This document shows positions 1 through 64,000 of a DNA stretch of 64,000 nt, piece after piece. This DNA is from Planctomycetota bacterium (GTDB lineage: Bacteria > Planctomycetota > Planctomycetia > Gemmatales > Gemmataceae). A program made the position numbers and the translations under genes. The notes under the pieces are model-generated. The model searched no databases, was not told the origin of the DNA, and saw only the letters and a program-made list of their open reading frames with translations. The stretch is taken from contig JACPPF010000023.1 in the NCBI GenBank assembly GCA_016191165.1, positions 62,001-126,000 of the forward strand, written 5' to 3'. The first letter of the stretch is position 1; each line of letters starts with the position of its first letter.

Positions 1-1029
1 CGATGCTCCGGTCATGGCGGCCGTCAGGTCAAACACTCGCACGATGGCCGTGCCCTGCGTCCCACGGTAGGCGGCAGCCCGCCCGAAGATGTGGTCGGCG
101 GCAAGGCGTCCTTGTCGATTCGCCGGCCCGGCCAACGGCACTTGCGTCGGCTCGCCGGTCACGAAATCCTTGACTTCGATGGCGTCTCCAACGGCATAAA
201 TGTCTTGATCGCTGGTCTGGAGGTGCTCATTCACGCGAATGCCGCCGCGAGGCCCAACCTCCAAACCCGCATCGGTGGCCAGCTTGTTCTCCGGCCGAAC
301 GCCTACGCCAAGGATTACGAGTTGCGCAGGCAATCGTTGTTCCGACTTCAGGCAGACCTTGATGCCATGAGCGGCCTGTTCAAATGACGCCGCGGATTGG
401 GCGAGCAAGAGCGTGACGCCTTTCGCCGCCAGGTGTTCCGCAATCGGCGTCGTCATCTCCTTGTCGAATGGCGGCAGGACCTGATCCTGCAACTCGACCA
501 CGGTGGTAGCGATGCCCCGCCGCATGAAATTCTCAACCAATTCGAGGCCAATGAAACCTGCCCCCACCACAACCGCCTGCTTCACCCCCCGGTCAACCCG
601 ATCCTTGATCCGGTCCACGTCGTACAGGTTCCGCAAGGTGAAAATGCCTGGCAAATCGATGCCCGGAATCGGCGGCCTCAGCGGCGCCGCCCCGGGCGCC
701 AGGATCAACTTGTCGTAGGTTTCCTCATATTCCCGTCCCGAAACGCCATCCCGCACACGCACTTTCTTGGCCACCCGATCGATGGCCTCAACGGAGGTGC
801 GAACCCGAACATCCAATTTGAATCGATTTTTCAGCCGCTCAGGAGTTGTTACGAGCAACTTGTCGCGCTGGGCGATCTCACCGCCGACATAGTACGGCAG
901 GCCGCAGTTGGCAAAAGACACGTCAGGCCCGCGCTCGAACACGATGATCTGGGCCGCTTCCGAAAGGCGGCGCGCACGTGCCGCGGCGGAAGCACCGCCG
1001 GCCACGCCCCCGATGATGAGCAGTTTCAT
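1..1029 (-). CDS. CoA-disulfide reductase-like FAD/NAD(P)H oxidoreductase (3' end outside window)
   Basis: The first 343 residues are present; the C-terminus lies beyond the left edge. The protein opens with the FAD dinucleotide-binding motif GGVAGGASAAARARR, followed by SFANCGLPYY, the signature of CoA-disulfide and persulfide reductases with the single redox cysteine at about residue 43. A second nucleotide fold (VVVGAGFIGLELVEN) binds NAD(P)H, and a later YAVGDA motif contacts FAD. Members of the family reduce CoA disulfide, CoA persulfide or polysulfide, and some carry a C-terminal rhodanese domain, which cannot be checked here. The start codon overlaps the stop of the upstream rhodanese gene (ATGA), so the two are probably translationally coupled. 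Substrate is inferred from the signature and context. Confidence 0.88.
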   Translation of the reverse strand, partial: MKLLIIGGVAGGASAAARARRLSEAAQIIVFERGPDVSFANCGLPYYVGGEIAQRDKLLVTTPERLKNRFKLDVRVRTSVEAIDRVAKKVRVRDGVSGREYEETYDKLILAPGAAPLRPPIPGIDLPGIFTLRNLYDVDRIKDRVDRGVKQAVVVGAGFIGLELVENFMRRGIATTVVELQDQVLPPFDKEMTTPIAEHLAAKGVTLLLAQSAASFEQAAHGIKVCLKSEQRLPAQLVILGVGVRPENKLATDAGLEVGPRGGIRVNEHLQTSDQDIYAVGDAIEVKDFVTGEPTQVPLAGPANRQGRLAADHIFGRAAAYRGTQGTAIVRVFDLTAAMTGAS

Positions 1030-1598
1030 GGGCAGTCCTCCTGCTTCGCACAGCATGAGTTGCTCGCCTCTTTGACTTGATTCCACGGCATTCGAGCCAG
1101 CATCATGCCCATGCCACAGGTGTCGGTAATCCCGGCAAAGATCAGGCCGGCGCCGACGAAGGCCGACAGGCCGACCAAGGCCGGATGCACAAGCCAGCCC
1201 AGCAAGGCGCCAACAAGGACCAGCAAGCCCGCGGCAATGCGAACCTGCCGTTCCAGCGACATCGCCTTTTTGCCACGAACTACAGGGAGGCCACACTCGA
1301 CACAGGCCAGGGTGCCGCCCTCCACATTGACGACGTTCGCGAATCCTGCTGCCAAAAACTTCTCGCACGCCTGTCGGCCACGGCTGCCGGAACGACAGAT
1401 GACGTAAAGCGGGTCATTGGCCGCGCCGTTGTGAGCTTGAATCAGGGCTGCCGGATCGAGCCTGTCCAGGGGCACGTTGCGCGCGAATTCGACATGGACC
1501 TCCCGAAATTCCACCGGCGTCCGCACGTCAATCAGGGCAATCTTGCCGTTCTTGGACAGGTCGGCAAGCTGTTGAGGGCTAATGGTTGCGATGGTCAT
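1026..1598 (-). CDS. Rhodanese with C-terminal DUF2892 membrane segment (YgaP-like)
   Basis: A 190-residue protein. Residues about 1-105 form a rhodanese domain with LIDVRTPVEFREVH and the active-site loop ICRSGSRGRQA, whose Cys should carry the persulfide. Residues about 125-175 contain two hydrophobic helices of DUF2892 type, as in YgaP, so the enzyme probably sits at the cytoplasmic membrane. The start at 1598 is preferred over an upstream one at 1646 because GAAAGG lies just ahead of it and MTIATISPQQL is a typical rhodanese opening. It lies between the 28-residue membrane peptide and the CoA-disulfide reductase-like gene in a leftward operon. The likely role is sulfur transfer or sulfide detoxification. 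Confidence 0.9.
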   Translation of the reverse strand: MTIATISPQQLADLSKNGKIALIDVRTPVEFREVHVEFARNVPLDRLDPAALIQAHNGAANDPLYVICRSGSRGRQACEKFLAAGFANVVNVEGGTLACVECGLPVVRGKKAMSLERQVRIAAGLLVLVGALLGWLVHPALVGLSAFVGAGLIFAGITDTCGMGMMLARMPWNQVKEASNSCCAKQEDCP

Positions 1599-1707
1599 GG
1601 TTTTTCCTTTCGATGGTTGAGTCCTGATCGTGGTCCCCACGGACACTGCCTGGATCCTTTTTTCCCACGTTGATCGGGGCCGAACTCGGCCCGCAGGCGC
1701 CGCTCAT

Positions 1708-1794
1708 TCAGGTTTTCACGCCGAAGCGAGGCAATACCCAGACCTGGAGGATAATCCAGGCGGCCACAACGCCCAGCGCGATGAAAATTCCCAT
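1708..1794 (-). CDS. 28-residue single-span membrane peptide in the sulfur operon
   Basis: An ATG-started frame encodes 28 residues: one hydrophobic helix (IFIALGVVAAWIILQVWVL) followed by a short basic end, PRFGVKT. AAGGGAG lies about 7 bases before the start, which supports translation. It lies between the ArsR gene and the rhodanese gene, in the same direction. Very short membrane peptides of this form do occur beside DUF2892/rhodanese genes, but I know of no assigned function. It could anchor or modulate the membrane rhodanese; that is inference. Confidence 0.62.
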   Translation of the reverse strand: MGIFIALGVVAAWIILQVWVLPRFGVKT

Positions 1795-1885
1795 GAGATT
1801 TCTCCCTTGCAAGTGATTCACGGATGGTTGGTTTCTTGTCATCAATGCCCCGACGGTTCAACCTTTTTTTTGGGCAAAAAAAACC

Positions 1886-2212
1886 TCATTGGTCCTCGCC
1901 ACCGAAGCGCGCCTCCACGCAGGCCATGATGCTGCCCAAGTGCGGCTCCGCGATCTGATAGTACGCTTTCCTGCCGTCCTTCGCGCTGGTCATGAACCCG
2001 CACCGCTGCATGAGCCGCAGATGTTCAGATGCCATGTGGCTGGGGATGCCACACGCCTCGGCCAATTCACCGACGGAGTATTGGCCTTGCAAAAGCATCT
2101 GGACCATGCGCAACCGATGCGGGTGGGCGAGAATCTTGAGGCATTCCGCCGCCTGCACCAGCGCTTCAAGCGGCGTGAGCTTGAGTTTCTGACTTTTCAT
2201 TCGGTTACTCAT
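1886..2212 (-). CDS. ArsR/SmtB-family winged-helix repressor
   Basis: A 108-residue winged-helix protein. LAHPHRLRMVQMLLQGQYSV leads into the recognition segment IPSHMASEHLRLMQRCGF and then the wing (KDGRKAYYQI). The metal-box ELCVCD of classical ArsR is absent. Cysteines do occur near the first helix, before and after the recognition helix and near the C-terminus, so thiol or persulfide sensing (BigR/SqrR/YgaV style) is possible but cannot be assigned. The start at 2212 has GGAG about 7 bases upstream; an in-frame GTG at 2227 and an ATG at 2215 are alternatives. It heads the leftward sulfur operon and is divergent from the P-type ATPase, with a palindromic operator 22 bases upstream. Confidence 0.9.
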   Translation of the reverse strand: MSNRMKSQKLKLTPLEALVQAAECLKILAHPHRLRMVQMLLQGQYSVGELAEACGIPSHMASEHLRLMQRCGFMTSAKDGRKAYYQIAEPHLGSIMACVEARFGGEDQ

Positions 2213-2233
2213 CATCACTCTCCACACTCAATT

Positions 2234-2253
2234 ATATCGGAATATTTCGATAT
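2234..2253. promoter_or_regulatory. Palindromic operator for the ArsR-type regulator
   Basis: ATATCGGAATATTTCGATAT is a 20-bp near-perfect palindrome: arms ATATCG and CGATAT with an AT-rich centre, one mismatched pair. It is an AT-rich island in GC-rich DNA, lies 22 bases upstream of the arsR start and about 90 bases upstream of the P-type ATPase start. AT-rich dyads of this kind are typical ArsR/SmtB sites. Binding and control of both directions are inferred. Confidence 0.72.
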
Positions 2254-2342
2254 GTCAATCAGTCAATTCGGCAATCCTTGAGTCGATCACAACTTGCACT
2301 GGGCCTTGCCATTCGGTAAATCTGTAGGAAAGGTGAATTCCC

Positions 2343-4757
2343 ATGGCAATCGATCCCATTTGCGGCATGACCGTGGACGAAGCGAACGCCCGGAGCGCCG
2401 AGCGTGACGGGAAGACTTTCTACTTCTGCTGCGAGCATTGCCGCCAGAAATTTCTCGGCAGCCAGCCAGCGCCGCCATCCCTGCCTGTCAGCGCGCCTAC
2501 GTCCGCTGCCGGGCGAAAGGCGTCACGCCAATATTTCTGCCCGATGTGCGCGGGTGTGGAGAGCGACACGCCTGGCAACTGCCCGAAATGCGGGATGGCC
2601 CTGGAATCGGCACGGCCCACCGCTCCAACGCACCAGGTCATCTATACCTGTCCCATGCACCCGGAGGTCGCGCAAGACGCGCCCGGATCATGCCCCAAGT
2701 GCGGCATGGCCCTGGAGCCAAAGACGGTACGGCCGAACCGGGATGAGGACGACTCCGAGCTGCGCAACATGACGCTGCGGTTTTGGGTCGCCGCCGCCTT
2801 GACCGGGCCGGTGTTTTTGGCGTCGATGTTGCCCATGATCGGTGTCCCCGTGGACCGCTGGCTTGGAAACACGTTGCACCTGTGGCTGCAACTCTTGCTG
2901 AGCACGCCCGTGGTTCTGTGGAGCGGTTGGCCGTTCTTCGAGCGTGGCTGGAGGTCGATCGTCACCACGAACCTCAACATGTTCACGCTCATCGCCATTG
3001 GCACCGGGGCCGCCTACTTCTACAGCCTCGTTGCCGTTCTTTTCCCTACTCTCATTCCCAACGATTTTCGGCATCATGGGGCCGTGCATGTTTACTTCGA
3101 GGCCGCGGCGGTGATCGTCACGCTGGTCCTGCTCGGACAGGTGCTGGAGCTTCGCGCCAGGCGCCGCACGGGAGCCGCCATCCGTGAGTTACTATCCCTG
3201 GCCCCAGCCACGGCCCGGGTCGTGCGTGACGGTCAGGAACGCGACGTGTCGCTGGAAGAAGTCCACCACGCCGACATGTTGCGCGTGCGCCCCGGTGAGA
3301 AGATTCCGGTGGATGGCCGACTCACGGAAGGTAAGAGCGCCGTCGATGAGTCGATGATCACCGGCGAGCCGATGCCCGTTGAGAAGCAAGCGAACGATCC
3401 CGTGATCGGCGGTACGGTCAACCAAACCGGGTCATTCCTGATGGTGGCGGAGAGGGTCGGCCAGGACACCGTGCTTTCTCGAATCGTCAACCTGGTCGCC
3501 GACGCGCAGCGGAGCCGAGCGCCGATTCAGAAAGTCGCCGACACGGTCGCGGGCTACTTCGTGCCCGCCGTTCTGGTTAGTGCGGTCATCACATTCCTCG
3601 TGTGGGCCATTGGGCAGCCGGAGCAACCCGCCCTGGCCTGGGCCTTCGTCAATTCGGTGGCCGTTCTGATCATCGCCTGTCCATGCGCCCTGGGTCTCGC
3701 CACGCCGATGTCGATCATGGTGGCCATTGGGCGCGGAGCGAAGGAAGGGGTTCTCATCAAAAACGCCGAAGTGCTGGAAACACTGGAGAAAGTCGATACG
3801 GTAGTCGTCGATAAAACGGGCACCCTCACCCAGGGCCGACCGAAACTGACGGCGTGCCTACCCGCTGGCACATTCTCCGAGGAAGACCTTCTGCGCCTTG
3901 CCGCCAGCGTCGAACAGAACAGCGAGCATCCCTTGGCCCATGCGGTCGTGGCGGGAGCCAGGGATCGCAACTTGTCCATCGCCCCCGTGACAGACTTCAA
4001 CTCCATGACGGGCGGCGGTGTCCGCGGGACGGTTGAGGACAAGGACATTCTCATCGGCAAGCGGTCGCTGCTCGCTGACCTTACCGTGCAAAACCTCGCC
4101 GCGCTCGATGAGCGTGCCGATGCCTTGCAGCAGCAAGGCCGCACGGTGATGTATGTGGCTGTGGATCACCAGTTCGCCGGTCTGATCGCGGTTTCCGACC
4201 CGATCAAGCAATCGACACCGGAGGCGGTGCGCAGTCTTCATGATTTGGGACTACGGATCATCATGCTTACCGGCGACAACGAGACGACCGCCAGAACCGT
4301 GGCTGAAGAGTTAGGAGTTGATGAGTTCCACGCCGGTGTGAGCCCTCAAGAAAAGCATGAACGGATCAGCACGTTGCGAGCTGAGGGCCGCAGCGTTGCC
4401 ATGGCAGGCGACGGCATCAACGACGCTCCCGCCCTGGCGGAAGCCGATGTCGGCATCGCCATGGGGACCGGCACCGATGTGGCCATCGAGTCGGCAGGAA
4501 TCACCCTGGTCCAGGGCGATTTGCGCGGCATCGTGAAAGCAATCAAACTCAGTCGCCACACGATGCGGAACATTCGCCAGAATCTTTTCTTCGCCCTGAT
4601 CTACAACGCCCTGGGCGTGCCGATCGCGGCCGGGGTACTCTACCCGATCTCGCCATGGCTATTACTCAACCCCATGATCGCTGCCGCAGCCATGAGCTTC
4701 AGTTCGGTCTCGGTCGTAAGCAATGCGCTGCGATTGAAGACCATGAAGCTGACGTGA
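2343..4757 (+). CDS. copA: Cu(I)/Ag(I)-type heavy-metal P-type ATPase with N-terminal YHS and two HMBD domains
   Basis: An 804-residue P1B-ATPase that exports soft metal ions across the cytoplasmic membrane. The N-terminus has no classical HMA (GMTCxxC) domain. Instead it has a YHS domain (DPICGMTVD ... CCEHC, residues 1-40) and two heavy-metal-binding modules (YFCPMC ... CPKCGMALE near 63-88 and YTCPMHPEV ... CPKCGMALE near 100-125). Core motifs are the actuator TGEP, the membrane CPC ([11 protein letters not shown]), phosphorylation DKTGT near 490, SEHPLAHA and the hinge [10 protein letters not shown] near 690. YN in the seventh helix and MSxSS in the eighth ([12 protein letters not shown]) point to the P1B-1 copper/silver class. 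It is divergent from the ArsR operon across a shared operator. Silver versus copper cannot be decided by reading. Confidence 0.94.
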
Positions 4758-4839
4758 GCAGTCGGCCTGGGCCGGCGGGCAAAAACTGATAAAATCACTC
4801 GGACCTGCTCGTTTTTTGCCCTTGCCCTGAGACCATCCC

Positions 4840-6120
4840 ATGATTTTCACGGACCGCCTGACGCGCGATCTCCACGACGAGATTTGCCGAATCCCTTTGA
4901 TTGATCCCCATTCCCATATCAATCCTCATGCCGCGGCGGCGAAGTCGCTCGACGACATTCTCGGGTATCACTACTACACCGAGTTGGCCCATTCCGCGGG
5001 CATGAGTCAGGCGCCGCTCGGCAAGGAGGTGCCGCCGCGCGAACGGGTCCGCGCGATTCTCGACAACCTCGACCGGATCGACAACACGGCCCAGTACAGT
5101 TGGTTCCTGGAGATCGCGCGGACGTTTCTCGGATTCAAGGGTGATCGCGTGGGCGCAGCCGATTGCGATGCACTTTGTGACGCCGCCGAGCGCTTGATGG
5201 CTCAGCCCGACTGGGAGCAGCAGGTCCTCACGCGCACCGGGGTCGAGAAAATCTTCCTGACCAACGATTTCGATGACCCACTCACCGGCTTCGACACCAA
5301 CCGATACGTTCCGTGCCTGCGGACCGATGATCTCGTTTTCCACCTTGGCAACCCTGCGGTCCGCGAGCGGCTTGCCAAAGCCACCGGCATCGACGCGATC
5401 GACGATCGGCAACTGCGCGACGCCATCGCCAGGCTGTTCCACCATTTCACGAGCCAAGGCGCCAAAGCCTGCGCAATCTCGCTGCCGCCCGATTTCGAGC
5501 CGAAGCCCGTCTCGTCCTACGATCTCACGCGCGCCATGACCGCGCTGATCGACGGCTCGGAGGATCTCGGCACGAAACGCGCCTGCGCCGCCGGCGTATT
5601 CTGGATGCTCGCCGAACATTGCCGGGAGTTCAAGCTGCCGTTCGATCTGATGATCGGCGTCAATCGGCGCGTGTATCGCACCGGCGTGTTCCAGGGGCAG
5701 GACCTTTTTGACCAGCGTACATCGTTGCTGCAATACGCGGAACTGTTCAACGCCTTCCCCGACGTAACGTTTCCGATTTCGGTGCTGACGAGTTCGCAAA
5801 ACCAGGAATTGGCAAGCTATAGCTGGATTTTCCCCAACGTCGTGACGAACGGGCACTGGTGGTACTCGAACATTCCGGCCTACCTGATTCCGGACACGCG
5901 TGCCCGCTTGCAGGCCGTACCCAAGACCAAACAGATCGGCTACTACAGCGACGCGTACAAGCTCGAATTCATCCTGCCGAAATACAACATGTACCGCCGC
6001 ATTCTCGCGCAGATATTGGCCGACGATTTCGTCCGCCCGGGCGTCTATTCGGAATCGCAGGCCATCGGCCTGGCGCAACTATTACTGCGAGAAAACACGC
6101 AGCGGATATTTGGTGTGTAG
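4840..6120 (+). CDS. Uronate isomerase-like protein (amidohydrolase superfamily)
   Basis: A 426-residue TIM-barrel protein. An HxH metal motif (DPHSHINPH) lies near residue 25 and the C-terminal half carries GHWWYSNIP and GYYSDAYKLEF, segments that recall the UxaC/uronate isomerase branch of the amidohydrolase superfamily. Those enzymes interconvert glucuronate or galacturonate with fructuronate or tagaturonate. The protein is somewhat shorter than E. coli UxaC (about 470 residues) and the similarity is partial, so the substrate may differ. No signal peptide is visible, so it should be cytoplasmic. purN follows 17 bases downstream and may share its transcript, though no functional link is evident. 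Confidence 0.78.
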   Translation: MIFTDRLTRDLHDEICRIPLIDPHSHINPHAAAAKSLDDILGYHYYTELAHSAGMSQAPLGKEVPPRERVRAILDNLDRIDNTAQYSWFLEIARTFLGFKGDRVGAADCDALCDAAERLMAQPDWEQQVLTRTGVEKIFLTNDFDDPLTGFDTNRYVPCLRTDDLVFHLGNPAVRERLAKATGIDAIDDRQLRDAIARLFHHFTSQGAKACAISLPPDFEPKPVSSYDLTRAMTALIDGSEDLGTKRACAAGVFWMLAEHCREFKLPFDLMIGVNRRVYRTGVFQGQDLFDQRTSLLQYAELFNAFPDVTFPISVLTSSQNQELASYSWIFPNVVTNGHWWYSNIPAYLIPDTRARLQAVPKTKQIGYYSDAYKLEFILPKYNMYRRILAQILADDFVRPGVYSESQAIGLAQLLLRENTQRIFGV

Positions 6121-6137
6121 GTAATCACTGGTGGAAT

Positions 6138-6764
6138 ATGGGCGCCAATCCCATCCGCGTCGCCGTTCTCCTGAGCGGCGGCGGAACGACGCTGCAAAAC
6201 CTGTACGACCGCGCCGCGGCGGGCACGTTGCCGGCTCGGATCGTGCTGGTCATCTCCAATAGGGCCGATGTTCTTGGTCTCGAACGCGCCCAGGAAATGA
6301 GAATCCCCGCGCTCACCATCACGCGCAAGTCAGCGGGTTCGGTCGAGGAATTCAGTCAGCGGATATTCGACGCGTGCCGTCATGCCCGCGTCGAACTGGT
6401 CTGCCTGGGTGGCTTCATGCAGTTCGTCCACATCCCGGACGATTTCCTGGGGCGCGTGATGAATATCCACCCCGCGCTCATCCCCGCGTTTTGCGGCAAG
6501 GGCATGTTTGGCCATCACGTTCACGAGGCCGTGCTGGCCTACGGGGCGAAGGTCACGGGTTGCACCGTCCACTTCGCCGACAACGAATACGATCACGGGC
6601 CGATCATTTTGCAGCGCGTGGCGCCCGTGCTGGAGGACGACACGGCCGCAAGCCTGGCCGCGCGCGTGTTTGCTGAGGAATGCATCGCCTATCCGGAAGC
6701 GATCCGGTTGTTTGCCGAGCAGCGCTTGAGGATCGACGGTCGATGCGTACGCATCCAGGGCTGA
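6138..6764 (+). CDS. purN: Phosphoribosylglycinamide formyltransferase
   Basis: A 208-residue GAR transformylase, transferring a formyl group from 10-formyltetrahydrofolate to GAR in purine synthesis. The phosphate-binding loop VLLSGGGTTLQNL, the folate-site segment VCLGGFMQFV and the catalytic stretch MNIHPALIPAFCGKGMFG with HVHEAVL, then GCTVHFADNEYDHGPII, are all present; Asn, His and Asp of the active site are intact. The start is the ATG at 6138; a longer frame upstream overlaps the isomerase and lacks homology. It is followed directly by a 121-bp inverted repeat that may end transcription. purH lies 2.9 kb away on the same strand. Confidence 0.95.
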   Translation: MGANPIRVAVLLSGGGTTLQNLYDRAAAGTLPARIVLVISNRADVLGLERAQEMRIPALTITRKSAGSVEEFSQRIFDACRHARVELVCLGGFMQFVHIPDDFLGRVMNIHPALIPAFCGKGMFGHHVHEAVLAYGAKVTGCTVHFADNEYDHGPIILQRVAPVLEDDTAASLAARVFAEECIAYPEAIRLFAEQRLRIDGRCVRIQG

Positions 6765-6769
6765 GCCCC

Positions 6770-6890
6770 ATACCGTTCGTCAAGCGGAGGAATACCAGCC
6801 CCACGCGCGAGCGTGGGGGTTTGAGCAACCTCCCAGAACCCCCCCAGCTCGCGCTGGGGGCTGGTCAAATACTCTTCGACGAACAGGATT
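6770..6890. repeat. 121-bp inverted-repeat element, copy A
   Basis: An imperfect palindrome whose ends read ATACCGTTCGTC and GACGAACAGGATT and whose inner arms are ACCAGCCCC and GGGGCTGGT, with a sub-hairpin (CACGCGCGAGCGTG). A second copy of the same length lies at 51546-51666. Both sit within a few bases of the stop codon of a rightward gene and fill a gap between convergent genes. No ORF is inside. The element resembles a small non-autonomous palindromic repeat and could act as a bidirectional terminator. Confidence 0.85.
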
Positions 6891-6894
6891 GAGG

Positions 6895-8277
6895 TTAGGC
6901 CAGGTTGAAATGGCGCAAGATCGCATCCTTGATCGACGTCTGCGGAATCACCGCCTCATCCGACTGCGGGCCGGAGGCGATGAAGACGGGCTTGTCGAGC
7001 GGATCGTTCACGGGCAACCCATGGCTGCCCTTGACCAGGCCGGCGTCAAGCGGAATCACATCGACCAGCGTGCGCAAGCCCAGCTTTTTCATCATCACCT
7101 TGCCAATCGCGCGGGCCTTTGGCCAGAGCCGATTCGGATCGAAGAACAGCTCGCACGGATCGTACCCCGGCTTGCGATGAATGTCCACCGTTCGCGCGTA
7201 ATCCGGAGCGCGGCGGTCGTCGAGCCAAAACGGATACGCGAACCACGCGTTCGGCTTGGCCAGTGCAATGAGGTCCCCTGCCCTGGCATGGTCGAGCCCG
7301 ATCTCGGCGCGTTCTTCCCCGGTGTAGACGCGATCCACGCCGGGCTGCGACGTCACGACCTCCCGTACTCTTTCCATCGCGTTTCTTACGTTGAGGTAAA
7401 CGTGCGCGACCTGATGATCACACACCGCGAACGCCGTGCTGGCGTAGGTCTCGAGTTGCTCGCCAAACGGGCCGTCACGCGCGCTTAGCAAACCCGCCTG
7501 GCGAAGGATTCGATTGAGGTAGACGGGTCGATCGACTTGCACGTGCGTGTATTCATTGACGACCCACACGGCCGCGCCGATTTTCTTGGCCGCATCCAGT
7601 ACGGGTTGACACGCGGCATCGAGTTCTCCGACAATCTTTGCCCAGTTGGTGGCCCGCGGTCCCAGGCGTTGCGGATCGTAATCCAGGTGGGGCAAATAGA
7701 CGAGCGTCAAGTGCGGCGCTTCCTCGTGGGCCGTCAATATCTCGGCCGCGCAATGGGCGATCCATTGCGTACAGGGCAGTCCCGCCATCGGCCCCCAAAA
7801 GCTTGGAAAGGGAAACCGCCCGAGCCTCCCGGTCAAACGAGAGGCCCACGATTCCGGGTAGGTCTGCACGTCGAACGCCTTGCTGCCGTCAGCGCCATAG
7901 TGCGGCTTGGGCGTGACCGCGAGATCAACTGCCGCGCCCTGGTTAAACCACCAGAACAACTTCGCACAGCGAATTCCCTTATCGCGTAGCGTGGCATAGA
8001 CGGGCTCGGCCTGCATGAGGTGGTTGGATTGCTGCCAGAAGCGCACCTCCATCGTATCGCGAAACAGCCAGCCGTTGCCGACGATGCCATGTTCTCGCGG
8101 CAACTTCCCGGTCAACATCGACGCCTGCGCGGAGCAGGTGACGGCCGGATAGATTTCGCTGAGCGGGCGCGACCATTGCGTTTGGGCCAGCGCATGGAGT
8201 CGCGGCGCAAGGGGCAGCAGGCGCGACGTGAGCCCGACGGTGTTGAGGATGACGAGGGGTTGCATGAACGGAGCCAT
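6895..8277 (-). CDS. Alkaline phosphatase superfamily protein, nucleotide pyrophosphatase/phosphodiesterase-like
   Basis: A 460-residue protein of the type I phosphodiesterase (NPP) fold. The nucleophile region PAVTCSAQASMLTGKLPREHG matches the Thr/Ser-centred active-site segment of the family, with VYLPHLDYDPQRLGP and HRKPGYDP giving Asp and His ligands further on. The usual first metal Asp is replaced (LNTVGLT) and the usual SDHGM is VVNEYTHVQ, so metal binding may be modified. No signal peptide is seen. Starts at 8277 and 8265 (MQPLVILN) are both possible; the shorter fits the family better. It converges on purN across repeat copy A and the M19 dipeptidase gene is just upstream in the same direction. 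Confidence 0.83.
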   Translation of the reverse strand: MAPFMQPLVILNTVGLTSRLLPLAPRLHALAQTQWSRPLSEIYPAVTCSAQASMLTGKLPREHGIVGNGWLFRDTMEVRFWQQSNHLMQAEPVYATLRDKGIRCAKLFWWFNQGAAVDLAVTPKPHYGADGSKAFDVQTYPESWASRLTGRLGRFPFPSFWGPMAGLPCTQWIAHCAAEILTAHEEAPHLTLVYLPHLDYDPQRLGPRATNWAKIVGELDAACQPVLDAAKKIGAAVWVVNEYTHVQVDRPVYLNRILRQAGLLSARDGPFGEQLETYASTAFAVCDHQVAHVYLNVRNAMERVREVVTSQPGVDRVYTGEERAEIGLDHARAGDLIALAKPNAWFAYPFWLDDRRAPDYARTVDIHRKPGYDPCELFFDPNRLWPKARAIGKVMMKKLGLRTLVDVIPLDAGLVKGSHGLPVNDPLDKPVFIASGPQSDEAVIPQTSIKDAILRHFNLA

Positions 8278-8334
8278 CGTTGATTTGGTTTAGCGCCCGC
8301 GCGGCGCCAGGCGGTCGCCAGACGAGTGCGGCCA

Positions 8335-9558
8335 CTATTTCCATTCCTTCGCCACGCGCTCCGCCGCGCGCATCACGCGCAGCGTGTTGCCTCCAAGAAC
8401 CTTGTGAATGGTTTCGCGCGAGTGGCCGCGGTTGAGCAGTTCCTGCGTGATGTACGGATAGCACGAAACATCTTCGAGCTGGCGCGGGCAGGTGTTAATG
8501 CCATCGTAGTCCGAACCGATGCCGACGTGATCAATCCCCGCAACCTTGATGATGTGTTCAATGTGATCGACAACGTCGTGAATGGTCCCCGTCGGCAGCG
8601 GGTGATCGCGTTTCCAGATCGCCCAGGCCTCCTTGAATTCTCGCTCTTTCGGGAAGCGGGTCTTGTATTCGCGATAGGTCTTGAACATTTCCGGCAACAA
8701 GCGGGCGCCTTCTTTCGTGATGAAGCCGGAATAAAAGTTGACCATGACGACGCCGCCATTTTTCGCGACAAGCTTCAGCACATCGTCCGGCACATTGCGC
8801 GGATGCGGGGCCAGCGCGAAGGCGGAGGAGTGTGACGCGATCACCGGGGCCCTGGCGGCCTTCAGGACATGCCGCATGGTATCCGCGGAGACATGGGAAA
8901 TGTCGACCAGCATTCCCAGGCGGTTCATCTCCGCGACAACGCTTTCGCCGAACGCGGTCAACCCCTTGTGCCTCGGTTCATCGGTCGCGGAGTCAGCCCA
9001 GGCGAGATTGTCAGTGTGGGTCAGCGTCAGGTAGCGAGCGCCCAGCGCGTGCAGGGTACGCAAAACGCCGAGCGAATTGTCAATGGAATGCCCCCCCTCA
9101 ACACCAATGAGCGACGCGATCTTGCCGGCCTTGCGAATGCGTACGATGTCATCGGCGGTGTACGCCATCGCAAACGTATCGGGGTAGGCCTTGACGAGCC
9201 GATGGATGATGTCGATCTGTTCGAGCGTTTCCTTGACCGGCGCTTTGCTCTTCGCGTCGACGTACGCCGACCAGAACTGGGCGCCGACGCCGCCCTTGCG
9301 CAATCTTGCAATATCGGTGTGCAACTTCGGCTGCGGCCTGGCGATGTCGAAGCTACGAAAGGAGAAATCATTGTGCGAGCGGTACTGATACGGCAAGTCG
9401 TTGTGGCCATCGATCAAGAGGGCCTCGCGATGGATCTTGAGCGCGGCGGCGGTGAGCTTGACGGGGCCGCGCTTGGCAAGACCTGGCTGGGCATGAACCA
9501 ATTCGGCCTCAAAGAACGCCAGCCAAAGCGTCGCCGCCAGCATGAATGTCGGTTTCAT
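8335..9558 (-). CDS. Secreted membrane dipeptidase, peptidase family M19
   Basis: A 407-residue zinc dipeptidase of the renal dipeptidase family. A cleavable signal peptide (about residues 1-23, ending VHAQ) precedes DGHNDLPYQYR with the first zinc ligands, then the bridging Glu in GVEGGHSIDN, LTHTDNLAWAD, VDISHVS and the conserved ASHSSA, and GIGSDYDGI near the C-terminus. The family hydrolyses dipeptides, including D-residue peptides from wall turnover. It is divergent from purH and runs toward the phosphodiesterase-like gene, 57 bases away, so the two may share a transcript. Confidence 0.93.
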   Translation of the reverse strand: MKPTFMLAATLWLAFFEAELVHAQPGLAKRGPVKLTAAALKIHREALLIDGHNDLPYQYRSHNDFSFRSFDIARPQPKLHTDIARLRKGGVGAQFWSAYVDAKSKAPVKETLEQIDIIHRLVKAYPDTFAMAYTADDIVRIRKAGKIASLIGVEGGHSIDNSLGVLRTLHALGARYLTLTHTDNLAWADSATDEPRHKGLTAFGESVVAEMNRLGMLVDISHVSADTMRHVLKAARAPVIASHSSAFALAPHPRNVPDDVLKLVAKNGGVVMVNFYSGFITKEGARLLPEMFKTYREYKTRFPKEREFKEAWAIWKRDHPLPTGTIHDVVDHIEHIIKVAGIDHVGIGSDYDGINTCPRQLEDVSCYPYITQELLNRGHSRETIHKVLGGNTLRVMRAAERVAKEWK

Positions 9559-9673
9559 AAGAGGATCCCAGATCGTACTTCGATGCAGGGCGGCGCGTGC
9601 CGCACCGTTTCACCCGCAGTGGTGTTCCCATAAGATGAAGTATAGAAACGTGGCTTGTTCATTCGAGGTTCCC

Positions 9674-11278
9674 ATGTCCCAGCGTACCATCCGTCGAGCG
9701 CTGCTCAGCGTCAGCGACAAGACCGGGCTCGTCGAGTTTGCCAGGGTCCTGTCCGGTTTCGGTGTCGAGCTGATTTCCACCGGCGGTACGCGCAAGGCGC
9801 TGGCCGATGCCGGGTTGAAGGTGCTTGACATCTCGGAGATTACCGGCTTCCCCGAGATGCTCGATGGCCGCGTGAAAACCCTGCACCCGCGCGTCCACGG
9901 CGGCATCCTGCACATCCGCGCCAATGCCGAGCATCAGGCGACGATTCGTGAGCACGAGATTCTGCCGATCGATCTGGTCGTTTGCAACCTTTATCCATTC
10001 GAGGAGACCCTGGCAAGGCTCCCCTCTCCCTCTGGGAGAGGGGACGGGGGTGAGGGCGCGATACACGACGACATCATCGAGAACATCGATATCGGCGGCC
10101 CGTCGATGGTGCGCTCCGCGAGCAAGAACTATCACGACGTCGCTATCGTTACCGATGCGTCGCAATATCCGGCTGTGCTCGAAGAGCTGCGGACGAACCA
10201 CGGGGCGTTGACGCTGGCGACCCGCGAACGCCTCGCCGGCGCGGCCTTCGCGCGGACCGCGGCGTATGACGCCGCCATCGCCGGTTACTTTGCGAGCAAA
10301 CTCGAAGACACGACGCCTGACCGCCTTTCGCTAACCTTTCAGAAAAAACAAAAGCTACGCTACGGCGAAAATCCCCATCAGCTCGCCGCGTTCTACACCG
10401 AGGCCAATGTCAAACACGCCTGCGTCGCGTCCGCTGAAGTGCTGCACGGCAAGGAACTGTCGTACAACAATATCCTCGATCTCGATAGCGCCTTGAACCT
10501 GGTACGTGAATTCACTGATCCCGCCGCGGTCGTCATCAAGCACAATAACCCGTGCGGCGCCGCGGCCGCGGCTTCGCTTGTGGAGGCGTTCGCCCACGCC
10601 TATGAAGGCGACCCCGTCAGCGCCTTCGGGGGCATCCTTGGCTTCAATCGCGAGGTCGATGAAGCCACCGCCATGCAGATCACCGAGCCCAACCGCTTCA
10701 TCGAATGCCTCATCGCTCCGGGCTATAGCAAGGCGGCTTTCGAAATCCTGACCACGCGGCCGAAATGGAAAAACAGTGTGCGCTTACTACAAACCGGCCC
10801 ACTCACGACGGATCCCGCGCGCACGCTTGATTATCGCCGCGTTGATGGCGGGCTCCTCGTTCAACGCCGCGATGGCGAGGCCGATGATTTCGCCCACGCC
10901 AGGGTCGTGACGAAACGTCCGCCGACCGACGCGGAAATGGCCGATCTGCGCTTCGCCTGGCTCGTCGCCAAGCACGTGAAAAGTAACGCCATCGTCCTTG
11001 CCGGGAATCGCATGATCGTCGGCGTCGGCGCCGGCCAGATGAGCCGGGTCGATTCCACGCACATGGCCGTGCGCAAGGCGGGCGATCGCGTGCAGGGGAG
11101 CGTGCTGGCGTCGGATGCGTTCTTTCCGTTTCGCGACAACGTCGATATGGCCGCGGTCGCGGGCATTGTCGCGATTGTCCAGCCGGGCGGGTCGGTCAAG
11201 GATCAGGATTCGATCGATGCTTGCAACGAGCACGGGCTGGCGATGATCTGCACAGGCGTACGACACTTCCGCCATTAG
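9674..11278 (+). CDS. purH: Bifunctional AICAR transformylase/IMP cyclohydrolase
   Basis: A 534-residue enzyme for the last two steps of IMP synthesis. The N-terminal MGS-like cyclohydrolase domain shows LLSVSDKTGLVEFA, STGGTRKAL, GFPEMLDGRVKTLHPRVHGG and ENIDIGGPSMVRSASKN. The C-terminal transformylase has LRYGENPHQ, GKELSYNNILDLDSA, KHNNPCGAA, DPVSAFGGI and a final DAFFPFRD ... IVQPGGS. The start at 9674 has GAGG about 6 bases upstream; the longer frame from 9542 lacks homology. Odd: residues about 115-128 (LPSPSGRGDGGEG) replace the usual linker before ENIDIGG and are encoded by a dispersed palindromic repeat, still in frame, so the enzyme tolerates the insertion. Confidence 0.96.
   Translation: MSQRTIRRALLSVSDKTGLVEFARVLSGFGVELISTGGTRKALADAGLKVLDISEITGFPEMLDGRVKTLHPRVHGGILHIRANAEHQATIREHEILPIDLVVCNLYPFEETLARLPSPSGRGDGGEGAIHDDIIENIDIGGPSMVRSASKNYHDVAIVTDASQYPAVLEELRTNHGALTLATRERLAGAAFARTAAYDAAIAGYFASKLEDTTPDRLSLTFQKKQKLRYGENPHQLAAFYTEANVKHACVASAEVLHGKELSYNNILDLDSALNLVREFTDPAAVVIKHNNPCGAAAAASLVEAFAHAYEGDPVSAFGGILGFNREVDEATAMQITEPNRFIECLIAPGYSKAAFEILTTRPKWKNSVRLLQTGPLTTDPARTLDYRRVDGGLLVQRRDGEADDFAHARVVTKRPPTDAEMADLRFAWLVAKHVKSNAIVLAGNRMIVGVGAGQMSRVDSTHMAVRKAGDRVQGSVLASDAFFPFRDNVDMAAVAGIVAIVQPGGSVKDQDSIDACNEHGLAMICTGVRHFRH
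10019..10056. repeat. In-frame palindromic element inside purH
   Basis: A C-rich/G-rich dyad (CCCCTCTCCC then GGGAGAGGGG) followed by a GGGGTGAGGG tail. The same unit, in one or other orientation, occurs at 14432, 15998 and 62512 inside two other genes. In purH it is read in the frame giving LPSPSGRGDGGEG, at a surface-loop position between conserved blocks. Confidence 0.85.
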
Positions 11279-11319
11279 CCCGAATTATTCACCGCCCAAA
11301 CGAACCCGGGAACCAAACG

Positions 11320-12420
11320 ATGCGGCCAGTCCTTTTTCATATCCCGATCCTCGACATCCCCGTCTACGGCTACGGGTTGATGCTGTTTTTCGCATTCATC
11401 GCGTGCAATTTTCTCGCCCGCCGGTTGTGCAAGCGCGAAGGCATCGATGGCACGTTCATCCCGGACCTGGCGATCTGCCTGTTCATCACCGGCATCCTTG
11501 GCGGGCGCATCGTCTACGTGAGGCAATACTGGGAGACGACGCCGGAATACATCGGCTTCGATCAAAAGCCGCTGCTGGATGTCGTCAAACTCTGGGACGG
11601 CGGCCTCGTTCTCTACGGCGCGCTGTTCGGCGGCGCGCTGGGGTATTTCGGGTTCTGGTGGTTCGTTCTGCGCAAGCAAGGGGTCTCGAACTGGAAGATG
11701 CTCGACGTGGTGGCGCCCTGTCTCGCGCTGGGCGTGGCGTTCGGGCGCATTGGCTGTCTGTGTACTGGCTGCTGTTACGGTGATGTAGCCGGGGCAAGCT
11801 GCCCGCAGCCGCTGCACTTTCCCTATGCGAGCCCGGCATGGGCGAAGATGGTTGGCCGGGGTTACCAGACGCCGTTGGGGCTTGTGTTCGACGGCGACAG
11901 CCTCACAATCAAGGCCGCTGAGCCAGGTTCGCCGGCCGCGAGCGTGGTCAAACCGGGGGATGTGCTCGTCGAATTCAACGGCAAGGCGGCGCTGACGCAA
12001 AGCGGCCTGTGGCACCCGGGGGGCGAGCTGCGGCTGACCGTCTTTCGCGATGGTGAAGTCGTTGAGCTGCCCGCGTTTTTGCCGACCAGCATTGGCGTCA
12101 ATCCGACGCAGATCTTCGAGACGATCAGCATGGTCCTGCTGGTGTTCCTGCTCCTGTCCTATTATCCCTACAAGCGGCACGACGGCGAGTTGCTGGTGAT
12201 CTTCATGCTTTGTTACGGCATTCATCGCTTTTTGAACGAAATGCTGCGGACGGATACGGACCCGGTTTTTGGAACGGGCTTGACCCTTTCGCAAAACGTG
12301 AGCATCCTCGTGCTGGCCGCGGCGGTGATCCTGGGCGTGTTCGTCTGGCGCCGGCCGATTGAGCCGCCCGGATTCCCATCCCCTCCCGCGCCCGATAGGG
12401 CCGCGCCGGAATTGCTTTAG
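11320..12420 (+). CDS. lgt: Prolipoprotein diacylglyceryl transferase with an inserted PDZ-like segment
   Basis: A 366-residue polytopic membrane enzyme that moves diacylglycerol from phosphatidylglycerol to the lipobox cysteine. The N-terminal helices, ILGGRIVYV, WDGGLVLYGALFGG, the Lgt core GRIGCLCTGCCYG and the late helix HRFLNEMLR are present, as is the VNPTQIFE equivalent of HPTQLYE. Between the GCCYG core and that motif lies an insertion of about 80 residues resembling a PDZ domain (AEPGSPAASVVKPGDVLVEFNG), absent from E. coli Lgt. The start at 11320 gives the typical opening MRPVLFHIPILDIPVYGYG. The tail is proline-rich. Lipoproteins encoded nearby (35046, 44316) are natural substrates. 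Confidence 0.95.
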   Translation: MRPVLFHIPILDIPVYGYGLMLFFAFIACNFLARRLCKREGIDGTFIPDLAICLFITGILGGRIVYVRQYWETTPEYIGFDQKPLLDVVKLWDGGLVLYGALFGGALGYFGFWWFVLRKQGVSNWKMLDVVAPCLALGVAFGRIGCLCTGCCYGDVAGASCPQPLHFPYASPAWAKMVGRGYQTPLGLVFDGDSLTIKAAEPGSPAASVVKPGDVLVEFNGKAALTQSGLWHPGGELRLTVFRDGEVVELPAFLPTSIGVNPTQIFETISMVLLVFLLLSYYPYKRHDGELLVIFMLCYGIHRFLNEMLRTDTDPVFGTGLTLSQNVSILVLAAAVILGVFVWRRPIEPPGFPSPPAPDRAAPELL

Positions 12421-12481
12421 GCGTGCATAAACGGGGCGGGAGTTGCCATGAGAAAGTTCTTGCCCGGTAACTTTTCGAACA

Positions 12482-12670
12482 ATGGCTCCGTGGGCATTTT
12501 CTTGGCCCTGGTTTCTCCTTGCGTTGGTGGAGATGTTGTTTATACTCATCCCGTCCAATTGCTGGCTACGCACGAAAGGAAATGCGAGACCCGAGTCGAG
12601 TCCGGGAACCTTGAATCGACCGAGGCATCGCCCCAACATCCCGATTGGTGTGGTTTTTTCGACGTTTTGA
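12482..12670 (+). CDS. Possible small single-span membrane protein
   Basis: A 62-residue frame whose first 25 residues are strongly hydrophobic and rich in Trp and Phe (WAFSWPWFLLALVEMLFIL), followed by a basic, proline-containing tail. It ends 4 bases before the preferred start of the alpha/beta hydrolase, so co-translation is plausible. No clear ribosome-binding site precedes the ATG. It matches no family I know. A competing frame runs from 12448 through the same DNA but is less protein-like. Confidence 0.42.
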   Translation: MAPWAFSWPWFLLALVEMLFILIPSNCWLRTKGNARPESSPGTLNRPRHRPNIPIGVVFSTF

Positions 12671-12674
12671 TCGC

Positions 12675-13394
12675 ATGGAGTCGTCTTCAATGGCTGCAAA
12701 AGTGCCTGGTCCCTGGGGAATGTGTCCGCTCCCCCCAATTGACGAGGGAACCCTCTGTCTCATTCCAATATCCCCTATTTTCGACGTAACAAGCCTACCA
12801 CCCGTCAAATACGCCGCCCGGCCGTTGGTTATGTTCTTCGGTGGCGCCTGGGACGCCAAGTCGACCCTCGGAAAGCTGTTCATTTCGTGGGATCAAGAAG
12901 GACACCACAATATGAAACGGGTTTGTGACAAGTACAATCACCCCCCGCACATTTCCAGTTTTTACACATGGGATGAGGAAGCTAAAGCGGTGGACGATAT
13001 CCTACGTGAAATCGAAAGTGATCCGGAACTTCCGTTATGTCTGGTGGGGCATAGTTTTGGAGGCGACAGTGCAATTAGTGTCGCGAAGAAGGTCCACGCT
13101 AAAAGTAAAGGATACCGGATCGAACTCGTTGTTACGCTCGACGCAGTTTCGCCAAGCGCTCACTTTGTCCGCCAAAAGGCGAAGCCAGCAAACGTCCACT
13201 TCTGGTTCAATGTGTATGTTGAGTGGGAACTTGAATGGAACAATTTGATTGCCGCAATCGGGGGGCATTGGGGGGAGCAGAAACAAGCTGACTCAAACGT
13301 CGTCATGCCGAAGGGGATTCACCATAACGATGCCGTCGCGATGTTCGACGTAATCAAGGGGGCGGTCTGGAATTTTCACGCCCTGGGAAAATGA
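12675..13394 (+). CDS. Alpha/beta hydrolase-like protein
   Basis: A 239-residue protein with a nucleophile elbow, LVGHSFGGDSAI, near residue 125, an upstream strand LVMFFGGAWDAKST, a possible acid in VVTLDAVSP and a late His in GIHHNDAVAMFD. These are the parts of a Ser-Asp/Glu-His triad, as in lipases and esterases. No signal peptide is seen and substrate is unknown. Starts at 12645 (TTG), 12675 and 12690 are possible. The gene has visibly lower GC and more A/T-ending codons than its neighbours, which suggests recent acquisition. It stands alone between lgt and the convergent DUF1553 gene. Confidence 0.78.
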   Translation: MESSSMAAKVPGPWGMCPLPPIDEGTLCLIPISPIFDVTSLPPVKYAARPLVMFFGGAWDAKSTLGKLFISWDQEGHHNMKRVCDKYNHPPHISSFYTWDEEAKAVDDILREIESDPELPLCLVGHSFGGDSAISVAKKVHAKSKGYRIELVVTLDAVSPSAHFVRQKAKPANVHFWFNVYVEWELEWNNLIAAIGGHWGEQKQADSNVVMPKGIHHNDAVAMFDVIKGAVWNFHALGK

Positions 13395-13536
13395 AGACGT
13401 CGTTGGATGGGGGCGGGGCTGTACACGCACCGGCAGGAATGTCGGTGTCCCCCCCAAAACGGCCGAGTTCGATTAACGCTCGCCGGTGGCATGCTTCTGG
13501 CCGGTTTGGTTCCACTGCTTGAGCTTCTGGAATTCC

Positions 13537-16500
13537 TCAAGGAATCGTGATGAATTCGCGCAAGTTAAACAACGCATGAGCGACCTCTCGCCAGACCATG
13601 GCGCCTGTCAAGATGCGGTCACGCGGAACGTCGTGCAACCTGGCAATCGCAGCCGCGAAGCGTTCAAATCGCTGACGCTCTTGCGGACGCGGTTTTCGGT
13701 TCAGGGCTGATGCAAACATCGCATCAATCCGAGTCGCGATCGTGTCCCCTTGCCGCGCGATCAAGTGCTTCGCCCACACGTCCGCTTGCCCGTGGACGAA
13801 TGGGTCGTTCAGCATGGCCAGGGCCTGGGCGGGCGTGTTGGTGAGGTCGCGCCGGCCCTGGCAGACCTTGCTGCCGGGGAAGTTGAACACCTCCAGGAAC
13901 TTGGGCGGCTCCATCAGGGTGACCTTGATGTAGACGCTGCGCCGGCCCTGGCCATCGAGCGGCCCCTTGAACAGCCGACGGTCGGGATACTCCTTTTCGC
14001 GATAAGCAAAAATACTCGGTCCGAAGAGGGTGCGATCGAGCCGGCCGGACGTGGCCAAAAGCGCATCGCGAATCGCCTCCGCCTCCATACGCCGGGCTGG
14101 GTATCGCGCGAGCAGGCGGTTTTCCGGGTCGGCTTCGAGCATCGCCGCGCTGGGCGTATGCGCCAGTCGGAAAGTCCGCGTCAACACGATGGCGCGGATC
14201 AGCTTCTTGATGGACCAGCCATCGGCAACAAATCGCCCGGCAAGATGATCGAGCAGTTCCGGGTGGGACGGCAGCTCGCCGACGTGGCCAAAATCGTCGA
14301 CCGTGCGGACCAGGCCCGCGCCAAAAAGGTGATGCCAGACGCGGTTCGCCATGACGCGCGCCGTGAGCGGATTGTCCGGCGCGGCGATCAGATTCGCGAG
14401 TTCGAGCCGGCCGCTGCCCTGGGGCGAACGACCCTCACCCCCGGCCCCTCTCCCGGAGGGAGAGGGGGGACCAGGCTGGACCCCGCTCCCAGAGGGAGAG
14501 GGGGGACCAGGCTGGACCCCGCTCCCAGAGGGAGAGGGGAGGAGGACCTTTACATAGCGGCGCGGGGTTTTCTCGCCGGGTTTTAGACAATCGCCGCGGG
14601 CAAACAGCGGCTGATCGAAGCCTGGGCCAGCATCGGCAAACCCCGGCGCGATGCGTGGCAACGCGAGGGCGCCCTCAAGTTTACGATACTCGGCAATCAG
14701 GCCAGCAAGCCGGGGCGTCGAGCTGGCGCGATTATCCACCACGCCGCCCAGGCGCAATGCCTCGAGCCAGCGAATGTCGTCGTCGGTCGCCTTGTCGTCG
14801 CGCCAGGCCCGAAGGGCGGACTCGGCGGCTAGACGGAATCGCTTCAACAAATCTGCCTGCGTCGTCGGCAGCGGCGCCGCGAAGACCTTTCGCATGAACG
14901 TCATTTCCGCCCTGGGTGGCGCCGGTTGGTCATGCAGGACGACATGCGTGACACCGAAATGGGAGCGCGGGTCGGCCGCCGCTGTTTCCCACGGGATGCG
15001 GTAATTGACCTTGTCGCCGCCTAGCGTGCCGAGCTGATCGGGAAATTTGGGATTATCGAATTTCGTCATCAACTCGGCATAGACGCGCAGGCCGTCGGCG
15101 TTGGGCGGAATCGGGAACGTGATCCAATGGAGTTCGTTTTTGGTCAAATAGCGATAGTTGCGATAGTTGAGCTGGCAATTGTTCGACACGAGCCGCACCG
15201 CGCTGGCCTTTTCGCCGAGCACCTGGAAGCTGATGTATTTCTTCTTTCCTGACAGGACGCCCGAGCGCAACGCACCATTGAGCTTTTCGGACAGGACATG
15301 CGTGAACGCCCCGGCGGGTAGCATCGCCGACACGGCCTTGTCGCCCGTGGGCGAAATCACGAAATCCCCGCTGCGCGACGGCGACGCGCGAAAGGCGTGG
15401 CCATCGACCTGCCAGTTCGGCCAAACGCCCTGACGAAAGTCGGCGAGGTGCGTGAAATTCTCCCGATTGAATTTGGTGCGCTCGGCGTCCTCACGCAGGA
15501 ATCTCTGCGAGATTTTTTTCCAGGCGTCCGCCAGCGTCAACTTCTCTTTTTCCTGCGCGTCGGAAACGAGGCGCAACCAGGCAAGCGGGTTTTTATCGAG
15601 ATCTTTCTCGATCGGCGCCGGTATGGCCAAGGACAGTCGATTGGGATCGAGCGGCCGCCCCCACGCCGCAGCCAACTCCTTGCGAATCGCTTTCTTCAGT
15701 TCGCTCATCTTTTTCATCGTGTCCGCATTCACGTCAGGCGCGTCGATGGTATGCGCGACTTGCCGCGAGCTGCGCAGAATGCCGAGGAGACCGTGGTAAT
15801 CGCGCATCGAGACAGCGTCGAGTTTATGATCGTGGCAGCGCGCACAGGCGATCGTCATCGCCTGGAACGCCTTTGACAGCGTGTCGATCTGGTTATCGAC
15901 GAGGTCATACCCAATCTGCGGCAAGTCGATGCAGTCGTCGTGATTGACTTCACCGAAGCGATAGAACGCGGTGCCGATGACTGACTCATTAAACCTGCCC
16001 CCCTCACCCCCAGCCCCTCTCCCAGAAGGAGAGGGGAGACGGAAGCGCGGTCTTGGCAGCAGATCGCCCGCGAGGTGTTCGCGTATTAGTTGATCATAGG
16101 GCACATCGTCGTTGAAGGCGCGGATCAGGTAATCACGGTAACGCCAGGCGTGGTGAACCTCGTAGTTCCATTCGTTGCCGTGCGTCTCGGTGAATCGGAC
16201 GACGTCCATCCAGTGCCGGGCCCAACGCTCGCCAAAGTGAGGCGAGGCCAACAAGCGATCCACCAGTCTTTCAACGCTCGCTTGCGGTTTCGCGCCGGCG
16301 TGCCACGCCTTGACAAAATCGTCCACCTCGCGCGCCGTGGGCGGCAACCCCGTCAGGACCAAACTCAAGCGCCGAATCAATGTGTGCGGGTCGGCATCCT
16401 TTGCCGGCGCCAGCCCCTTGGCCTCCATCGCCGTCAACAGGAATTGATCGATGGGATCGTTCGACCAGGCCGAGTTTTTTGGCGTCGGCACCGTCGGCTT

Positions 16501-16953
16501 CTTCACCGGTTGCAGGCTCCACCACTTGCTGCGCTCGCGGACGATCTCGTCCCAGGACCTGGCCGCCCTGATCGTCGTCGCCTTGTCGCGCGGATCGGGC
16601 GCGCCCATCTTGACCCATGCCTCCAGATCGGCAATCACCGCCGCGGGCAGCTTGCCCTTGGGCGGCATCTTGGTGTCGTCGGTGAAGCGCACGGCCTGAA
16701 TCAATAGGCTTTTTTCAGGATGCCCAGGCACGATCACCGGACCGGAAACACCCCCCTTCTGAACCCCCGCGCGACTGTCGAGCAGGAGCTTGCCCTTGAT
16801 CTTCTTAGCGCCGACGGCGTGGCATTCATAACAGTGGGCCACCAGCACCGGGCGAATCTTCCGTTCGAAAAAATCGATCCCGGCATTCTGGGCGCCGACC
16901 CGCGGCGCCGCCAAGAAAACCACCAACCACGTCATGACCATGCGACGGCGCAT
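13537..16953 (-). CDS. Secreted planctomycete cytochrome c/DUF1549/DUF1553 protein (PSD1 type)
   Basis: A protein of 1138 residues from the start at 16953 (signal peptide ending PRVGAQ); a longer frame from 17073 adds an unlikely N-terminus. The planctomycete cytochrome c domain follows with HCYECHAVGAKKIKGKLLLDSR (CxxCH haem site), then DUF1549 (DPHTLIRRLSLVLTGLPPTA, ERWARHWMDVVRFTE, CARCHDHKLDAVS with a second CxxCH), a central beta-rich part and DUF1553 (NPLTARVMANRVWHHLFGAGLVRTVDDFG, TNTPAQALAMLNDPFV). Such proteins are hallmarks of planctomycetes; roles in extracytoplasmic oxidation or polysaccharide use are proposed but unproven. Two stretches encoded by palindromic repeats (about residues 306-318 and 805-840) interrupt the chain in frame. 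It is divergent from the GSDH gene. Confidence 0.95.
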   Translation of the reverse strand: MRRRMVMTWLVVFLAAPRVGAQNAGIDFFERKIRPVLVAHCYECHAVGAKKIKGKLLLDSRAGVQKGGVSGPVIVPGHPEKSLLIQAVRFTDDTKMPPKGKLPAAVIADLEAWVKMGAPDPRDKATTIRAARSWDEIVRERSKWWSLQPVKKPTVPTPKNSAWSNDPIDQFLLTAMEAKGLAPAKDADPHTLIRRLSLVLTGLPPTAREVDDFVKAWHAGAKPQASVERLVDRLLASPHFGERWARHWMDVVRFTETHGNEWNYEVHHAWRYRDYLIRAFNDDVPYDQLIREHLAGDLLPRPRFRLPSPSGRGAGGEGGRFNESVIGTAFYRFGEVNHDDCIDLPQIGYDLVDNQIDTLSKAFQAMTIACARCHDHKLDAVSMRDYHGLLGILRSSRQVAHTIDAPDVNADTMKKMSELKKAIRKELAAAWGRPLDPNRLSLAIPAPIEKDLDKNPLAWLRLVSDAQEKEKLTLADAWKKISQRFLREDAERTKFNRENFTHLADFRQGVWPNWQVDGHAFRASPSRSGDFVISPTGDKAVSAMLPAGAFTHVLSEKLNGALRSGVLSGKKKYISFQVLGEKASAVRLVSNNCQLNYRNYRYLTKNELHWITFPIPPNADGLRVYAELMTKFDNPKFPDQLGTLGGDKVNYRIPWETAAADPRSHFGVTHVVLHDQPAPPRAEMTFMRKVFAAPLPTTQADLLKRFRLAAESALRAWRDDKATDDDIRWLEALRLGGVVDNRASSTPRLAGLIAEYRKLEGALALPRIAPGFADAGPGFDQPLFARGDCLKPGEKTPRRYVKVLLPSPSGSGVQPGPPSPSGSGVQPGPPSPSGRGAGGEGRSPQGSGRLELANLIAAPDNPLTARVMANRVWHHLFGAGLVRTVDDFGHVGELPSHPELLDHLAGRFVADGWSIKKLIRAIVLTRTFRLAHTPSAAMLEADPENRLLARYPARRMEAEAIRDALLATSGRLDRTLFGPSIFAYREKEYPDRRLFKGPLDGQGRRSVYIKVTLMEPPKFLEVFNFPGSKVCQGRRDLTNTPAQALAMLNDPFVHGQADVWAKHLIARQGDTIATRIDAMFASALNRKPRPQERQRFERFAAAIARLHDVPRDRILTGAMVWREVAHALFNLREFITIP
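14432..14539. repeat. Palindromic element with 36-bp tandem units inside the DUF1553 gene
   Basis: A CCCTCTCCC/GGGAGAGGG dyad followed on the + strand by two 36-bp tandem units containing CCAGGCTGGACCCCGCTCCC. On the coding strand this gives a 12-residue unit, PSPSGSGVQPGP, repeated twice, then PSPSGRGAGGEG. The unit length is a multiple of three, so copy changes keep the frame. It sits between the linker after the central domain and DUF1553. Confidence 0.88.
15998..16036. repeat. Palindromic element inside the DUF1553 gene, second site
   Basis: The same C-rich/G-rich dyad as in purH. On the coding strand it reads LPSPSGRGAGGEG between HLAGDLLPRPRFR and FNESVIGTAFYRFG, that is, inside the DUF1549 region and in frame. 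Confidence 0.85.
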
Positions 16954-17137
16954 TTTTTTACATCCACCAAGAAAGAAGCTCGTTCGCCGCCCGCGCGCCA
17001 GCTCCCCTTCCGATTGCGCTCGGGGTTTCGCCCGGTCGGCCCTTGGCGCGTGCGGCGGCGATGAGTAAACCAATTCTGTTCAATGTAACCAGGATTACCA
17101 ATCCACGCCAGTGAATTGATGGAAAGGACGTGACCCC

Positions 17138-19171
17138 GTGCCCCGCTGCTTCGCTTTTCTCTGCCTCATCAGTTTTTCTTCATTCGCCAGTGCCGGCGAC
17201 GGCAAGTTGCCCAAGCCTCTCGTAAGTGGGCTGAAAACGCCCGAATCGGTGACCATTGGCGGTGATGGCCGAATTTATGTCACCGAGATCGGCGAGTTCG
17301 GCAAGGACGGCGATGGCCGCGTGGTCGTCATTGACAAGGGCAAAATCATCCCGTTCGCGATCGGTCTGGATGACCCCAAGGGGATCGTGGCCTGGACCAA
17401 TCAGCTTTTCGTGGCCGACAACAAACGGGTCGTGCGCATCGATTCAAAAGGCATGGTCACAGTGCTCGCGGCGGAAAAAGCGTTCCCCACGCCACCGCTG
17501 TTCCTGAATGACATCACCGTCGATGAGCAGGGCACGCTCTACGTCTCCGATTCCGGCGACCTCAAGGGCAACGGCGGCGCCGTCTATCGCATCACGCAGA
17601 AGGGCAAAGTCACGACCGTCACGTCCGGCGCCAACAACCCGGCCATCAAAACGCCCAACGGCCTGGTCATGGACGGCATGTCGTTCCTCCTGGTACTCGA
17701 TTTCGCCAGCGGGGAATTGCTGCGCGTTCGCGTCTCCGATGGCAATACCGCCAAAATCGCCGCGGGCTTCGACGGCGGCGATGGCCTCGCCTGGGACATG
17801 CACGGGCGGCTATTCATCAGCAGCTGGAAAACGGGCAAGGTCTGGGGCATCCCTCGACCCGGGCAGAAACCGATCCTGCTCGCAGCCAGCTTCAAATCCG
17901 CCGCCGATATTTGTCTGGATCGCACCGGCAAGGCGATCCTGATTCCCGACATGAAAGCCGGCACGCTCACACGCCTGTCCACGTCCATCCCCGGCTGGGA
18001 GGTCGATGAAACCCCCATGGCGTTGAAAGCAACCCCGGCCTTCCCAAAATTGCAATGGACCGGATGGGACCCCGAGAAGAACGGCAAACAATATCCCCTG
18101 CGCACGCTCCTGCTCACCCACGCGGGCGATGGCTCCAATCGCATCTTCGTCGGCATCCAACAGGGCATCATCCATGTCTTCCCCAACGACCCCGCGGCCG
18201 ACAAGACCCAGGTTTTTCTCGATATTCAAAAGCAGGTCTTTTACGCTGACAACGAAAACGAACAAGGGTTCCTCGGCCTGGCATTCCATCCCAAGTTCAA
18301 ACAAAACGGCGAATTCTTCGTCTTCTACACCCAGAAGAAGAACAAGACGGTCAACGTGATTTCGCGATTCAAGGTCTCGAAAGACGATCCGAACAAGGCC
18401 GACCCCGCATCGGAAGAAGTCCTGTTCACGATCAAGCGCCCTTTTTGGAATCACGATGGCGGCACCATTTGCTTCGGCCCCGACGGCTATCTCTATGTCG
18501 CCCTCGGCGACGGTGGGGCGGCGAACGATCCGTTTGACAACGGCCAAAACCTCAAGACGCTGCTTGGCTCCATCCTCCGCATCGACGTGGATCGCAAGGA
18601 CCCAGGCAAGGGCTACGCCGTCCCGAAGGACAACCCCTTCGTCGGTAACAAGAACGCCGCCCCGGAAATCTGGGCCTACGGACTCCGCAACGTCTGGAGA
18701 ATGAGTTTCGACAGAAAGACCGGAAAACTCTGGGCCGGCGAAGTAGGCCAAAACCTCTACGAAGAAATCAACCTCATCGAAAAAGGCGGCAACTACGGGT
18801 GGCGACGCCGGGAGAGCCTTCACCCCTTCAGCAACATCGGCGTTGGTCCGAATGCCAAGATGATCGATCCAATCTGGGAATATCACCACAACGTCGGCAA
18901 GTCGATCACCGGCGGGCACGTTTATCGCGGCAAGAGGCTGCCCGAACTCCAGGGCCATTACCTTTACGGCGACTACATCACGACGAAAATCTGGGCCCTC
19001 AAGTATGACGACCCGAAGAAGCGCGTCGTCGCCAATCGCCTGATCCGCGACACCAACGTGCCGATCCTCTCTTTCGGCGAAGACGAAACCGGTGAGGTGT
19101 ATCTGCTGACGACGACGATCTCCGGACGCGGCATTTTACATTTTGTAAGGGACACAATCGTCAAGAAATGA
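17138..19171 (+). CDS. Secreted two-propeller protein with C-terminal glucose/sorbosone dehydrogenase (GSDH) domain
   Basis: A 677-residue exported protein with a GTG start, GGAAAGG upstream and a signal peptide ending FASAG. Residues about 25-290 form an NHL/SMP-30-like propeller (repeated DGRIYVTE, GTLYVSDSGD, GRLFISSW). Residues about 310-670 form a GSDH domain (NEQGFLGLAFHPKF, WNHDGGTICFGPDGYLYVALGDGG, GSILRIDVDR, PEIWAYGLRNVWRMSFD, GEVGQNLYEEINLI, GGNYGWRRRE), the fold of PQQ-dependent aldose dehydrogenases. PQQ use is inferred from family. It is divergent from the cytochrome c/DUF1553 gene, so a periplasmic oxidation role is plausible. A 16-bp hairpin follows the stop. Confidence 0.92.
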   Translation: MPRCFAFLCLISFSSFASAGDGKLPKPLVSGLKTPESVTIGGDGRIYVTEIGEFGKDGDGRVVVIDKGKIIPFAIGLDDPKGIVAWTNQLFVADNKRVVRIDSKGMVTVLAAEKAFPTPPLFLNDITVDEQGTLYVSDSGDLKGNGGAVYRITQKGKVTTVTSGANNPAIKTPNGLVMDGMSFLLVLDFASGELLRVRVSDGNTAKIAAGFDGGDGLAWDMHGRLFISSWKTGKVWGIPRPGQKPILLAASFKSAADICLDRTGKAILIPDMKAGTLTRLSTSIPGWEVDETPMALKATPAFPKLQWTGWDPEKNGKQYPLRTLLLTHAGDGSNRIFVGIQQGIIHVFPNDPAADKTQVFLDIQKQVFYADNENEQGFLGLAFHPKFKQNGEFFVFYTQKKNKTVNVISRFKVSKDDPNKADPASEEVLFTIKRPFWNHDGGTICFGPDGYLYVALGDGGAANDPFDNGQNLKTLLGSILRIDVDRKDPGKGYAVPKDNPFVGNKNAAPEIWAYGLRNVWRMSFDRKTGKLWAGEVGQNLYEEINLIEKGGNYGWRRRESLHPFSNIGVGPNAKMIDPIWEYHHNVGKSITGGHVYRGKRLPELQGHYLYGDYITTKIWALKYDDPKKRVVANRLIRDTNVPILSFGEDETGEVYLLTTTISGRGILHFVRDTIVKK

Positions 19172-19177
19172 GACAAT

Positions 19178-19212
19178 AGTTTAGCCGCTCGCCAAAGGCG
19201 AGCGGCTAAACT
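19178..19212. repeat. GTTTAGCCGC-type hairpin after the GSDH gene
   Basis: A perfect 16-bp inverted repeat (AGTTTAGCCGCTCGCC and its complement) around a 3-base AAA loop, 6 bases after the GSDH stop and 20 bases before the next gene. No T-run follows, so it is a repeat-type hairpin that might stabilise or end the upstream transcript. Related GTTTAGC/GCTAAAC ends occur at several other gene junctions in the window. Confidence 0.75.
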
Positions 19213-19232
19213 AATCCAAACAAGGGGGGGGC

Positions 19233-20510
19233 ATGCGCCAATATTCTCTCATCCGATTCCTTTCCGTGGCAATGATTTTCGTCGGTGCGACCATCGCGTC
19301 CGCCGACAACTGGCCGCAGTGGCGGGGCCCCACCAATGATGGCATCTCCAAGGAGACCGGCCTGCCGACCTCCTTCGGCGTGGATAAAAACCTCGCCTGG
19401 AAGCTGACCCTGCCTGGCCGCGGCAGCTCGACCCCCATCATCTGGGGCGACCGCATCTACCTCACCGGCCCCGACAAGGGAGAACTCCAGCTCTGGTGTA
19501 TCTCGACCGCCGGCAAGCTCCTGTGGCAGCGGCCCATCTCCTCCGTCATCCGCAAGGACGTTCGCAACGGTGAAGGCAACGAAGCCTCTCCCACTCCATC
19601 CACCGACGGCAAGAACGTCTTCACCTACGTCGGTACCGGCGAAATGGCCGCCTTCGACATGGACGGCAAGGAAATCTGGAAATTCAACGCCCAAAAAAGG
19701 TATGGCCGATTCTCCATCCAACACGGCATGCACATCACGCCGCTCTTGCATGGCGATCGCCTTTACTTCGCTCTCTTGACCAATGGCGGACACTGGGTCG
19801 TCGCCATCGACAAGGCAACCGGCAAAGAAGCGTGGAAGATCGCGCGGCCCTCGGACGCGCGTTCCGAAAGCCGCGAGGCGTACACCTCGCCCGTGCTCTG
19901 GAAGAATGGCGACGAGCTCAACCTCGTGGTCCTCGGTTGCGACTACACGACGGGCCATCGTCTCGATGATGGCAAGGAACTCTGGCGGCTCGGCGATCTC
20001 AATCCGAAGAACAGCCCCGCGCATCGCATCATCGCCTCGCCGGTCGCGACCTCCGATCTCCTCATCGTTCCGACCTGCCGCGGCCTGGTCGTCTCCGCCG
20101 TCAAGCAGGGGGCCAAGGGAACCTTCGGGGCCGGCAGTTCGATGGAGCAATGGCGCATCTCCAAGGGTTCCCCCGATGTGCCCTGTCCGCTCGCCCACGA
20201 CGGCCTGGTCTACCTGCAACGCGAAAACGGCCTCATGATCGTGCTCGATCAAAAGACCGGCAAGGAGGTTTACCAGGAACGCCTCAACTCCGAACGCTAT
20301 CGCTCCTCGCCGATCTTTGCCGACGGCAAGATCTACACCATCGGCCGCGACAGCGGCACGGTCAGCGTGCTCAAGGCAGGGCGAAAGTTTCAGGTGCTCG
20401 CCACCAATCGGTTGCCTGACAACATCACGGCCTCTCCCGCGGTCTCGGGCGGGCGATTGTACATCCGCGGGTTCCAAACGCTTTACGCATTCTCGGATGG
20501 CGGGAAGTAA
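19233..20510 (+). CDS. Secreted PQQ-like beta-propeller protein (BamB-like repeats)
   Basis: A 425-residue exported protein. Signal peptide about residues 1-22, then planctomycete-typical NWPQWRGPTNDGISKETGLP and an eight-bladed propeller with repeats such as WGDRIYLTG, AFDMDGKEIWKF, AIDKATGKEAWKI, VLDQKTGKEVYQE and FADGKIYTIGRDSGTVSVLKAG. This is the PQQ_2/BamB repeat family; no catalytic motif is visible, so it may be structural or a quinoprotein remnant. G-rich DNA precedes the ATG. A similar protein is encoded on the other strand at 21456-22697, suggesting duplication. Confidence 0.9.
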   Translation: MRQYSLIRFLSVAMIFVGATIASADNWPQWRGPTNDGISKETGLPTSFGVDKNLAWKLTLPGRGSSTPIIWGDRIYLTGPDKGELQLWCISTAGKLLWQRPISSVIRKDVRNGEGNEASPTPSTDGKNVFTYVGTGEMAAFDMDGKEIWKFNAQKRYGRFSIQHGMHITPLLHGDRLYFALLTNGGHWVVAIDKATGKEAWKIARPSDARSESREAYTSPVLWKNGDELNLVVLGCDYTTGHRLDDGKELWRLGDLNPKNSPAHRIIASPVATSDLLIVPTCRGLVVSAVKQGAKGTFGAGSSMEQWRISKGSPDVPCPLAHDGLVYLQRENGLMIVLDQKTGKEVYQERLNSERYRSSPIFADGKIYTIGRDSGTVSVLKAGRKFQVLATNRLPDNITASPAVSGGRLYIRGFQTLYAFSDGGK

Positions 20511-20841
20511 ATCAGCGCCGAAGGCGGCGTGGCGTTCGTGCAATGTCAAGCGAACGCCACGCCGTCAGCGAGTGGTAATCAGCGATGTCCGTGCGAAAGA
20601 TCGTGCGCATTTCAGGGAACCTTTTGTCTCAACTTCCATGCCGGACTCGGTGAACCGGCGCTTGCCGACCGATCACGTCTCCTACTTTTCCCCACCGCGG
20701 CATGGGAAATACAGGCTTGATTTCCGTTCAATCCGCTGCTGGCACGTTTCTTGCAATTTCACGTTCCAGCTACCGCCATTTGTCGGTTTCTCGTGTAGGG
20801 ATGTGCTGACATTGGCTAGTCGATTTTTCGGAGGTTCAGTC
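20511..20841. other. Intergenic gap with a terminator-like hairpin; otherwise nothing seen
   Basis: The 331 bases hold a 14-bp hairpin just after the propeller gene (separate entry) and then about 275 bases in which I see no credible ORF. The region just upstream of 20842 is more A/T-rich and should hold the promoter of the next gene, but no convincing -35/-10 pair was identified. Confidence 0.5.
20525..20564 (+). terminator. Hairpin after the propeller gene, likely terminator
   Basis: Inverted repeat CGGCGTGGCGTTCG and its exact complement, 14 bp each, loop 12 bases, beginning 15 bases after the stop at 20510. No T-run follows, so it is either a Rho-assisted or repeat-type end structure. 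Confidence 0.5.
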
Positions 20842-21369
20842 ATGATGCGATTGATGAAGACCACGGGTACGCTGGTGGTGTTGCTTGGCGTTTCGGCGTT
20901 TGCCCAGGCCGAGGTTGCGAAGGGGACCATCAAGTCGGTCAACACGGACCGGAAAGAGGTCGTGTTCAAGGGGATCATCTCCGACACGATCTACGAGCTG
21001 AACAAGGACGCCACGGTCTGGCTGGATGGCGCTCGCTGCAAACTCGCCGATCTGAAAGCGGACGACCGCGTCACCGTCGTTTATGAAAAGAAAGGGGAGC
21101 ACCTGATGGCCAGCCAGGTTCGCGGCCTGCGCAAAGCCCAGGAAGCGATCGGCATCGTGGCCGATGTCCTCGGTGAAAAAAAGGAATTCACGCTCAAAGG
21201 CACCCTGAGGAATACCACCTATGAGCTTCACAAGACCGCGACCATCTGGGTGAACGGCAAACGGGGCGCCTTGAACGAAATCCGCGCGGGCGACCAGGTG
21301 CTCGTCACTTACGAACAGCGTGGCCAACGCTATATGGTGAACGACGTGACCGTGCTCAAACGCAAATAG
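20842..21369 (+). CDS. Secreted protein with two repeated beta-rich domains
   Basis: A 175-residue exported protein. The start at 20842 has GGAGG 8 bases upstream and opens a signal peptide ending AFAQAE. The mature part is an internal duplication of about 72 residues: VAKGTIKSVNTDRKEVVFKG ... VTVVYEKKGEHLMASQVRGL and IGIVADVLGEKKEFTLKG ... VLVTYEQRGQRYMVNDVTVL. Each copy has the layout G-x-I/V ... FTLKG ... TYELxKxAT-W-NG ... L-x-D/AGDxVxVTYE, resembling small OB or SH3-like barrels such as DUF5666. Function is not known. It stands alone. Confidence 0.82.
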   Translation: MMRLMKTTGTLVVLLGVSAFAQAEVAKGTIKSVNTDRKEVVFKGIISDTIYELNKDATVWLDGARCKLADLKADDRVTVVYEKKGEHLMASQVRGLRKAQEAIGIVADVLGEKKEFTLKGTLRNTTYELHKTATIWVNGKRGALNEIRAGDQVLVTYEQRGQRYMVNDVTVLKRK

Positions 21370-21455
21370 CAAAAAAACGATGCCTTGCCAATCGACCAAT
21401 CTTTGCGGCGTTTCGATGGATCGAAACGCCGGCTGTGTATCGTTAGCCGAGCCTG

Positions 21456-22697
21456 TCACGGTTGGCGCTGAATGCGGTACAGTTTCGACTCGGTCCGCAG
21501 GTAGATCGCCCCATCGGCGACGGCATAGCAAGCGAATGTGCGCTCGCCCAGCTTGCTGGTCGCCAGCACTTCAAACGTCTTGCCGGCGCGCAGGACGGTG
21601 GTGACGCCGGTCTCGCTTTGCAGGTAGACCTTGCCGTCGGCAAAAAAAGGAGACGCCGAGAAGCCGCCGCCGATCCGTTCCTGCCAGTGGACATTGCCCG
21701 TCTTGGCATCCACACAGCTGGCGATGCCGGAATCGGACACCATGTAAAGCTCGTCGCCAGCCAACAGGAGCGAGGGCGTGTGGGGCGCGCCCTTTTTCAG
21801 GGTCCAGGCGACGTGCGTCTGGGTGACATCGCCGGCGCCATCGGGGCGAATGGCCAGCACGCTTGGTGAATTGTACCCGGTCGAGATGAAGATCAGGCCA
21901 TGCCCGAAAACCGGGCGTGGGATGACGGAATAACCGTCGTATTTGACCTGCCAGATCTCGTTGCCCGTTTTTGCGTCGTAGGCGCCGACCTTGTCGCTGG
22001 CGGGGCTGATGATCTGCTCTTTTCCGTTGACGGAAATCAAAAGCGGCGTACTGAAGGAAAAGCGACGCGGCGATTGGCTCTTGCGATCGGTGTTCCACGC
22101 GACCTTGCCGCTGGCGGTATCCAGGGCGACGACGAACTGCTTGTCGGCGCCATCCGCGGAGAAAATCAACCGGTCCCCCGCCAAAATCGGCGTGCCGCCA
22201 TTACCATGCACCGGCGCGTAGCGCAACTCGCGATTGCGCCAGAGCACCTTCCCATTCAAATCCAGCGCCGCACTGCCCTGGTGGCCGAAATGAACGTATA
22301 GCCGCTTGCCGTCGGTGATCGGCGTCGGGCTGGCGTGGCTGTTCTTGCCGTGGATGCGCGGCGCCCTGGCGCCGTCCTGAACAAAGACCTCGGTCTGCCA
22401 AAGAATGGTTCCCTTGCCGGCGTCCAGGCAGATCGCCTTGAGTGAAAGGTCCTTGCTGCCCTTGATCGGCACTGCCGAGGTCAGGTAGACGCGGCCCTTG
22501 AGGAGGATTGGCGAGGACCAGCCCCGCCCGGGAATCGACGTCTTCCACGCGACATTCTTCGTCGTGCTCCATTCGATCGGCAAATTCTTGCCCGTGTAAA
22601 GACCTTGACCGGTGGGACCGCGAAATTCGGTCCAGTCCTCGGCTCGAACGCTGTTGGTGAAAGCGAAAATAGCGAAGAGAAAGGCTGACACTCGCAT
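21456..22697 (-). CDS. Secreted PQQ-like beta-propeller protein, second copy
   Basis: A 413-residue exported propeller protein. Start at 22697 (MRVSAFLFAIFAF); an in-frame TTG at 22712 is less likely. Signal peptide ends VRAE, then DWTEFRGPTGQGLY and blades LDLNGKVLWRN, ALDTASGKVAWNTD, AYDAKTGNEIWQVKYDGYS, CVDAKTGNVHWQERIGG and FADGKVYLQSETGVTTVLRAG. The C-terminal blade matches the protein at 19233-20510, which indicates paralogy. No catalytic motif is visible. Confidence 0.9.
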   Translation of the reverse strand: MRVSAFLFAIFAFTNSVRAEDWTEFRGPTGQGLYTGKNLPIEWSTTKNVAWKTSIPGRGWSSPILLKGRVYLTSAVPIKGSKDLSLKAICLDAGKGTILWQTEVFVQDGARAPRIHGKNSHASPTPITDGKRLYVHFGHQGSAALDLNGKVLWRNRELRYAPVHGNGGTPILAGDRLIFSADGADKQFVVALDTASGKVAWNTDRKSQSPRRFSFSTPLLISVNGKEQIISPASDKVGAYDAKTGNEIWQVKYDGYSVIPRPVFGHGLIFISTGYNSPSVLAIRPDGAGDVTQTHVAWTLKKGAPHTPSLLLAGDELYMVSDSGIASCVDAKTGNVHWQERIGGGFSASPFFADGKVYLQSETGVTTVLRAGKTFEVLATSKLGERTFACYAVADGAIYLRTESKLYRIQRQP

Positions 22698-23301
22698 GAG
22701 GGAATCTCGCAAAAGGGTTGGCTGGCGGGGGAGGCTCCTTCATCTTATGGCGCGTTCGACGTCGGGCCAAGGCAAGCCTGAACCGCCTTGCCGCTGGCGT
22801 TCCACTTTTTGCCGCGCCAATTATTTTTCCGGATTCGGTGCATTGCCCACCGATACGGTGCGTAGAATGAAGGTGGAGGGAATGGCAAGCAAGCCCGAAA
22901 CCTGGCTGCCATAGCAGCTTCAGCACCACCAGGAAACTGATTTCCAAGAAAGGAAAAAAAGACCTGGCGGCCATGCTAAAAAAAGCGGAGGGCTTGCGCG
23001 ATTGGGGCTGAGGGCCTGATTCTGGCTCCTTTACCACCCGGCCATGGATCGACGGAACCGCACGACGTGACCGGGATCTGTCAGCAAAACCGAAGGCAAA
23101 GGGACCAGCACCAAACCTGAAGCGAAAGTCATTCCCCCCATCGAAAGCCCAGGGGCCACGGCTCCTGGGCTTTTCTTTTGTCCTGCAACCATTTCTCAAG
23201 ATTTTCCGCGCTTGCGTCTGAAGCGGAGCGGCCGTCTGTGCCTGACGCCTTTTCTCGACATTTTCGTTTGCGAGTTCGCGGCGCTATGGCATACTGAAGG
23301 T
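22698..23301. other. 604-base divergent gap; possible small RNA locus
   Basis: The flanking genes point away from each other, so no coding transcript should end here, yet a strong intrinsic terminator lies at 23144-23179 on the + strand. Upstream of it (about 22900-23143) are no convincing ORFs. I could not match the segment to 6S RNA, tmRNA, RNase P or SRP RNA by signature. The A-rich tract near 22950-22985 and an unassigned promoter may belong to a small RNA of 150-280 nt. Confidence 0.45.
23144..23179 (+). terminator. Strong intrinsic terminator in a divergent gap
   Basis: AAAGCCCAGG pairs with CCTGGGCTTT, extended by a G-T and two G-C pairs to a CACG loop, and the 3' arm runs into TTTTCTTTT. 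The T-run is only on the + strand side. It lies 120 bases before the subtilase start and in no gene. Confidence 0.8.
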
Positions 23302-26109
23302 ATGTCAATTCGCGTCAAGGTTTTGTCGATAATCCTGGTTCATGGGATCGGTATCCTGGCGATGGGACAGCCCCCCGGGCCTCCCGTCCCGACCAAATTC
23401 AAGGTAAAACTGCGCTATCACATTCCCGCGCCGCGCGATCCGCATGTGGCACAATACGACGCGATGATCAAACACCTGCAACGCGTTGGCTTTGAATTCG
23501 ACCCACCGCTGGAAAAACATGCTGATACCGATCGTGAGGATCGCAGCAAGAACTACCTGGACGGTTTCATCTCGGCGGACAAGAAACTCAATGCGCTGGA
23601 AAGGGCTCGCCGACTTCTGGAACCGCAGGTCGTGCAGGCAATTCAGTTGATGCCATTCGCGCCGGATGAATTCAAATTGCCGGACGCGGGAGATGCGCCC
23701 GTCAGCGTGCGTCTGGAGCTGGCGGGCAACCTGAACACCGACCGGCAACGTGAGTTCTCGAATCAGCTCAGAGTTTTGTTGCGCGAACTCGGCTTCAAAG
23801 AGCCAATCGGCTACGATCACCATGGCAATCGTCGCCGGGCGTACACGCAACTCGTTGGCACCATCCCGCGGGGAAAGCTCGATCTTTTGACGCGCGACCT
23901 GCGCTTGCAGCCGGCGGGCTGGATGGGGCCGCTCCTTCCTTTGAGCGAACTGCCGCTGCCGCTGCGCGACGCGAACCCGGTGCGCATCGTTGAGGTCTTG
24001 CCCGACAAGGACGCGATCAAGGAATTCGCCGACCCCAAGGCGCGGACGCCGGAGTATCTGGAAAAAATCAGCCCCGCTCTCTGGGAACTGCTCAGTGGCC
24101 AAGGTGATTTGACCCAGACCGTTCGCGTGCAGATCAGTTTCATCGGCGCCAAATCAGCCGATGACCGCACCTGGAAGATCACGCTGGAAGACCTCGCGCC
24201 GGGGTTTTTCGTCGAAGGCCGACTGGCGCAATTCGTCACCGGCATGATTCGCCTCGATCACGTCAAGCGTCTGGCCGCCTCGCCGCTGGTCAGCGTCATT
24301 CGCTTGCCTCGGGTTCAATATGTGAACGTTGATCCGAACATCAAGGTCAAGGGCGACAACAAGAAGGCCCTGGAACAAACGCGCCTGAGTGGGTTGCACA
24401 AGCGCGGCCACCGAGGCGCCGGAGTTCGCCTCGGCATCATCGATCGCGACTTTCGCGGCTGGGAATCCCTGGTCAAAAAGAAGCTCCTGCCAGCCAAGAC
24501 GCGCCTGATCGACCTGACGACCGAGCGGGATCCGGACGTCTATCCGCAGCCCTACGTCGGCGATCCAGACGAGCTTGGCCACGGCACGCTGTGCGCGCAG
24601 GCCGCGGCGCTGGCGGCGCCGGAGGCGGAGCTGAATCTGATCCGCGCCGACATCGTTGATCCGTTTCAACTTTACGAGATCGCCCGCTACACCCGCGGCG
24701 GGCGATTCGCGGCGTCGATCGAAAAACGCCACGGCGAATTGCTCGCGCGCGGCGCCCAACTTCGGGCCCGCCGCGCCACCTTGATCGAGGAACGCCGACT
24801 TATCCTTAACGATTTCACCGATGAGACCGATCTGAAAGACTACCTCGGTTTCCTCGGCCCATTCTTTGAATGGATCTACAGCGACCGCGAATGGCACCGC
24901 GCACGCATGACGTATCACCAGAAGCTCGAGGAGGAACACCGGTTGCGCGAGGTGCGCTTTCGCAAATACCTCAAGGACGTAACAGGCCTGGAAGGGATTC
25001 CAATCCTCGTCAACGCCTTGACCTGGCACAGCGGGTTTCCGCTCGGCGCCGGCAGCCCGCTCTCCGAGGCACTTGACGATCCCAAGGGACCTCTCTGGTT
25101 CCAGGCCGTTGGCAATACGCGCGGTCAGGCCTGGCTGCGGCGATTCCGCGGCATCGAGGGCGACCCTGCGATGAAGTTCACCAGCGGCCTTTCGCCACTT
25201 CCCAAAGGACGCTGGTCCGACGAAGTGAATTTCCTCGCCTGGCACCCATACCAGGGCAAGGCAACACCCGACCTTCCCGACAAGGCCAAGTTGCGTTTCA
25301 CTCTCCAGTGGCGCGAGCCGCACGATCCAGATTATTACACGCGCGGCGGCGAACCGGATGAATACAGCAAGCCCCTGGCGCAGCTTCGGCTGCTGCTTTT
25401 GCGCCAGCGCGACCCCGACACCAAGACCCTGCCGGCCGATGCCTTTGAGCTCGTCGCACGAAGCGCCGGGTGGGCGGAACGCCTCGAACATCTTCCCGGC
25501 GGTTCCGTGTATGAGCATGTCCTGGAGGCGCCGTTGAATCAGGCGGGACGATATGCGATTCGCGTGGAGAAGCAGATCAGCAAGCAATGGCTGCTGGGCC
25601 AAAGTCCGCAGAGCAAGAAGCCGGTGTTCCAACTATTGAGGGGTTTGACGCCGACCGGCATTCGACCCCTCGGCGTGCCGACGCTCCCCGAGCTTGAAAA
25701 GGACTGGGATCTGCGTCCGCGCCTGTTTGTCGAGGTGATCGACGACGCGAACCGCATCAAGGGCCGGGCCGTATTCGGCGATTTCCCGACCGACGCAGGC
25801 AGCATCGGCCTGCCCGCGGACGCGCGCAACGTGATCTCCGTTGGCGCCGCGAGTCTCAAGGATCGACCACAACCTTATAGCGCCTTTGGCTCGCCTGCGG
25901 GCATGGAGCTGGCGCGACGCCCCTGGCTCTATGCGTATGACGAACTGGAACTGGCCGGGGGCGGCGCGTTCGGCACGAGTATCGCCAACGCCTTTGCCGC
26001 GGGAACCGTTGCCGCCATGCTCTCGGGCAAAACGAGCCGGGACGAGGTGGTGCGGATTCTGCGCCAGCAGGACGGGCAAGTGCTGCGCGTGCCATTGCCA
26101 AAGAAGTGA
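23302..26109 (+). CDS. Large subtilisin-like (S8) serine protease
   Basis: A 935-residue exported protein with signal peptide ending LAMGQ. An N-terminal region of about 360 residues has no recognised motif. The S8 catalytic residues are then in order but widely spaced: Asp in GIIDRDFRGWE near 380, His in LGHGTLCAQAA near 426, the oxyanion Asn in FQAVGNTRGQ near 605 and Ser in GGGAFGTSIANAFAAGT near 892. The stretch between His and Asn includes a charged probable helical hairpin. NVISVGAASLKDRPQPYSAFG is a typical subtilase segment. At 2.5 times the size of a minimal subtilase, with about 180 residues between His and Asn, the architecture is unusual. An in-frame TTG at 23212 is a weaker start. 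Confidence 0.88.
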   Translation: MSIRVKVLSIILVHGIGILAMGQPPGPPVPTKFKVKLRYHIPAPRDPHVAQYDAMIKHLQRVGFEFDPPLEKHADTDREDRSKNYLDGFISADKKLNALERARRLLEPQVVQAIQLMPFAPDEFKLPDAGDAPVSVRLELAGNLNTDRQREFSNQLRVLLRELGFKEPIGYDHHGNRRRAYTQLVGTIPRGKLDLLTRDLRLQPAGWMGPLLPLSELPLPLRDANPVRIVEVLPDKDAIKEFADPKARTPEYLEKISPALWELLSGQGDLTQTVRVQISFIGAKSADDRTWKITLEDLAPGFFVEGRLAQFVTGMIRLDHVKRLAASPLVSVIRLPRVQYVNVDPNIKVKGDNKKALEQTRLSGLHKRGHRGAGVRLGIIDRDFRGWESLVKKKLLPAKTRLIDLTTERDPDVYPQPYVGDPDELGHGTLCAQAAALAAPEAELNLIRADIVDPFQLYEIARYTRGGRFAASIEKRHGELLARGAQLRARRATLIEERRLILNDFTDETDLKDYLGFLGPFFEWIYSDREWHRARMTYHQKLEEEHRLREVRFRKYLKDVTGLEGIPILVNALTWHSGFPLGAGSPLSEALDDPKGPLWFQAVGNTRGQAWLRRFRGIEGDPAMKFTSGLSPLPKGRWSDEVNFLAWHPYQGKATPDLPDKAKLRFTLQWREPHDPDYYTRGGEPDEYSKPLAQLRLLLLRQRDPDTKTLPADAFELVARSAGWAERLEHLPGGSVYEHVLEAPLNQAGRYAIRVEKQISKQWLLGQSPQSKKPVFQLLRGLTPTGIRPLGVPTLPELEKDWDLRPRLFVEVIDDANRIKGRAVFGDFPTDAGSIGLPADARNVISVGAASLKDRPQPYSAFGSPAGMELARRPWLYAYDELELAGGGAFGTSIANAFAAGTVAAMLSGKTSRDEVVRILRQQDGQVLRVPLPKK

Positions 26110-26115
26110 AGTCCA

Positions 26116-26155
26116 CGTTTAGCCGCACGCCTTTGGCGTGCGCGACGCCGTTAGC
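26116..26155. repeat. GTTTAGCCGC-type repeat between convergent genes
   Basis: Contains CGTTTAGCCGC, an 8-bp hairpin (CGCACGCC/GGCGTGCG, loop TTT) and a second half-site GCCGTTAGCC. It separates the subtilase stop from the convergent M50-like gene and shares its end motif with other junction repeats in the window. Confidence 0.6.
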
Positions 26156-26725
26156 CTATTCGCCGCCAAAAAGCGCCATCAGCGTGACGCCGGCGATCAA
26201 TATTGCCAAACAGGTGTAGGTGGTAGGAATATTGACAACCCACTGCGCCTCCCCAAGACCAAAATGCGACCCCAGCCGGTGCCAAAGCGCGAACCCAGCC
26301 GGCATGCAAATCGCGCCGAAGGTCCACAAATGCCAGGGCGCGGCGCCGTGCCTCAGCAAATCGCCTGCGTCGCCGACGCGGCCAAACGAACCAATGCCGA
26401 GGTAGGCGCCGTTCGCCATCAAACAAAAACCCGCGAAGAAACGAAAGAGACAGGAAACAGCTACCCCAAACCATTGAGTGACAATCCAGAACACGACCGG
26501 CGCGGCGGCCCCGAAAAGCGGCCCGGCCCAAACAACGACAAGGGGGCGCGGATTCTCGCCCAGGTCGGTGCGTGAGATCGACAAGGGATGCAGCACGACT
26601 TTCGCCACGCGCCCGCCGGTCAGCCAGGCGCCGAGCACATGGCCGTACTCATGCACGGCCATCATGGCCAGCCAGGAAAGCGCAAGCGTGGACGCGATGA
26701 GCACGGTTTGATGCACGCGTTTCAC
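26156..26725 (-). CDS. Polytopic membrane protein with HExxH, M50-like
   Basis: A 189-residue protein with about five hydrophobic segments. The first contains MMAVHEYGHVLGAWLTGG, an HEYGH zinc motif in a membrane helix as in site-2 protease (M50) relatives. VVWAGPLFGAA follows, and a candidate third ligand region (GDAGDLLRHG) lies further on. The N-terminal half resembles the simple M50-like proteins of planctomycetes. Intramembrane proteolysis is inferred only from the motif. Its start overlaps the stop of the DUF2887-like gene by 4 bases, so the two are translationally coupled. Confidence 0.8.
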   Translation of the reverse strand: MKRVHQTVLIASTLALSWLAMMAVHEYGHVLGAWLTGGRVAKVVLHPLSISRTDLGENPRPLVVVWAGPLFGAAAPVVFWIVTQWFGVAVSCLFRFFAGFCLMANGAYLGIGSFGRVGDAGDLLRHGAAPWHLWTFGAICMPAGFALWHRLGSHFGLGEAQWVVNIPTTYTCLAILIAGVTLMALFGGE

Positions 26726-27546
26726 GGTTTGCTCTTGGCAAGTTGACGTACGCGGGGCACGGAGATATCCAATGCCTTGGCGATTTCTTTGGCGGTCATC
26801 CCATTCGCCAAGAGCTTCCGAACCACAACCGCCTGCTCCAACGCCCGACCTTCCTCGCGGCCTTCTTCCCGGCCTTCTTCCCGACCTTCTTCGCGGCCTT
26901 CCGCAAGCGCTTCTTGCCAGACGCGCGTTTTGCGGATATCAGCTAATTGAAACATGGCGCGAACCTCGTCACGGTCTAGTTTGGGGTGGCGGCGAACCAA
27001 CAACTCTTCCACCAATTCTATCACCGTCGCCGCGGATTCTCTATTCGTAATTTCCATCTCCGCTCGGTAAAGCAGATTTTTCACCAGTGGTTTTTCCTCG
27101 TCAGGGTTGGCGGTCACCAACTTCAGGATGCCCAACCCCAAGGGGGGATCAGAAGGCAACGACAGCTCGTCCAGGTAGACTCGCTTCACACGCGGGGAAT
27201 TCAGTAAATCCTCGTAGGTCCGTCGCGCGACCGGCTCCAATTTCCGGCTGCCGAAGATCGCCACCGCAACCCATTCCTGGGCTGGGTCATTTTCGTCAAG
27301 AAAACCAAAAACCTTGGCGAAAAGGTTCGCGTAAAAATTCGCCTTTCGGTAAAACAGCACCTCGACGAAATAAATCGGCAGGCGGTCCTCCGTCGGCAGG
27401 AACAACCCATCAATCCGGAGCGCCTTCTTCAACTCCACCGAATCGAAACGGTACGTGTGCGCCGTTTCGCCAGGGAGACCAAGCACCTGGAATAACGTTT
27501 GCGGCAACCGCTTCAATAGGTGACAGAAAAACGAATCCGTTTCCAT
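26722..27546 (-). CDS. DUF2887/Rpn-like nuclease-fold protein
   Basis: A 274-residue protein resembling the DUF2887 branch of Rpn/PD-(D/E)XK proteins: RFDSVELKKALRIDGLFLP, PIYFVEVLFYRKANFYANLFAKVF and VAIFGSRKLEP supply the D and E-x-(Q/L) positions of the fold. Near residues 216-236 is an EGRE repeat (encoded by 12-bp tandem units), common to this family, before a C-terminal helix-turn-helix-like end (MTAKEIAKALDISVPRVRQLAK). Rpn proteins promote recombination; these DUF2887 relatives are often called putative transposases, without proof. It overlaps the M50-like gene by 4 bases. Confidence 0.85.
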   Translation of the reverse strand: METDSFFCHLLKRLPQTLFQVLGLPGETAHTYRFDSVELKKALRIDGLFLPTEDRLPIYFVEVLFYRKANFYANLFAKVFGFLDENDPAQEWVAVAIFGSRKLEPVARRTYEDLLNSPRVKRVYLDELSLPSDPPLGLGILKLVTANPDEEKPLVKNLLYRAEMEITNRESAATVIELVEELLVRRHPKLDRDEVRAMFQLADIRKTRVWQEALAEGREEGREEGREEGREEGRALEQAVVVRKLLANGMTAKEIAKALDISVPRVRQLAKSKP

Positions 27547-27565
27547 GTGGCGCCTCCGCGGGTGG

Positions 27566-28132
27566 TCATTTTTGCGGCGGCTCCTGCCCCACCACGAAAG
27601 GAAGCGTCAGGCCCGATTGGTCCTGGTACTTGCCCTTCTTGTCGGCGTAGCTTTTTTCGCACACGGCGTCGGCGCGGTGAAACAGGATTTGCGCGATCCC
27701 CTCGTTGGCGTAGATTTTCGCGGGCAGCGGCGTCGTGTTGGAGATTTCGATCGTGATCTTGCCACGCCATTCGGGCTCCAGCGGGGTGACGTTGACGATG
27801 ATCCCGCAGCGAGCGTACGTCGATTTACCCAGGCATACCGCCAACACGTCCCGCGGAATCTCGAAAGATTCGACGGTCGCCGCCAGCGCAAAGCTATTGG
27901 GCGGGATGATGCAGAAATCCCCTTCGATATCGACGAATGCGTTCGGCGCAAAATGCTTGGGATCGATAATGGCGCCGTACACGTTGGTGAACACCTTAAA
28001 ATGCCGGCCCACGCGCACGTCGTAGCCGTAGCTCGACACGCCGAAGGAGATTACTCCCTGGCGAAACGATTCCTCCGCAAAAGGCTCGATCTTGATGTCC
28101 TTGCGAATCTGCCAGTCGGCTAGCAGGCCCAT
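27566..28132 (-). CDS. dcd: dCTP deaminase
   Basis: A 188-residue trimeric enzyme converting dCTP to dUTP and ammonia. [49 protein letters not shown], the catalytic [25 protein letters not shown] (with the essential Glu) and [10 protein letters not shown] are all present. GGAGG precedes the ATG at good spacing. It lies 19 bases downstream of the DUF2887-like gene in the same direction, but no functional link is evident. An MazG-like nucleotide pyrophosphohydrolase is encoded 12 kb to the right. Confidence 0.95.
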
Positions 28133-28343
28133 GTCGTAATCCTCCGGAAAGATTTCTAGTCCAGTCTATTCGCCGCGCGGGGCTTTGGCACTTCGCACCG
28201 GGCGTTGACGCGGTCCCCTTGCACTTCAGATGTGATTTCGCTTAAAAAACGAGAGCGAACCGTTCGGTTCCAGCTGGCTTGGCGGCAACGTGTGGGGTAT
28301 AACGGGAGGGGTCGTTCGTCTCCTCTCTGGGAGGATGAGGCTC

Positions 28344-29840
28344 ATGCGCTGGATGTTCGCATTCGTGTTTCTGTTCGCGATGAGTTCGGGCCGCACGCTC
28401 GCTCAGCCGGCCGATCCCGATCTGGTCAAGGCTCTCGCGCTCGAACGGGCCATGCGGAAGGTCATCCAGCAAAGCGAGACCTCCATCGCGTGCGTTCTGG
28501 TGTCCCGTTCTGACGCCTACAAGGAATTTGACCAAGGACCCGACCGGACCAGACCCGGAAAGCTCGGCGCCTTTGATCCCGCGGCTTTCAAACGGAATCC
28601 GCGTTACCTTCGCCTTTCCGCCGAGGAGCGCACACACTGGCAGAAACTGTTGGACTTCAGTGAGCCTGGTCATGTACCCAAATCGTTTGGCAGCGGCGTG
28701 GTCGTCGGTCGGGCCGGACTGATCCTCACGAACTATCATGTCGTTCAGGACGCGACCAAGATTTTCGTGCGGCTACCTGGCGGTCTCTCGAGCTATGCCG
28801 ATATTCACGCTGCCGACGCGCGCTGCGACCTGGCAGTGCTAAAGCTGCTTAATCCGAACGCCGCGCCGCTCAGGCCGATTCCGCTGGGCGATGCCGACAA
28901 GATGGAGCGCGGCCAGTTCATCCTGACGCTGTCCAACCCCTTCGCCGCTGGTTTTCGCGACGGTCAGCCCAGCGCCTCCTGGGGCATTTTGAGCAACATT
29001 CGCCGGCGCGCGCCGAATCAACTGAAAGAGGAAGAACGCATCAAGCCATTCCAGTATTACTCCACGCTCTTGCAAACCGATGCCCGCATGCACCTGGGAT
29101 GCAGCGGCGGCGCCCTCTTGAATCTGTCGGGGGAATTAGTCGGGCTCATCACTTCCGTGGCGGCAATTCAGGGAGGCGAAACTCCCGGCGGTTTCGCTCT
29201 CCCCGTCAACGACGCCATGCGCGAAATCATCAAGGTCCTGACGCGCGGCGAAGAGATCGACTACGGCTTCCTTGGCGTCGCTTTTGATCCGGGTAACGGC
29301 GATCCAAAGGGGGGTGTCGTGCTGAAAACTGTCAGCAAGGGCTCCCCCGCGCGCGCCGGCGGCCTGGAAGAGGGCGATGTTCTCGTCGGCGTCAACGGCC
29401 AGGCGATTCACGATAGCGATGATGTGTACACCGCCATCGGCGCCCATCTGGCCGGCGCCAAGGTGCGTGTTCACGTGCGCCGCAACGGCGTCGAACGCAT
29501 CGCGACCGTTACCCTCGCCAAGCTCTACGTGCCCGGCAAGCACATTGCCTCGTCGTTTGGCGCCAGGCCCTATTTTCGCGGACTGCGCGTCGATTATTCG
29601 AGCCTCGTGGTCCAGCAACCCGGTCGACCGTTCGGGCATATTCCGCAGGGCGTGCTGGTGACCGACGTTCAAGGCGGCACCCCCGCCGATCGCGCCAACG
29701 CCAAGATCGGCGATCTCATCACCCACGTGAACGGCATCGCCATCGCCACCCCGGCTGCGTTTTACCAGCGCGTGCAAGAGGCGCGCGGCCCCGTGGAGTT
29801 GTCGCTCTATGCCAATGGCGCCAAGCTCGTCATTCGATGA
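28344..29840 (+). CDS. HtrA/DegP-type serine protease with two PDZ domains
   Basis: A 498-residue exported protease. The ATG at 28344 has GGGAGG about 9 bases upstream and opens a signal peptide ending RTLAQ. The trypsin-like triad is His in LTNYHVV near 130, Asp in RCDLAVLKL near 162 and Ser in GCSGGALLN near 252. PDZ1 runs from about 310 (GVVLKTVSKGSPARAGGLEEGDVLVGVNG) and PDZ2 from about 430 (GVLVTDVQGGTPADRANAKIGDLITHVNG). This is periplasmic protein quality control. A segment of about 50 residues between signal peptide and catalytic domain looks lineage-specific. It precedes a sugar isomerase-like gene by 87 bases. Confidence 0.93.
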   Translation: MRWMFAFVFLFAMSSGRTLAQPADPDLVKALALERAMRKVIQQSETSIACVLVSRSDAYKEFDQGPDRTRPGKLGAFDPAAFKRNPRYLRLSAEERTHWQKLLDFSEPGHVPKSFGSGVVVGRAGLILTNYHVVQDATKIFVRLPGGLSSYADIHAADARCDLAVLKLLNPNAAPLRPIPLGDADKMERGQFILTLSNPFAAGFRDGQPSASWGILSNIRRRAPNQLKEEERIKPFQYYSTLLQTDARMHLGCSGGALLNLSGELVGLITSVAAIQGGETPGGFALPVNDAMREIIKVLTRGEEIDYGFLGVAFDPGNGDPKGGVVLKTVSKGSPARAGGLEEGDVLVGVNGQAIHDSDDVYTAIGAHLAGAKVRVHVRRNGVERIATVTLAKLYVPGKHIASSFGARPYFRGLRVDYSSLVVQQPGRPFGHIPQGVLVTDVQGGTPADRANAKIGDLITHVNGIAIATPAAFYQRVQEARGPVELSLYANGAKLVIR

Positions 29841-29927
29841 AACCCAATTCCAACCAGAGCGCCAGCGACGGACCGATCGTTGCCCTTCGCTGGCGCTCTG
29901 GCTCGGATTACGCGAGAGAAAATCCCC

Positions 29928-30752
29928 ATGCGCTATGCCATCTGCAATGAAACCTTTGAAGGCTGGGACCACGCCCGCACCTGCAAAACCGCGGCTGAGT
30001 TAGGCTACACCGGCCTGGAAATCGCGCCGTTCACGCTCGCCCCGCGCATCACCGACGTGACCGCCGCGCATCGCAAACAATTGAAACAGGAGGCGGAGGC
30101 CGCGGGCTTGCAAATCATCGGCTTGCACTGGCTGCTGGCCAAGACGGAAGGGTTGCAACTGACATCGCCGGACGTTGCGATTCGTCAGCGCACGGCCGAT
30201 TACCTGGTTGAACTCGCGCGTGCTTGCCGGGATCTGGGCGGCGACCTGATGGTTTTCGGTTCGCCCGCGCAGCGGCGTATTCCCGCCGGTGCGACGCGCG
30301 AGCATGCGGTGGATTTCGCCGTCGATACGTTCAAGCGCGCGCAAGGCGGGATCGCGGATGCAGGCGTGCGGCTTTGCCTGGAGCCGCTCGCGCCGACGGA
30401 GGCCGACTTCATTCAGACCGCGGCCGAGGCCTGCGATATCCTTGACCGCCTGGCTCATCCGAGTTTCGTCCTGCATCTGGACGTGAAGGCGATGAGTTCC
30501 GAAACGATCCCGATCCCCGAGTTGATCCGCACTCATGCCGCGCGGACGGGGCACTTCCACGCCAACGACGCCAACCGCCGCGGCCCGGGGTTTGGCGCCG
30601 TTGATTTCGTGCCGATCTTCCGTGCCCTCAAGGAAACGAACTACTCCGGCTGGGTGTCCGTGGAAGTGTTCGACTACACGCCGGATCCAGTGACGATCGC
30701 ACGCGAAAGCATCCGCTACATGCGCGAATGCGAATCCCGCCTCCTCGTTTAG
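29928..30752 (+). CDS. Sugar phosphate isomerase/epimerase-like TIM-barrel protein
   Basis: A 274-residue AP-endonuclease-2-type TIM barrel, no signal peptide. GYTGLEIAPFTL, LQIIGLHWLL, the Glu in LCLEPLAPTEAD, HLDVKAMSSE, HFHANDANRRGPGFG and WVSVEVFDYTPDP give the Glu, Asp, His and Glu ligands of the metal site in the usual order. Members isomerise or epimerise sugars or inosose; the substrate here is unknown. Start 29928 chosen by homology; longer upstream frame overlaps repeats. A ceramidase-like gene starts 47 bases downstream. Confidence 0.87.
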   Translation: MRYAICNETFEGWDHARTCKTAAELGYTGLEIAPFTLAPRITDVTAAHRKQLKQEAEAAGLQIIGLHWLLAKTEGLQLTSPDVAIRQRTADYLVELARACRDLGGDLMVFGSPAQRRIPAGATREHAVDFAVDTFKRAQGGIADAGVRLCLEPLAPTEADFIQTAAEACDILDRLAHPSFVLHLDVKAMSSETIPIPELIRTHAARTGHFHANDANRRGPGFGAVDFVPIFRALKETNYSGWVSVEVFDYTPDPVTIARESIRYMRECESRLLV

Positions 30753-30799
30753 CGCCCGCGCCGCGCCCGCGTTTTCAGGATCCATTTTCCACGTGCCCC

Positions 30800-32191
30800 A
30801 TGAAAAAACAATTCGTTGCCATCGCCGTCTTCGCTTTCATCCTTCCTTCCGTCCACGCGCAACCGAATTTGTGCGTCGGCTTCGCCGAGACCAATATCAC
30901 CCCCGACATCAAGGCGAAACCCGTCTGGCTCGCCGGCTTCGGCAAGAACCGCAAGGCGACCAGGGTTCACGATGCGCTCTTCGCTCGCGCCATCGTGCTC
31001 GAACATGACCGCAAAAAAATCGCCATCGTCTCGGTCGATGTGGTCGGACTGTTCAACGACGTCGTCCAAAACGTGCGCAAGAAATTGCCCGGTTTTACCT
31101 ACATCCTTGTTTCCAGCACGCACAACCACGAGGGACCGGACACGATGGGTTTGTGGGGACCCGACCTCATCACCAGCGGCATCGACCCGGCCTACATGAA
31201 ACAACTTGAGCTGGGCATCGCCGCGGCAATCCTGCAAGCGGACAAGAACAAGGCGCCCGCCCTCGCACGCATCGGCACCGCGAAAGGGCCAGAGCTGTTG
31301 CACGATGGCCGCGAGCCCTTCATCAAGCATGACGAACTGGTGGCGTTGCGATTTGAGAATCAGGCCAAGAAAGCCGTCGGCATCGTCGTGCAGTGGAACT
31401 GCCACCCGGAAACCCTGTCGAGCAAGAACACCGAGATAAGCGCCGATTTCGTCGGCTATACCGTTTCTTACCTAAAGAAAAAATACCGATGTCCCGTCGT
31501 CTACTTGACAGGCACGGTCGGCGGACTGATGACCTCGCTGCGTGTCGAGGTAAAGGATGAGCAAGGAACGCCGCTGGCCGACGGCACATTCGCCAAGACC
31601 CGGCGCTACGGCCTGTTGCTTGGCAAACTTGCGGAAAGCGCCCTCGAAGGCGCAAAACCTGTCAAGCTTACGCCCCTGGCATTTCGCGCCAGGCGGTTCT
31701 TCGTGCCGATCGACAATCAATTCTACCTTCTTGGCTACAGCCTGGGAATCCTGAAACGGGACGCGTACTTGTGGACCGGCGATCCACTCAAGGCGGAATT
31801 GGTGAAAGGTAAACTCAATCTGAAGAAACGCCTGGCCATCGCGTCGGAGGTCGGCTGGCTGAAACTTGGGGACCTGGAAATCGCGGCGATCCCCGGCGAA
31901 ATCTATCCGGAGCTGGTCCTGGGCAAGGTCCAGAATCCGCCCGACCCTGGCGCCGATTTCCCCAACGCTCCCATCGAGCCCGGCATCTACGCCCAATTGA
32001 AAAGCAAACACCGCATGATCGTCGGCCTGGCCAACGACGAGATCGGCTACATCCTTCCCAAACGCCAGTGGGACATGGAGGCGCCGTTTTGCTATGGCCG
32101 CAAGCGAGCCCAATATGGCGAAGAGAACAGCCTCGGCCCGGACACGGGACCGATCCTGTGCGATGTGTTTCGCGGTCTTTTGAAACGCTAG
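30800..32191 (+). CDS. Secreted neutral/alkaline ceramidase-like hydrolase
   Basis: A 463-residue exported protein with signal peptide ending SVHAQ. The mature start LCVGFAETNITPDI, VHDALFARAIVLEHD, SVDVVGLF, SSTHNHEGPDTMG and VQWNCHPETL match the N-terminal catalytic domain of neutral ceramidases, with His residues for zinc in SSTHNHEGPD and NCHPE. The C-terminal immunoglobulin-like domain of full ceramidases is missing. Planctomycetes encode many such proteins, whose substrates are not established. It shares direction with the isomerase-like gene. Confidence 0.87.
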   Translation: MKKQFVAIAVFAFILPSVHAQPNLCVGFAETNITPDIKAKPVWLAGFGKNRKATRVHDALFARAIVLEHDRKKIAIVSVDVVGLFNDVVQNVRKKLPGFTYILVSSTHNHEGPDTMGLWGPDLITSGIDPAYMKQLELGIAAAILQADKNKAPALARIGTAKGPELLHDGREPFIKHDELVALRFENQAKKAVGIVVQWNCHPETLSSKNTEISADFVGYTVSYLKKKYRCPVVYLTGTVGGLMTSLRVEVKDEQGTPLADGTFAKTRRYGLLLGKLAESALEGAKPVKLTPLAFRARRFFVPIDNQFYLLGYSLGILKRDAYLWTGDPLKAELVKGKLNLKKRLAIASEVGWLKLGDLEIAAIPGEIYPELVLGKVQNPPDPGADFPNAPIEPGIYAQLKSKHRMIVGLANDEIGYILPKRQWDMEAPFCYGRKRAQYGEENSLGPDTGPILCDVFRGLLKR

Positions 32192-32225
32192 CCGTCACGC
32201 CAACGCGGGGCGACTCGCGGTGAAT

Positions 32226-32726
32226 TCAGTCGTCATCATCATCGCGCGGCCGTTTCTTCTTCGCGGGCTTTTCCGAAATGGCGTCATCGTCGTCGTCGCG
32301 GTCACGGGATCGTTTGGATGGACGATCGTCGTCGTCATCGCGGTCGCGTTTCTTCTTGCCGCGGTCGGCGCCGGAAGCCGCACCCCGAGCTGCGAACGCG
32401 GCAAAAACCAGCGCGCCCACGCACAGGGCCGTGCAAAGGTTCGAGGAAATGGTAATGCCCCGGCTCGTCCACATGACGCGGTTGAACGCACCCATGCCTG
32501 GATTCTGGCCGAGCAAGGCGCGCGGCAGCCAGACATGAGCCGCGGGGAAAATACAGGTAAAGAGCAGCAACACCCCGCAAGCGATCAGCCCGACCAGCGC
32601 GGGCGTGGAGGCGGTCTTCCAGTTCAACCCTGACCAAACGATGCCGCCAACGCAGGCCAGCATGATTGGAATCAGGAACGACAGCAGCAGGAAATAGGTT
32701 TTGAATCCAGATTCTTCCACAAACAT
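32226..32726 (-). CDS. Four-span membrane protein with charged low-complexity tail
   Basis: A 166-residue protein with about four hydrophobic helices (YFLLLSFLIPIMLACVGGIVW, ALVGLIACGVLLLFTCIF, ITISSNLCTALCVGALVFAAF and a weaker span) and a C-terminal tail of about 50 residues of Lys, Arg and Asp with runs of DDDDD. Start at 32726 is preferred since GGAG lies 8 bases upstream; 32777 is the alternative. No family recognised. The tail comes from simple trinucleotide-like repeats (GTC/ATC). Downstream of the DUF6817 gene. Confidence 0.75.
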   Translation of the reverse strand: MFVEESGFKTYFLLLSFLIPIMLACVGGIVWSGLNWKTASTPALVGLIACGVLLLFTCIFPAAHVWLPRALLGQNPGMGAFNRVMWTSRGITISSNLCTALCVGALVFAAFAARGAASGADRGKKKRDRDDDDDRPSKRSRDRDDDDDAISEKPAKKKRPRDDDDD

Positions 32727-32782
32727 TTCTCGAACTCCCGTGGAACCATTGAGATGCGCTGGAGTTGCGGGTTGCAATCAAA

Positions 32783-33331
32783 TCAGGACGCTTTCGGCTC
32801 GCCGGCGAAAACCCGATCGTACAGATCGACAGCCTTGCCTCCCAGCCGTTCCGCCATGCGGCGATACGCGGCCCGGCGGTAGTCCCAGCCGTACCGCGAA
32901 CGCGGGATTTGCTCCATCCAGTCGTAAAGGTGCACCCGGCAAAGATCGTCGAAGTCGACGCGCGACAGTTCCACCGTTTCACCGGTGAGACGATCGACGA
33001 AACGGTAGGTCTCGCCATCGCCGAGCGCAGCCTCGTCAAAGGTCTCACGCTGCATCGCGCAGTTGAGATAGGCGAGCATCTCGGCCCGTTCGCCGATCAG
33101 GGCGCGGACCTGGTCACGGCTTTCCACGGGAAGCTTGAAACCCTGGAACTTCTGGGTGCCATAAATCGAATGAAACATCCCCGCGCGGCACAATTCCTCG
33201 GTCAGCCCCTCCGATTCCATCAGGCGGTAGACATTGACGAGATGCCCCAGATAGGTCTTTTCAGTATGCGGCACCTTTTCGATACCGAGATCGATCAAGA
33301 AATCGGTCCATTGCTTGTAGGCAGCTTGCAT
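32783..33331 (-). CDS. DUF6817 protein (HD-like fold)
   Basis: A 182-residue protein. HTEKTYLGHLVNVYRLMES and LCRAGMFHSIYGTQKFQ carry the His-rich and HS-YGT motifs of DUF6817, a family resembling HD-type phosphohydrolases with His-His-Ser-Tyr arrangement. The C-terminal half (YRFVDRLTGETVELSRVDFDDLCRVHL) is family-typical. Biochemical role unknown. The start lacks a strong RBS but fits the alignment. The neighbouring membrane protein gene starts 57 bases downstream. Confidence 0.82.
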   Translation of the reverse strand: MQAAYKQWTDFLIDLGIEKVPHTEKTYLGHLVNVYRLMESEGLTEELCRAGMFHSIYGTQKFQGFKLPVESRDQVRALIGERAEMLAYLNCAMQRETFDEAALGDGETYRFVDRLTGETVELSRVDFDDLCRVHLYDWMEQIPRSRYGWDYRRAAYRRMAERLGGKAVDLYDRVFAGEPKAS

Positions 33332-33457
33332 GACGGGATCCTCGCGGCGGTGAGGATCATCTTAAATGAAATAGGAGGGGTGGCAAGGCGCTTCCCCGGC
33401 GCCGTTTGCGGCGTAGGCGTCGCGAGGCGACGGGCGGGCGCTAAACGAGGAGAACGG

Positions 33458-34810
33458 TTACGGACTGCTCGGTTCAATATCGCGAATCTTCACCTTGGGC
33501 AGCGACAGGTCCACCTTGATCTTGTCAAACGTGATGGCTTCGCCAATGTTGCCCGCAAGGTCGATCGCTTCGACGCGAACGTAAAACTGATAGGGCAGAG
33601 GCTCAGGCATTTTCCAGACATACTTGCCGGTGTTGGGAAGTTTCTCGGCCAGGGTGTTCCAAGGACCGCTCTTGTCTTCGGCATAGGCCAGGCGGATGGG
33701 CATTGGGCCGAGGTTTTTGTCGCGCGCGGTCCAGGCGAGGGAGAGCTTGCCTTTCTCGGAACCGTTGCCGACGAGCACGTCTTGCAGCTGGACAACCGGT
33801 TTGGTGAGATCGACCTCAATCCAAAACTGCGGCGCCTCGCCGGCGCGCGGGGGGCGATCGCCTAGCCCCACTCCGCTCTTGGCAACGAGCGAGATGCCGT
33901 AGATGCCCTCGTCATCGACCTTGAAGGTGAGCTTCTTGGTCTCAGTGGCATCGCCGGGGTTCTTGACGTCAAGCGGGAAATCGGCAAGCCGATTCCAGGT
34001 GCGCCCCTTGTAGAGGGAGTACCAGAGCTCGACAGACGAGACGCCGGAGGGCCCGACATCCTTGAGTTCATAGCTCAGGGAAATCTGTTTGCTGTTGACG
34101 AATTTGCGCTGGAGGTCCCGTAATGGGTCGACCTGGGGGGCCAGGTTGGGATTGTTGAACTGGGGGTTGGCGCCCGCGCGAACCGTGGTGCGATCTTCGC
34201 CGACGTTGCCCGCCCGGTCGCGTGCCAGGACGCGAACCTCGACCTGACCGTTGCTGCGCGGATCCCAAGTGGCCTGGTTGCCTCCACCGGGGATGGTGAC
34301 GGGCAGCCAGGTCGCGCTGCCGGCGACGCGATATTCGACTCGCACGGCGTCGGGCAGGGCGGTGTCGAGGTTGTCGTCCCTGACCGACCAGGACACGCCG
34401 ACCTCGCCGTTCCGCGCTGCGACGGGCTGAACCTGAACGACCGGTGGAACCGTATCGACGATCACTTTCAGGTTCGGCTTGAAATCGTCCACCCCGGCGG
34501 GGAATTGTTTGCCCTGTTGATCCACGGTCTGGACCGTGAACCAGTAGAGCCCGTCGTGCAACGTGCTGAAACGGAAGTGCTGGTCGATGGGCGCGGCTGT
34601 CGCCGTGTATTGCCAGGTACGGCCCTGATTGGTGGAGACATACAGGCGGACCTGCGTGATTCGGGCCGTGGTCTGGTCGTTCTTGAACGGGATTTTGAAC
34701 TGGCGATGCTGGAAGAAGATAACGCCGGCTGACGGTTCCTGGGCGCAGGCCATGATTGGGACGAGCCCGCCGACCGCCAGGCACATCAGCAGCAGAAACA
34801 ACGTCCGCAT
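33458..34810 (-). CDS. Secreted multi-domain Ig/fibronectin-like protein
   Basis: A 450-residue protein from the start at 34810 (34822 is an alternative), signal peptide ending MACAQ. Three repeats of about 110 residues follow, each with WTVRD/WSVRDDNLD, VEYRVAGSATWLPV, VRVLARDRAGNVGED motifs (SVRD-D-N ... A-DRAGN), a bacterial Ig-like arrangement seen in planctomycete surface proteins. Examples are VSWSVRDDNLDTALPDAVRVEYR and LSLAWTARDKNLG with YVRVEAIDLAGNIGEA. No catalytic residues seen. It may be part of the cell envelope or secreted matrix; function unknown. The stop is flanked by a GCGCTAAAC repeat end. Confidence 0.82.
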   Translation of the reverse strand: MRTLFLLLMCLAVGGLVPIMACAQEPSAGVIFFQHRQFKIPFKNDQTTARITQVRLYVSTNQGRTWQYTATAAPIDQHFRFSTLHDGLYWFTVQTVDQQGKQFPAGVDDFKPNLKVIVDTVPPVVQVQPVAARNGEVGVSWSVRDDNLDTALPDAVRVEYRVAGSATWLPVTIPGGGNQATWDPRSNGQVEVRVLARDRAGNVGEDRTTVRAGANPQFNNPNLAPQVDPLRDLQRKFVNSKQISLSYELKDVGPSGVSSVELWYSLYKGRTWNRLADFPLDVKNPGDATETKKLTFKVDDEGIYGISLVAKSGVGLGDRPPRAGEAPQFWIEVDLTKPVVQLQDVLVGNGSEKGKLSLAWTARDKNLGPMPIRLAYAEDKSGPWNTLAEKLPNTGKYVWKMPEPLPYQFYVRVEAIDLAGNIGEAITFDKIKVDLSLPKVKIRDIEPSSP

Positions 34811-35045
34811 GAGAGAACCCATGAATTCGGTCAGGTCTTTCGTGCATGAGGAGCACGGCGCAGACCTACACGTAATCCACTATCGGCATGGGGGACGGCG
34901 GACTTGAGGGGAAGAACGAAAGGATGCGAAATTGGGGAACCTAGGAAAAGACGATTCGCACGCAGGCGAGCCGCCGGACTTGGTCCGGCGGTGTTTCCCC
35001 GCGTCAAGTAGCATTGCCGCGACAAGCCGGCCGCTCGCCACCATT

Positions 35046-35207
35046 TTATTTACTCGGGACTTTCGGCATTTCGGGTTTCTTCATCTCATCTTTTCCGGGA
35101 GCGGCCGGGATGTTGTCCGGCTTTGTCGCTTCCCGATTGGAGCATCCAGCCGCGAACGAAAACAACGCCAGCAAGGCCACGCCAAGAAGATTGCGAAAGA
35201 ATTTCAT
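35046..35207 (-). CDS. Small lipoprotein (53 residues)
   Basis: A 53-residue frame not long enough to appear in coarse ORF lists. [20 protein letters not shown] leads to a lipobox ending in GC (FAAGC), then a proline/lysine-rich tail ending PKVPSK. GAGGAAG lies 7 bases before the ATG. It lies 120 bases downstream of the DUF1559 prepilin-like gene, a pairing common in planctomycetes. It would be a substrate of the Lgt encoded at 11320. Function unknown. Confidence 0.75.
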
Positions 35208-35262
35208 CAGTGACTTCCTCAAAAAACCAGATCGCCGCGGTGAATCGGAATCAAGAACCGCA

Positions 35263-35288
35263 CCGCGAGACTCTTATGAGTCTCGCGG
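35263..35288. repeat. 11-bp hairpin between the prepilin and lipoprotein genes
   Basis: CCGCGAGACTC and its exact complement with a 4-base TTAT loop. On the minus strand it lies 64 bases after the DUF1559 stop and 56 bases before the lipoprotein start. No T-run, so it may lower, rather than end, transcription, or protect the upstream mRNA. Confidence 0.55.
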
Positions 35289-35326
35289 CTTCAGGTTTGG
35301 ACAAGGAGGGTCGCTTGGAAAAAAGC

Positions 35327-36241
35327 CTATTCGATGGTGTTGTTCTGCCCATCCCACATGCCGCCGGCATACTGGAATTGGTACCAGTGGGTGCCGAACC
35401 ACTGCGTGGACGTGCCGCCCTCGGTCTTCAAAGGCCGAACGGAGCCATCACACCAGGCGAAGTGTACAAAGCCCGTGTGCGTGCTGCCGAAGGAATACCA
35501 CTGGGACGGGGTGATCAGATCCCACGCGGTGGCCATACACCCAGAGCCCATCCAGGAAAGGTTGAACTGCCGATTCGCGGGCAACTCGGGGCCGCCAAGG
35601 ACTTCTCCGTAAGCGATGGTGTTGGAGGTGCCGTCGGGAATCTTCGGCAATGGAACGCGAACGTTGGGAACGAACGGTCCCTGGTATTGGCGGTAGAAGG
35701 AGTTGTTGGAATTCCCGATCGCGCCGGCGCTGGCCATGTAATTGGTCCGGCCAAGATTGTAGTTCGTACCCCAATAGCCAAGCGTGATGGTGGTGGAATT
35801 GGGAATCACAAAGACGTAGGCCGAGCTATACGGCGCCTGCCCACCAGCGGAGTCGGTCGGGCAAATAAACGCGGGGATCGTGTAGAACGCGGCATTCCAG
35901 GAGGCGCCATTGCCCCACCAGCTGCCGCCGCTGTTGTCGAGTTTGAACATGGCCGACGGAATCTGGCGATAGATGGCGTCCTGTTCAACATAAGGAAGCA
36001 GAAACGGCAAATGACCCAGGCCGGCATACAGGCCGCCGGGGGGCAGCGCCTTGTTGGCGCTGTCGTAGTTGTGCGCCGCAAGAGCGATCTGCTTCAGATT
36101 GTTCTGACACGTCGTCCGATTGGCAGCCTCGCGCACCTTTTGCACGGCAGGCACCAACAGGGCGATCAGGATCGCGATAATCGCGATCACCACCAGCAAC
36201 TCGATCAACGTAAAACCGGGTCGACGCTTCAGGGTTCTCAT
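35327..36241 (-). CDS. DUF1559 prepilin-like protein
   Basis: A 304-residue protein. A type IV prepilin/pseudopilin start ([20 protein letters not shown]) is followed by [22 protein letters not shown] and the DUF1559 core ending with the H-x-G-x-V/F-x-F-CDGSV motif ([19 protein letters not shown]). The ATG at 36241 has GAGGTG upstream; a longer frame starts at 36286. DUF1559 proteins are enormously amplified in planctomycetes; role unproven, thought to be pseudopilins. It precedes a small lipoprotein gene, and a second family member lies at 46721. Confidence 0.93.
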
Positions 36242-36429
36242 GGACACACCTCGTGGATTATGGAGAGAAAAAAACAATGACTCCAATTCAAACAGGTACG
36301 TTTATGGTCGAAACCACTGGGAGGGATTTATGAAAACTTAATAATAATATTAAGGTATTGAGGTGTTTTGCAAGAGGAAAATTGGGAAGGAAAGGAAGAT
36401 TTTCTGTTTTTTTTCCCAGATCTTCATGT

Positions 36430-36479
36430 GAAAAACGCCGGAGGCGTTCTCTTTTTCAAGGAGAAACGGCTCCGGCGTG
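36430..36479 (-). terminator. Intrinsic terminator downstream of rimI
   Basis: Read on the minus strand, ACGCCGGAG(C)CGTT... pairs with ...AACG(C)CTCCGGCGT over about 17 bp with single bulges, followed by TTTTTCAC. It begins about 57 bases after the rimI stop at 36536 and is oriented to end that transcript before the DUF1559 promoter. Confidence 0.82.
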
Positions 36480-36535
36480 GCCCGGTTAAAAATCATTAAG
36501 GGGGCAAAACCGCCCAGAAACAGAGGGTTTTCGGG

Positions 36536-37069
36536 TCAATTTTCCTCATACTGGGCAATGCGATTGACGGTTTCCTCATGGTCATCGCCGATCTCGTCGC
36601 CGAAGCGGTATTCCATCAAAAACGCGTCCTCGCCGGTGTCTTCGTAAAAACTGCGAAGCACACGCAACGCGCGGAACTCCTGGCGACGGAAGAACAGCTG
36701 CGCGTGCAAGTTGGTTTCGCGCACCTCAAGGGTGATGCGCGTCCGCCGATGGCTGGACAATTTGCTGATGAGCTTTGCGACCATCTGCCCGCCGATCGCC
36801 AGACGGCGCCAGGCGGGATGGACCGCGAAATTGAGGATGTGCAGCTTGTTCTTGTGCAGCTCGTAGATCATGAAGCCTACGACTTTTTCCCCATGCTCGG
36901 CGACCATGCCGATGCAGTTGCGCTGACGCAGGCAGCGCAGGAAATCCTCCTCGCTCCAGGCGAATTCAAAGCTGAGTTGTTCGGCCTGAAGGACTTCCGG
37001 CATATCGCGACGAATCATCCAGCGGATATGAACCCGCGCTTGTTCTTTCTCTGTTCGGCCCGCGTTCAT
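36536..37069 (-). CDS. rimI: RimI-like ribosomal protein S18 N-acetyltransferase
   Basis: A 177-residue GNAT acetyltransferase. VHIRWMIRRDMPEVLQAEQLSFEFAWSEEDF is the usual RimI opening, VVGFMIYE and LHILNFAVHPAWRRLAIGGQMVAKLI carry the acetyl-CoA loop (here RRLAIGG, close to the Q/RxxGxG/A pattern) and ETNLHAQLFFRRQEFRALRVLRSFYE the C-terminal half. The start at 37069 has GGGGAGGTG upstream; 37126 is a weaker alternative. Substrate (S18 or others) is inferred. It ends in an intrinsic terminator and stands alone. Confidence 0.9.
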   Translation of the reverse strand: MNAGRTEKEQARVHIRWMIRRDMPEVLQAEQLSFEFAWSEEDFLRCLRQRNCIGMVAEHGEKVVGFMIYELHKNKLHILNFAVHPAWRRLAIGGQMVAKLISKLSSHRRTRITLEVRETNLHAQLFFRRQEFRALRVLRSFYEDTGEDAFLMEYRFGDEIGDDHEETVNRIAQYEEN

Positions 37070-37686
37070 CTTCACACCTCCCCTTTCCGCGTCGAACGAG
37101 GCCCCCTCCAATGGCGCCTCATCCATGCACGCGGTTCACTTCCGTGTTTTTCGGTCACGCATCCTGCAGGGTCGGCATGACGGTGGCCCCGCGCAGCCGC
37201 CGGGAGCGGCGCCGGTGCTCTTGGAACATCATGGGCCGAAATAGTAACAATGCCTGCCATTCGGCTCAAGGTCAACCGACCGTGTGTTAGAGAACCCTGT
37301 TGCGGCGTGTCAATGCAACCGCGCCAGCGAGATCAATACCTGCGCCGTTCGTCGCGAGACAGCAAAGATTTGGAAAAAGGGGGATTCCCTTCCCCTTTTG
37401 CCAGCCTTCGTGGCTGTCCGTTCCTTGGCAAATCGGTATGAAAATGCTCAACAGCCCAAAGGATACCGACTCGGCCGCTCGACGCAAAGATAAATTTTCA
37501 AAAAAACTACTTTTGCTTTTTGTCAATCGTTCTTCCCCGGACGTTTCTTCATCGGGCTTCCCCACGTACTCCCACCGAGAAAGAAATCATTTCGTCAAGG
37601 GTGTGCCCCTTATAGCAAGTGGCTTCACGTGTACAACACCAGTTCTTCACATCAACGGCTGGCGTTGTATCAACGGCCGCGGGCGG
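37070..37686. other. 617-base gap, no convincing gene
   Basis: The region left of rimI's start toward the DUF11 stop. A 24-codon Arg-rich frame with ATG exists on the minus strand near 37160-37235 (MFQEHRRRSRRLRG), but has no support beyond its start. The right half is AT-richer than the surroundings (37480-37640) and may hold the rimI promoter or the end of the DUF11 transcript. No terminator, tRNA or repeat was seen. Confidence 0.4.
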
Positions 37687-39909
37687 TCAACGGGGTACAA
37701 CGATCGTGCGTACTTCCCGTTGAATCGGCAAGCGAATCTGATCGCTGACGATCGACACGCGCACGCGCTGATCGCGATCGGCGTTGGGCTGGGCGACGAC
37801 CCACACGCGGCAGGTCGCCGTCCCCTGCCCTGCGAGCGAGGCGATCGGATCGAACACCAAGTTTTCCCCATGAATCGTGTAGCGCGTACCGCCCTCGGCC
37901 TTCTTCGCCAGCAGGCCCGGTGGAAATCGCACCTCGAGTTTCACGTTCGTCGCCGCCGCCGTGCCTGCATTGGTAATTTGAATGTCATACAAGGTCTCCG
38001 CGCCGACCTCGATCACCGCGTCGCGCTTGACGACACGAAGGGACAAGTCGGCCACGCCATCGAGCCGAATCACCCCCGTTGACTGTTGTTCCGAAAGACC
38101 GTCGGCCTTGACTTGCACGATATTCTGATGTTCCCCCGCGCGGTTCCCACGCAAACGAACAACCAACGTCTTCGATTCTCCGGCCGGAAGATCCAGGAGC
38201 CAGAAAACGGTTCGACTGTTCGCCTGATAAAGACCGCGATCGCTGGCGGCCACGAAATCGAGCCCCTCCGGGAGGCGGTCCGACACCGCGATGTTCCGCA
38301 ACGTGGCGCCGGTGGGATTTGCGACTTCGATGCGGAGGTCGCCATCGCGGCCGAGAAACATGCGCGTGGTCGTCGGTTGCTGGACTCTCAGAGTGTCCCC
38401 GCTGACCTCCACGATGGCGCTCGCGGAGGCCTCAACGCCGCCTGTCGTGACCTTGATCTGGACGGTATGGCGCCCTGGCTTCGTTGCCAGCACCGGCATG
38501 TCGAGGGTTCGAGCCTCGCCGGGTGCAATCAACAGGTCAACCTTGCCCTCGATCTGGCGTTCTTCGTGGGTGCCCTTGTCATCTTTGATTTGCATGGCAA
38601 GCCCCAGAGGCAAGTTGCCGCTCAGCACGAAACTCAAGAGGCTCTTGAGTGATTGATTGTGGATGCGCACCTTGAAAACTCCGGTCTTACCCACGACGAT
38701 CGAATTTGGCGGCAGCAGTTGAACCTTGAAGGGCGTTGCCTCGGTTCGGGGCACGGCGACCTCTGCCGGCGCGTCGCTTTCGTCGCCTGAGGAAATGCCT
38801 AGCCGCAGGCGTTGCGGAATCTTGACCTCCAACGCCGATTGCAACAGCATGCGAAATGTTTGTTCGCTGCGCGGCTCCAGTCCGGTTAGCACCCACGTTG
38901 CCCGGCCGCCCTGGACCGTAGGCATCGGATCGGCGGAAACGATCCGGACGTTGGCGGGTAGGTCGTCCTCAACGAGGACTTTCGCCGCCACGCCGGGGCC
39001 CAAATTACGGACCACGATCGAATATTCCTGCGACTGCCCGGCGCGCAGCACCGCGGCGCCCTGCTTCGCCACGAAAACACTGGGCGCCTGCGCGGATGCC
39101 AGAGCGTTCGTCTTCAACGGGACCAAATCCGGCGCTCCCCGCGATGGCAGGGGCGGCATGGTTCCTGAAATGGACTGGATGGACCGCGAAACCGGCGCCG
39201 CCCCAACGCCCGAACCGGAGCGGATTGGCACAAACGCCTTCGGCCTGGCTGGGGTTTGTGTCGGCTTCTTCGCCTCGATGTTGGGTTGCTGGATGATAAT
39301 TTCCTGCTTGCTCGGCGGTGACACTTGCTTTGGGAGTTCGACCGACGGCAGGGCCAGCGGCCCCTTTTCTTTTGGCGGATCGGCTACCTTCTCCGTCGGC
39401 GGCGGAATATCAACCGGCTTTACCGGGACCGGCGGCGGAATTAAGATGGGCGGCGTCTCGGACTCCACCACGCCAGGCGCCCCGGCATGAGGGATCGGCG
39501 GACCCATTGGTTGCGTCAAAACCTTCGATTCAACCGCGGGCGACGGCAACAGGTTCAGCGGAATCACGACCTTTTCGAGGTTCGGCGGTGGAATGTCCCC
39601 CGGTTTCTTTTTGCTTTCCAGGACCAGCGGCGCCTCGTACACTTCCCGCGGGATGATCAATTTCGGATTGCCATTCGTGGTCCCGTGGAGCGGGAGCGTC
39701 TCGCCCGGGTATTCCACGGTCTTCTGCTTTCCCACCACGGGCAGCGCTGCGGAGGGCGCATTCTTCCTGGGCAGCACCGGCGGCGGCGCGAACACCGGGC
39801 CGCCCTCTTGCGCGACAACGCCGCCCCAGACAACGCACGCCACGCTGCCGAGAACCCAAGCGAACATCAGAGTTAGCCGGACTCGCCTCACGAAATTTGA
39901 CTCCGTCAC
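37687..39909 (-). CDS. Large secreted DUF11-repeat protein
   Basis: A 740-residue exported protein. A GTG at 39909 overlaps the stop of the MazG-like gene (GTGA), and the resulting N-terminus (RRVRLTLMFAWVLGSVACVVWGGVVAQ) is a good signal peptide; a start at 40029 is unlikely. Residues 30-290 are proline-rich and low complexity. Then come about four DUF11/CARDB-like repeats: LRAGQSQEYSIVVRNLGPGVAAKV, VGKTGVFKVRIHNQS, DLRIEVANPTGATLRNIAVSDRLPEGLDF and ETLYDIQITNAGTAAATNVKLEVRFPPGL. DUF11 proteins are surface or matrix components; a physiological role is unknown. No anchoring motif is seen. Confidence 0.86.
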   Translation of the reverse strand: MTESNFVRRVRLTLMFAWVLGSVACVVWGGVVAQEGGPVFAPPPVLPRKNAPSAALPVVGKQKTVEYPGETLPLHGTTNGNPKLIIPREVYEAPLVLESKKKPGDIPPPNLEKVVIPLNLLPSPAVESKVLTQPMGPPIPHAGAPGVVESETPPILIPPPVPVKPVDIPPPTEKVADPPKEKGPLALPSVELPKQVSPPSKQEIIIQQPNIEAKKPTQTPARPKAFVPIRSGSGVGAAPVSRSIQSISGTMPPLPSRGAPDLVPLKTNALASAQAPSVFVAKQGAAVLRAGQSQEYSIVVRNLGPGVAAKVLVEDDLPANVRIVSADPMPTVQGGRATWVLTGLEPRSEQTFRMLLQSALEVKIPQRLRLGISSGDESDAPAEVAVPRTEATPFKVQLLPPNSIVVGKTGVFKVRIHNQSLKSLLSFVLSGNLPLGLAMQIKDDKGTHEERQIEGKVDLLIAPGEARTLDMPVLATKPGRHTVQIKVTTGGVEASASAIVEVSGDTLRVQQPTTTRMFLGRDGDLRIEVANPTGATLRNIAVSDRLPEGLDFVAASDRGLYQANSRTVFWLLDLPAGESKTLVVRLRGNRAGEHQNIVQVKADGLSEQQSTGVIRLDGVADLSLRVVKRDAVIEVGAETLYDIQITNAGTAAATNVKLEVRFPPGLLAKKAEGGTRYTIHGENLVFDPIASLAGQGTATCRVWVVAQPNADRDQRVRVSIVSDQIRLPIQREVRTIVVPR

Positions 39910-40259
39910 GCCTCGAACTTTCCCTTGTATTTCTCCGCGGGATACTTCACCGCGTTTTTCACCATTTTGGTTCGCAACGCCTCGCTCAGGTCGACGCCGA
40001 TGACGTTGCTCAGGTTGAGCAGGTAACAAAACACGTCGGCCATCTCGTCGGTGATCGCCTGGCGTCGGGCCGGGTCGCTGGCGGCGTCATACGATGCGGG
40101 CAAATCGAGCCAGAGGAAGCATTCCATCAACTCGGCCGCCTCCACGGCGATCCCCATGGCGAGATTCTTCGGGCTATGGAACTGCTGCCAGGCCCGTTCG
40201 TCCACGAAGGCGCGAACCACATCTTTCAATTCGCCAAGCGTGGTCACCGAGTCGGGCAT
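39906..40259 (-). CDS. MazG-like nucleotide pyrophosphohydrolase (dCTPase-like)
   Basis: A 117-residue all-alpha protein. LAMGIAVEAAELMECFLWL and DEMADVFCYLLNLSNVIG provide the E-x-x-E ... D/E-x-x-D metal motif of MazG and the RS21-C6/DCTPP1 branch, which hydrolyse dCTP or other (d)NTPs to monophosphates. Start 40259 with GAGGAGG upstream; longer frame to 40334 is unlikely. The stop overlaps the GTG of the DUF11 gene, an unexpected coupling of a nucleotide-pool enzyme to a surface protein. Confidence 0.9.
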   Translation of the reverse strand: MPDSVTTLGELKDVVRAFVDERAWQQFHSPKNLAMGIAVEAAELMECFLWLDLPASYDAASDPARRQAITDEMADVFCYLLNLSNVIGVDLSEALRTKMVKNAVKYPAEKYKGKFEA

Positions 40260-40389
40260 CGGCCCCTCCTCTGTCAAGGACCATCCCCCTTTGCCGCAGG
40301 CGCCCCAATTGCCCCCGGCCTGGGGATTACGCATTTTTTCATTACCTTGAGAAGCGGCCGACTATACCCCTGATCTTGTATCTGTCAAG

Positions 40390-40409
40390 CCGATGGTGAA
40401 ACTTCACCA
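40390..40409. promoter_or_regulatory. 20-bp palindrome upstream of the MazG-like gene, possible operator
   Basis: GATGGTGAA and its exact complement TTCACCATC, separated by AC. It lies about 130 bases upstream of the MazG-like start in the divergent gap, next to GATCTTGTATCTGTC, which is promoter-like when read leftward. Perfect arms of 9 bp suggest a dimeric regulator site, but no regulator gene adjoins it. Confidence 0.45.
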
Positions 40410-40462
40410 TCCTTGGTGCTGGCCAGGGTTTCTGGGGGTGGGTTTGCGAAAAGCGGCATGAT

Positions 40463-40535
40463 GTGAGAAGTCCTCCCGTAACCACATGCCATGAATTAGC
40501 AATAGGTTGCGTTGTTTTTTTTGAGGACTTCTCAC
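40463..40535. repeat. 73-bp element bounded by 13-bp inverted repeats
   Basis: GTGAGAAGTCCTC at 40463-40475 and its exact complement at 40523-40535, with a 47-base interior that ends in an 8-T run directly before the right arm. It could be a remnant of a small mobile element or an RNA structure. No flanking target duplication was found. Confidence 0.6.
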
Positions 40536-40707
40536 GGGGCGCGGGGGGTATCCCGACCCGGATAGCCCGGCAACCCGGGTTGACCTGCCTGGTTGCCGTC
40601 ATTTGAACCCGGCCTCCGATTGCAAAAAGCGCTGAGGTGAGCGCCGTCAGCGCGGCGCCTTTGGGGTTCATATTTTCGTTGGCCAGCCATTGTGATAAAG
40701 TGAACGC

Positions 40708-41196
40708 ATGGCAAGCGCCAAGAAGCAAACGAAGGAAAAAGAGGATCTGCAATCGATCTGCCGGAATCGTCGCGCCTATCACGAATATGAAATTTCCGAT
40801 ACGCTGGAGTGCGGCATCGTCCTGACCGGCACGGAGGTGAAGAGTCTGCGCGAGCGAGCGGCGAGCCTTGAGGAAGCCTACGCCAAGCTCGATGGCGGCG
40901 AAGTTTGGCTGATCGGCAGCGATATTCCCGAATACACAATGGGCAATCGGCTCAATCACAAACCGAAGCGCCCGCGCAAGCTGCTGCTGCACAAGCGCGA
41001 GATCGCCAAGTTCGCGGGCAAGGCGTCGCAGCAGGGATTCACGCTGATTCCGCTGCGGCTCTATTTCAAACAAGGCCGGGCCAAGGTGGAAATCGCCGTC
41101 GCCCGCGGCAAGAAGCTGTACGACAAGCGCGAGACCAAAAAGAAGGCGGAGGCCGCCAAGGAAATCCGCAAGGCGATGAAACATCGCCAGCGCTAG
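40708..41196 (+). CDS. smpB: SsrA-binding protein SmpB
   Basis: A 162-residue tmRNA-binding factor needed for ribosome rescue. NRRAYHEYEISDTLECGIVLTGTEVKSLRERAASLEEAYAKL, the conserved NHKPKRPRKLLLHKREI and the basic end ARGKKLYDKRETKKKAEAAKEIRKAMKHRQR are standard SmpB. The N-terminal 15 residues are Lys-rich. It stands alone and is followed by a long hairpin repeat. No tmRNA gene is in the window. Confidence 0.97.
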   Translation: MASAKKQTKEKEDLQSICRNRRAYHEYEISDTLECGIVLTGTEVKSLRERAASLEEAYAKLDGGEVWLIGSDIPEYTMGNRLNHKPKRPRKLLLHKREIAKFAGKASQQGFTLIPLRLYFKQGRAKVEIAVARGKKLYDKRETKKKAEAAKEIRKAMKHRQR

Positions 41197-41226
41197 CGGT
41201 TAGGCGAGCGACAGATCTTGATTTGC

Positions 41227-41293
41227 CCACGAGCCGCGACCGTCAGGGAGCGGGATGACCGGGAACCCGCTCCCTGACGGTTGCGGCTCGTGG
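41227..41293. repeat. 28-bp-arm hairpin repeat after smpB
   Basis: Arms CCACGAGCCGCGACCGTCAGGGAGCGGG (28 bases, first 20 CCACGAGCCGCGACCGTCAG) and complement, one G-T pair, 11-base loop. A 22-base piece of one arm (GCTCCCTGACGGT(C/T)GCGGCTCGT) recurs at 60072-60093 inside the DUF1501 gene, so it is a dispersed family. No T-run. Confidence 0.8.
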
Positions 41294-41367
41294 TTGGCCA
41301 TTTTTTGCCGGCCGCCTGCAGTTAGCGACGCTTCGCAGAAGCCTCGCTACGGTCATGGAGGACCCCG

Positions 41368-42399
41368 ATGCGAATCACCGCGCTGGTGAAGAGCCGCGAT
41401 CATGTCTGCTGCCGATACCGGGTGGCGGCGTATCGCGCGCACCTGGAGTCGCGCGGCCATCCCCTGGAGATTCGCCCCTGGTCGGGCGGCTGGTTTTATC
41501 AGCAATTGTTTCCCTCCTTCACCTATCGATTCGATACCCTGCTGATCCAGCGGCGACTCCTGCCCGCGTGGCAACTCCGCCGCTTGCGTCGCGGCGTACG
41601 CCATTTGATCTACGATTTCGACGACTCCATCTTTCTGCACAGTTCCTATCACCCCGATGGCCAGGGGTGCCCGCGTCGTTTCGAACAGTTTCGGCACATG
41701 ATTCAGACCGCCGATGCCGTGATCGCAGGCAACGAGTTTCTCCGCGAACAAGCCGAGGCGTTCGCCGCGCCGGACAAAGTCTTTTGCATCCCAACTTGCG
41801 TCGATGTCGATCGCTATGCGCTGGCGCAGCACGCGGAGGATGATCTCGAAGTCACGCTCGCCTGGATCGGTTCCGCCAGCACGCTGCGCGGACTGGAACG
41901 CAATCGCGAACTTCTGGAACAGCTAGGCCAGCGCATTCCCAACCTTCGGCTGCGCGTCATCTGCAATCGTGCTCTGTCGCTCCATCATCTGCCGATCGAT
42001 TTCAGACCGTGGAGTGAGGCCACCGAGACCGACGACCTGGCCCAGAGCGACATCGGCATCAGCTGGGTCCCCGACGACGCCTGGAGCGCGGGGAAGTGCG
42101 GGCTCAAGGTGCTGCAATACATGGCTGCCGGGTTGCCCGTGGTCGCTAACTCGGTAGGCGTACAGAAGGACCTCATTCGGCATGGGGAAACCGGCTTCCT
42201 GGCGGACTCCTTCCAGGATTGGCAGGACGCCATCGCCTGGCTCGCGCGCGATCCGGTCCTGCGCCGCCGTATGGGCGCCGCCGGACGGGCGCGCGTCGAG
42301 GCCGATTTCCACGTCGCGCGCGGGGCCGAACGGCTGGAAGACTTGTTGCGAACCATGGAACCTACCGCTCCGCGCGGGGCAAGCCCCGTGGCTAAATGA
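41368..42399 (+). CDS. GT4-type glycosyltransferase
   Basis: A 343-residue GT-B fold enzyme. N-terminal segment RYRVAAYRAHLESRGH; LIYDFDDSIFLH; DAVIAGNEFLREQA; IPTCVDVDRY; LAWIGSAST; and the C-terminal donor region GKCGLKVLQYMAAGLPVVANSVGVQKDLIRHGETGFLA, resembling the E-x7-E region of GT4 although the first Glu is replaced by Lys/Cys. Substrates unknown; LPS or cell-surface glycan likely. GGAGG precedes the ATG. Its last residues (APRGASPVAK) come from a GGGGCAAGCCCC repeat. The stop overlaps the kinase-like start (ATGA). Confidence 0.9.
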   Translation: MRITALVKSRDHVCCRYRVAAYRAHLESRGHPLEIRPWSGGWFYQQLFPSFTYRFDTLLIQRRLLPAWQLRRLRRGVRHLIYDFDDSIFLHSSYHPDGQGCPRRFEQFRHMIQTADAVIAGNEFLREQAEAFAAPDKVFCIPTCVDVDRYALAQHAEDDLEVTLAWIGSASTLRGLERNRELLEQLGQRIPNLRLRVICNRALSLHHLPIDFRPWSEATETDDLAQSDIGISWVPDDAWSAGKCGLKVLQYMAAGLPVVANSVGVQKDLIRHGETGFLADSFQDWQDAIAWLARDPVLRRRMGAAGRARVEADFHVARGAERLEDLLRTMEPTAPRGASPVAK

Positions 42400-44189
42400 A
42401 AGAGTTGTCGATGAATGCCTGGCTGCAATCCCTGACGCAACTTTCGCTCGCCGGTTTTCGCTGGTCGCTCGCCGGTGATTTGCGCGCCAAGCTCCTTGAC
42501 GAGGGCGGGCTCCGCTTGCCCGAATGGCTGCGGTCTGGCCAGGCGAGCATCGTCAAGCAGGGGCCGCACCGTATTGTCTATCGCGTCGAGTTGCCTGGCC
42601 TCAACTTTTATGTGAAGCACAACTTCGTTCACGATCAGGCGGCCTGGCTGCGCCAGCTCGTTCGGCCCAGCAAGGCGCGCATCGAGTTCGAGCGCGTGCT
42701 CGCCGCCACCGAGCGCGGCATCCCCACGGTCGCGCCGCTGGCGCTGGCCGAGCAGGAGGCAGGCGTTGGTTCCGGCGAGAGCATCCTGATCACCCAGAGC
42801 CTGGACCATTGCATCCCGTTGCACTACTTCCTGGCCGCCGTCCTGCCAACTTTCACCGAACCGCGCGCGGCCCGGCTGCGCCAGCACCTGGCCAGCGAAC
42901 TTGGCAAACTGGTTGCCAAGGTTCACGACGCCGGCATCCTGCATCACGACCTGCACGCCGCCAACTTGCTGGTACGGCTTGCCGAGGACGATCGCATCGA
43001 ACTGTTTGTCATCGATCTCCTCGCCGTCAAGGTCGGGCCGCCGCTCGACTGGCAGACGAGCCGCGAAAACCTGGTGATGATCAACTGCTGGTTCGCCCTG
43101 CGCGTTCAACGGGCGGATCGGCTGCGTTTCTGGAAGGCCTACTTCGAGGCGCGCAACCTGGGGGCGTGGCGCCGCGACGCCTATGGCCATAAGCCCTATG
43201 CCGAGGAACTAAACGAGATTGAGGAGCTGAGCTGGCGGCGCAACGTCCGCTTTTGGCAGCGTCGCGACAAGCGCTGCCTGGCCAACAATCGGTACTATCG
43301 CAAAGTTCAGGGCCGCATAACCGTGGGGCATGCGGTCACGGAGATCGCCCCGCCCGATATCGCCCGCCTGGCGGCCGACCCGGATGCGCCATTTCGCGAT
43401 CCGGGCGCGCGGATGCTGAAGGAGTCCCCGTCATCCACGGTGATCGAGATGGATTTCCCGGTCAACGGGCAAATCCGCCGCGTGATCTACAAACGCTTTC
43501 GTGTCACGTCGATCAAGGATCCGCTGGCGTCGCTTTTTCGTTTGACGCCGGCGCTGCGTTCCTGGATCCACGGCCAGGGCTTTCGCGAGCGCGGTCTGCC
43601 GACGGCCCGGCCTTTCGTGATTCTGCACCGCCGCCGCTTCGGCATGATGCACGAAGGCTATCTCCTCACGGAGCGTATCGCCCATGCCGACGATTTGCAC
43701 GACGCCTTCGCCGGGCTGGAGTTCCTGCCGGCCAGGCAACGAATTCCGCTGGTGCGCCGGCTCATCGAGCGCGTCGCGCGGACCATTCGCGCGCTGCATC
43801 AGCGCCGCCTGTCCCATCGCGATCTTAAGGCCGCCAACATCCTGGTGCGGCGCTGGGACGCGCCCGCGGATGAGCCCTCCGCCTATTCCCAGGACATTCA
43901 GAACCTTCTCTACATGCCCGAAAGCGCGGTTTGGCTGATCGACCTTGTGGGCGTCGAAAGCTTTCGAGACCTGTCGCTACCGCGCCGCGTGCAAAATCTT
44001 TCGCGCTTGAACGCCAGTTTCATTCAGAATAGCGCCGTCACGCGGACCGATCGGCTGCGCTTTCTGTTCACCTATCTTAACTGCGGCGCTTTTGGTCGAT
44101 GCGACTGGAAAAGCTGGTGGAAAAAAATCGATCAGGCAACGCAGAGAAAAATCGAGCGCAACTTACGACGGGGCAAGCCTCTTTCGTAA
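42396..44189 (+). CDS. Tandem WaaP/Kdo-kinase-like protein
   Basis: A 597-residue protein made of two lipopolysaccharide kinase-type domains. Domain 1 (about 1-270): NFYVKHNFV, HHDLHAANLLVR (catalytic loop) and FVIDLLAV (metal Asp). Domain 2 (about 330-590): VIYKRFRVTS, SHRDLKAANILVRR and WLIDLVGVES. Both copies keep Lys, Asp/Asn and Asp. Single-domain relatives phosphorylate heptose or Kdo of LPS. The doubled form and its 4-base overlap with the glycosyltransferase suggest surface glycan modification, possibly at two positions. No signal peptide. Confidence 0.89.
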   Translation: MKELSMNAWLQSLTQLSLAGFRWSLAGDLRAKLLDEGGLRLPEWLRSGQASIVKQGPHRIVYRVELPGLNFYVKHNFVHDQAAWLRQLVRPSKARIEFERVLAATERGIPTVAPLALAEQEAGVGSGESILITQSLDHCIPLHYFLAAVLPTFTEPRAARLRQHLASELGKLVAKVHDAGILHHDLHAANLLVRLAEDDRIELFVIDLLAVKVGPPLDWQTSRENLVMINCWFALRVQRADRLRFWKAYFEARNLGAWRRDAYGHKPYAEELNEIEELSWRRNVRFWQRRDKRCLANNRYYRKVQGRITVGHAVTEIAPPDIARLAADPDAPFRDPGARMLKESPSSTVIEMDFPVNGQIRRVIYKRFRVTSIKDPLASLFRLTPALRSWIHGQGFRERGLPTARPFVILHRRRFGMMHEGYLLTERIAHADDLHDAFAGLEFLPARQRIPLVRRLIERVARTIRALHQRRLSHRDLKAANILVRRWDAPADEPSAYSQDIQNLLYMPESAVWLIDLVGVESFRDLSLPRRVQNLSRLNASFIQNSAVTRTDRLRFLFTYLNCGAFGRCDWKSWWKKIDQATQRKIERNLRRGKPLS

Positions 44190-44315
44190 CCCCCGCACTT
44201 TCCCGCAAGATTCCGGGTTTTCCCGTCGATTCCTCTTGTGGGATCGGCTTTTTCCGCATACTATTCGCGACCCGGACCGGGACACGGAAATCGGGCGTTG
44301 AACGATGGGGAACGC

Positions 44316-45191
44316 ATGAGGCGAGCCAGGCGTGTCATCTGTTTTTCGTGCTGGTGCGTCGTCGGCGCGCTGACGCTCGCGGGCTGCAATCTTTTCGTCC
44401 CACTCGCGGGCACGAAGACCGCGAAGATCGAACGGCAGCCGATCCCCGGCGCCCCGTGCAAATACTCCGAGCGCATCTCGCAGTTTGTCTTTCTCTCCGA
44501 TTTCAAGATTCGGCCCGACGATGCCATCGTCAAGGATCTGGGTCGCCTCCGGGAGCAAGTCTACCGCGAGCTGCGGCTGCCGCCGGCGGATACGCAAGTA
44601 TTCGTACACATTTTCGCCACGCAGCCGGAATACCAGCGTTTTCTCGACATGCGCCACCCCGAACTGCCGCCCCGGCGCGCCTACTTCATCGCGCAACCGA
44701 CGCGCGGCGGGGAGGATCTGGTCGTCTACACCTACATGAACGAATTGACGCAACGCGACCTGCGTCACGAATTGACCCATGCCATGTTGCACTGTGTCCT
44801 GAAGCGCGTGCCGATCTGGCTCGACGAGGGCCTGGCGGAATACTTCGAGATTCCCGCGGGCCAAAACGGCGTTAACGCCAAGCACCTGGAAGACCTTCGC
44901 CAGCCGGACATTCGTTTCAATCTTCAAAAACTGGAGCGGCTCAGCGAAGTTCAGGACATGACCCCTGAAAAATATCGCGAAGCGTGGGCCTGGGTCCACC
45001 TGATGCTGCGCAGCACGCCGCGCGCCCGGCAGGCCCTGCTCGACTACCTGACCGAATTGCGAATCAATCCCGAACCCGGCGCCTTGCAACCGCGCCTGGC
45101 CAACGCGTTTCTTTCGATCGAAAACGCCATGCAATCGCATCTTGCCGAGCTCAATCGCAAGCTCCCCCGCGGCGCCACCGCCCGGCAATGA
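44316..45191 (+). CDS. Lipoprotein with DUF1570-like HExxH metallopeptidase domain
   Basis: A 291-residue lipoprotein. MRRARRVICFSCWCVVGALT ends in a lipobox LAGC near residue 23. The mature part has LRHELTHAMLHCVLKRVPIWLDEGLAEYFE, the HExxH and Glu of zinc peptidases of the gluzincin type (peptidase MA-like/DUF1570). The start at 44316 is selected because a longer frame runs through an unrelated leader. Substrate unknown. It follows the kinase gene by 126 bases and precedes coaB by 79. Confidence 0.86.
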   Translation: MRRARRVICFSCWCVVGALTLAGCNLFVPLAGTKTAKIERQPIPGAPCKYSERISQFVFLSDFKIRPDDAIVKDLGRLREQVYRELRLPPADTQVFVHIFATQPEYQRFLDMRHPELPPRRAYFIAQPTRGGEDLVVYTYMNELTQRDLRHELTHAMLHCVLKRVPIWLDEGLAEYFEIPAGQNGVNAKHLEDLRQPDIRFNLQKLERLSEVQDMTPEKYREAWAWVHLMLRSTPRARQALLDYLTELRINPEPGALQPRLANAFLSIENAMQSHLAELNRKLPRGATARQ

Positions 45192-45270
45192 TCGCTCGCC
45201 TGGCGGCTTCGCAAGTTGGCCCGCGCGTATAATGGACGTATTCCGATCGAATTCTCGCGGACGACGTTTC

Positions 45271-45993
45271 ATGCGCATCTTCATCACCGCCGGCAATACG
45301 CAGGCCCTCATCGATCGTGTGCGTTGCATTACCAACATTTTCACCGGGCGCACGGGCGCTCGCATCGCCCTGGAAGCGCATCGCCGCGGGCACGACGTGA
45401 CGTTCGCCACCTCGCATCCCGAAACCGTTGACACGGCGGTACGAGATTCGCCGCGTTTCCGCCTGGCCACCTACCGCACGTTCGAGGCGCTCGATGCCGT
45501 GATGGCCGAGCAGATCGGTCGGCAAAAGCAAGACGCCGTCGTTCACTGCGCCGCCGTCAACGATTATCGCACGGCCGGGGTTTTCGCACCGGCGTCAACA
45601 ACGCACTTCGCGGAGGACGGTTCCTGGCAGGACCCCCACCAACAGCCCAGGCTTGTCGATCGCGCTGCCGGCAAGGTGAAGAGCGACGAGCCGGAGTTGT
45701 GGCTGCGCCTGGTGCGGACGCCCAAGCTCGTGGACAGAATTCGTACCGACTGGCGTTTTGGAGGCGTCCTGGTGAAGTTCAAACTTGAAGTTGGCGTCAC
45801 GGAAGACGAGCTAAAACAAATCGCCGAAACCTCGCGCCAGCAGTCACAGGCCGACTGGATCGTCGCCAACACGCTCGACGGCGCGAGCGACTGGGCGCTG
45901 CTCGGCAACGGATTGGAGTATGAGCGCGTGACGCGCGACGCGCTTGCCAGCACCCTGCTCGACGCGCTCGAAAAGGCGGTGCGGCATGGCTAA
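45271..45993 (+). CDS. coaB: Phosphopantothenate-cysteine ligase (separate CoaB)
   Basis: A 240-residue CoaB-type protein joining phosphopantothenate and cysteine. MRIFITAGNTQALIDRVRCITNIFTGRTGARIALEAHRRGHDV parallels the D-x-VR-x-ITN-x-SSG-x-G motif; HCAAVNDYRTAG matches AAV-D; KVKSDEPELWLRLVRTPKLVD matches KIKK-L-L-L-TPDIL; and DWIVANTLDG the ADW-VAN motif. In most bacteria CoaB is the C-terminal half of CoaBC; here it is free-standing and lies first. It overlaps coaC by 8 bases, consistent with a stoichiometric pair. Confidence 0.88.
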   Translation: MRIFITAGNTQALIDRVRCITNIFTGRTGARIALEAHRRGHDVTFATSHPETVDTAVRDSPRFRLATYRTFEALDAVMAEQIGRQKQDAVVHCAAVNDYRTAGVFAPASTTHFAEDGSWQDPHQQPRLVDRAAGKVKSDEPELWLRLVRTPKLVDRIRTDWRFGGVLVKFKLEVGVTEDELKQIAETSRQQSQADWIVANTLDGASDWALLGNGLEYERVTRDALASTLLDALEKAVRHG

Positions 45994-46573
45994 GGTCTTG
46001 TTGGGCGTCACCGGCTCCGTGGCGGCGATCTACACGCAGGACCTCTTCGCCGATCTGCGCCAGGCCGGACATGACGTGAAGATCGTCGCGACCAGATCGG
46101 CTCTTTATTTCTTCGATCCTTTGGCCGTCGAGCCGACGCCGGAGGGCGAACGCAATCGCGACGTGGTCGTCCTGGACGAGGATGAATGGCCCGGCCATCG
46201 CTACCAGCGCGGCGACCCGGTCATGCACATCGAGCTGCGCCGCTGGGCCGACGTTCTGTTAATCGCGCCGTGTGACGCCAATACGCTGGCGAAACTCGCC
46301 CTCGGGATATCCGACAATTGCCTGACGTGCATCTATCGCGCCTGGGACCGCACCCGGCCAGTCATCCTCGCCCCGGCCATGAATACGCTCATGTGGGAAC
46401 ATCCCGCCACGGAGCGACACCTCACTCAGCTCACCGCCGACCTGCGTTCCGCGCTGCACGTCATCGCGCCGATCACCAAGAAGCTGGCGTGCGAGGATGT
46501 CGGCGTCGGCGCCATGGCGGAACGCGCCGAAATTGCTTTCCGTTTGAGTATGGTTTTGCCCCCGCCAGATTGA
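45986..46573 (+). CDS. coaC: Phosphopantothenoylcysteine decarboxylase (separate CoaC)
   Basis: A 195-residue HFCD flavoprotein producing 4'-phosphopantetheine. VLLGVTGSVAAIYTQDLFADLRQAGHDVKIVATRSAL binds FMN, the catalytic His is in MHIELRRWADVLLIAPCDANTLAKLALGISDNC, and PAMNTLMWEHPATERHL plus LACEDVGVGAMAE give the substrate clamp and Cys. Start 45986 (MAKVLLGV) overlaps the coaB stop. Order is reversed relative to the CoaBC fusion (CoaC normally N-terminal). Confidence 0.93.
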   Translation: MAKVLLGVTGSVAAIYTQDLFADLRQAGHDVKIVATRSALYFFDPLAVEPTPEGERNRDVVVLDEDEWPGHRYQRGDPVMHIELRRWADVLLIAPCDANTLAKLALGISDNCLTCIYRAWDRTRPVILAPAMNTLMWEHPATERHLTQLTADLRSALHVIAPITKKLACEDVGVGAMAERAEIAFRLSMVLPPPD

Positions 46574-46720
46574 TTAGACGTTCATCACCGCTGACGATTT
46601 TGTGGCCACGGCCTGACGCGATTCACGCCATCCCCCATCGTTTCACCACTTTTCTTTGTTGGCACGGTCTTTGCAAATGTTCGGCCGGCCCCCCCACCAA
46701 AACCCTTTTTCGAGGACGTT

Positions 46721-47734
46721 ATGCGACGACAAGGCTTCACCCTGATCGAACTACTCGTGGTGATCGCGATCATCGCCATCTTGATCGGCCTGCTGGTGCC
46801 GGCAGTGCAGAAGGTGCGTGAAGCCGCTAACCGGAGTTATTGCCAAAACAATCTACGCCAGATCGGCCTGGCGCTGCATAATTTCGAGTCAGCCAACAAG
46901 GCCTTCCCCGTCAGCATGAATGCACCCGTCGGCACCTCGTTTGGCACGAATAACGGTTCGTGGTCGGTACACGGACGCATCCTGCACTACATCGAACAGG
47001 GCAACGCCGGGCTGCGGGTCAACCTGGAATCCCCGTGGGATTTCCAGCTCGCCAGCGGCGTCCCGCAAACCCGGATTCCCGTCTTCCGCTGCCCCACCGA
47101 CGGCAACGACCTGGCACGCGTCGATGCCACCGGGCAGCCGTTTGTCTATCCCCACACCTACGGCTTCAACTTCGGAACCTGGTTTATCTACGATCCCACC
47201 ACGGGCCGCGGCGGCGATGGCATGTTCCTGCCCAACGTGGGTATTCGATCCGTGCGGGTCGTGGATGGTTTGAGCAACACGCTTGGCGCCACCGAGGTCA
47301 AGTCGTTCACGCCCTACGTTCGCAATACGGCCAATCCCGGTCCAAGCCCGCCGACCTCACCCGCCCAGGTCGCTGCCCTGGCGGCGAACGGGCAGAGAAA
47401 GCTCGGCCCGAACCTCAACGACAACACCGGCCACACCGAATGGCCTGATGGCCGGGTCCACCACAGCGGCTTCACAACCGTGTTCACGCCGAACACGTTT
47501 GTGCCATTCGTCTACAATGGACAGACCTATGACATCGACTACAACTCCCGGCAAGAAGGCAACAGCGCCACGGATCCGACCTACGCCGCCATTACGGCGC
47601 GCAGCTACCATACCGGCCTGGTGAACTGTCTGCTCATGGATGGGTCCGTTCGGCCCGTCAACGACAACATCAACCCTGCCACCTGGCGCGCGCTCGGGAC
47701 GCGGGCAGGCAATGAGGTAATCGGCGACTATTGA
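46721..47734 (+). CDS. DUF1559 prepilin-like protein, second copy
   Basis: A 337-residue protein with prepilin start [43 protein letters not shown] and the DUF1559 C-terminal motif [28 protein letters not shown] precedes the ATG by about 6 bases. It is paralogous to the protein at 35327 but the central part differs. No lipoprotein partner is seen downstream. Confidence 0.93.
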
Positions 47735-47902
47735 CATCCATGACGCAGCAGGAGTCTGCCCAGTGCATGGGCAACGTATACGGGACGGAAAAGCCAACCG
47801 AAACGCACCCGTTGGCATTGGAGCTGAATTCTTCGACCATCCGGCGTGTCCGGCGATACAATGGAATGACGCCCGGTTTCCATTTTCACGCCGAGAAACT
47901 CC

Positions 47903-48907
47903 ATGGACTTGAACGACTTCGGAACCGAGGCCGCCGACGCCCGCAACAACGGCGAGCAGCGCAACTATTATCGCCCGCCCAACTACTATCCCGCGGAAGG
48001 CAGCAATGGCCCCGTCCAGTGGAAGGTGGTGCAGGGCGGCGTCTTTGAAATCTGCGGCGCCACGTCGCTGCGGCTCCCGCCCGGCGCCTACGGCTGCACG
48101 CTAAATCAATACGGCGACGTGCAACTGATGACCCGCGATCTGCAAGTCGATGACCTGATCGACTTCGCCGACAGCCTGCCCGCCAAGATTCTCCATGAAA
48201 TTGAGAATTTCTGGGACCTCGGCGAAAATTTCCAAAAGCATGGCTACCTGCATCGCCGCGGCTATCTGCTCTACGGCCCGCAGGGCTCGGGCAAGAGTTC
48301 GGTCGTGCATCAAGTGGTGCATCGCATCGTCAAGGCGGGGCATGTGGCGGTCTTCTGCGAGCACCCCGGATTCCTCACCCGCGCCATGGAAGTCTTCCGC
48401 CGCATCGAGCCGGATCGGCCGGTGGTCTGCCTGTTCGAGGATATCGACGCCATCATCGAAATCCACGGTGATAGCGAATTGTTGCAATGGCTGGACGGTT
48501 CGCACCAGATCAACAAGGTCATCAACATCGCGACGACCAACTACCCCGAACGTCTGGATCGCCGAATTGTCTCTCGCCCCCGTCGCTTTGATCGCATCAT
48601 CAAGATCGAAGCGCCAACGTCGGCAATTCGCGAGGCCTATTTCCGTAGAAAACTGCCCGACCTGACGGTCAACGGCCAGCTCACGCGCTGGGTGGATTTG
48701 ACCGAGGGCCTGTCGTTCGCGGCCCTGGCCGAGCTGGTCATCAGCGTCGCGTGCCTGGGGAACAACCTCGAAGAAACCGTGACGCTCCTGCGCGGCCTGG
48801 ACGATCAGCAACCCAGCAGCCGGGAATTCGACCGTCCAGGCCAGATGGGTTTCGGCACCGCCCGGGCCGGGCATTCACGGCGGCGCGATGAGGAGATCCC
48901 GTTTTGA
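47903..48907 (+). CDS. BCS1-like AAA ATPase
   Basis: A 334-residue cytoplasmic AAA protein. About 120 N-terminal residues (YRPPNYYPAEGSNGP... KILHEIENFWDLGENFQKHGYLHRRG) precede Walker A GPQGSGKSS near residue 136, Walker B VVCLFEDIDAI near 177, sensor 1 ATTNYP and the arginine region SRPRRFDRII. The layout resembles bacterial BCS1/FtsH-like AAA proteins (family with RPRRFD motif). No membrane span is predicted. Function unknown. It is followed, convergently, by the DUF4058 gene. Confidence 0.87.
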   Translation: MDLNDFGTEAADARNNGEQRNYYRPPNYYPAEGSNGPVQWKVVQGGVFEICGATSLRLPPGAYGCTLNQYGDVQLMTRDLQVDDLIDFADSLPAKILHEIENFWDLGENFQKHGYLHRRGYLLYGPQGSGKSSVVHQVVHRIVKAGHVAVFCEHPGFLTRAMEVFRRIEPDRPVVCLFEDIDAIIEIHGDSELLQWLDGSHQINKVINIATTNYPERLDRRIVSRPRRFDRIIKIEAPTSAIREAYFRRKLPDLTVNGQLTRWVDLTEGLSFAALAELVISVACLGNNLEETVTLLRGLDDQQPSSREFDRPGQMGFGTARAGHSRRRDEEIPF

Positions 48908-48942
48908 CCCGGCGGCGCCTCCGTTGGATTGGCGCCACCCGA

Positions 48943-49677
48943 TCAACTGAGCTTTTCGGGGTGAGGCGCAATCACCTGCTGCCAACGCCGTGGGACCGTA
49001 TCCCAGGCCGCCAGATAGGTGGCTTCCAGTGGCACTTCGATGTACATGCCAGGGAACAGGTAAACGGGCATGTCCACCAGGGCGTCCCCCACGGCCAGCG
49101 GCTCCAGATAGGCGCGCACGCGGTCGTCACATTCATAAGAAATCAGGCTCAGGGGCGCATCCGTGGGCAACCGCAAAGGATCATCCTGGAGGTCCTCAAA
49201 AATCGCGGCATGGAGGCCAAAAGGAGCCTGCTTGCCTACAGGAAATGGATCGACGATCAAGAGATTGACCTTGTGCTGTAGCAACTCCCGGGCCTTGTTC
49301 ACGAAGGAGCGAAACCCGGACACCGAATTCTTGTTTCCCGGCGATATGATCTCGATCATCGCCACGATTCGGTCGCCGCTTACGTGACGGATGACGACCG
49401 ATTTCTTTTTTCCCAGGTAAAAATCCGTCGGCGTTTCCTGAAACATCTTGGTTTTCGGCCGTGCCAGCGTCGCGACGTTTCCAGGCGCGACGTCGTCGGC
49501 ATGGCCAAATTGCAAAGCGAGCACGTCCGGCCCGAAACCAGCTGCCTGCTGTTCCGGTAACGAGTAATAGTCCGACGGAAGGCGGCGCAACATCGCGCGA
49601 TGGATTTCCGAAATCCATTCGTGGTGAAAGGCATGGTAGATCCCCGCATCAACGCAAGTCCAATCGTGCATTGGCAT
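48943..49677 (-). CDS. DUF4058 protein
   Basis: A 244-residue protein opening MPMHDWTCVDAGIYHAFHHEWISEIHRAMLRRLPSDYYSLPEQQA, a DUF4058 hallmark, followed by a nuclease-like central region (VAMIEIISPGNK, NLLIVDPFP) and LYLFPGMYIEVPLEATY. Its PD-(D/E)xK-like features hint at Cas4/restriction-endonuclease-type fold, unproven. The family is widespread in cyanobacteria and planctomycetes. It stands alone between convergent and divergent neighbours. Confidence 0.85.
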   Translation of the reverse strand: MPMHDWTCVDAGIYHAFHHEWISEIHRAMLRRLPSDYYSLPEQQAAGFGPDVLALQFGHADDVAPGNVATLARPKTKMFQETPTDFYLGKKKSVVIRHVSGDRIVAMIEIISPGNKNSVSGFRSFVNKARELLQHKVNLLIVDPFPVGKQAPFGLHAAIFEDLQDDPLRLPTDAPLSLISYECDDRVRAYLEPLAVGDALVDMPVYLFPGMYIEVPLEATYLAAWDTVPRRWQQVIAPHPEKLS

Positions 49678-49829
49678 GGTCTTTTCTCCTCAAACAAGTC
49701 CATGCCATTCTATCACGCAAGGCGCCGGCGGCAGATGATCCGTCAAACGTTCTTCCTGTCGCGTGCGTTTTTTCGCGAACACCCAATTTTCTACAATGAC
49801 TCTGCTTTCAAGCCGAGGGAGACGACCCG

Positions 49830-50297
49830 ATGCCCACTGGCAAATACACCTACGACTATCCCCGCCCCGCCGTGACGGTGGACATCGTCATCGTCACGCG
49901 CGAGTCGAAGCGACGCGTGTTGCTGGTTCGCCGCAAGCACGAGCCGTTCAGGGGCATGTGGGCAACTCCGGGCGGGTTCATCGAAATGAACGAATCGCTC
50001 GACGATGCCGCCCGACGCGAACTTTTCGAAGAGACCGGAGTCCGCCTGAAAAAGTTGGTCCAGCTCCAGACTTTTGGCGATCCGCACCGCGACCCGCGCG
50101 GGCGCAATATCGCGGTTGCTTACCTCGCGATCGTCAACGCAGGCGAACTGACACCACGCGCCGGCGACGATGCGGCCGAGGTCGCCTGGTTTTCGCTGGC
50201 CCGGCCCCCGAAGCTGGCGTTCGATCATGCCGAGATTCTCGCGGCCGCCCGGGCGTATTTGCGAAGGAAAAAGGAAAAAGGAAAAAGGAAAAAGTGA
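49830..50297 (+). CDS. NUDIX hydrolase, coupled to folK
   Basis: A 155-residue NUDIX protein. Nudix box GGFIEMNESLDDAARRELFEETGV (G-x5-E-x7-REUxEExGU) near residues 49-72; YPRPAVTVDIVI and LQTFGDPHRDPRGR are typical of ADP-ribose/nucleoside-triphosphate members. Since its stop overlaps the folK-SDR ATG, dihydroneopterin triphosphate hydrolysis (FolQ role) is a fair hypothesis. The C-terminus KEKGKRKK is made by a 7-bp tandem repeat and may be variable. Confidence 0.9.
   Translation: MPTGKYTYDYPRPAVTVDIVIVTRESKRRVLLVRRKHEPFRGMWATPGGFIEMNESLDDAARRELFEETGVRLKKLVQLQTFGDPHRDPRGRNIAVAYLAIVNAGELTPRAGDDAAEVAWFSLARPPKLAFDHAEILAAARAYLRRKKEKGKRKK
50266..50293. repeat. Four tandem copies of a 7-bp repeat at the NUDIX-folK junction
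   Basis: GGAAAAA x4 directly before the overlapping stop/start. Because 7 is not divisible by 3, slippage changes the NUDIX C-terminal frame and could shift or abolish stop-start coupling; the last copy also supplies the G/A-rich Shine-Dalgarno for folK. Confidence 0.8.
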
Positions 50298-51541
50298 TGC
50301 AGCCCGTGCTCGTCGATGCGTATGTGGCCCTGGGGAGCAACCTCGGCGATCGCAGGGGCCTCCTCGACGCTGCGCTCCAGCGTTTGCGCTTGCAGCCCGG
50401 CGTTGACGTAATAAGTGTTTCATCGTATTACGAAACGGAACCCGTGGGCGGACCCGCCAAGCAGGGAGATTACCTGAACGCCGCGGCTCATCTCCGCACG
50501 ACCCTTTCCGCGTTTGAATTGCTTCGGGTCCTGCAAGCCATCGAAAGCCAGCTTGGCCGGGTACGCGCGGAGCGGTTTGGACCGCGCACCATCGACCTGG
50601 ACTTGCTGCTGTTTGGCCTCGCGATTGTGCAAGCCGACGAATTGACGGTGCCGCACCCGCGCATGCAGGAGCGCCTATTCGTCCTGGAGCCGCTGGCGGA
50701 GATCGCGCCGCTGGCGGTACACCCGATCTTGCGGAGCACCGTGGCTGATCTTGACAAACGTCTGCGCGAGGCGCAAGGCCTGACGCAATTTCACCGCGAA
50801 CTGCTCGGCCAGAACGCGGTCGTCGTTGGCTCGACGCGCGGCATCGGCCGGGCGATTGCCCTCGCCCTCGCGGACGCCGGCGCCAACCTGCTCGTCCACG
50901 GTCGGCGCGCGACCGACACCGTCGCCGCCGAGTGCCGAGCCAAGGGCGTGCAGATTCATGCGGGGCTTGCCGATCTGAACGACGATGACGCCTGCACGCG
51001 GCTCATCACGCAAGCGTGGCAGGCATTCCCATCCGTTGATATTTGGATTCAAAGCGCTGGCGCCGATACCTTGACGGGCGATGCCGCGACATGGCCTTTC
51101 GAACGAAAGTTACAGGAGTTGTGGGGGGTCGATGTCCGCGCGGCCATGCTGATGACGCGCGCGGTCGGCGCGCGCATGAAGCAACAGGGGCACGGGGTCA
51201 TCGTGACGATGGGTTGGGATCAGGCCGAGACGGGGATGGAGGGCGACAGCGGCCAGCTCTTCGCCGCGACCAAGGGAGCGATGATGGCGTATACCAAAAG
51301 CCTGGCCCTCAACCTGGCGCCGGAGGTGCGCGTCAACTGCCTCGCGCCGGGGTGGATTCGCACGGCCTGGGGCGAACAGGCGTCGGCCGCCTGGCAGGCC
51401 AGGGTCCGCGCGGAGACCCCGCTCCAGCGCTGGGGAACTCCCGAGGACGTTGCCGCTGCCGCCTGCTGGCTGGTTTCGCCCGCGGCCAGGTTCATCACGG
51501 GCCAGATCATTCGCGTCAACGGCGGCGCCGTGCGCGGTTAG
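50297..51541 (+). CDS. folK: FolK-SDR fusion: HPPK plus short-chain dehydrogenase-like domain
   Basis: A 414-residue fusion. Residues 1-165 are hydroxymethyldihydropterin pyrophosphokinase: VALGSNLGDRRGLLDAAL, YYETEPVGGPAKQGDYLNAA, QLGRVRAERFGPRTIDLDLLLFG and TVPHPRMQERLFVLEPLAEIAP. Residues about 172-414 are an SDR: VVVGSTRGIGRAIALALADAGANLLVHGRR (cofactor loop), IWIQSAGAD (NAG equivalent), LAPGWIRTAWGEQ and RFITGQIIRVNGG. The YxxxK active site reads F322-A-A-T-K326, so the catalytic Tyr is Phe; the usual Ser region is VTMGWDQ. The fold resembles FolM/pteridine reductases. It overlaps NUDIX by one base (TGATG) and is followed by repeat copy B. Confidence 0.9.
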   Translation: MQPVLVDAYVALGSNLGDRRGLLDAALQRLRLQPGVDVISVSSYYETEPVGGPAKQGDYLNAAAHLRTTLSAFELLRVLQAIESQLGRVRAERFGPRTIDLDLLLFGLAIVQADELTVPHPRMQERLFVLEPLAEIAPLAVHPILRSTVADLDKRLREAQGLTQFHRELLGQNAVVVGSTRGIGRAIALALADAGANLLVHGRRATDTVAAECRAKGVQIHAGLADLNDDDACTRLITQAWQAFPSVDIWIQSAGADTLTGDAATWPFERKLQELWGVDVRAAMLMTRAVGARMKQQGHGVIVTMGWDQAETGMEGDSGQLFAATKGAMMAYTKSLALNLAPEVRVNCLAPGWIRTAWGEQASAAWQARVRAETPLQRWGTPEDVAAAACWLVSPAARFITGQIIRVNGGAVRG

Positions 51542-51545
51542 CCCC

Positions 51546-51666
51546 AATACCGGTCGTCGAAGAGCACTTAACCAGCCCCACGCGCAAGCGTGGGGGTTTG
51601 GACAGCATCCCAATACCCCCCAGCTTGCGCTGGGGGCTGGTCAAGTGCTCTTCGACGAACGGTATT
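51546..51666. repeat. 121-bp inverted-repeat element, copy B
   Basis: Ends AATACCGGTCGTCGAAGAGC and its near-complement; inner arms CCAGCCCC/GGGGCTGG and sub-hairpins around CGCGCAAGCGTG and CAGCTTGCGCTG. Arms match almost fully (about 1-2 mismatches in the outer 34). It lies 4 bases after the folK-SDR stop and before the convergent methyltransferase. Same length and placement as copy A at 6770. Confidence 0.87.
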
Positions 51667-51722
51667 GCGGTGAGTACGGCGTACGCGCCATGTGTTGACA
51701 GCTCGATCCCGTGGGCGACCAG

Positions 51723-52487
51723 CTAGGCGGCCTTGGCAAAGAAAAACCAATCCCAGGGCGGCTCGTGTTCGCCCAGTTCCTTCCCGAAGGCGAATTGCTT
51801 CCACGAGAGATGCACCTTCTTGAGCCGCTTTAGCACGAAACCAGCGCGGCGAAAACGATGGGCGACCTCGAAAGGCTGCCAAAAGTGTTGTTCCAGGCCG
51901 CGAAAGCGAAATTGACCGAAGGCGAAATCGTAGCTGTCGTGTTCGCAATGATGGCTCGCGTTCTTGCGAGCGAACTCGATCGGCTGGCCCGACCCGAGCG
52001 CACGATCCACGAGCAACATCGTGTAGTAGTGGACCGCGTCGATGGCGGGGACGATGCCCAGGAACACACCCTCCGGTTTCAGGATGCGTTTGATCTCGCG
52101 CAGCGCGGATTCAAGCTCCGCTGGATTGGGCAGCACCAGGCTGTTGACGGCGACGGCAACGTCAACCGGTTCCGGCACCGCGCGCAGGTCGAGAAAGCTC
52201 GCCTGGTGCAACTTCACGTTGGCATGGTTGCCGACTCGCTCACCCGCGCGTTCGAGCATTCCCGCGGCAAAATCGATTGCATGGACGGTCTTGAAACGCC
52301 GGGCCAGGAAGGGCAGGAGCGGACCGATGCCACAGCCAAGATCGGCGACGACGCCCGTGTCGGGATTGCGCAGACGATGCAAGGTTTTTTTCAGCGGGTT
52401 ATTGCGCACATCCTTGCGATAGGGGTCCACGAATTCGCGTTCGTAGTAGCGGGCGGCCTTGCTCCAGAAGTGGTCTTGGGGTTGCAT
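51723..52487 (-). CDS. Class I SAM-dependent methyltransferase
   Basis: A 254-residue methyltransferase. Motif I is VVADLGCGIGPLLPFLA, motif II VHAIDFAAGMLERA, motif IV DVAVAVNSLVLPN and LREIKRILKPEGVFLGIVPA the post-motif, all in Rossmann order. Start 52487 (MQPQDHFW) preferred to 52532. Substrate unknown. 37 bases downstream of fahA on the same strand. Confidence 0.9.
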   Translation of the reverse strand: MQPQDHFWSKAARYYEREFVDPYRKDVRNNPLKKTLHRLRNPDTGVVADLGCGIGPLLPFLARRFKTVHAIDFAAGMLERAGERVGNHANVKLHQASFLDLRAVPEPVDVAVAVNSLVLPNPAELESALREIKRILKPEGVFLGIVPAIDAVHYYTMLLVDRALGSGQPIEFARKNASHHCEHDSYDFAFGQFRFRGLEQHFWQPFEVAHRFRRAGFVLKRLKKVHLSWKQFAFGKELGEHEPPWDWFFFAKAA

Positions 52488-52524
52488 GGTGTGTTGGGAA
52501 TACCCGCGGGCCAGAGGCCTGCGG

Positions 52525-53817
52525 CTAAACAAGCGCGGGGAGGACGACGCCGGTGACCTCGCCGAAGCCTACGCGGTAGCCGTCGCCCTGGCACCAGCCC
52601 TTGATCATGACGCGGTCGCCGTCTTGCAGGAACGTCCGCGTCTCGCCGCTGGGCAGCGTGATCGGACGGGTGCCCTTCCACGCCAGTTCCAGCATCGAGC
52701 CGAGCGAATCCGGCGTCGGGCCGCTGATCGTGCCTGAGGCAAGCAGGTCGCCCGTCTGCAAGTTGCAGCCGCCGATCGTGTGATGGGCGATCTGCTGGCA
52801 CAGGTTCCAGTACAGGTGTTTTGCATTGGTTGCACTGATGCGCACCGGTTCGGTCATCTTCGCGGTTTGCAGCCAGATTTCCAGGTGGATGTCATACGCC
52901 CAGTTGCCCTGACAGCGCAGGTATGGCAACGGCTCCGGCTCCTGCTTCGGCCCGGCGACCCGAAAAGGCTCCAGCGCGTCGAGCGTCACCACCCACGGCG
53001 AAATCGAGGTGGCGAAGTTTTTCGACAGGAAGGGGCCGAGCGGCTGATACTCCCACTTCTGGATGTCGCGTGCGCTCCAGTCGTTCACCAGCACCAGGCC
53101 GAAGACATGCTCGGCCGCGTTTCCCGTCGAGATGGGCGTGCCCAGTTGGTTGCCCCGCCCGATGAGCGCGCCGAGCTCCAGCTCGAAGTCAAGCGATCGG
53201 CTCGGGCCGAACGTTGGCGCGGCCGCATCGTCCGCCTTCGTTTGTCCCAGAGGTCGGCGAATGTCGGTGCCGTTGACGACGACCGAGCTGGCCCGGCCAT
53301 GATACGCGACCGGCAGGTGCAGCCAGTTCGGCATCAGCGCGTTGTCAGGGCCACGCAGCATGATGCCGACGTTGGTGGCATGTTCGCGCGAGGAGTAGAA
53401 GTCGGTGTAGTTGGGAATGCGGCAGGGGAGCAACATCCTTGCATCTCGACGCCTCACAAGAGCCTTCGCTCGCAACTCGGAGTTGTCGCGCAATGTCGGA
53501 TTGTCGCGGCGAAGCAGTTTGCTAATGCCCAAGCGCAAACTGCGCCAGTCGGCACGTTCCATTGCCATCAGATACGCCAGATCCCACGGAGGCGTAAAGA
53601 GCTGATCTTGAAGCGAAGGTGCAAGCAACCGGGCCTGAATGATCTCACCAAGATCAAGTATCCAATCGCCAATGGCGAAGCCAACGGTTGAAACGTAATC
53701 GCCTTCGTTTTCACTCTTAACAAAAACGCCAAACGGCAGATTCTGAATCGGAAACGGCGAATCGGCGGGGACGTCGATGAAGCTGCGCAGCGAGGGGTCA
53801 TTGCAGTTGTCGATCAT
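52525..53817 (-). CDS. fahA: Fumarylacetoacetase
   Basis: A 430-residue FAH, hydrolysing fumarylacetoacetate to fumarate and acetoacetate at the end of tyrosine catabolism. N-terminal SH3-like part (SFIDVPADSPFPIQNLPFGVF), then YTDFYSSREHATNVG (catalytic His), LPVAYHGRASSVVVNGTDIRRPLGQ, FELELGALIGRGNQLG, VLVNDWSARDIQKWEYQPLGPFLSKNFATSISPWVV and LLASGTISGPT, all canonical. The start at 53817 has GGGAG upstream. No other tyrosine-pathway gene is in the window. Confidence 0.96.
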   Translation of the reverse strand: MIDNCNDPSLRSFIDVPADSPFPIQNLPFGVFVKSENEGDYVSTVGFAIGDWILDLGEIIQARLLAPSLQDQLFTPPWDLAYLMAMERADWRSLRLGISKLLRRDNPTLRDNSELRAKALVRRRDARMLLPCRIPNYTDFYSSREHATNVGIMLRGPDNALMPNWLHLPVAYHGRASSVVVNGTDIRRPLGQTKADDAAAPTFGPSRSLDFELELGALIGRGNQLGTPISTGNAAEHVFGLVLVNDWSARDIQKWEYQPLGPFLSKNFATSISPWVVTLDALEPFRVAGPKQEPEPLPYLRCQGNWAYDIHLEIWLQTAKMTEPVRISATNAKHLYWNLCQQIAHHTIGGCNLQTGDLLASGTISGPTPDSLGSMLELAWKGTRPITLPSGETRTFLQDGDRVMIKGWCQGDGYRVGFGEVTGVVLPALV

Positions 53818-53834
53818 GGCGTCACTCCCTCGCA

Positions 53835-54242
53835 TCACGGCAACCACAAGCGACCGGTCCCGCGCACTTTGTCGATTTCCAGGAGATACTGTAGCAACGC
53901 TTCGACGACTTTGTGCGCGTAGGGGCGATTGAAAATCACTTCGTCGGGATCCGCGATGGTCATCACAGGAAGACTTGGAGCCGTGTTGTGCTTCTGAATT
54001 GTCGCTTCAAGGGAATCCAATCCTTTCTTGTTGCGGTTGCCCGTGATCAGAATCACTTGCTCCCTCTGGCAGGCGTGCCACACGGCGGCATCGGAAGCGT
54101 CCACGGCTAGCGGAACGTCGGCAAAGGTCCATAGCGGCAGGTTCAGGCTGAGCCAGAATTCACGCCAGGGCTCGGCTTCCAGCAACTTGGCGAGGATGGC
54201 TACCTGACCCTTGACGTCGTTATCCGCCATGATCGCACGCAT
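53835..54242 (-). CDS. PIN-like (DUF5615-type) toxin-like protein
   Basis: A 135-residue protein. DNDVKGQVAILAKLLEAEPW, VDASDAAVWHACQREQVILITGNRN and LPVMTIADPDEVIFN resemble the PIN-like DUF5615 fold with acidic residues in D-N, D-A-S-D and N-R-N positions, a group found as partners of DUF433. The start at 54242 has GGAGG 6 bases upstream and overlaps the DUF433 gene by 23 bases. Nuclease activity is inferred only. Confidence 0.75.
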   Translation of the reverse strand: MRAIMADNDVKGQVAILAKLLEAEPWREFWLSLNLPLWTFADVPLAVDASDAAVWHACQREQVILITGNRNKKGLDSLEATIQKHNTAPSLPVMTIADPDEVIFNRPYAHKVVEALLQYLLEIDKVRGTGRLWLP

Positions 54243-54564
54243 TGGCATCCTCCTGCGCCTTTTTTCGTCGATCCGCCCAGAGGTCTTTGTATTTGGCGCG
54301 AATCGCATCCACCTTCGCCTGTACGTCCGGCGGATACGGCTCCTTGGCTCGTTCCAGAATTCGCTGGTAATCCGCAAGCACCTCATCCTTGTGCGCCTCG
54401 ATATAATCCAGCGCCGCCTGGACCTGCATGGACGAAAGATTCAAGAGGGCCGCAATGTAGGTGTGGTGATGTCCGTGCCGCGCGTAGTCCCAGATGTCGT
54501 ATACAGTGATGCGCGTGCCGGCGATTTCCGGGCCGCGGCCACGGTCGATGATCTTGACGTCCAT
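54220..54564 (-). CDS. DUF433 antitoxin-like protein
   Basis: A 114-residue protein. GPEIAGTRITVYDIWDYARHGHHHTYIAALLNLSSMQVQAALDYIEAHKDEVL is a typical DUF433 helix-turn-helix core. These pair with DUF5615/VapC-like genes. CGGAGG lies ahead of 54564. It overlaps the PIN-like gene; antitoxin/autorepressor role inferred. The C-terminal 40 residues are charged and helical. Confidence 0.85.
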   Translation of the reverse strand: MDVKIIDRGRGPEIAGTRITVYDIWDYARHGHHHTYIAALLNLSSMQVQAALDYIEAHKDEVLADYQRILERAKEPYPPDVQAKVDAIRAKYKDLWADRRKKAQEDANACDHGG

Positions 54565-54642
54565 AGGGTACCTCCGGCCATCGTCGCTTGCGGCGCAGCG
54601 TTCGCAGGGGGCCGTGCGGGCGCTAAACGGCAAGCGGTTTCG

Positions 54643-56127
54643 TTATTTGAGATGAACCGCCTTTAGTTTTTGTAGCGGTTTCAGGGCCGACTTCACCCGG
54701 CCCTCGCCGTCCACCAGGCCGCAGTTGGGGAAGGCGTGAACGTCGGCGTCGGACCAGTGGCACCATTGCACGCTGCGGACGCAACCCTTGCACAGCGCCA
54801 TCGCCGCGAACGCGGAGGCCCAGTCAGCCTGCGTTTCCTCGAAGAAGCCGCCGCGCCAGTGGCCAAGGCCGACGCGCTGGTCCGGACACGCCATCTCGTT
54901 GGAAGGCGTTGCGGACGGATACCCCAGCGTCGCCTGGATCGGCACGCCCAAAAGCGCGTACAGATCGAGTAAGCGCGACGTCTCGATCAGATCCCGGCAA
55001 TAACTGCCGCGGGGCGAGACCCCCATTATGAATTCCAGATCGAGGGCGGCCAGCTTGATGCCGGTACGCAACAGATCATCGGCGAAAATGAACGGGGTCT
55101 TGCTACGTTCCTGCTCGGCCAGATAGTCTCCCCACGGCTGGGCCAGGCCGACGATGATTTCCAGCTGCGGGTTGACGCGGCGCACGGCATCGGCGATGCG
55201 CAACGTGAGCCAGATCAACTCTTCGTCTCGACAGGCGAGTGTGCCGGCGCAGTTACTGCCCGCGGTGATTTGCCAGGTGCGAATGCGGGATTGGTAACGG
55301 CGAACCACGTTCTCGACAAACCCCGCGAGTTGATTGCCCAGGCCGGTGAGATCGGTCGCACCCTCCCAGAGCCAATCGGGAAGGCTGCGCCCCGCAAAGT
55401 CGATCAGCGGCCCACCGACAACCTTGAGTCCATGCGACGCCGACCAGTTCGTCAGTCGATCCGCAGTTTCCCAGTTGAAGCGGCCGGGCGTTGCCTCGAT
55501 GCGCTTCCACGAGAACGGCAACGCCACGGCGTTGAACGCCCGCATGTATTCCACCGCGCTGGCCGGGGCAGGCTCCTCGGTTTCCAGCCGACAGCCCAGC
55601 CAGGTATCCAGCTTCGGCTGGCGTTCATGGCGCAGCTCAAAAACGCGGTCGATGTAGGTCAGTGCCAGATCGTGGCCCGCTTGAAATGCCAGCCTGAGCG
55701 ACTTCTCGGCGTGGACTGCGGCGCCGGGATCGGGCAGCGCCATCAGCGCCTGGGCCAGGCAGCCGGTAGCGTCATGAATCTGCCGGCTCAACGCTTCCGG
55801 GATCACCAGGCCGCCCTGGGTCCATTCCGCCGCGTGATTGCGAACCTGATTGATCTTCCCGCGCGCCAACTCGATGGCGAGTTGGTACGGCGCCGATCGC
55901 TCCATCAGGGTGGCGGAACTGGCCATGAGCTGGCCGATGCCTGGAATCGCCCACGGAACCTGCGCACTGCCGCTCTCCTGAACGTTGCGCGACAGAATGA
56001 GTCGTTCGGCCTCGACCACGGCCTCGGTCGGGTACGGCATCCGATCCTGCCCACCGGCGACGCAGGCGCGTTCCAGTTCGTGCCGAATCGCTTCGTCGGC
56101 AAACGCAGGTGGGAGTTTGAAAATCAT
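54643..56127 (-). CDS. GH10-like TIM-barrel protein lacking catalytic glutamates
   Basis: A 494-residue protein. The N-terminal 175 residues are helical and contain a possible carbohydrate/peptide module with no recognised motif. The C-terminal part resembles GH10 xylanases: FNAVALPFSWKRIEATPGRFNWETADRLTNWSASHGLKVVGG and the Pro-Asp-Trp loop LPDWLWEG. At the general acid position (WDVVNE in xylanases) it reads WQITAGSN, and at the nucleophile (TELD) TLGYPS, so both Glu are missing. It may bind rather than cut glycans. No signal peptide seen. Confidence 0.8.
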   Translation of the reverse strand: MIFKLPPAFADEAIRHELERACVAGGQDRMPYPTEAVVEAERLILSRNVQESGSAQVPWAIPGIGQLMASSATLMERSAPYQLAIELARGKINQVRNHAAEWTQGGLVIPEALSRQIHDATGCLAQALMALPDPGAAVHAEKSLRLAFQAGHDLALTYIDRVFELRHERQPKLDTWLGCRLETEEPAPASAVEYMRAFNAVALPFSWKRIEATPGRFNWETADRLTNWSASHGLKVVGGPLIDFAGRSLPDWLWEGATDLTGLGNQLAGFVENVVRRYQSRIRTWQITAGSNCAGTLACRDEELIWLTLRIADAVRRVNPQLEIIVGLAQPWGDYLAEQERSKTPFIFADDLLRTGIKLAALDLEFIMGVSPRGSYCRDLIETSRLLDLYALLGVPIQATLGYPSATPSNEMACPDQRVGLGHWRGGFFEETQADWASAFAAMALCKGCVRSVQWCHWSDADVHAFPNCGLVDGEGRVKSALKPLQKLKAVHLK

Positions 56128-56501
56128 GGGTCGTTGTCCGCGTGCGACCTGGTGCTCGCATCGAACCAGGCCAACATCAATTCCAAGACGCAGTCACGGT
56201 TCCCTCGAGCGAAAGGACGATGCAACCGACGATGGCCAGCACGATCGGAATAAACTGGGGGGAGAGGTTGCCGATCGGCGCATGGGCCAAATCACCTTGC
56301 GATTATATTAAACCACGTAATGAGTTAGCCGCCCATTGAAAAGACAAAAAAAACTATGTGGGAAAATCGGCACCCGCATTACGGCCCATACGACCCCTAG
56401 GGTCCGCACACCTTGAACGGCCCAAACGTCGGTTGGCCAGCATACAAACCGTCGCATAATCTATGAATGCTGTTTCTTCTTTCCCTGGGAGGGTGAAAAC
56501 C
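56128..56501. other. 374-base divergent gap
   Basis: Upstream of the leftward GH10-like gene and the rightward amine oxidase gene. It holds the candidate small ORF (56177-56290). The AT-rich tract at 56292-56360 includes ATATTAAACC and, on the minus strand, AATATAAT, a plausible -10 for leftward transcription. Nothing else recognised. Confidence 0.45.
56177..56290 (-). CDS. Possible 37-residue membrane peptide
   Basis: TTG-started frame giving a hydrophobic segment FIPIVLAIVGCIVLSLEG before a polar end TVTASWN. An in-frame stop lies 15 bases before the TTG, so no longer start exists. AAGGTG precedes but spacing is short (about 2 bases). A TATAAT-like box lies just upstream in the minus direction. 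It lies 49 bases before the GH10-like start. Confidence 0.35.
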   Translation of the reverse strand: MAHAPIGNLSPQFIPIVLAIVGCIVLSLEGTVTASWN

Positions 56502-58451
56502 ATGAGCGCCACCATCAAACACCCGCTGGAACCGCTGACCGCCGACGAGGTGAAACTCGCGGTTTCCTTGCTCAAGGATTTCGGCAAGGTCACGCCGACG
56601 ACGCGCTTCGTTTCCGTCAGTCTCAAAGAACCAGCCAAGGAATTCGTTCACCGTTTTGCCCACCAGCCCGGAGCGCAAGCGACGGGGCCTCGCACGGCCT
56701 TCGCCGTCCTCTTCGACAACGCCACGAACTCCTGCTTTGAGGCCGTCGTGTCGCTGACTGACCGCAAGCTCGTTTCCTGGAAGCACATTCCCGGCGTGCA
56801 GCCGACGATGACTTCCGACGAGCAGGCCGAGTGCGAACAGGCCGTTCTCGCCAGCCCGGAGTTCAAGGCCGCCCTCAAGAAACAGTACGGCATCGAAGAC
56901 ACTCGTTTGGTGATGGTCGATATCTGGAGCGCAGGCAACTACGGCTCGGAAGAAGACCGTACGCGCCGGCTCGCGCGTCCCTTGTGTTTCGTGCGCACCG
57001 ACCCGACCGACAACGGCTACGCCAAGCCGATCGAAGGTCTGCGGCCCGTCGTCGATCTCAACCAGATGAAAGTGATCCGCGTCGAAGAATACGGCCATTG
57101 GCCCTTGCCTCCCGAACAGTGCAACTATGCCGCTGACCGGGTGACCAAACAGCGCACCGACATCAAGCCGCTCGAAATCACGCAGCCCGAAGGCGCGAGC
57201 TTCGATGTGGACGGTAACTGCGTGCGCTGGCAGAACTGGAGCTTCGTCATCGGCTTCAACGGCCGTGAGGGGTTGACGCTCAATAACGTCTGCTATCAGG
57301 ACAATGGCAATAAACGGTCGATCCTCTATCGCGCTTCGCTCTCGGAAATGGTCGTCCCCTATGGCGACCCGGCGCCGCAGCAAGCGCGCAAAAATGCTTT
57401 TGACGCCGGCGAATACGGCCTGGGTTATTGCGCCAACAGCCTTGAGCTGGGCTGCGACTGCCTGGGCCTCATTAAATATTTCGATGGCCATCTCTGCACG
57501 AGCCGCGGCGAACTTTTGACGATCAAAAATGCAGTCTGTATGCACGAGGAAGACTTCGGCATCATGTGGAAGCACACCGATCGCCGCCTGCCCGACAAGC
57601 CCGAAGTGCGGCGTTCGCGCCGGCTGGTGATCTCCTCGATCGCGACCGTCGAAAACTATGAATACGGACTATTTTGGTATCTCTACCAGGATGGCAATAT
57701 CCAGTTCGAGATGAAGCTGACCGGCATCCTGTCCCTGGGCGCCACGCCAGCCCAAAGCGCAAGCGACGGGCCGCTTCCCTACGGCACGCTGATCGCCCCG
57801 CAACTCTACGCTCCCAATCATCAGCACTTCTTCAACATGCGCATCGACCTGGACCTTGATGGCTCGGCCAACTCGGTCTATCAGATCGACGTGGTTCCCG
57901 ACGAACTCGGCCCCAAGAATCCATTCGAGAACGCCTTCAGCGCCAGGGCAACCCTCCTCGAAAAGGAAAAGCAAGCGTGCGCGAATCTGAACCTGGAGAC
58001 GGCGCGGACCTGGAGGATCGTCAATCCCAACGTCAAGAACGCCGTCGGCGAACCGGTCGCCTATCGCTTCATGCCCGGCGACAACTGCGTGCCGTTCGCG
58101 TCGAAGAACGCCTGGTGGCGCAAACGCGCCGGCTTCGTCAACCACCACGTCTGGGTGACGCCGTTCAATGACGCCGAGAAGCACGCCGCTGGCGATTACC
58201 CAAACCAAAGCCAGGGCGGCGACGGCTTGCCCAGATGGACCGAACAGAATCGCAACATCGCCAACACCGACGTGGTTCTCTGGTACACCTTCGGCCACAC
58301 GCATCTGCCGCGCCCGGAAGACTACCCGGTGATGCCAGCTGCTTACATCGGCTTCATGCTGAAGCCCGCGGGCTTCTTCGCATTGAACCCGGCGAACGAC
58401 GTGCCGCCATCGGCGAAGAAGGACGCGGGGAAGTCGTGCTGCGGGGGGTAA
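56502..58451 (+). CDS. Copper-containing primary amine oxidase
   Basis: A 649-residue CuAO, oxidising primary amines to aldehydes, H2O2 and NH3. The ATG at 56502 has GGGAGG 8 bases upstream. Residues 386-388 lie in VENYEYG: Tyr386 in N-Y-E-Y is the TPQ precursor. The catalytic Asp is in FDAGEYGLG, copper ligands are HQHFF (APNHQHFFNMRIDLDLDG) and NHHVW. WQNWSFVIGFNGREGLTLNNVCYQD is a standard segment. No signal peptide, so possibly cytoplasmic; most bacterial CuAOs are periplasmic. The C-terminus ends KSCCGG, unusual. Confidence 0.95.
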   Translation: MSATIKHPLEPLTADEVKLAVSLLKDFGKVTPTTRFVSVSLKEPAKEFVHRFAHQPGAQATGPRTAFAVLFDNATNSCFEAVVSLTDRKLVSWKHIPGVQPTMTSDEQAECEQAVLASPEFKAALKKQYGIEDTRLVMVDIWSAGNYGSEEDRTRRLARPLCFVRTDPTDNGYAKPIEGLRPVVDLNQMKVIRVEEYGHWPLPPEQCNYAADRVTKQRTDIKPLEITQPEGASFDVDGNCVRWQNWSFVIGFNGREGLTLNNVCYQDNGNKRSILYRASLSEMVVPYGDPAPQQARKNAFDAGEYGLGYCANSLELGCDCLGLIKYFDGHLCTSRGELLTIKNAVCMHEEDFGIMWKHTDRRLPDKPEVRRSRRLVISSIATVENYEYGLFWYLYQDGNIQFEMKLTGILSLGATPAQSASDGPLPYGTLIAPQLYAPNHQHFFNMRIDLDLDGSANSVYQIDVVPDELGPKNPFENAFSARATLLEKEKQACANLNLETARTWRIVNPNVKNAVGEPVAYRFMPGDNCVPFASKNAWWRKRAGFVNHHVWVTPFNDAEKHAAGDYPNQSQGGDGLPRWTEQNRNIANTDVVLWYTFGHTHLPRPEDYPVMPAAYIGFMLKPAGFFALNPANDVPPSAKKDAGKSCCGG

Positions 58452-58476
58452 GGCGAAGACAAAGAAACAACGGCTC

Positions 58477-58746
58477 TTGCGCGCGGTTCAGGATATCCTG
58501 GTCAGCGAATGGAATCCGCTAGGCGTGAAGGGCCACCCGGATTGCCGGGATGAATACGATTCCTTCGCCATTGCATTCGTGCCTCTTCTCCAGGCTGGTG
58601 CCGACGAGTTCAAAATTGCCGGGCGGCTGAGCCTGATCCAGCGCGTTGAGAAGGGCCTGAAAAACGTCAACGACGAGCGTAACCACCAAGTGGCGCGTCG
58701 GTTGCATGAGCTGACATCAAACCTCTCGGCGAAAAAATCTCGCTAA
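58477..58746 (+). CDS. Small DUF1871-like protein
   Basis: An 89-residue protein starting at TTG, 26 bases after the amine oxidase stop. VQDILVSEWNPLGVKGHPDCRDEYDSFAIAFVPLLQAGAD resembles DUF1871-like immunity-type proteins with the W-DPIGV ... DEYDSY motif. The frame is open upstream through KTKKQRL but no better start codon is present. In other bacteria such domains occur as immunity or toxin-linked proteins, unproven here. No RBS clearly assigned. Confidence 0.68.
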   Translation: MRAVQDILVSEWNPLGVKGHPDCRDEYDSFAIAFVPLLQAGADEFKIAGRLSLIQRVEKGLKNVNDERNHQVARRLHELTSNLSAKKSR

Positions 58747-58751
58747 ATGAT

Positions 58752-58809
58752 CCGAACCCGAAGCGTAAGCGAGGGGTGTTTTTTTCCCTTGTTCACGCTT
58801 CGGGCTCGG
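58752..58809. repeat. CCGAAGCGTAAGCGAGGG-type hairpin repeat, copy 1
   Basis: Arms of about 24 bases, CCGAACCCGAAGCGTAAGCG plus GAGGG on the left, complement with few mismatches on the right, and a T-rich loop (TGTTTTTTTCCC). It sits between the DUF1871-like gene and convergent DUF1501 gene. A second copy is at 63831-63890. Confidence 0.75.
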
Positions 58810-58827
58810 AACGGCTATTGCTCATCC

Positions 58828-60189
58828 TCAATCCATGATCTCCGTCACCACCCGCCCCGCAACATCCGTCAGGCGGAAGTCGCGCCCCGCATAGCGGTAC
58901 GTCAACTGCTCGTGGTCCAGGCCCATCAACGACAGCAGCGTGGCGTGCAGGTCGTTCATGTGCATTCGGCCCGCGATGGCGTGGCGGCCGATCTCGTCGG
59001 TGGCGCCGTAGGAGTAACCCGCTTTCACGCCGGCGCCGACCAGAATCATCGGATAGCCCGTGATGTTGTGATCGCGGCCATCCGGCCCTTGTGCGGTCGG
59101 CATACGGCCAAACTCGCTGCCGAAGAGGACAAGCGTTTCGTCCAGGAGGCCTCGCTGTTCCAGGTCGGTGAGGAGCGCCGCCATCGGGCGATCGATCTTG
59201 GACGACTGGCTGATGAGGCCGTTGTGCAGGTTGTTGTGATGGTCCCAGCCCGATTGCGTGATCTCGACGAAGCGCACACCGGCCTCGCTCAGGCGGCGGG
59301 CCATCAAGCACTGGCGAGCAAAACTGCCCTGCGGGCCGTCCTGCACGCCGTACATGTCGAGCACCGCCTGTGGCTCCCGCGCGAGGTTGAGCAGTTCGGG
59401 CACGCGGTCCTGCATGCGGAAGGCCAATTCGTAAGACTGGATCACCCCTTCCACCGCATTGGGCGCGCCGGGCGAACGGGCGAGGTCGCGATTCATTTCT
59501 TGAATCAGTTCAAGCTGCCGACGTTGCAGGCTCATTGGCGTCGAGGGGCGCAGGTTCGGGATGACGCCGGTGTCGCTGACGCGCGTTCCTTGAAAGTGAG
59601 CGGGCATGAACGCGGTGCCGAAGTTGATCGCACCGCCGAAGTTGGGCGACGGATTGATCGTGATGTAGCCGGGCAGGTCCTGGTTCTCGGTCCCCAGGCC
59701 GTACAGCAGCCAGGCGCCCATCGAGGGGCGGGTGAACTGGGCGATGGCCGTGCCGGTGTGAAGCTGGATAACCGCCTGCGGATGCGCGGGCGTATCGGTG
59801 TGCAGGCCGCGGAGGAAGCAAAACTTGTCGGCATGGCGGGCGAAGTTGGGCAGCAGGTTGGACACCCACGTCCCAGTGTGCCCATGCCGGGCGAAGCGGA
59901 ACTTGGACGCGGTCAGGATGGCCCCGCCGGTCGCGACCTGCCCGTCGTGGTTTTGCAGGTACGGCTTGTACTCGAAAGTGTCCATCTGCGACATGGCGCC
60001 TTCCATGAAGCAGAAGATGATGCGCTTCGCCTTGACCGGAAAGTGCGGCGCACGCGGTGCGAGCGGGCCTGGCTCCCTGACGGTCGCGGCTCGTTGCTGC
60101 TGCGCGCCGAGCATGCCGGCGAGCGCGAGGTAGCCGAAACCGGCGGCGGTGGTTTTGAGGGCCTGGCGGCGGGTGAGGGGCTGTAACAT
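58828..60189 (-). CDS. Tat-exported DUF1501 protein
   Basis: A 453-residue protein with Tat-type signal (TRRQALKTTAAGFGYLALAG), then the DUF1501 sulfatase-like/alkaline phosphatase-like fold: IIFCFMEGAMSQMDTFEYKP, WVSNLLPNFARHADKFCFLRGLHTD, AWLLYGLGTENQDLPGYI, FGRMPTAQGPDGRDHNITGYPMILVGAG and GRMHMNDLHATLLSLMGLDHEQLTYRYAGRDFRLTD. Start 60189. Normally follows a DUF1549/1553 gene in a planctomycete operon; here separated from it by two small genes. A 22-base segment at 60072-60093, read as RAATVREPGPLAP, comes from the GACCGTCAGGGAGC repeat. Confidence 0.93.
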   Translation of the reverse strand: MLQPLTRRQALKTTAAGFGYLALAGMLGAQQQRAATVREPGPLAPRAPHFPVKAKRIIFCFMEGAMSQMDTFEYKPYLQNHDGQVATGGAILTASKFRFARHGHTGTWVSNLLPNFARHADKFCFLRGLHTDTPAHPQAVIQLHTGTAIAQFTRPSMGAWLLYGLGTENQDLPGYITINPSPNFGGAINFGTAFMPAHFQGTRVSDTGVIPNLRPSTPMSLQRRQLELIQEMNRDLARSPGAPNAVEGVIQSYELAFRMQDRVPELLNLAREPQAVLDMYGVQDGPQGSFARQCLMARRLSEAGVRFVEITQSGWDHHNNLHNGLISQSSKIDRPMAALLTDLEQRGLLDETLVLFGSEFGRMPTAQGPDGRDHNITGYPMILVGAGVKAGYSYGATDEIGRHAIAGRMHMNDLHATLLSLMGLDHEQLTYRYAGRDFRLTDVAGRVVTEIMD

Positions 60190-60225
60190 AGTTTCTGGCC
60201 TTTCGTAACAGCAAAGCACACTATT

Positions 60226-60519
60226 CTAACCCTGTACATTGCATTGGGCGACAACGCGCGATCCTTCCATGATCTCCAAAGCGACGCCGGGTACGATTCG
60301 CTTCTTGATCTCCAGGAGTTCCGGATTCAAGAGACGCATGGTCCCGGCCGATGGGTTGGTCGGGCCGGCCGGCGTGAATTCCATGACCACACTGAATTGC
60401 TCCTGCTCGCCAGCAAATCGCGCTGTGGGTGTATAACGACCGCCCGCAAACGGAGTCCCTCGCCCGCCTTCGATGGGCGTCAACCATCGGACTTGCACGG
60501 AATGAAGCGGCGACATCAT
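60226..60519 (-). CDS. Stand-alone EF-Tu domain 3-like protein
   Basis: A 97-residue protein that parallels the C-terminal domain of EF-Tu: VRWLTPIEGGRGTPFAGG-RYTPTARF against EF-Tu [25 protein letters not shown], and VALEIMEGSRVVAQCNV against FAIREGGRTVGAGVV. The GTPase and second domains are absent. It overlaps the upstream ART-like gene by 4 bases and precedes the DUF1501 gene by 36 bases. Its role is unknown; a decoy of EF-Tu or binding partner is conceivable. Confidence 0.72.
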   Translation of the reverse strand: MMSPLHSVQVRWLTPIEGGRGTPFAGGRYTPTARFAGEQEQFSVVMEFTPAGPTNPSAGTMRLLNPELLEIKKRIVPGVALEIMEGSRVVAQCNVQG

Positions 60520-60851
60520 GGACCTCCAGCAATCACGGGCACCGACGATATTCCCTGATGATTTTGGTTTACAAGCTCTAACACATCACCTTCAGCATAT
60601 CTCGCCGGGCCAATTTGATCCAGTTGGCCCAAGCGAAACATTTGATCGGCTACGTGCCGTGGAATCTCCACCTGAATCACATGGAATGCCTCGCTCGGAC
60701 TCGGATACAAGAACTCGCCCCAGCGTTTCGCTGCCTCAGCAGTTTCGGCGAACCACTTTCCCGCGAGGGAATTGGAGCCGGCCCTGAAACCTCCTTGGTC
60801 GGCAATGTCGGCGAGTTCCTCGGGAGACACCGCACGATAAAGGCGAATCAT
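60516..60851 (-). CDS. Small protein, possibly ADP-ribosyltransferase-like
   Basis: A 111-residue protein. MIRLYRAVSPEELADIADQGGFRAGSNSLAGKWFAETAEAAKRWGEFLY, then FHVIQVEIPRHVADQMFRLGQLDQIGPARYAEGDVLELVNQ. The LYRAV start, NSLAGKWFA and downstream E-rich end resemble small ART-fold toxins (R-S-E type) in outline, not decisively. Start 60851 preferred; a longer frame runs from 60968. It is co-translated with the EF-Tu domain 3-like gene and lies 59 bases after the DUF1553 gene. Confidence 0.72.
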   Translation of the reverse strand: MIRLYRAVSPEELADIADQGGFRAGSNSLAGKWFAETAEAAKRWGEFLYPSPSEAFHVIQVEIPRHVADQMFRLGQLDQIGPARYAEGDVLELVNQNHQGISSVPVIAGGP

Positions 60852-60910
60852 GCCCCCAATCCTTTCCGGAGGCCAACCTACGTGTAGCGTTAGCCGATCG
60901 CACCCTCGCT

Positions 60911-63475
60911 TTACCGGATATATCGGAATTCCGCCGACGCCAAAAGAGCCTGACAGAAACTCGACCACGCGGCCAGGCGCGGGCTCTGCACCGATTTTTC
61001 CTCGCGAGCGGCATTCTCGTAATCGGCGATGTAGCTCGTGGCACGTTCAATCTCCTTCGCCGTCGCCGGTCGGCTCAAGGTCAGGGCGTACGCCAGCGTG
61101 ATCCGGCGCGCGTCACTTTGCCCCTTGCCGGCCAGGACGCGTTGCGCCAGCGCCTGCGATTGTTGCCTCACGAACGGGTCGTTCAAAAGATAAAGCGCTT
61201 GCGTCGCCACTGTCGTCGCGTCGCGGCTGCCGACCACCAGGCCTTGCTCGGCGAAGTCAAACACCTCAAGCGAGCGCGGCGTCAGGGTACGCAAGAGAGG
61301 CAAATAGATGCTGCGATGAACACTCGTGTTGGCGGCCTCCTCCAGCTTCTTCGCCAGCGGGCTGACGTTGGTCAATTCGATGACCTTCAAATGCATCGCA
61401 GGCGAACCCTTGGGTCGGGCGCGGTCGAGTTTGCCTGACGCAGCCAGCATGGCGTCGCGAATCTCCTCGGCGCTCAACCGGGCGGGGTTGTGGCGCCAGA
61501 CGAGGTAATTGGCAGGGTCGGCTTTCAGGTGGGCTTCGGTGGTCTCCGAACCCAGCTGGTAGGCGCGAGTCAATACCAGGCGGCGCACGAGCTTTTTGAC
61601 AGACCATTCTCCGGGTCCTGGCGCTCCCGGCTCGCCGCGCATGAAACTCAACGCCAGGTAATCGAGCAACTCCGGGTGAGACGGTTTGTCGCCCGTGACG
61701 CCGAAGTTGTCCACGCTGCCGACCAATCCCCGGCCAAACAAGTGATGCCAGATACGGTTGGCCATGACGCGCGCGGTGAGCGGATTCTTCGGACTGGTGA
61801 GCCATTGCGCCAGTTCGAGCCGGCCGCTCTGTTTCGCGGGAATCTTTGGCGTGCCGGGAATGTCGAACGCGGAGAGAAAGCCACGCGGGACCACGGGGCC
61901 GATCTTCTCGGCTTCGCCACGGATGCGGACTTCGGTATCGCCGATGATCTTGGCATCGCGCACGCCGTAGCAGATTTGCCCGTGATTGGCGGGGTCATTG
62001 AGGGCGATCATTTCGTTCTGTATCTTGTTGACCTTCGCCCGCGCCACCTTGAGTTTCTTCTCGCGAGCCGGACCGGGAGGATTCTTGTCAAGGTTCTCGG
62101 CCAATTCCAGAAGTTCAAAACGCGCCTGCTTGAGTGCGGCCTTGGCCTGCTCGATGCGTTTGGCCGTCTTGGCATCCGGGCCGCTGCTGGCGCTGAGGCG
62201 CAACAGGAGCGAGGTGTCGTAATAATCCAGGCCACCGCCGCCCATCTTGTTGCGCAGACCGGCGCACAGATCGCTCGAGTGAAAAATACCCGCCAGGGCG
62301 TAGTAGTCGGTTGTCGGGATTGGATCAAACTTGTGATCGTGGCAGCGGGCACAACTGACGGTCAGCGCCAGCATGGAGCGCGTGAACGCGTCGATCTGCT
62401 CGTCGATGTTGTCCATGACGAAGCGGACCTTGAAACGCTGATTGACATCGCGCACGCCCAGAGCCAGGAAGCCCGTTGCGATTAGGCGTTCGTCCTTGAG
62501 CCTCTGAAGCTCCCCCTCAGCCCCGGCCCCTCTCCCTCCGGGAGAGGGGAGAGGCAACAGGTCGCCGGCGATTTGCTCACGAATGAATTGATCGTAGGGC
62601 TTGTCACGATTGAAGGCGTCGATGACGTAATCGCGGTAGCGCCAGGCATGGGGGTAGGGGAGGTTGCGCGCCGACCCGGTCGATTCGCCATAGCGCGCCA
62701 GGTCAAGCCAGTGCCGACCCCAACGCTCGCCAAAAGCGGGCGACGCCAGGAGCCGATCGACGACCTTCGCAAATGCCGCTTGCCGCTTCGCGTTCGGCGC
62801 ATTCCCGTCCTTCACGAAACTTGCCACTTCCGCCGGCGTCGGCGGCAAACCCGTGAGATCGAACGTCACACGCCGAATCAGCGTCGCCGCATCGGCGTCG
62901 CCAACGGGATTCAGGCCCTTCGATTCCAGTTTCGCGAGCAGAAAACGGTCGATGTCATCGCGCGACCAGGCCTTGTCCTTCACGGCGGGCGCCGGCACGA
63001 TGCGCAGCGGCTGAAACGCCCAGTGCTGCTTGCGAAGTTTTTCGTACTCGGGATTCGGCCGACCGAGCGACTTGGGCACGCGTGGCCCGGGCCAGGCGGC
63101 GCCATCCTTGATCCACTGCGTCAGATCCGCGATTTCCCTGGAGGACAACGGCTTCTTAGGCGGCATCTGCACTTTCTTGTGCGTTCGCTTCACCGCCTGG
63201 ATGAGCAGGCTTTTTTCAGGATGCCCCGGCACAATCGCCGGCCCGCGCCCGCCGCCGGTCAACAGACCGTTGCGATCATCCACGCGCAGCCCGGCGCGAG
63301 AATTGGTATCGGCGGAATGGCAGTTGTAACAGTGGTTCGCGAGCAGCGGGCGAATCTTCCGCTCGAAAAAATCGAGCTTCGCCTCCTCCTTGCTCGACGC
63401 CGACTGGGCATTCACCGGCCCCGTCAGGAACGGCACAAGCGACAACGACAACAGAACGCGTAGGCTCTTTGACAT
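60911..63475 (-). CDS. Secreted planctomycete cytochrome c/DUF1549/DUF1553 protein, second copy
   Basis: An 854-residue protein, start 63475 with signal peptide ending PVNAQ; an ORF start at 63670 overlaps the tRNA. Cytochrome c domain NHCYNCHSADTNSRAGLRVDDR, DUF1549 (DAATLIRRVTFDLTGLPPTPAE, ERWGRHWLDLARYGES, CARCHDHKFDPIPTTDYYALAG) and DUF1553 (NPLTARVMANRIWHHLFGRGLVGSVDNFGVTGDKPSHPELLDYLA, SLEVFDFAEQG). A repeat-encoded stretch LPSPGGRGAGAEG lies between DUF1549 blocks. Compared with the copy at 13537 it lacks about 280 residues of central region. It heads the interrupted DUF1553-DUF1501 operon. Confidence 0.95.
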   Translation of the reverse strand: MSKSLRVLLSLSLVPFLTGPVNAQSASSKEEAKLDFFERKIRPLLANHCYNCHSADTNSRAGLRVDDRNGLLTGGGRGPAIVPGHPEKSLLIQAVKRTHKKVQMPPKKPLSSREIADLTQWIKDGAAWPGPRVPKSLGRPNPEYEKLRKQHWAFQPLRIVPAPAVKDKAWSRDDIDRFLLAKLESKGLNPVGDADAATLIRRVTFDLTGLPPTPAEVASFVKDGNAPNAKRQAAFAKVVDRLLASPAFGERWGRHWLDLARYGESTGSARNLPYPHAWRYRDYVIDAFNRDKPYDQFIREQIAGDLLPLPSPGGRGAGAEGELQRLKDERLIATGFLALGVRDVNQRFKVRFVMDNIDEQIDAFTRSMLALTVSCARCHDHKFDPIPTTDYYALAGIFHSSDLCAGLRNKMGGGGLDYYDTSLLLRLSASSGPDAKTAKRIEQAKAALKQARFELLELAENLDKNPPGPAREKKLKVARAKVNKIQNEMIALNDPANHGQICYGVRDAKIIGDTEVRIRGEAEKIGPVVPRGFLSAFDIPGTPKIPAKQSGRLELAQWLTSPKNPLTARVMANRIWHHLFGRGLVGSVDNFGVTGDKPSHPELLDYLALSFMRGEPGAPGPGEWSVKKLVRRLVLTRAYQLGSETTEAHLKADPANYLVWRHNPARLSAEEIRDAMLAASGKLDRARPKGSPAMHLKVIELTNVSPLAKKLEEAANTSVHRSIYLPLLRTLTPRSLEVFDFAEQGLVVGSRDATTVATQALYLLNDPFVRQQSQALAQRVLAGKGQSDARRITLAYALTLSRPATAKEIERATSYIADYENAAREEKSVQSPRLAAWSSFCQALLASAEFRYIR
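62512..62550. repeat. Palindromic element inside the second DUF1553 gene
   Basis: CCCCCTCAGCCCCGGCCCC then CTCTCCCTCCGGGAGAGGGG, the same family as in purH. On the coding strand it reads LPSPGGRGAGAEG, after IAGDLLP and before LQRLKDERLIATGF, in frame and at the same relative site as the element at 15998 in the other DUF1553 gene. Confidence 0.87.
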
Positions 63476-63630
63476 ACGTGCGCTTCCCTGATGACGAAAA
63501 CGACCGAGAAGCCTGGGCGGCTTCAGCTGGTGCATGAACTGCCTAATATACCCGAAGGTTTGCGAAAACGAAAGCAAAAAATGCGTCCGGCGATTTTCGA
63601 TCGCATCGAAGAAAGGGGAAGGCAAAAAAG

Positions 63631-63705
63631 GGTGGATGACCGGACTCGAACCGGCGACTTCGAGATCCACAATCTCGCGCTCTAACCAACTGAGCTACAC
63701 CCACC
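63631..63705 (-). tRNA. tRNA-His (GTG)
   Basis: Read on the minus strand: acceptor GTGGGTG pairing with CATCCAC (one G-T), D-arm GCTC...GAGC, anticodon stem GCGAG... wait-free loop TTGTGGA with anticodon GTG, T-arm GCCGG TTCGAGT CCGGT. A G at position -1 opposite discriminator C73 is present, the His identity element. CCA is not encoded; CCTTTTTT follows. It lies upstream of the second DUF1553 gene in the same direction. Confidence 0.95.
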
Positions 63706-63830
63706 ACGGGCACTTTCAGATGCCTTTATCTTAAACGATTCGTTCGCTTTGACAAGCGAGAATTCCACGTCACACGATGGCCACAAATTGAGCTGGCGAG
63801 GTTTCACCTCAGACCAAACGGCCCCCACCC

Positions 63831-63890
63831 AAGCCCGAAGCGTTAGCGAGGGAAATCTTCCGCATCCTCCCTCGCGTACGCTTCGGGCCT
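63831..63890. repeat. CCGAAGCGTTAGCGAGGG-type hairpin repeat, copy 2
   Basis: Left arm AGCCCGAAGCGTTAGCGAGG, right arm CCTCGCGTACGCTTCGGGC, complementary with few mismatches, loop about 16 bases. Same family as 58752-58809. It lies in the gap right of the tRNA, without a coding neighbour in the window. Confidence 0.72.
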
Positions 63891-63978
63891 GTATCGAAAC
63901 TTGACTCATGCGCTATTAGATTCTCGGATTAAGGAACCTGTTGCCTCGTCCAGACTGAATTTTGGCGTTGCTCCCGTA

Positions 63979-63998
63979 GTGTGGACTTTAGTCCACAC
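63979..63998. repeat. GTGTGGACT palindrome at window end
   Basis: GTGTGGACT TT AGTCCACAC, 9-bp perfect arms with two-base centre. The remaining bases between the tRNA and the window end (63706-64000) show no gene, only the two repeats. Confidence 0.6.
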
Positions 63999-64000
63999 GC

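Follow-up and report, generated by a model that had tools for sequence, protein, structure and literature searches.

The HPPK–SDR fusion gene and its surroundings

The window analysed here, a stretch of 64,000 nucleotides, carries on its forward strand an open reading frame (50297..51541) encoding a protein of 414 residues, P0001, in which an HPPK (FolK) domain is joined to an SDR domain, as the first-pass annotation had described it. The HPPK domain spans residues 9-138 (50321..50710, forward strand); PF01288 matched the fusion with E 1e-39 and 135.9 bits (cut-off 25.7), and TIGR01498 matched this domain with 143 bits (cut-off 54.1), both scores thus lying above their cut-offs. A linker of 30 residues (50711..50800), placed by an alignment of 47 fused rows in which its length ranges from 22 to 46 residues, leads to the SDR domain at residues 169-411 (50801..51529), which has a FabG-like Rossmann fold according to profile and fold matches. 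PF13561 covers residues 179-410 (E 1.4e-44, 152.8 bits against a cut-off of 27) and NCBIfam SDR models cover residues 169-411; the Rossmann fold together with the SDR profile match makes the domain a member of the SDR superfamily. Four Pfam families matched the fusion at E 0.001, namely HPPK, adh_short_C2, adh_short and KR, and no DHFR match was found within it at that threshold.

Apart from the fusion, the host genome (7.2 Mb, estimated 95% complete) gave no HPPK match. Nine residues of the fusion, D100, D102, H120, R122, R126, N61, R88, R90 and R97, are present in 47/47 fused rows, and we take these positions to be the metal-binding Asp pair and the substrate-binding residues of FolK. Since all nine are invariant, the HPPK half is probably active as a kinase.

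The ATG of the fusion at position 50297 shares one base with the TGA of the upstream neighbour, a Nudix hydrolase gene on the same strand (49830..50297). A Nudix gene lies directly upstream in six of the seven genomes of the genus (the exception being G062). We considered it as a conserved partner and rejected this, as only 10 of the 69 loci bearing HPPK have it as their immediate upstream neighbour, several of these 10 come from copies of a single genome, and the arrangement is found at the level of the genus only. The Nudix hydrolase could be a dihydroneopterin triphosphate pyrophosphatase, which we mention as a candidate role. Just 3' of the fusion there is a 123-base element (51545-51668) with an 84% match to its own reverse complement; a second copy, 83% identical, is located at 6770-6891, and the element resembles a MITE or REP-type repeat. 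A scan for promoters and terminators revealed nothing exceeding shuffled sequence.

The catalytic residues of the SDR are replaced and conserved

In order to describe conservation, we started from 195 loci in which the SDR search gave a hit; 193 were usable and yielded 145 non-identical rows, which the scores separate into 139 rows of the family and 6 control SDRs from planctomycete genomes (seven control stretches were taken, and L213 gave no separate row). The fusion contains the motif F322-A-A-T-K326 and the Ser region V-T-M-G-W-D-Q, so that the FxxxK and VTMGW readings of the first-pass annotation are correct. Phe322 (51260..51262, forward strand, as are all codons given here) replaces the catalytic Tyr in 136 of the 139 rows and is present in all 53 fused SDRs among them. 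The annotation had reasoned that Tyr in close relatives would suggest a sequencing error or a local mutation; Tyr occurs at this position in three rows only, L069 and L070 (both Singulisphaera) and L152, none of which is a close relative. Judged by the alignment, Phe322 is neither a sequencing error nor a local mutation.

The remaining tetrad positions tell a similar story. Asp279 (51131..51133) occupies the place of the tetrad Asn, as aligned to 2hq1, in 139/139 rows, and the Ser region is replaced by Trp307-Asp308-Gln309 (51215..51223), conserved in 139/139, 139/139 and 138/139 rows, respectively. Lys326 (51272..51274; 139/139) is the sole tetrad member kept. The control SDRs have Asn in 5/6, Ser in 5/6, Tyr in 6/6 and Lys in 6/6 cases, and the family of 139 rows lacks the classical Asn-Ser-Tyr-Lys tetrad, three of its four members being replaced. 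Further SDR residues invariant in 139/139 rows are D257, T260, W353, T356, W358, W366, R369 and W379, and the GWDQ...GDSG stretch can serve as a family signature. The nucleotide-binding GxxxGIG motif is present. By a general rule for SDRs, the H201-G-R-R that follows the second strand, with R203 in 43/54 and R204 in 33/54 rows, suggests NADPH as the cofactor.

The active site looks rebuilt and under constraint, not decayed. The loss of three of the four tetrad residues would agree with a catalytically dead SDR that acts as a scaffold, a dimerisation unit or an NADPH-sensing domain, and a non-catalytic dimerisation or sensing unit had indeed been proposed by the first-pass annotation. We find this most improbable, because the active-site stretch has acquired other polar and aromatic residues that hardly vary (D279, W307, D308 and Q309, next to the invariant K326), GxxxGIG is kept, and the SDR occurs elsewhere as an independent, free-standing gene in clusters for cofactor biosynthesis; the same points favour an enzyme over an inert unit. 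The annotation's other suggestion, a different mechanism, stands in a guarded form: the SDR probably does use one.

The SDR is fused in one order and free-standing in the other planctomycete loci examined

We examined 102 genomes of the order to which the host genome belongs and which holds the Gemmataceae records. The SDR family was found in 92 of them, 88 having one near full-length fusion match and four (G012, G014, G031 and G048) having the SDR in pieces or shortened. HPPK was also found in 92/102 genomes, in open frames of at least 344 codons except for one 53-codon fragment in G026, and no complete free-standing HPPK was seen among the 102; apart from the G026 fragment at a contig, each HPPK detected in the order belongs to the fusion. 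Outside the order, HPPK was beside the SDR in 0/43 and 0/47 loci, a few of these loci being truncated at contig ends (e.g., L100), where the absence of HPPK is less telling; in the planctomycete loci examined there, the SDR is a stand-alone gene.

Among the best 80 of 238 relatives and the planctomycete samples, the SDR family was seen in planctomycete-like records only. The records of the relatives carry the label Planctomycetota or unassigned bacterium; the one exception, L064, is labelled Bacteroidales and is placed among Gemmataceae in the tree. In this tree the family is set apart from the 6 control SDRs by a branch of 0.84 with support of 99, to be read with a warning of long-branch effects; resolution of the backbone is poor, and two changes are needed to account for the fused rows.

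Gene neighbourhood of the free-standing SDRs

A DHPS-like gene (TIGR00284/DUF6513) lies directly 3' of the free-standing SDR, on the same strand and within 600 bp, in 25/43 and 26/47 loci of two overlapping samples. In the order of the host genome, the partner fused to the SDR is HPPK, the enzyme of the step that immediately precedes the DHPS-like one. Genes found near the SDR in several lineages are PCD, PabB, PTPS, an MptN-like ligase, RFAP synthase, and Fhc subunits or MCH (methenyl-H4MPT cyclohydrolase); the names of the Fhc subunits are our reading of the sequences, and PabA counts were not used, as some opposite-strand matches look like carbamoyl-phosphate synthase small subunits. None of this gene set was found near the SDR in several of the 47 loci (e.g., L190, L192, L194, L196, L197, L199, L208 and L209). 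In one H4MPT cluster, a CitG-like domain and a 6-pyruvoyl tetrahydropterin synthase domain are fused (L152:8517-9935).

PCD is directly downstream of the SDR in 10/47 and 3/43 loci. Together, QDPR and PCD recycle tetrahydrobiopterin, and the SDR might in a similar manner act with PCD to recycle H4MPT that has become oxidised (quinonoid or 4a-hydroxy-derived). This is very unlikely, however, as most loci have no adjacent PCD, and a PCD homologue is also present in the MCH cluster of L156, which belongs to a genome devoid of the SDR (G286).

The SDR co-occurs with methenyl-H4MPT cyclohydrolase

The phylum sample comprised 392 planctomycete genomes, in which the SDR was counted from a threshold of 280 bits upwards and one partial match was kept in addition (G454, 185.7 bits); weak matches of 175-187 bits in six genomes (G113, G154, G158, G289, G404 and G414) were left out, and MCH is present in none of these six. 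The SDR was found in 48/392 and MCH in 50/392 genomes, and 48/48 SDR genomes have MCH; the two with MCH and no SDR are G286 and G453. At the family level, both genes occur in nine families (f1, f3, f4, f6, f7, f55, f57, f72 and f78), MCH only in one (f69) and the SDR only in none, and two listed genomes of f5, from the same class, have neither. The association gives a Fisher p of 1e-59 without phylogenetic correction, and the correlation is supported by few independent lineages. In the order (n=102), 88 genomes have MCH and the SDR, 10 have MCH only, and 4 have the SDR fusion only. Three of the MCH-only genomes (G035, G050 and G058) have a completeness of 93% or more. These exceptions weigh against the reductase reading given below; gaps in the draft assemblies could produce them and are likely. 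The pterin-pathway setting that had been suggested for the fusion is supported, and the SDR tracks an H4MPT gene. The link between the SDR and H4MPT is strong; the reaction itself is a proposal.

The same co-occurrence and gene clustering would also agree with the SDR being an H4MPT-pathway reductase of another kind, one that acts on the side chain derived from RFAP and opens and reduces its ribofuranose to the deoxyribitol, with the hydride going to a quinone-methide-like carbon so that no Tyr would be needed. To our knowledge no enzyme is assigned to this step, and a literature search on it returned nothing. The SDR adjoins the DHPS-like gene and is near RFAP synthase in some lineages. Every H4MPT maker should need this step, yet G286 and G453 lack the SDR, while the step for which the literature drawn on describes unrelated enzymes across lineages is that of dihydromethanopterin reductase. 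We thus consider a side-chain reductase unlikely.

DHFR follows ThyA and not the SDR

Since the SDR is fused to a folate enzyme, HPPK, and no DHFR match was found in the host genome nor in 87/102 genomes of the order, the SDR could be the missing dihydrofolate reductase of genomes without FolA, alone or with dual specificity. The absence of DHFR is, however, explained by ThyX. Among the 50 MCH genomes, ThyA was found in 17 and ThyX in 32, never together, with G450 having neither; DHFR is present in 17/17 ThyA genomes and in 1/33 of the remaining ones (G416). Moreover, 15 of the 17 genomes with ThyA and DHFR also carry the SDR, and 228 of the 344 genomes without the SDR also lack DHFR (at E 1e-8). 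The host genome itself has ThyX, one MCH and one Mpt_N protein, and no ThyA or DHFR match. A role as the missing dihydrofolate reductase is therefore quite unlikely, and dihydrofolate, which the first-pass annotation had named among substrates to assay, is less likely than dihydromethanopterin, as the SDR follows the H4MPT gene and neither DHFR nor the type of thymidylate synthase.

A simple DHFR replacement had seemed possible from three genomes that have DHFR but no fusion (G028, G035 and G050). The idea is weakened on three counts: all three genomes also lack HPPK, possibly because of gaps; in seven others (G006, G009, G027, G060, G067, G087 and G094) the fusion coexists with a strong DHFR match; and it is ThyA, not the SDR, that DHFR goes with. 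Two ThyX matches were found at G162:C32:10909-12315, each in a 577-codon open frame, which may represent a tandem ThyX fusion.

A reductive step without a recognised enzyme

The literature drawn on here comprises PMC5020050, PMC6193120, PMC8305020, PMC6787355, PMC1971073 and PMC8996148. An opinion paper of 2016 reports that planctomycetes and some Proteobacteria have no recognised AfpA, and that in Methylobacterium DmrA takes its place. According to a 2018 paper, DmrA is of bacterial DHFR origin and nearly confined to alphaproteobacteria, all planctomycete homologues in its tree group with DfrA and not with DmrA, and the dihydromethanopterin reductase step is carried out by unrelated enzymes in different lineages.

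In our own search, no protein above the AfpA (TIGR02699) cut-off was found in the 50 MCH genomes, the best match reaching 30.6 against 192.45 bits; sub-cut-off matches of 21-31 bits occur in 14/50. The cut-off was passed in 2/14 control genomes, and a divergent DmrB may escape this model. DHFR-type proteins were searched for with PF00186, and DmrA was covered through this DHFR model only. AfpA was also tried as a discriminator for the MCH-only genomes G286 and G453, which proved uninformative, as nothing above the cut-off was found there either. The sole AfpA match of the host genome, a weak one, is a stand-alone CoaC-like flavoprotein at 45986-46573 (N-terminus of the CoaBC model, 136 bits against a cut-off of 219.7).

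The SDR was also considered as a methylene-H4MPT dehydrogenase, and this was rejected as the main idea. An Mpt_N protein, which we take to be of the MtdA/B/C type, is present separately from the SDR in 24/26 genomes (it is absent in G035 and G453); the 26 genomes were chosen by hand, 22 from among the 50 with MCH and 4 from the order. Because no AfpA was found above the cut-off, the planctomycete homologues group with DfrA, and the Mpt_N protein is separate, dihydromethanopterin reduction is in planctomycetes a reductive step without a recognised enzyme.

Proposed function and mechanism

The distribution, the location and the type of chemistry of the SDR fit this unfilled step, which makes it a candidate reductase. 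We propose that it is an NADPH-dependent pterin reductase of planctomycete H4MPT biosynthesis, most likely dihydromethanopterin reductase (7,8-H2MPT to H4MPT), a reading to which we give about an even chance. Its evolution from FabG-like SDRs as a dihydromethanopterin reductase is the best explanation of the data; the substrate, direction, cofactor and roles of the residues are those we infer.

In the proposed scheme, HPPK would presumably supply folate and H4MPT alike with their pterin diphosphate; in the host genome's order it is physically joined to the proposed reductase. NADPH would deliver a hydride to C6 of the dihydropterin, and the N5 proton would come from a water that Asp308 or Asp279 may orient. 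Lys326 would position the nicotinamide as in other SDRs, and Trp307 and Phe322 may pack against the pterin. In such chemistry the Tyr acid would be dispensable, because neither a ketone nor an alkoxide is involved.

Reduction of pterins or folates by SDRs has precedents in PTR1 and FolM. As described in PMC8996148, in the first reduction by PTR1 Asp181 takes a solvent proton and Tyr194 passes it to the substrate, while in the second reduction (dihydro to tetrahydro) the proton comes from a catalytic water. Since the second reduction draws its proton from water, the loss of Tyr would fit a dihydromethanopterin reductase, and by analogy an SDR dedicated to this reduction might not need Tyr. However, mutations of the PTR1 triad, Tyr included, cost much activity according to the same source, and this counts against a Tyr-less reductase. 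Also against the reductase reading, G286 and G453 have MCH with neither the SDR nor an above-cut-off AfpA, so another reductase must act there; moreover, Tyr is present in 3/139 rows, the FolM/PTR1 motif is absent, and guilt by association leaves the reaction unfixed.

A more far-reaching version, which we put forward tentatively and regard as doubtful in its entirety, is that of an independently evolved dihydromethanopterin reductase, a further kind next to DmrA and the flavoproteins AfpA/DmrB/DmrX. It would be a FabG-type SDR with the tetrad changed to Asp-(Trp-Asp-Gln)-Phe-Lys, reducing N5=C6 of methylated dihydropterins with water as the acid and covalently coupled to HPPK in Gemmataceae and their order, and it would also be the folate-side dihydropterin reductase of the many members of the order without FolA.

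The planctomycete H4MPT metabolism figures in arguments on the origin of methanogenesis and methylotrophy, and the SDR offers one candidate gene for the planctomycete step whose AfpA-type enzyme is not recognised. If the proposal is true, evolution can remodel the active site of an SDR for C=N reduction and dispense with the Tyr acid, and an SDR family known by generic matches would gain a function.

Comparison with known systems

In the open-licence PMC literature we found no description of this SDR or of the HPPK–SDR fusion, and a prior mention is possible. The best curated matches of the SDR are generic, sub-cut-off models, e.g., glucose 1-dehydrogenase and FabG. The AlphaFold model of the fusion is confident at the level of single residues (mean pLDDT of 92.4) and has a pTM of 0.66. 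Among the matches listed, the closest solved structures are of FabG types (2hq1, 2p68, 4jro and 2uvd), with 4jro_D giving Z 33.8 and rmsd 1.9 over 237 aligned residues; the fold search returned FabG and other classical SDRs, and PTR1 and FolM were not among the 50 matches listed, an absence that carries no weight. The sequence profile likewise found FabG and classical SDRs among the 60 of 372 PDB matches listed. The family shares with these the fold, GxxxGIG and the Lys, but has Asp for Asn, WDQ for the Ser region and Phe for Tyr, and the FabG equivalog model TIGR01830 scored 150.4 bits, below its cut-off of 297.75.

PTR1, FolM and TmpR are NADPH-dependent SDRs acting on pterins, and PTR1, like the family, has an Asp in the active site. 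The FolM/PTR1 family motif, given in the literature as TGX3RXG, is absent from the family, which has Gly182 at the place of the Arg in 54/54 rows, and 136/139 rows are without the Tyr. A Singulisphaera protein scored below the cut-offs of both models tried, reaching 133.8 of 325 for TmpR and 132.7 of 288 for pteridine reductase. The SDR probably works like a pterin-reducing SDR, yet the criteria applied here do not class it as FolM, PTR1 or FabG. With DmrA and AfpA/DmrB/DmrX it would have in common the proposed reaction and the position in the pathway; however, DmrA is derived from DHFR and AfpA/DmrB/DmrX are flavoproteins, while all Pfam matches of the fusion are to HPPK or to families of SDR type. 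As to FolK, the N-terminal domain of the fusion scores above the family cut-offs and keeps the key residues, and differs from it by the C-terminal SDR extension.
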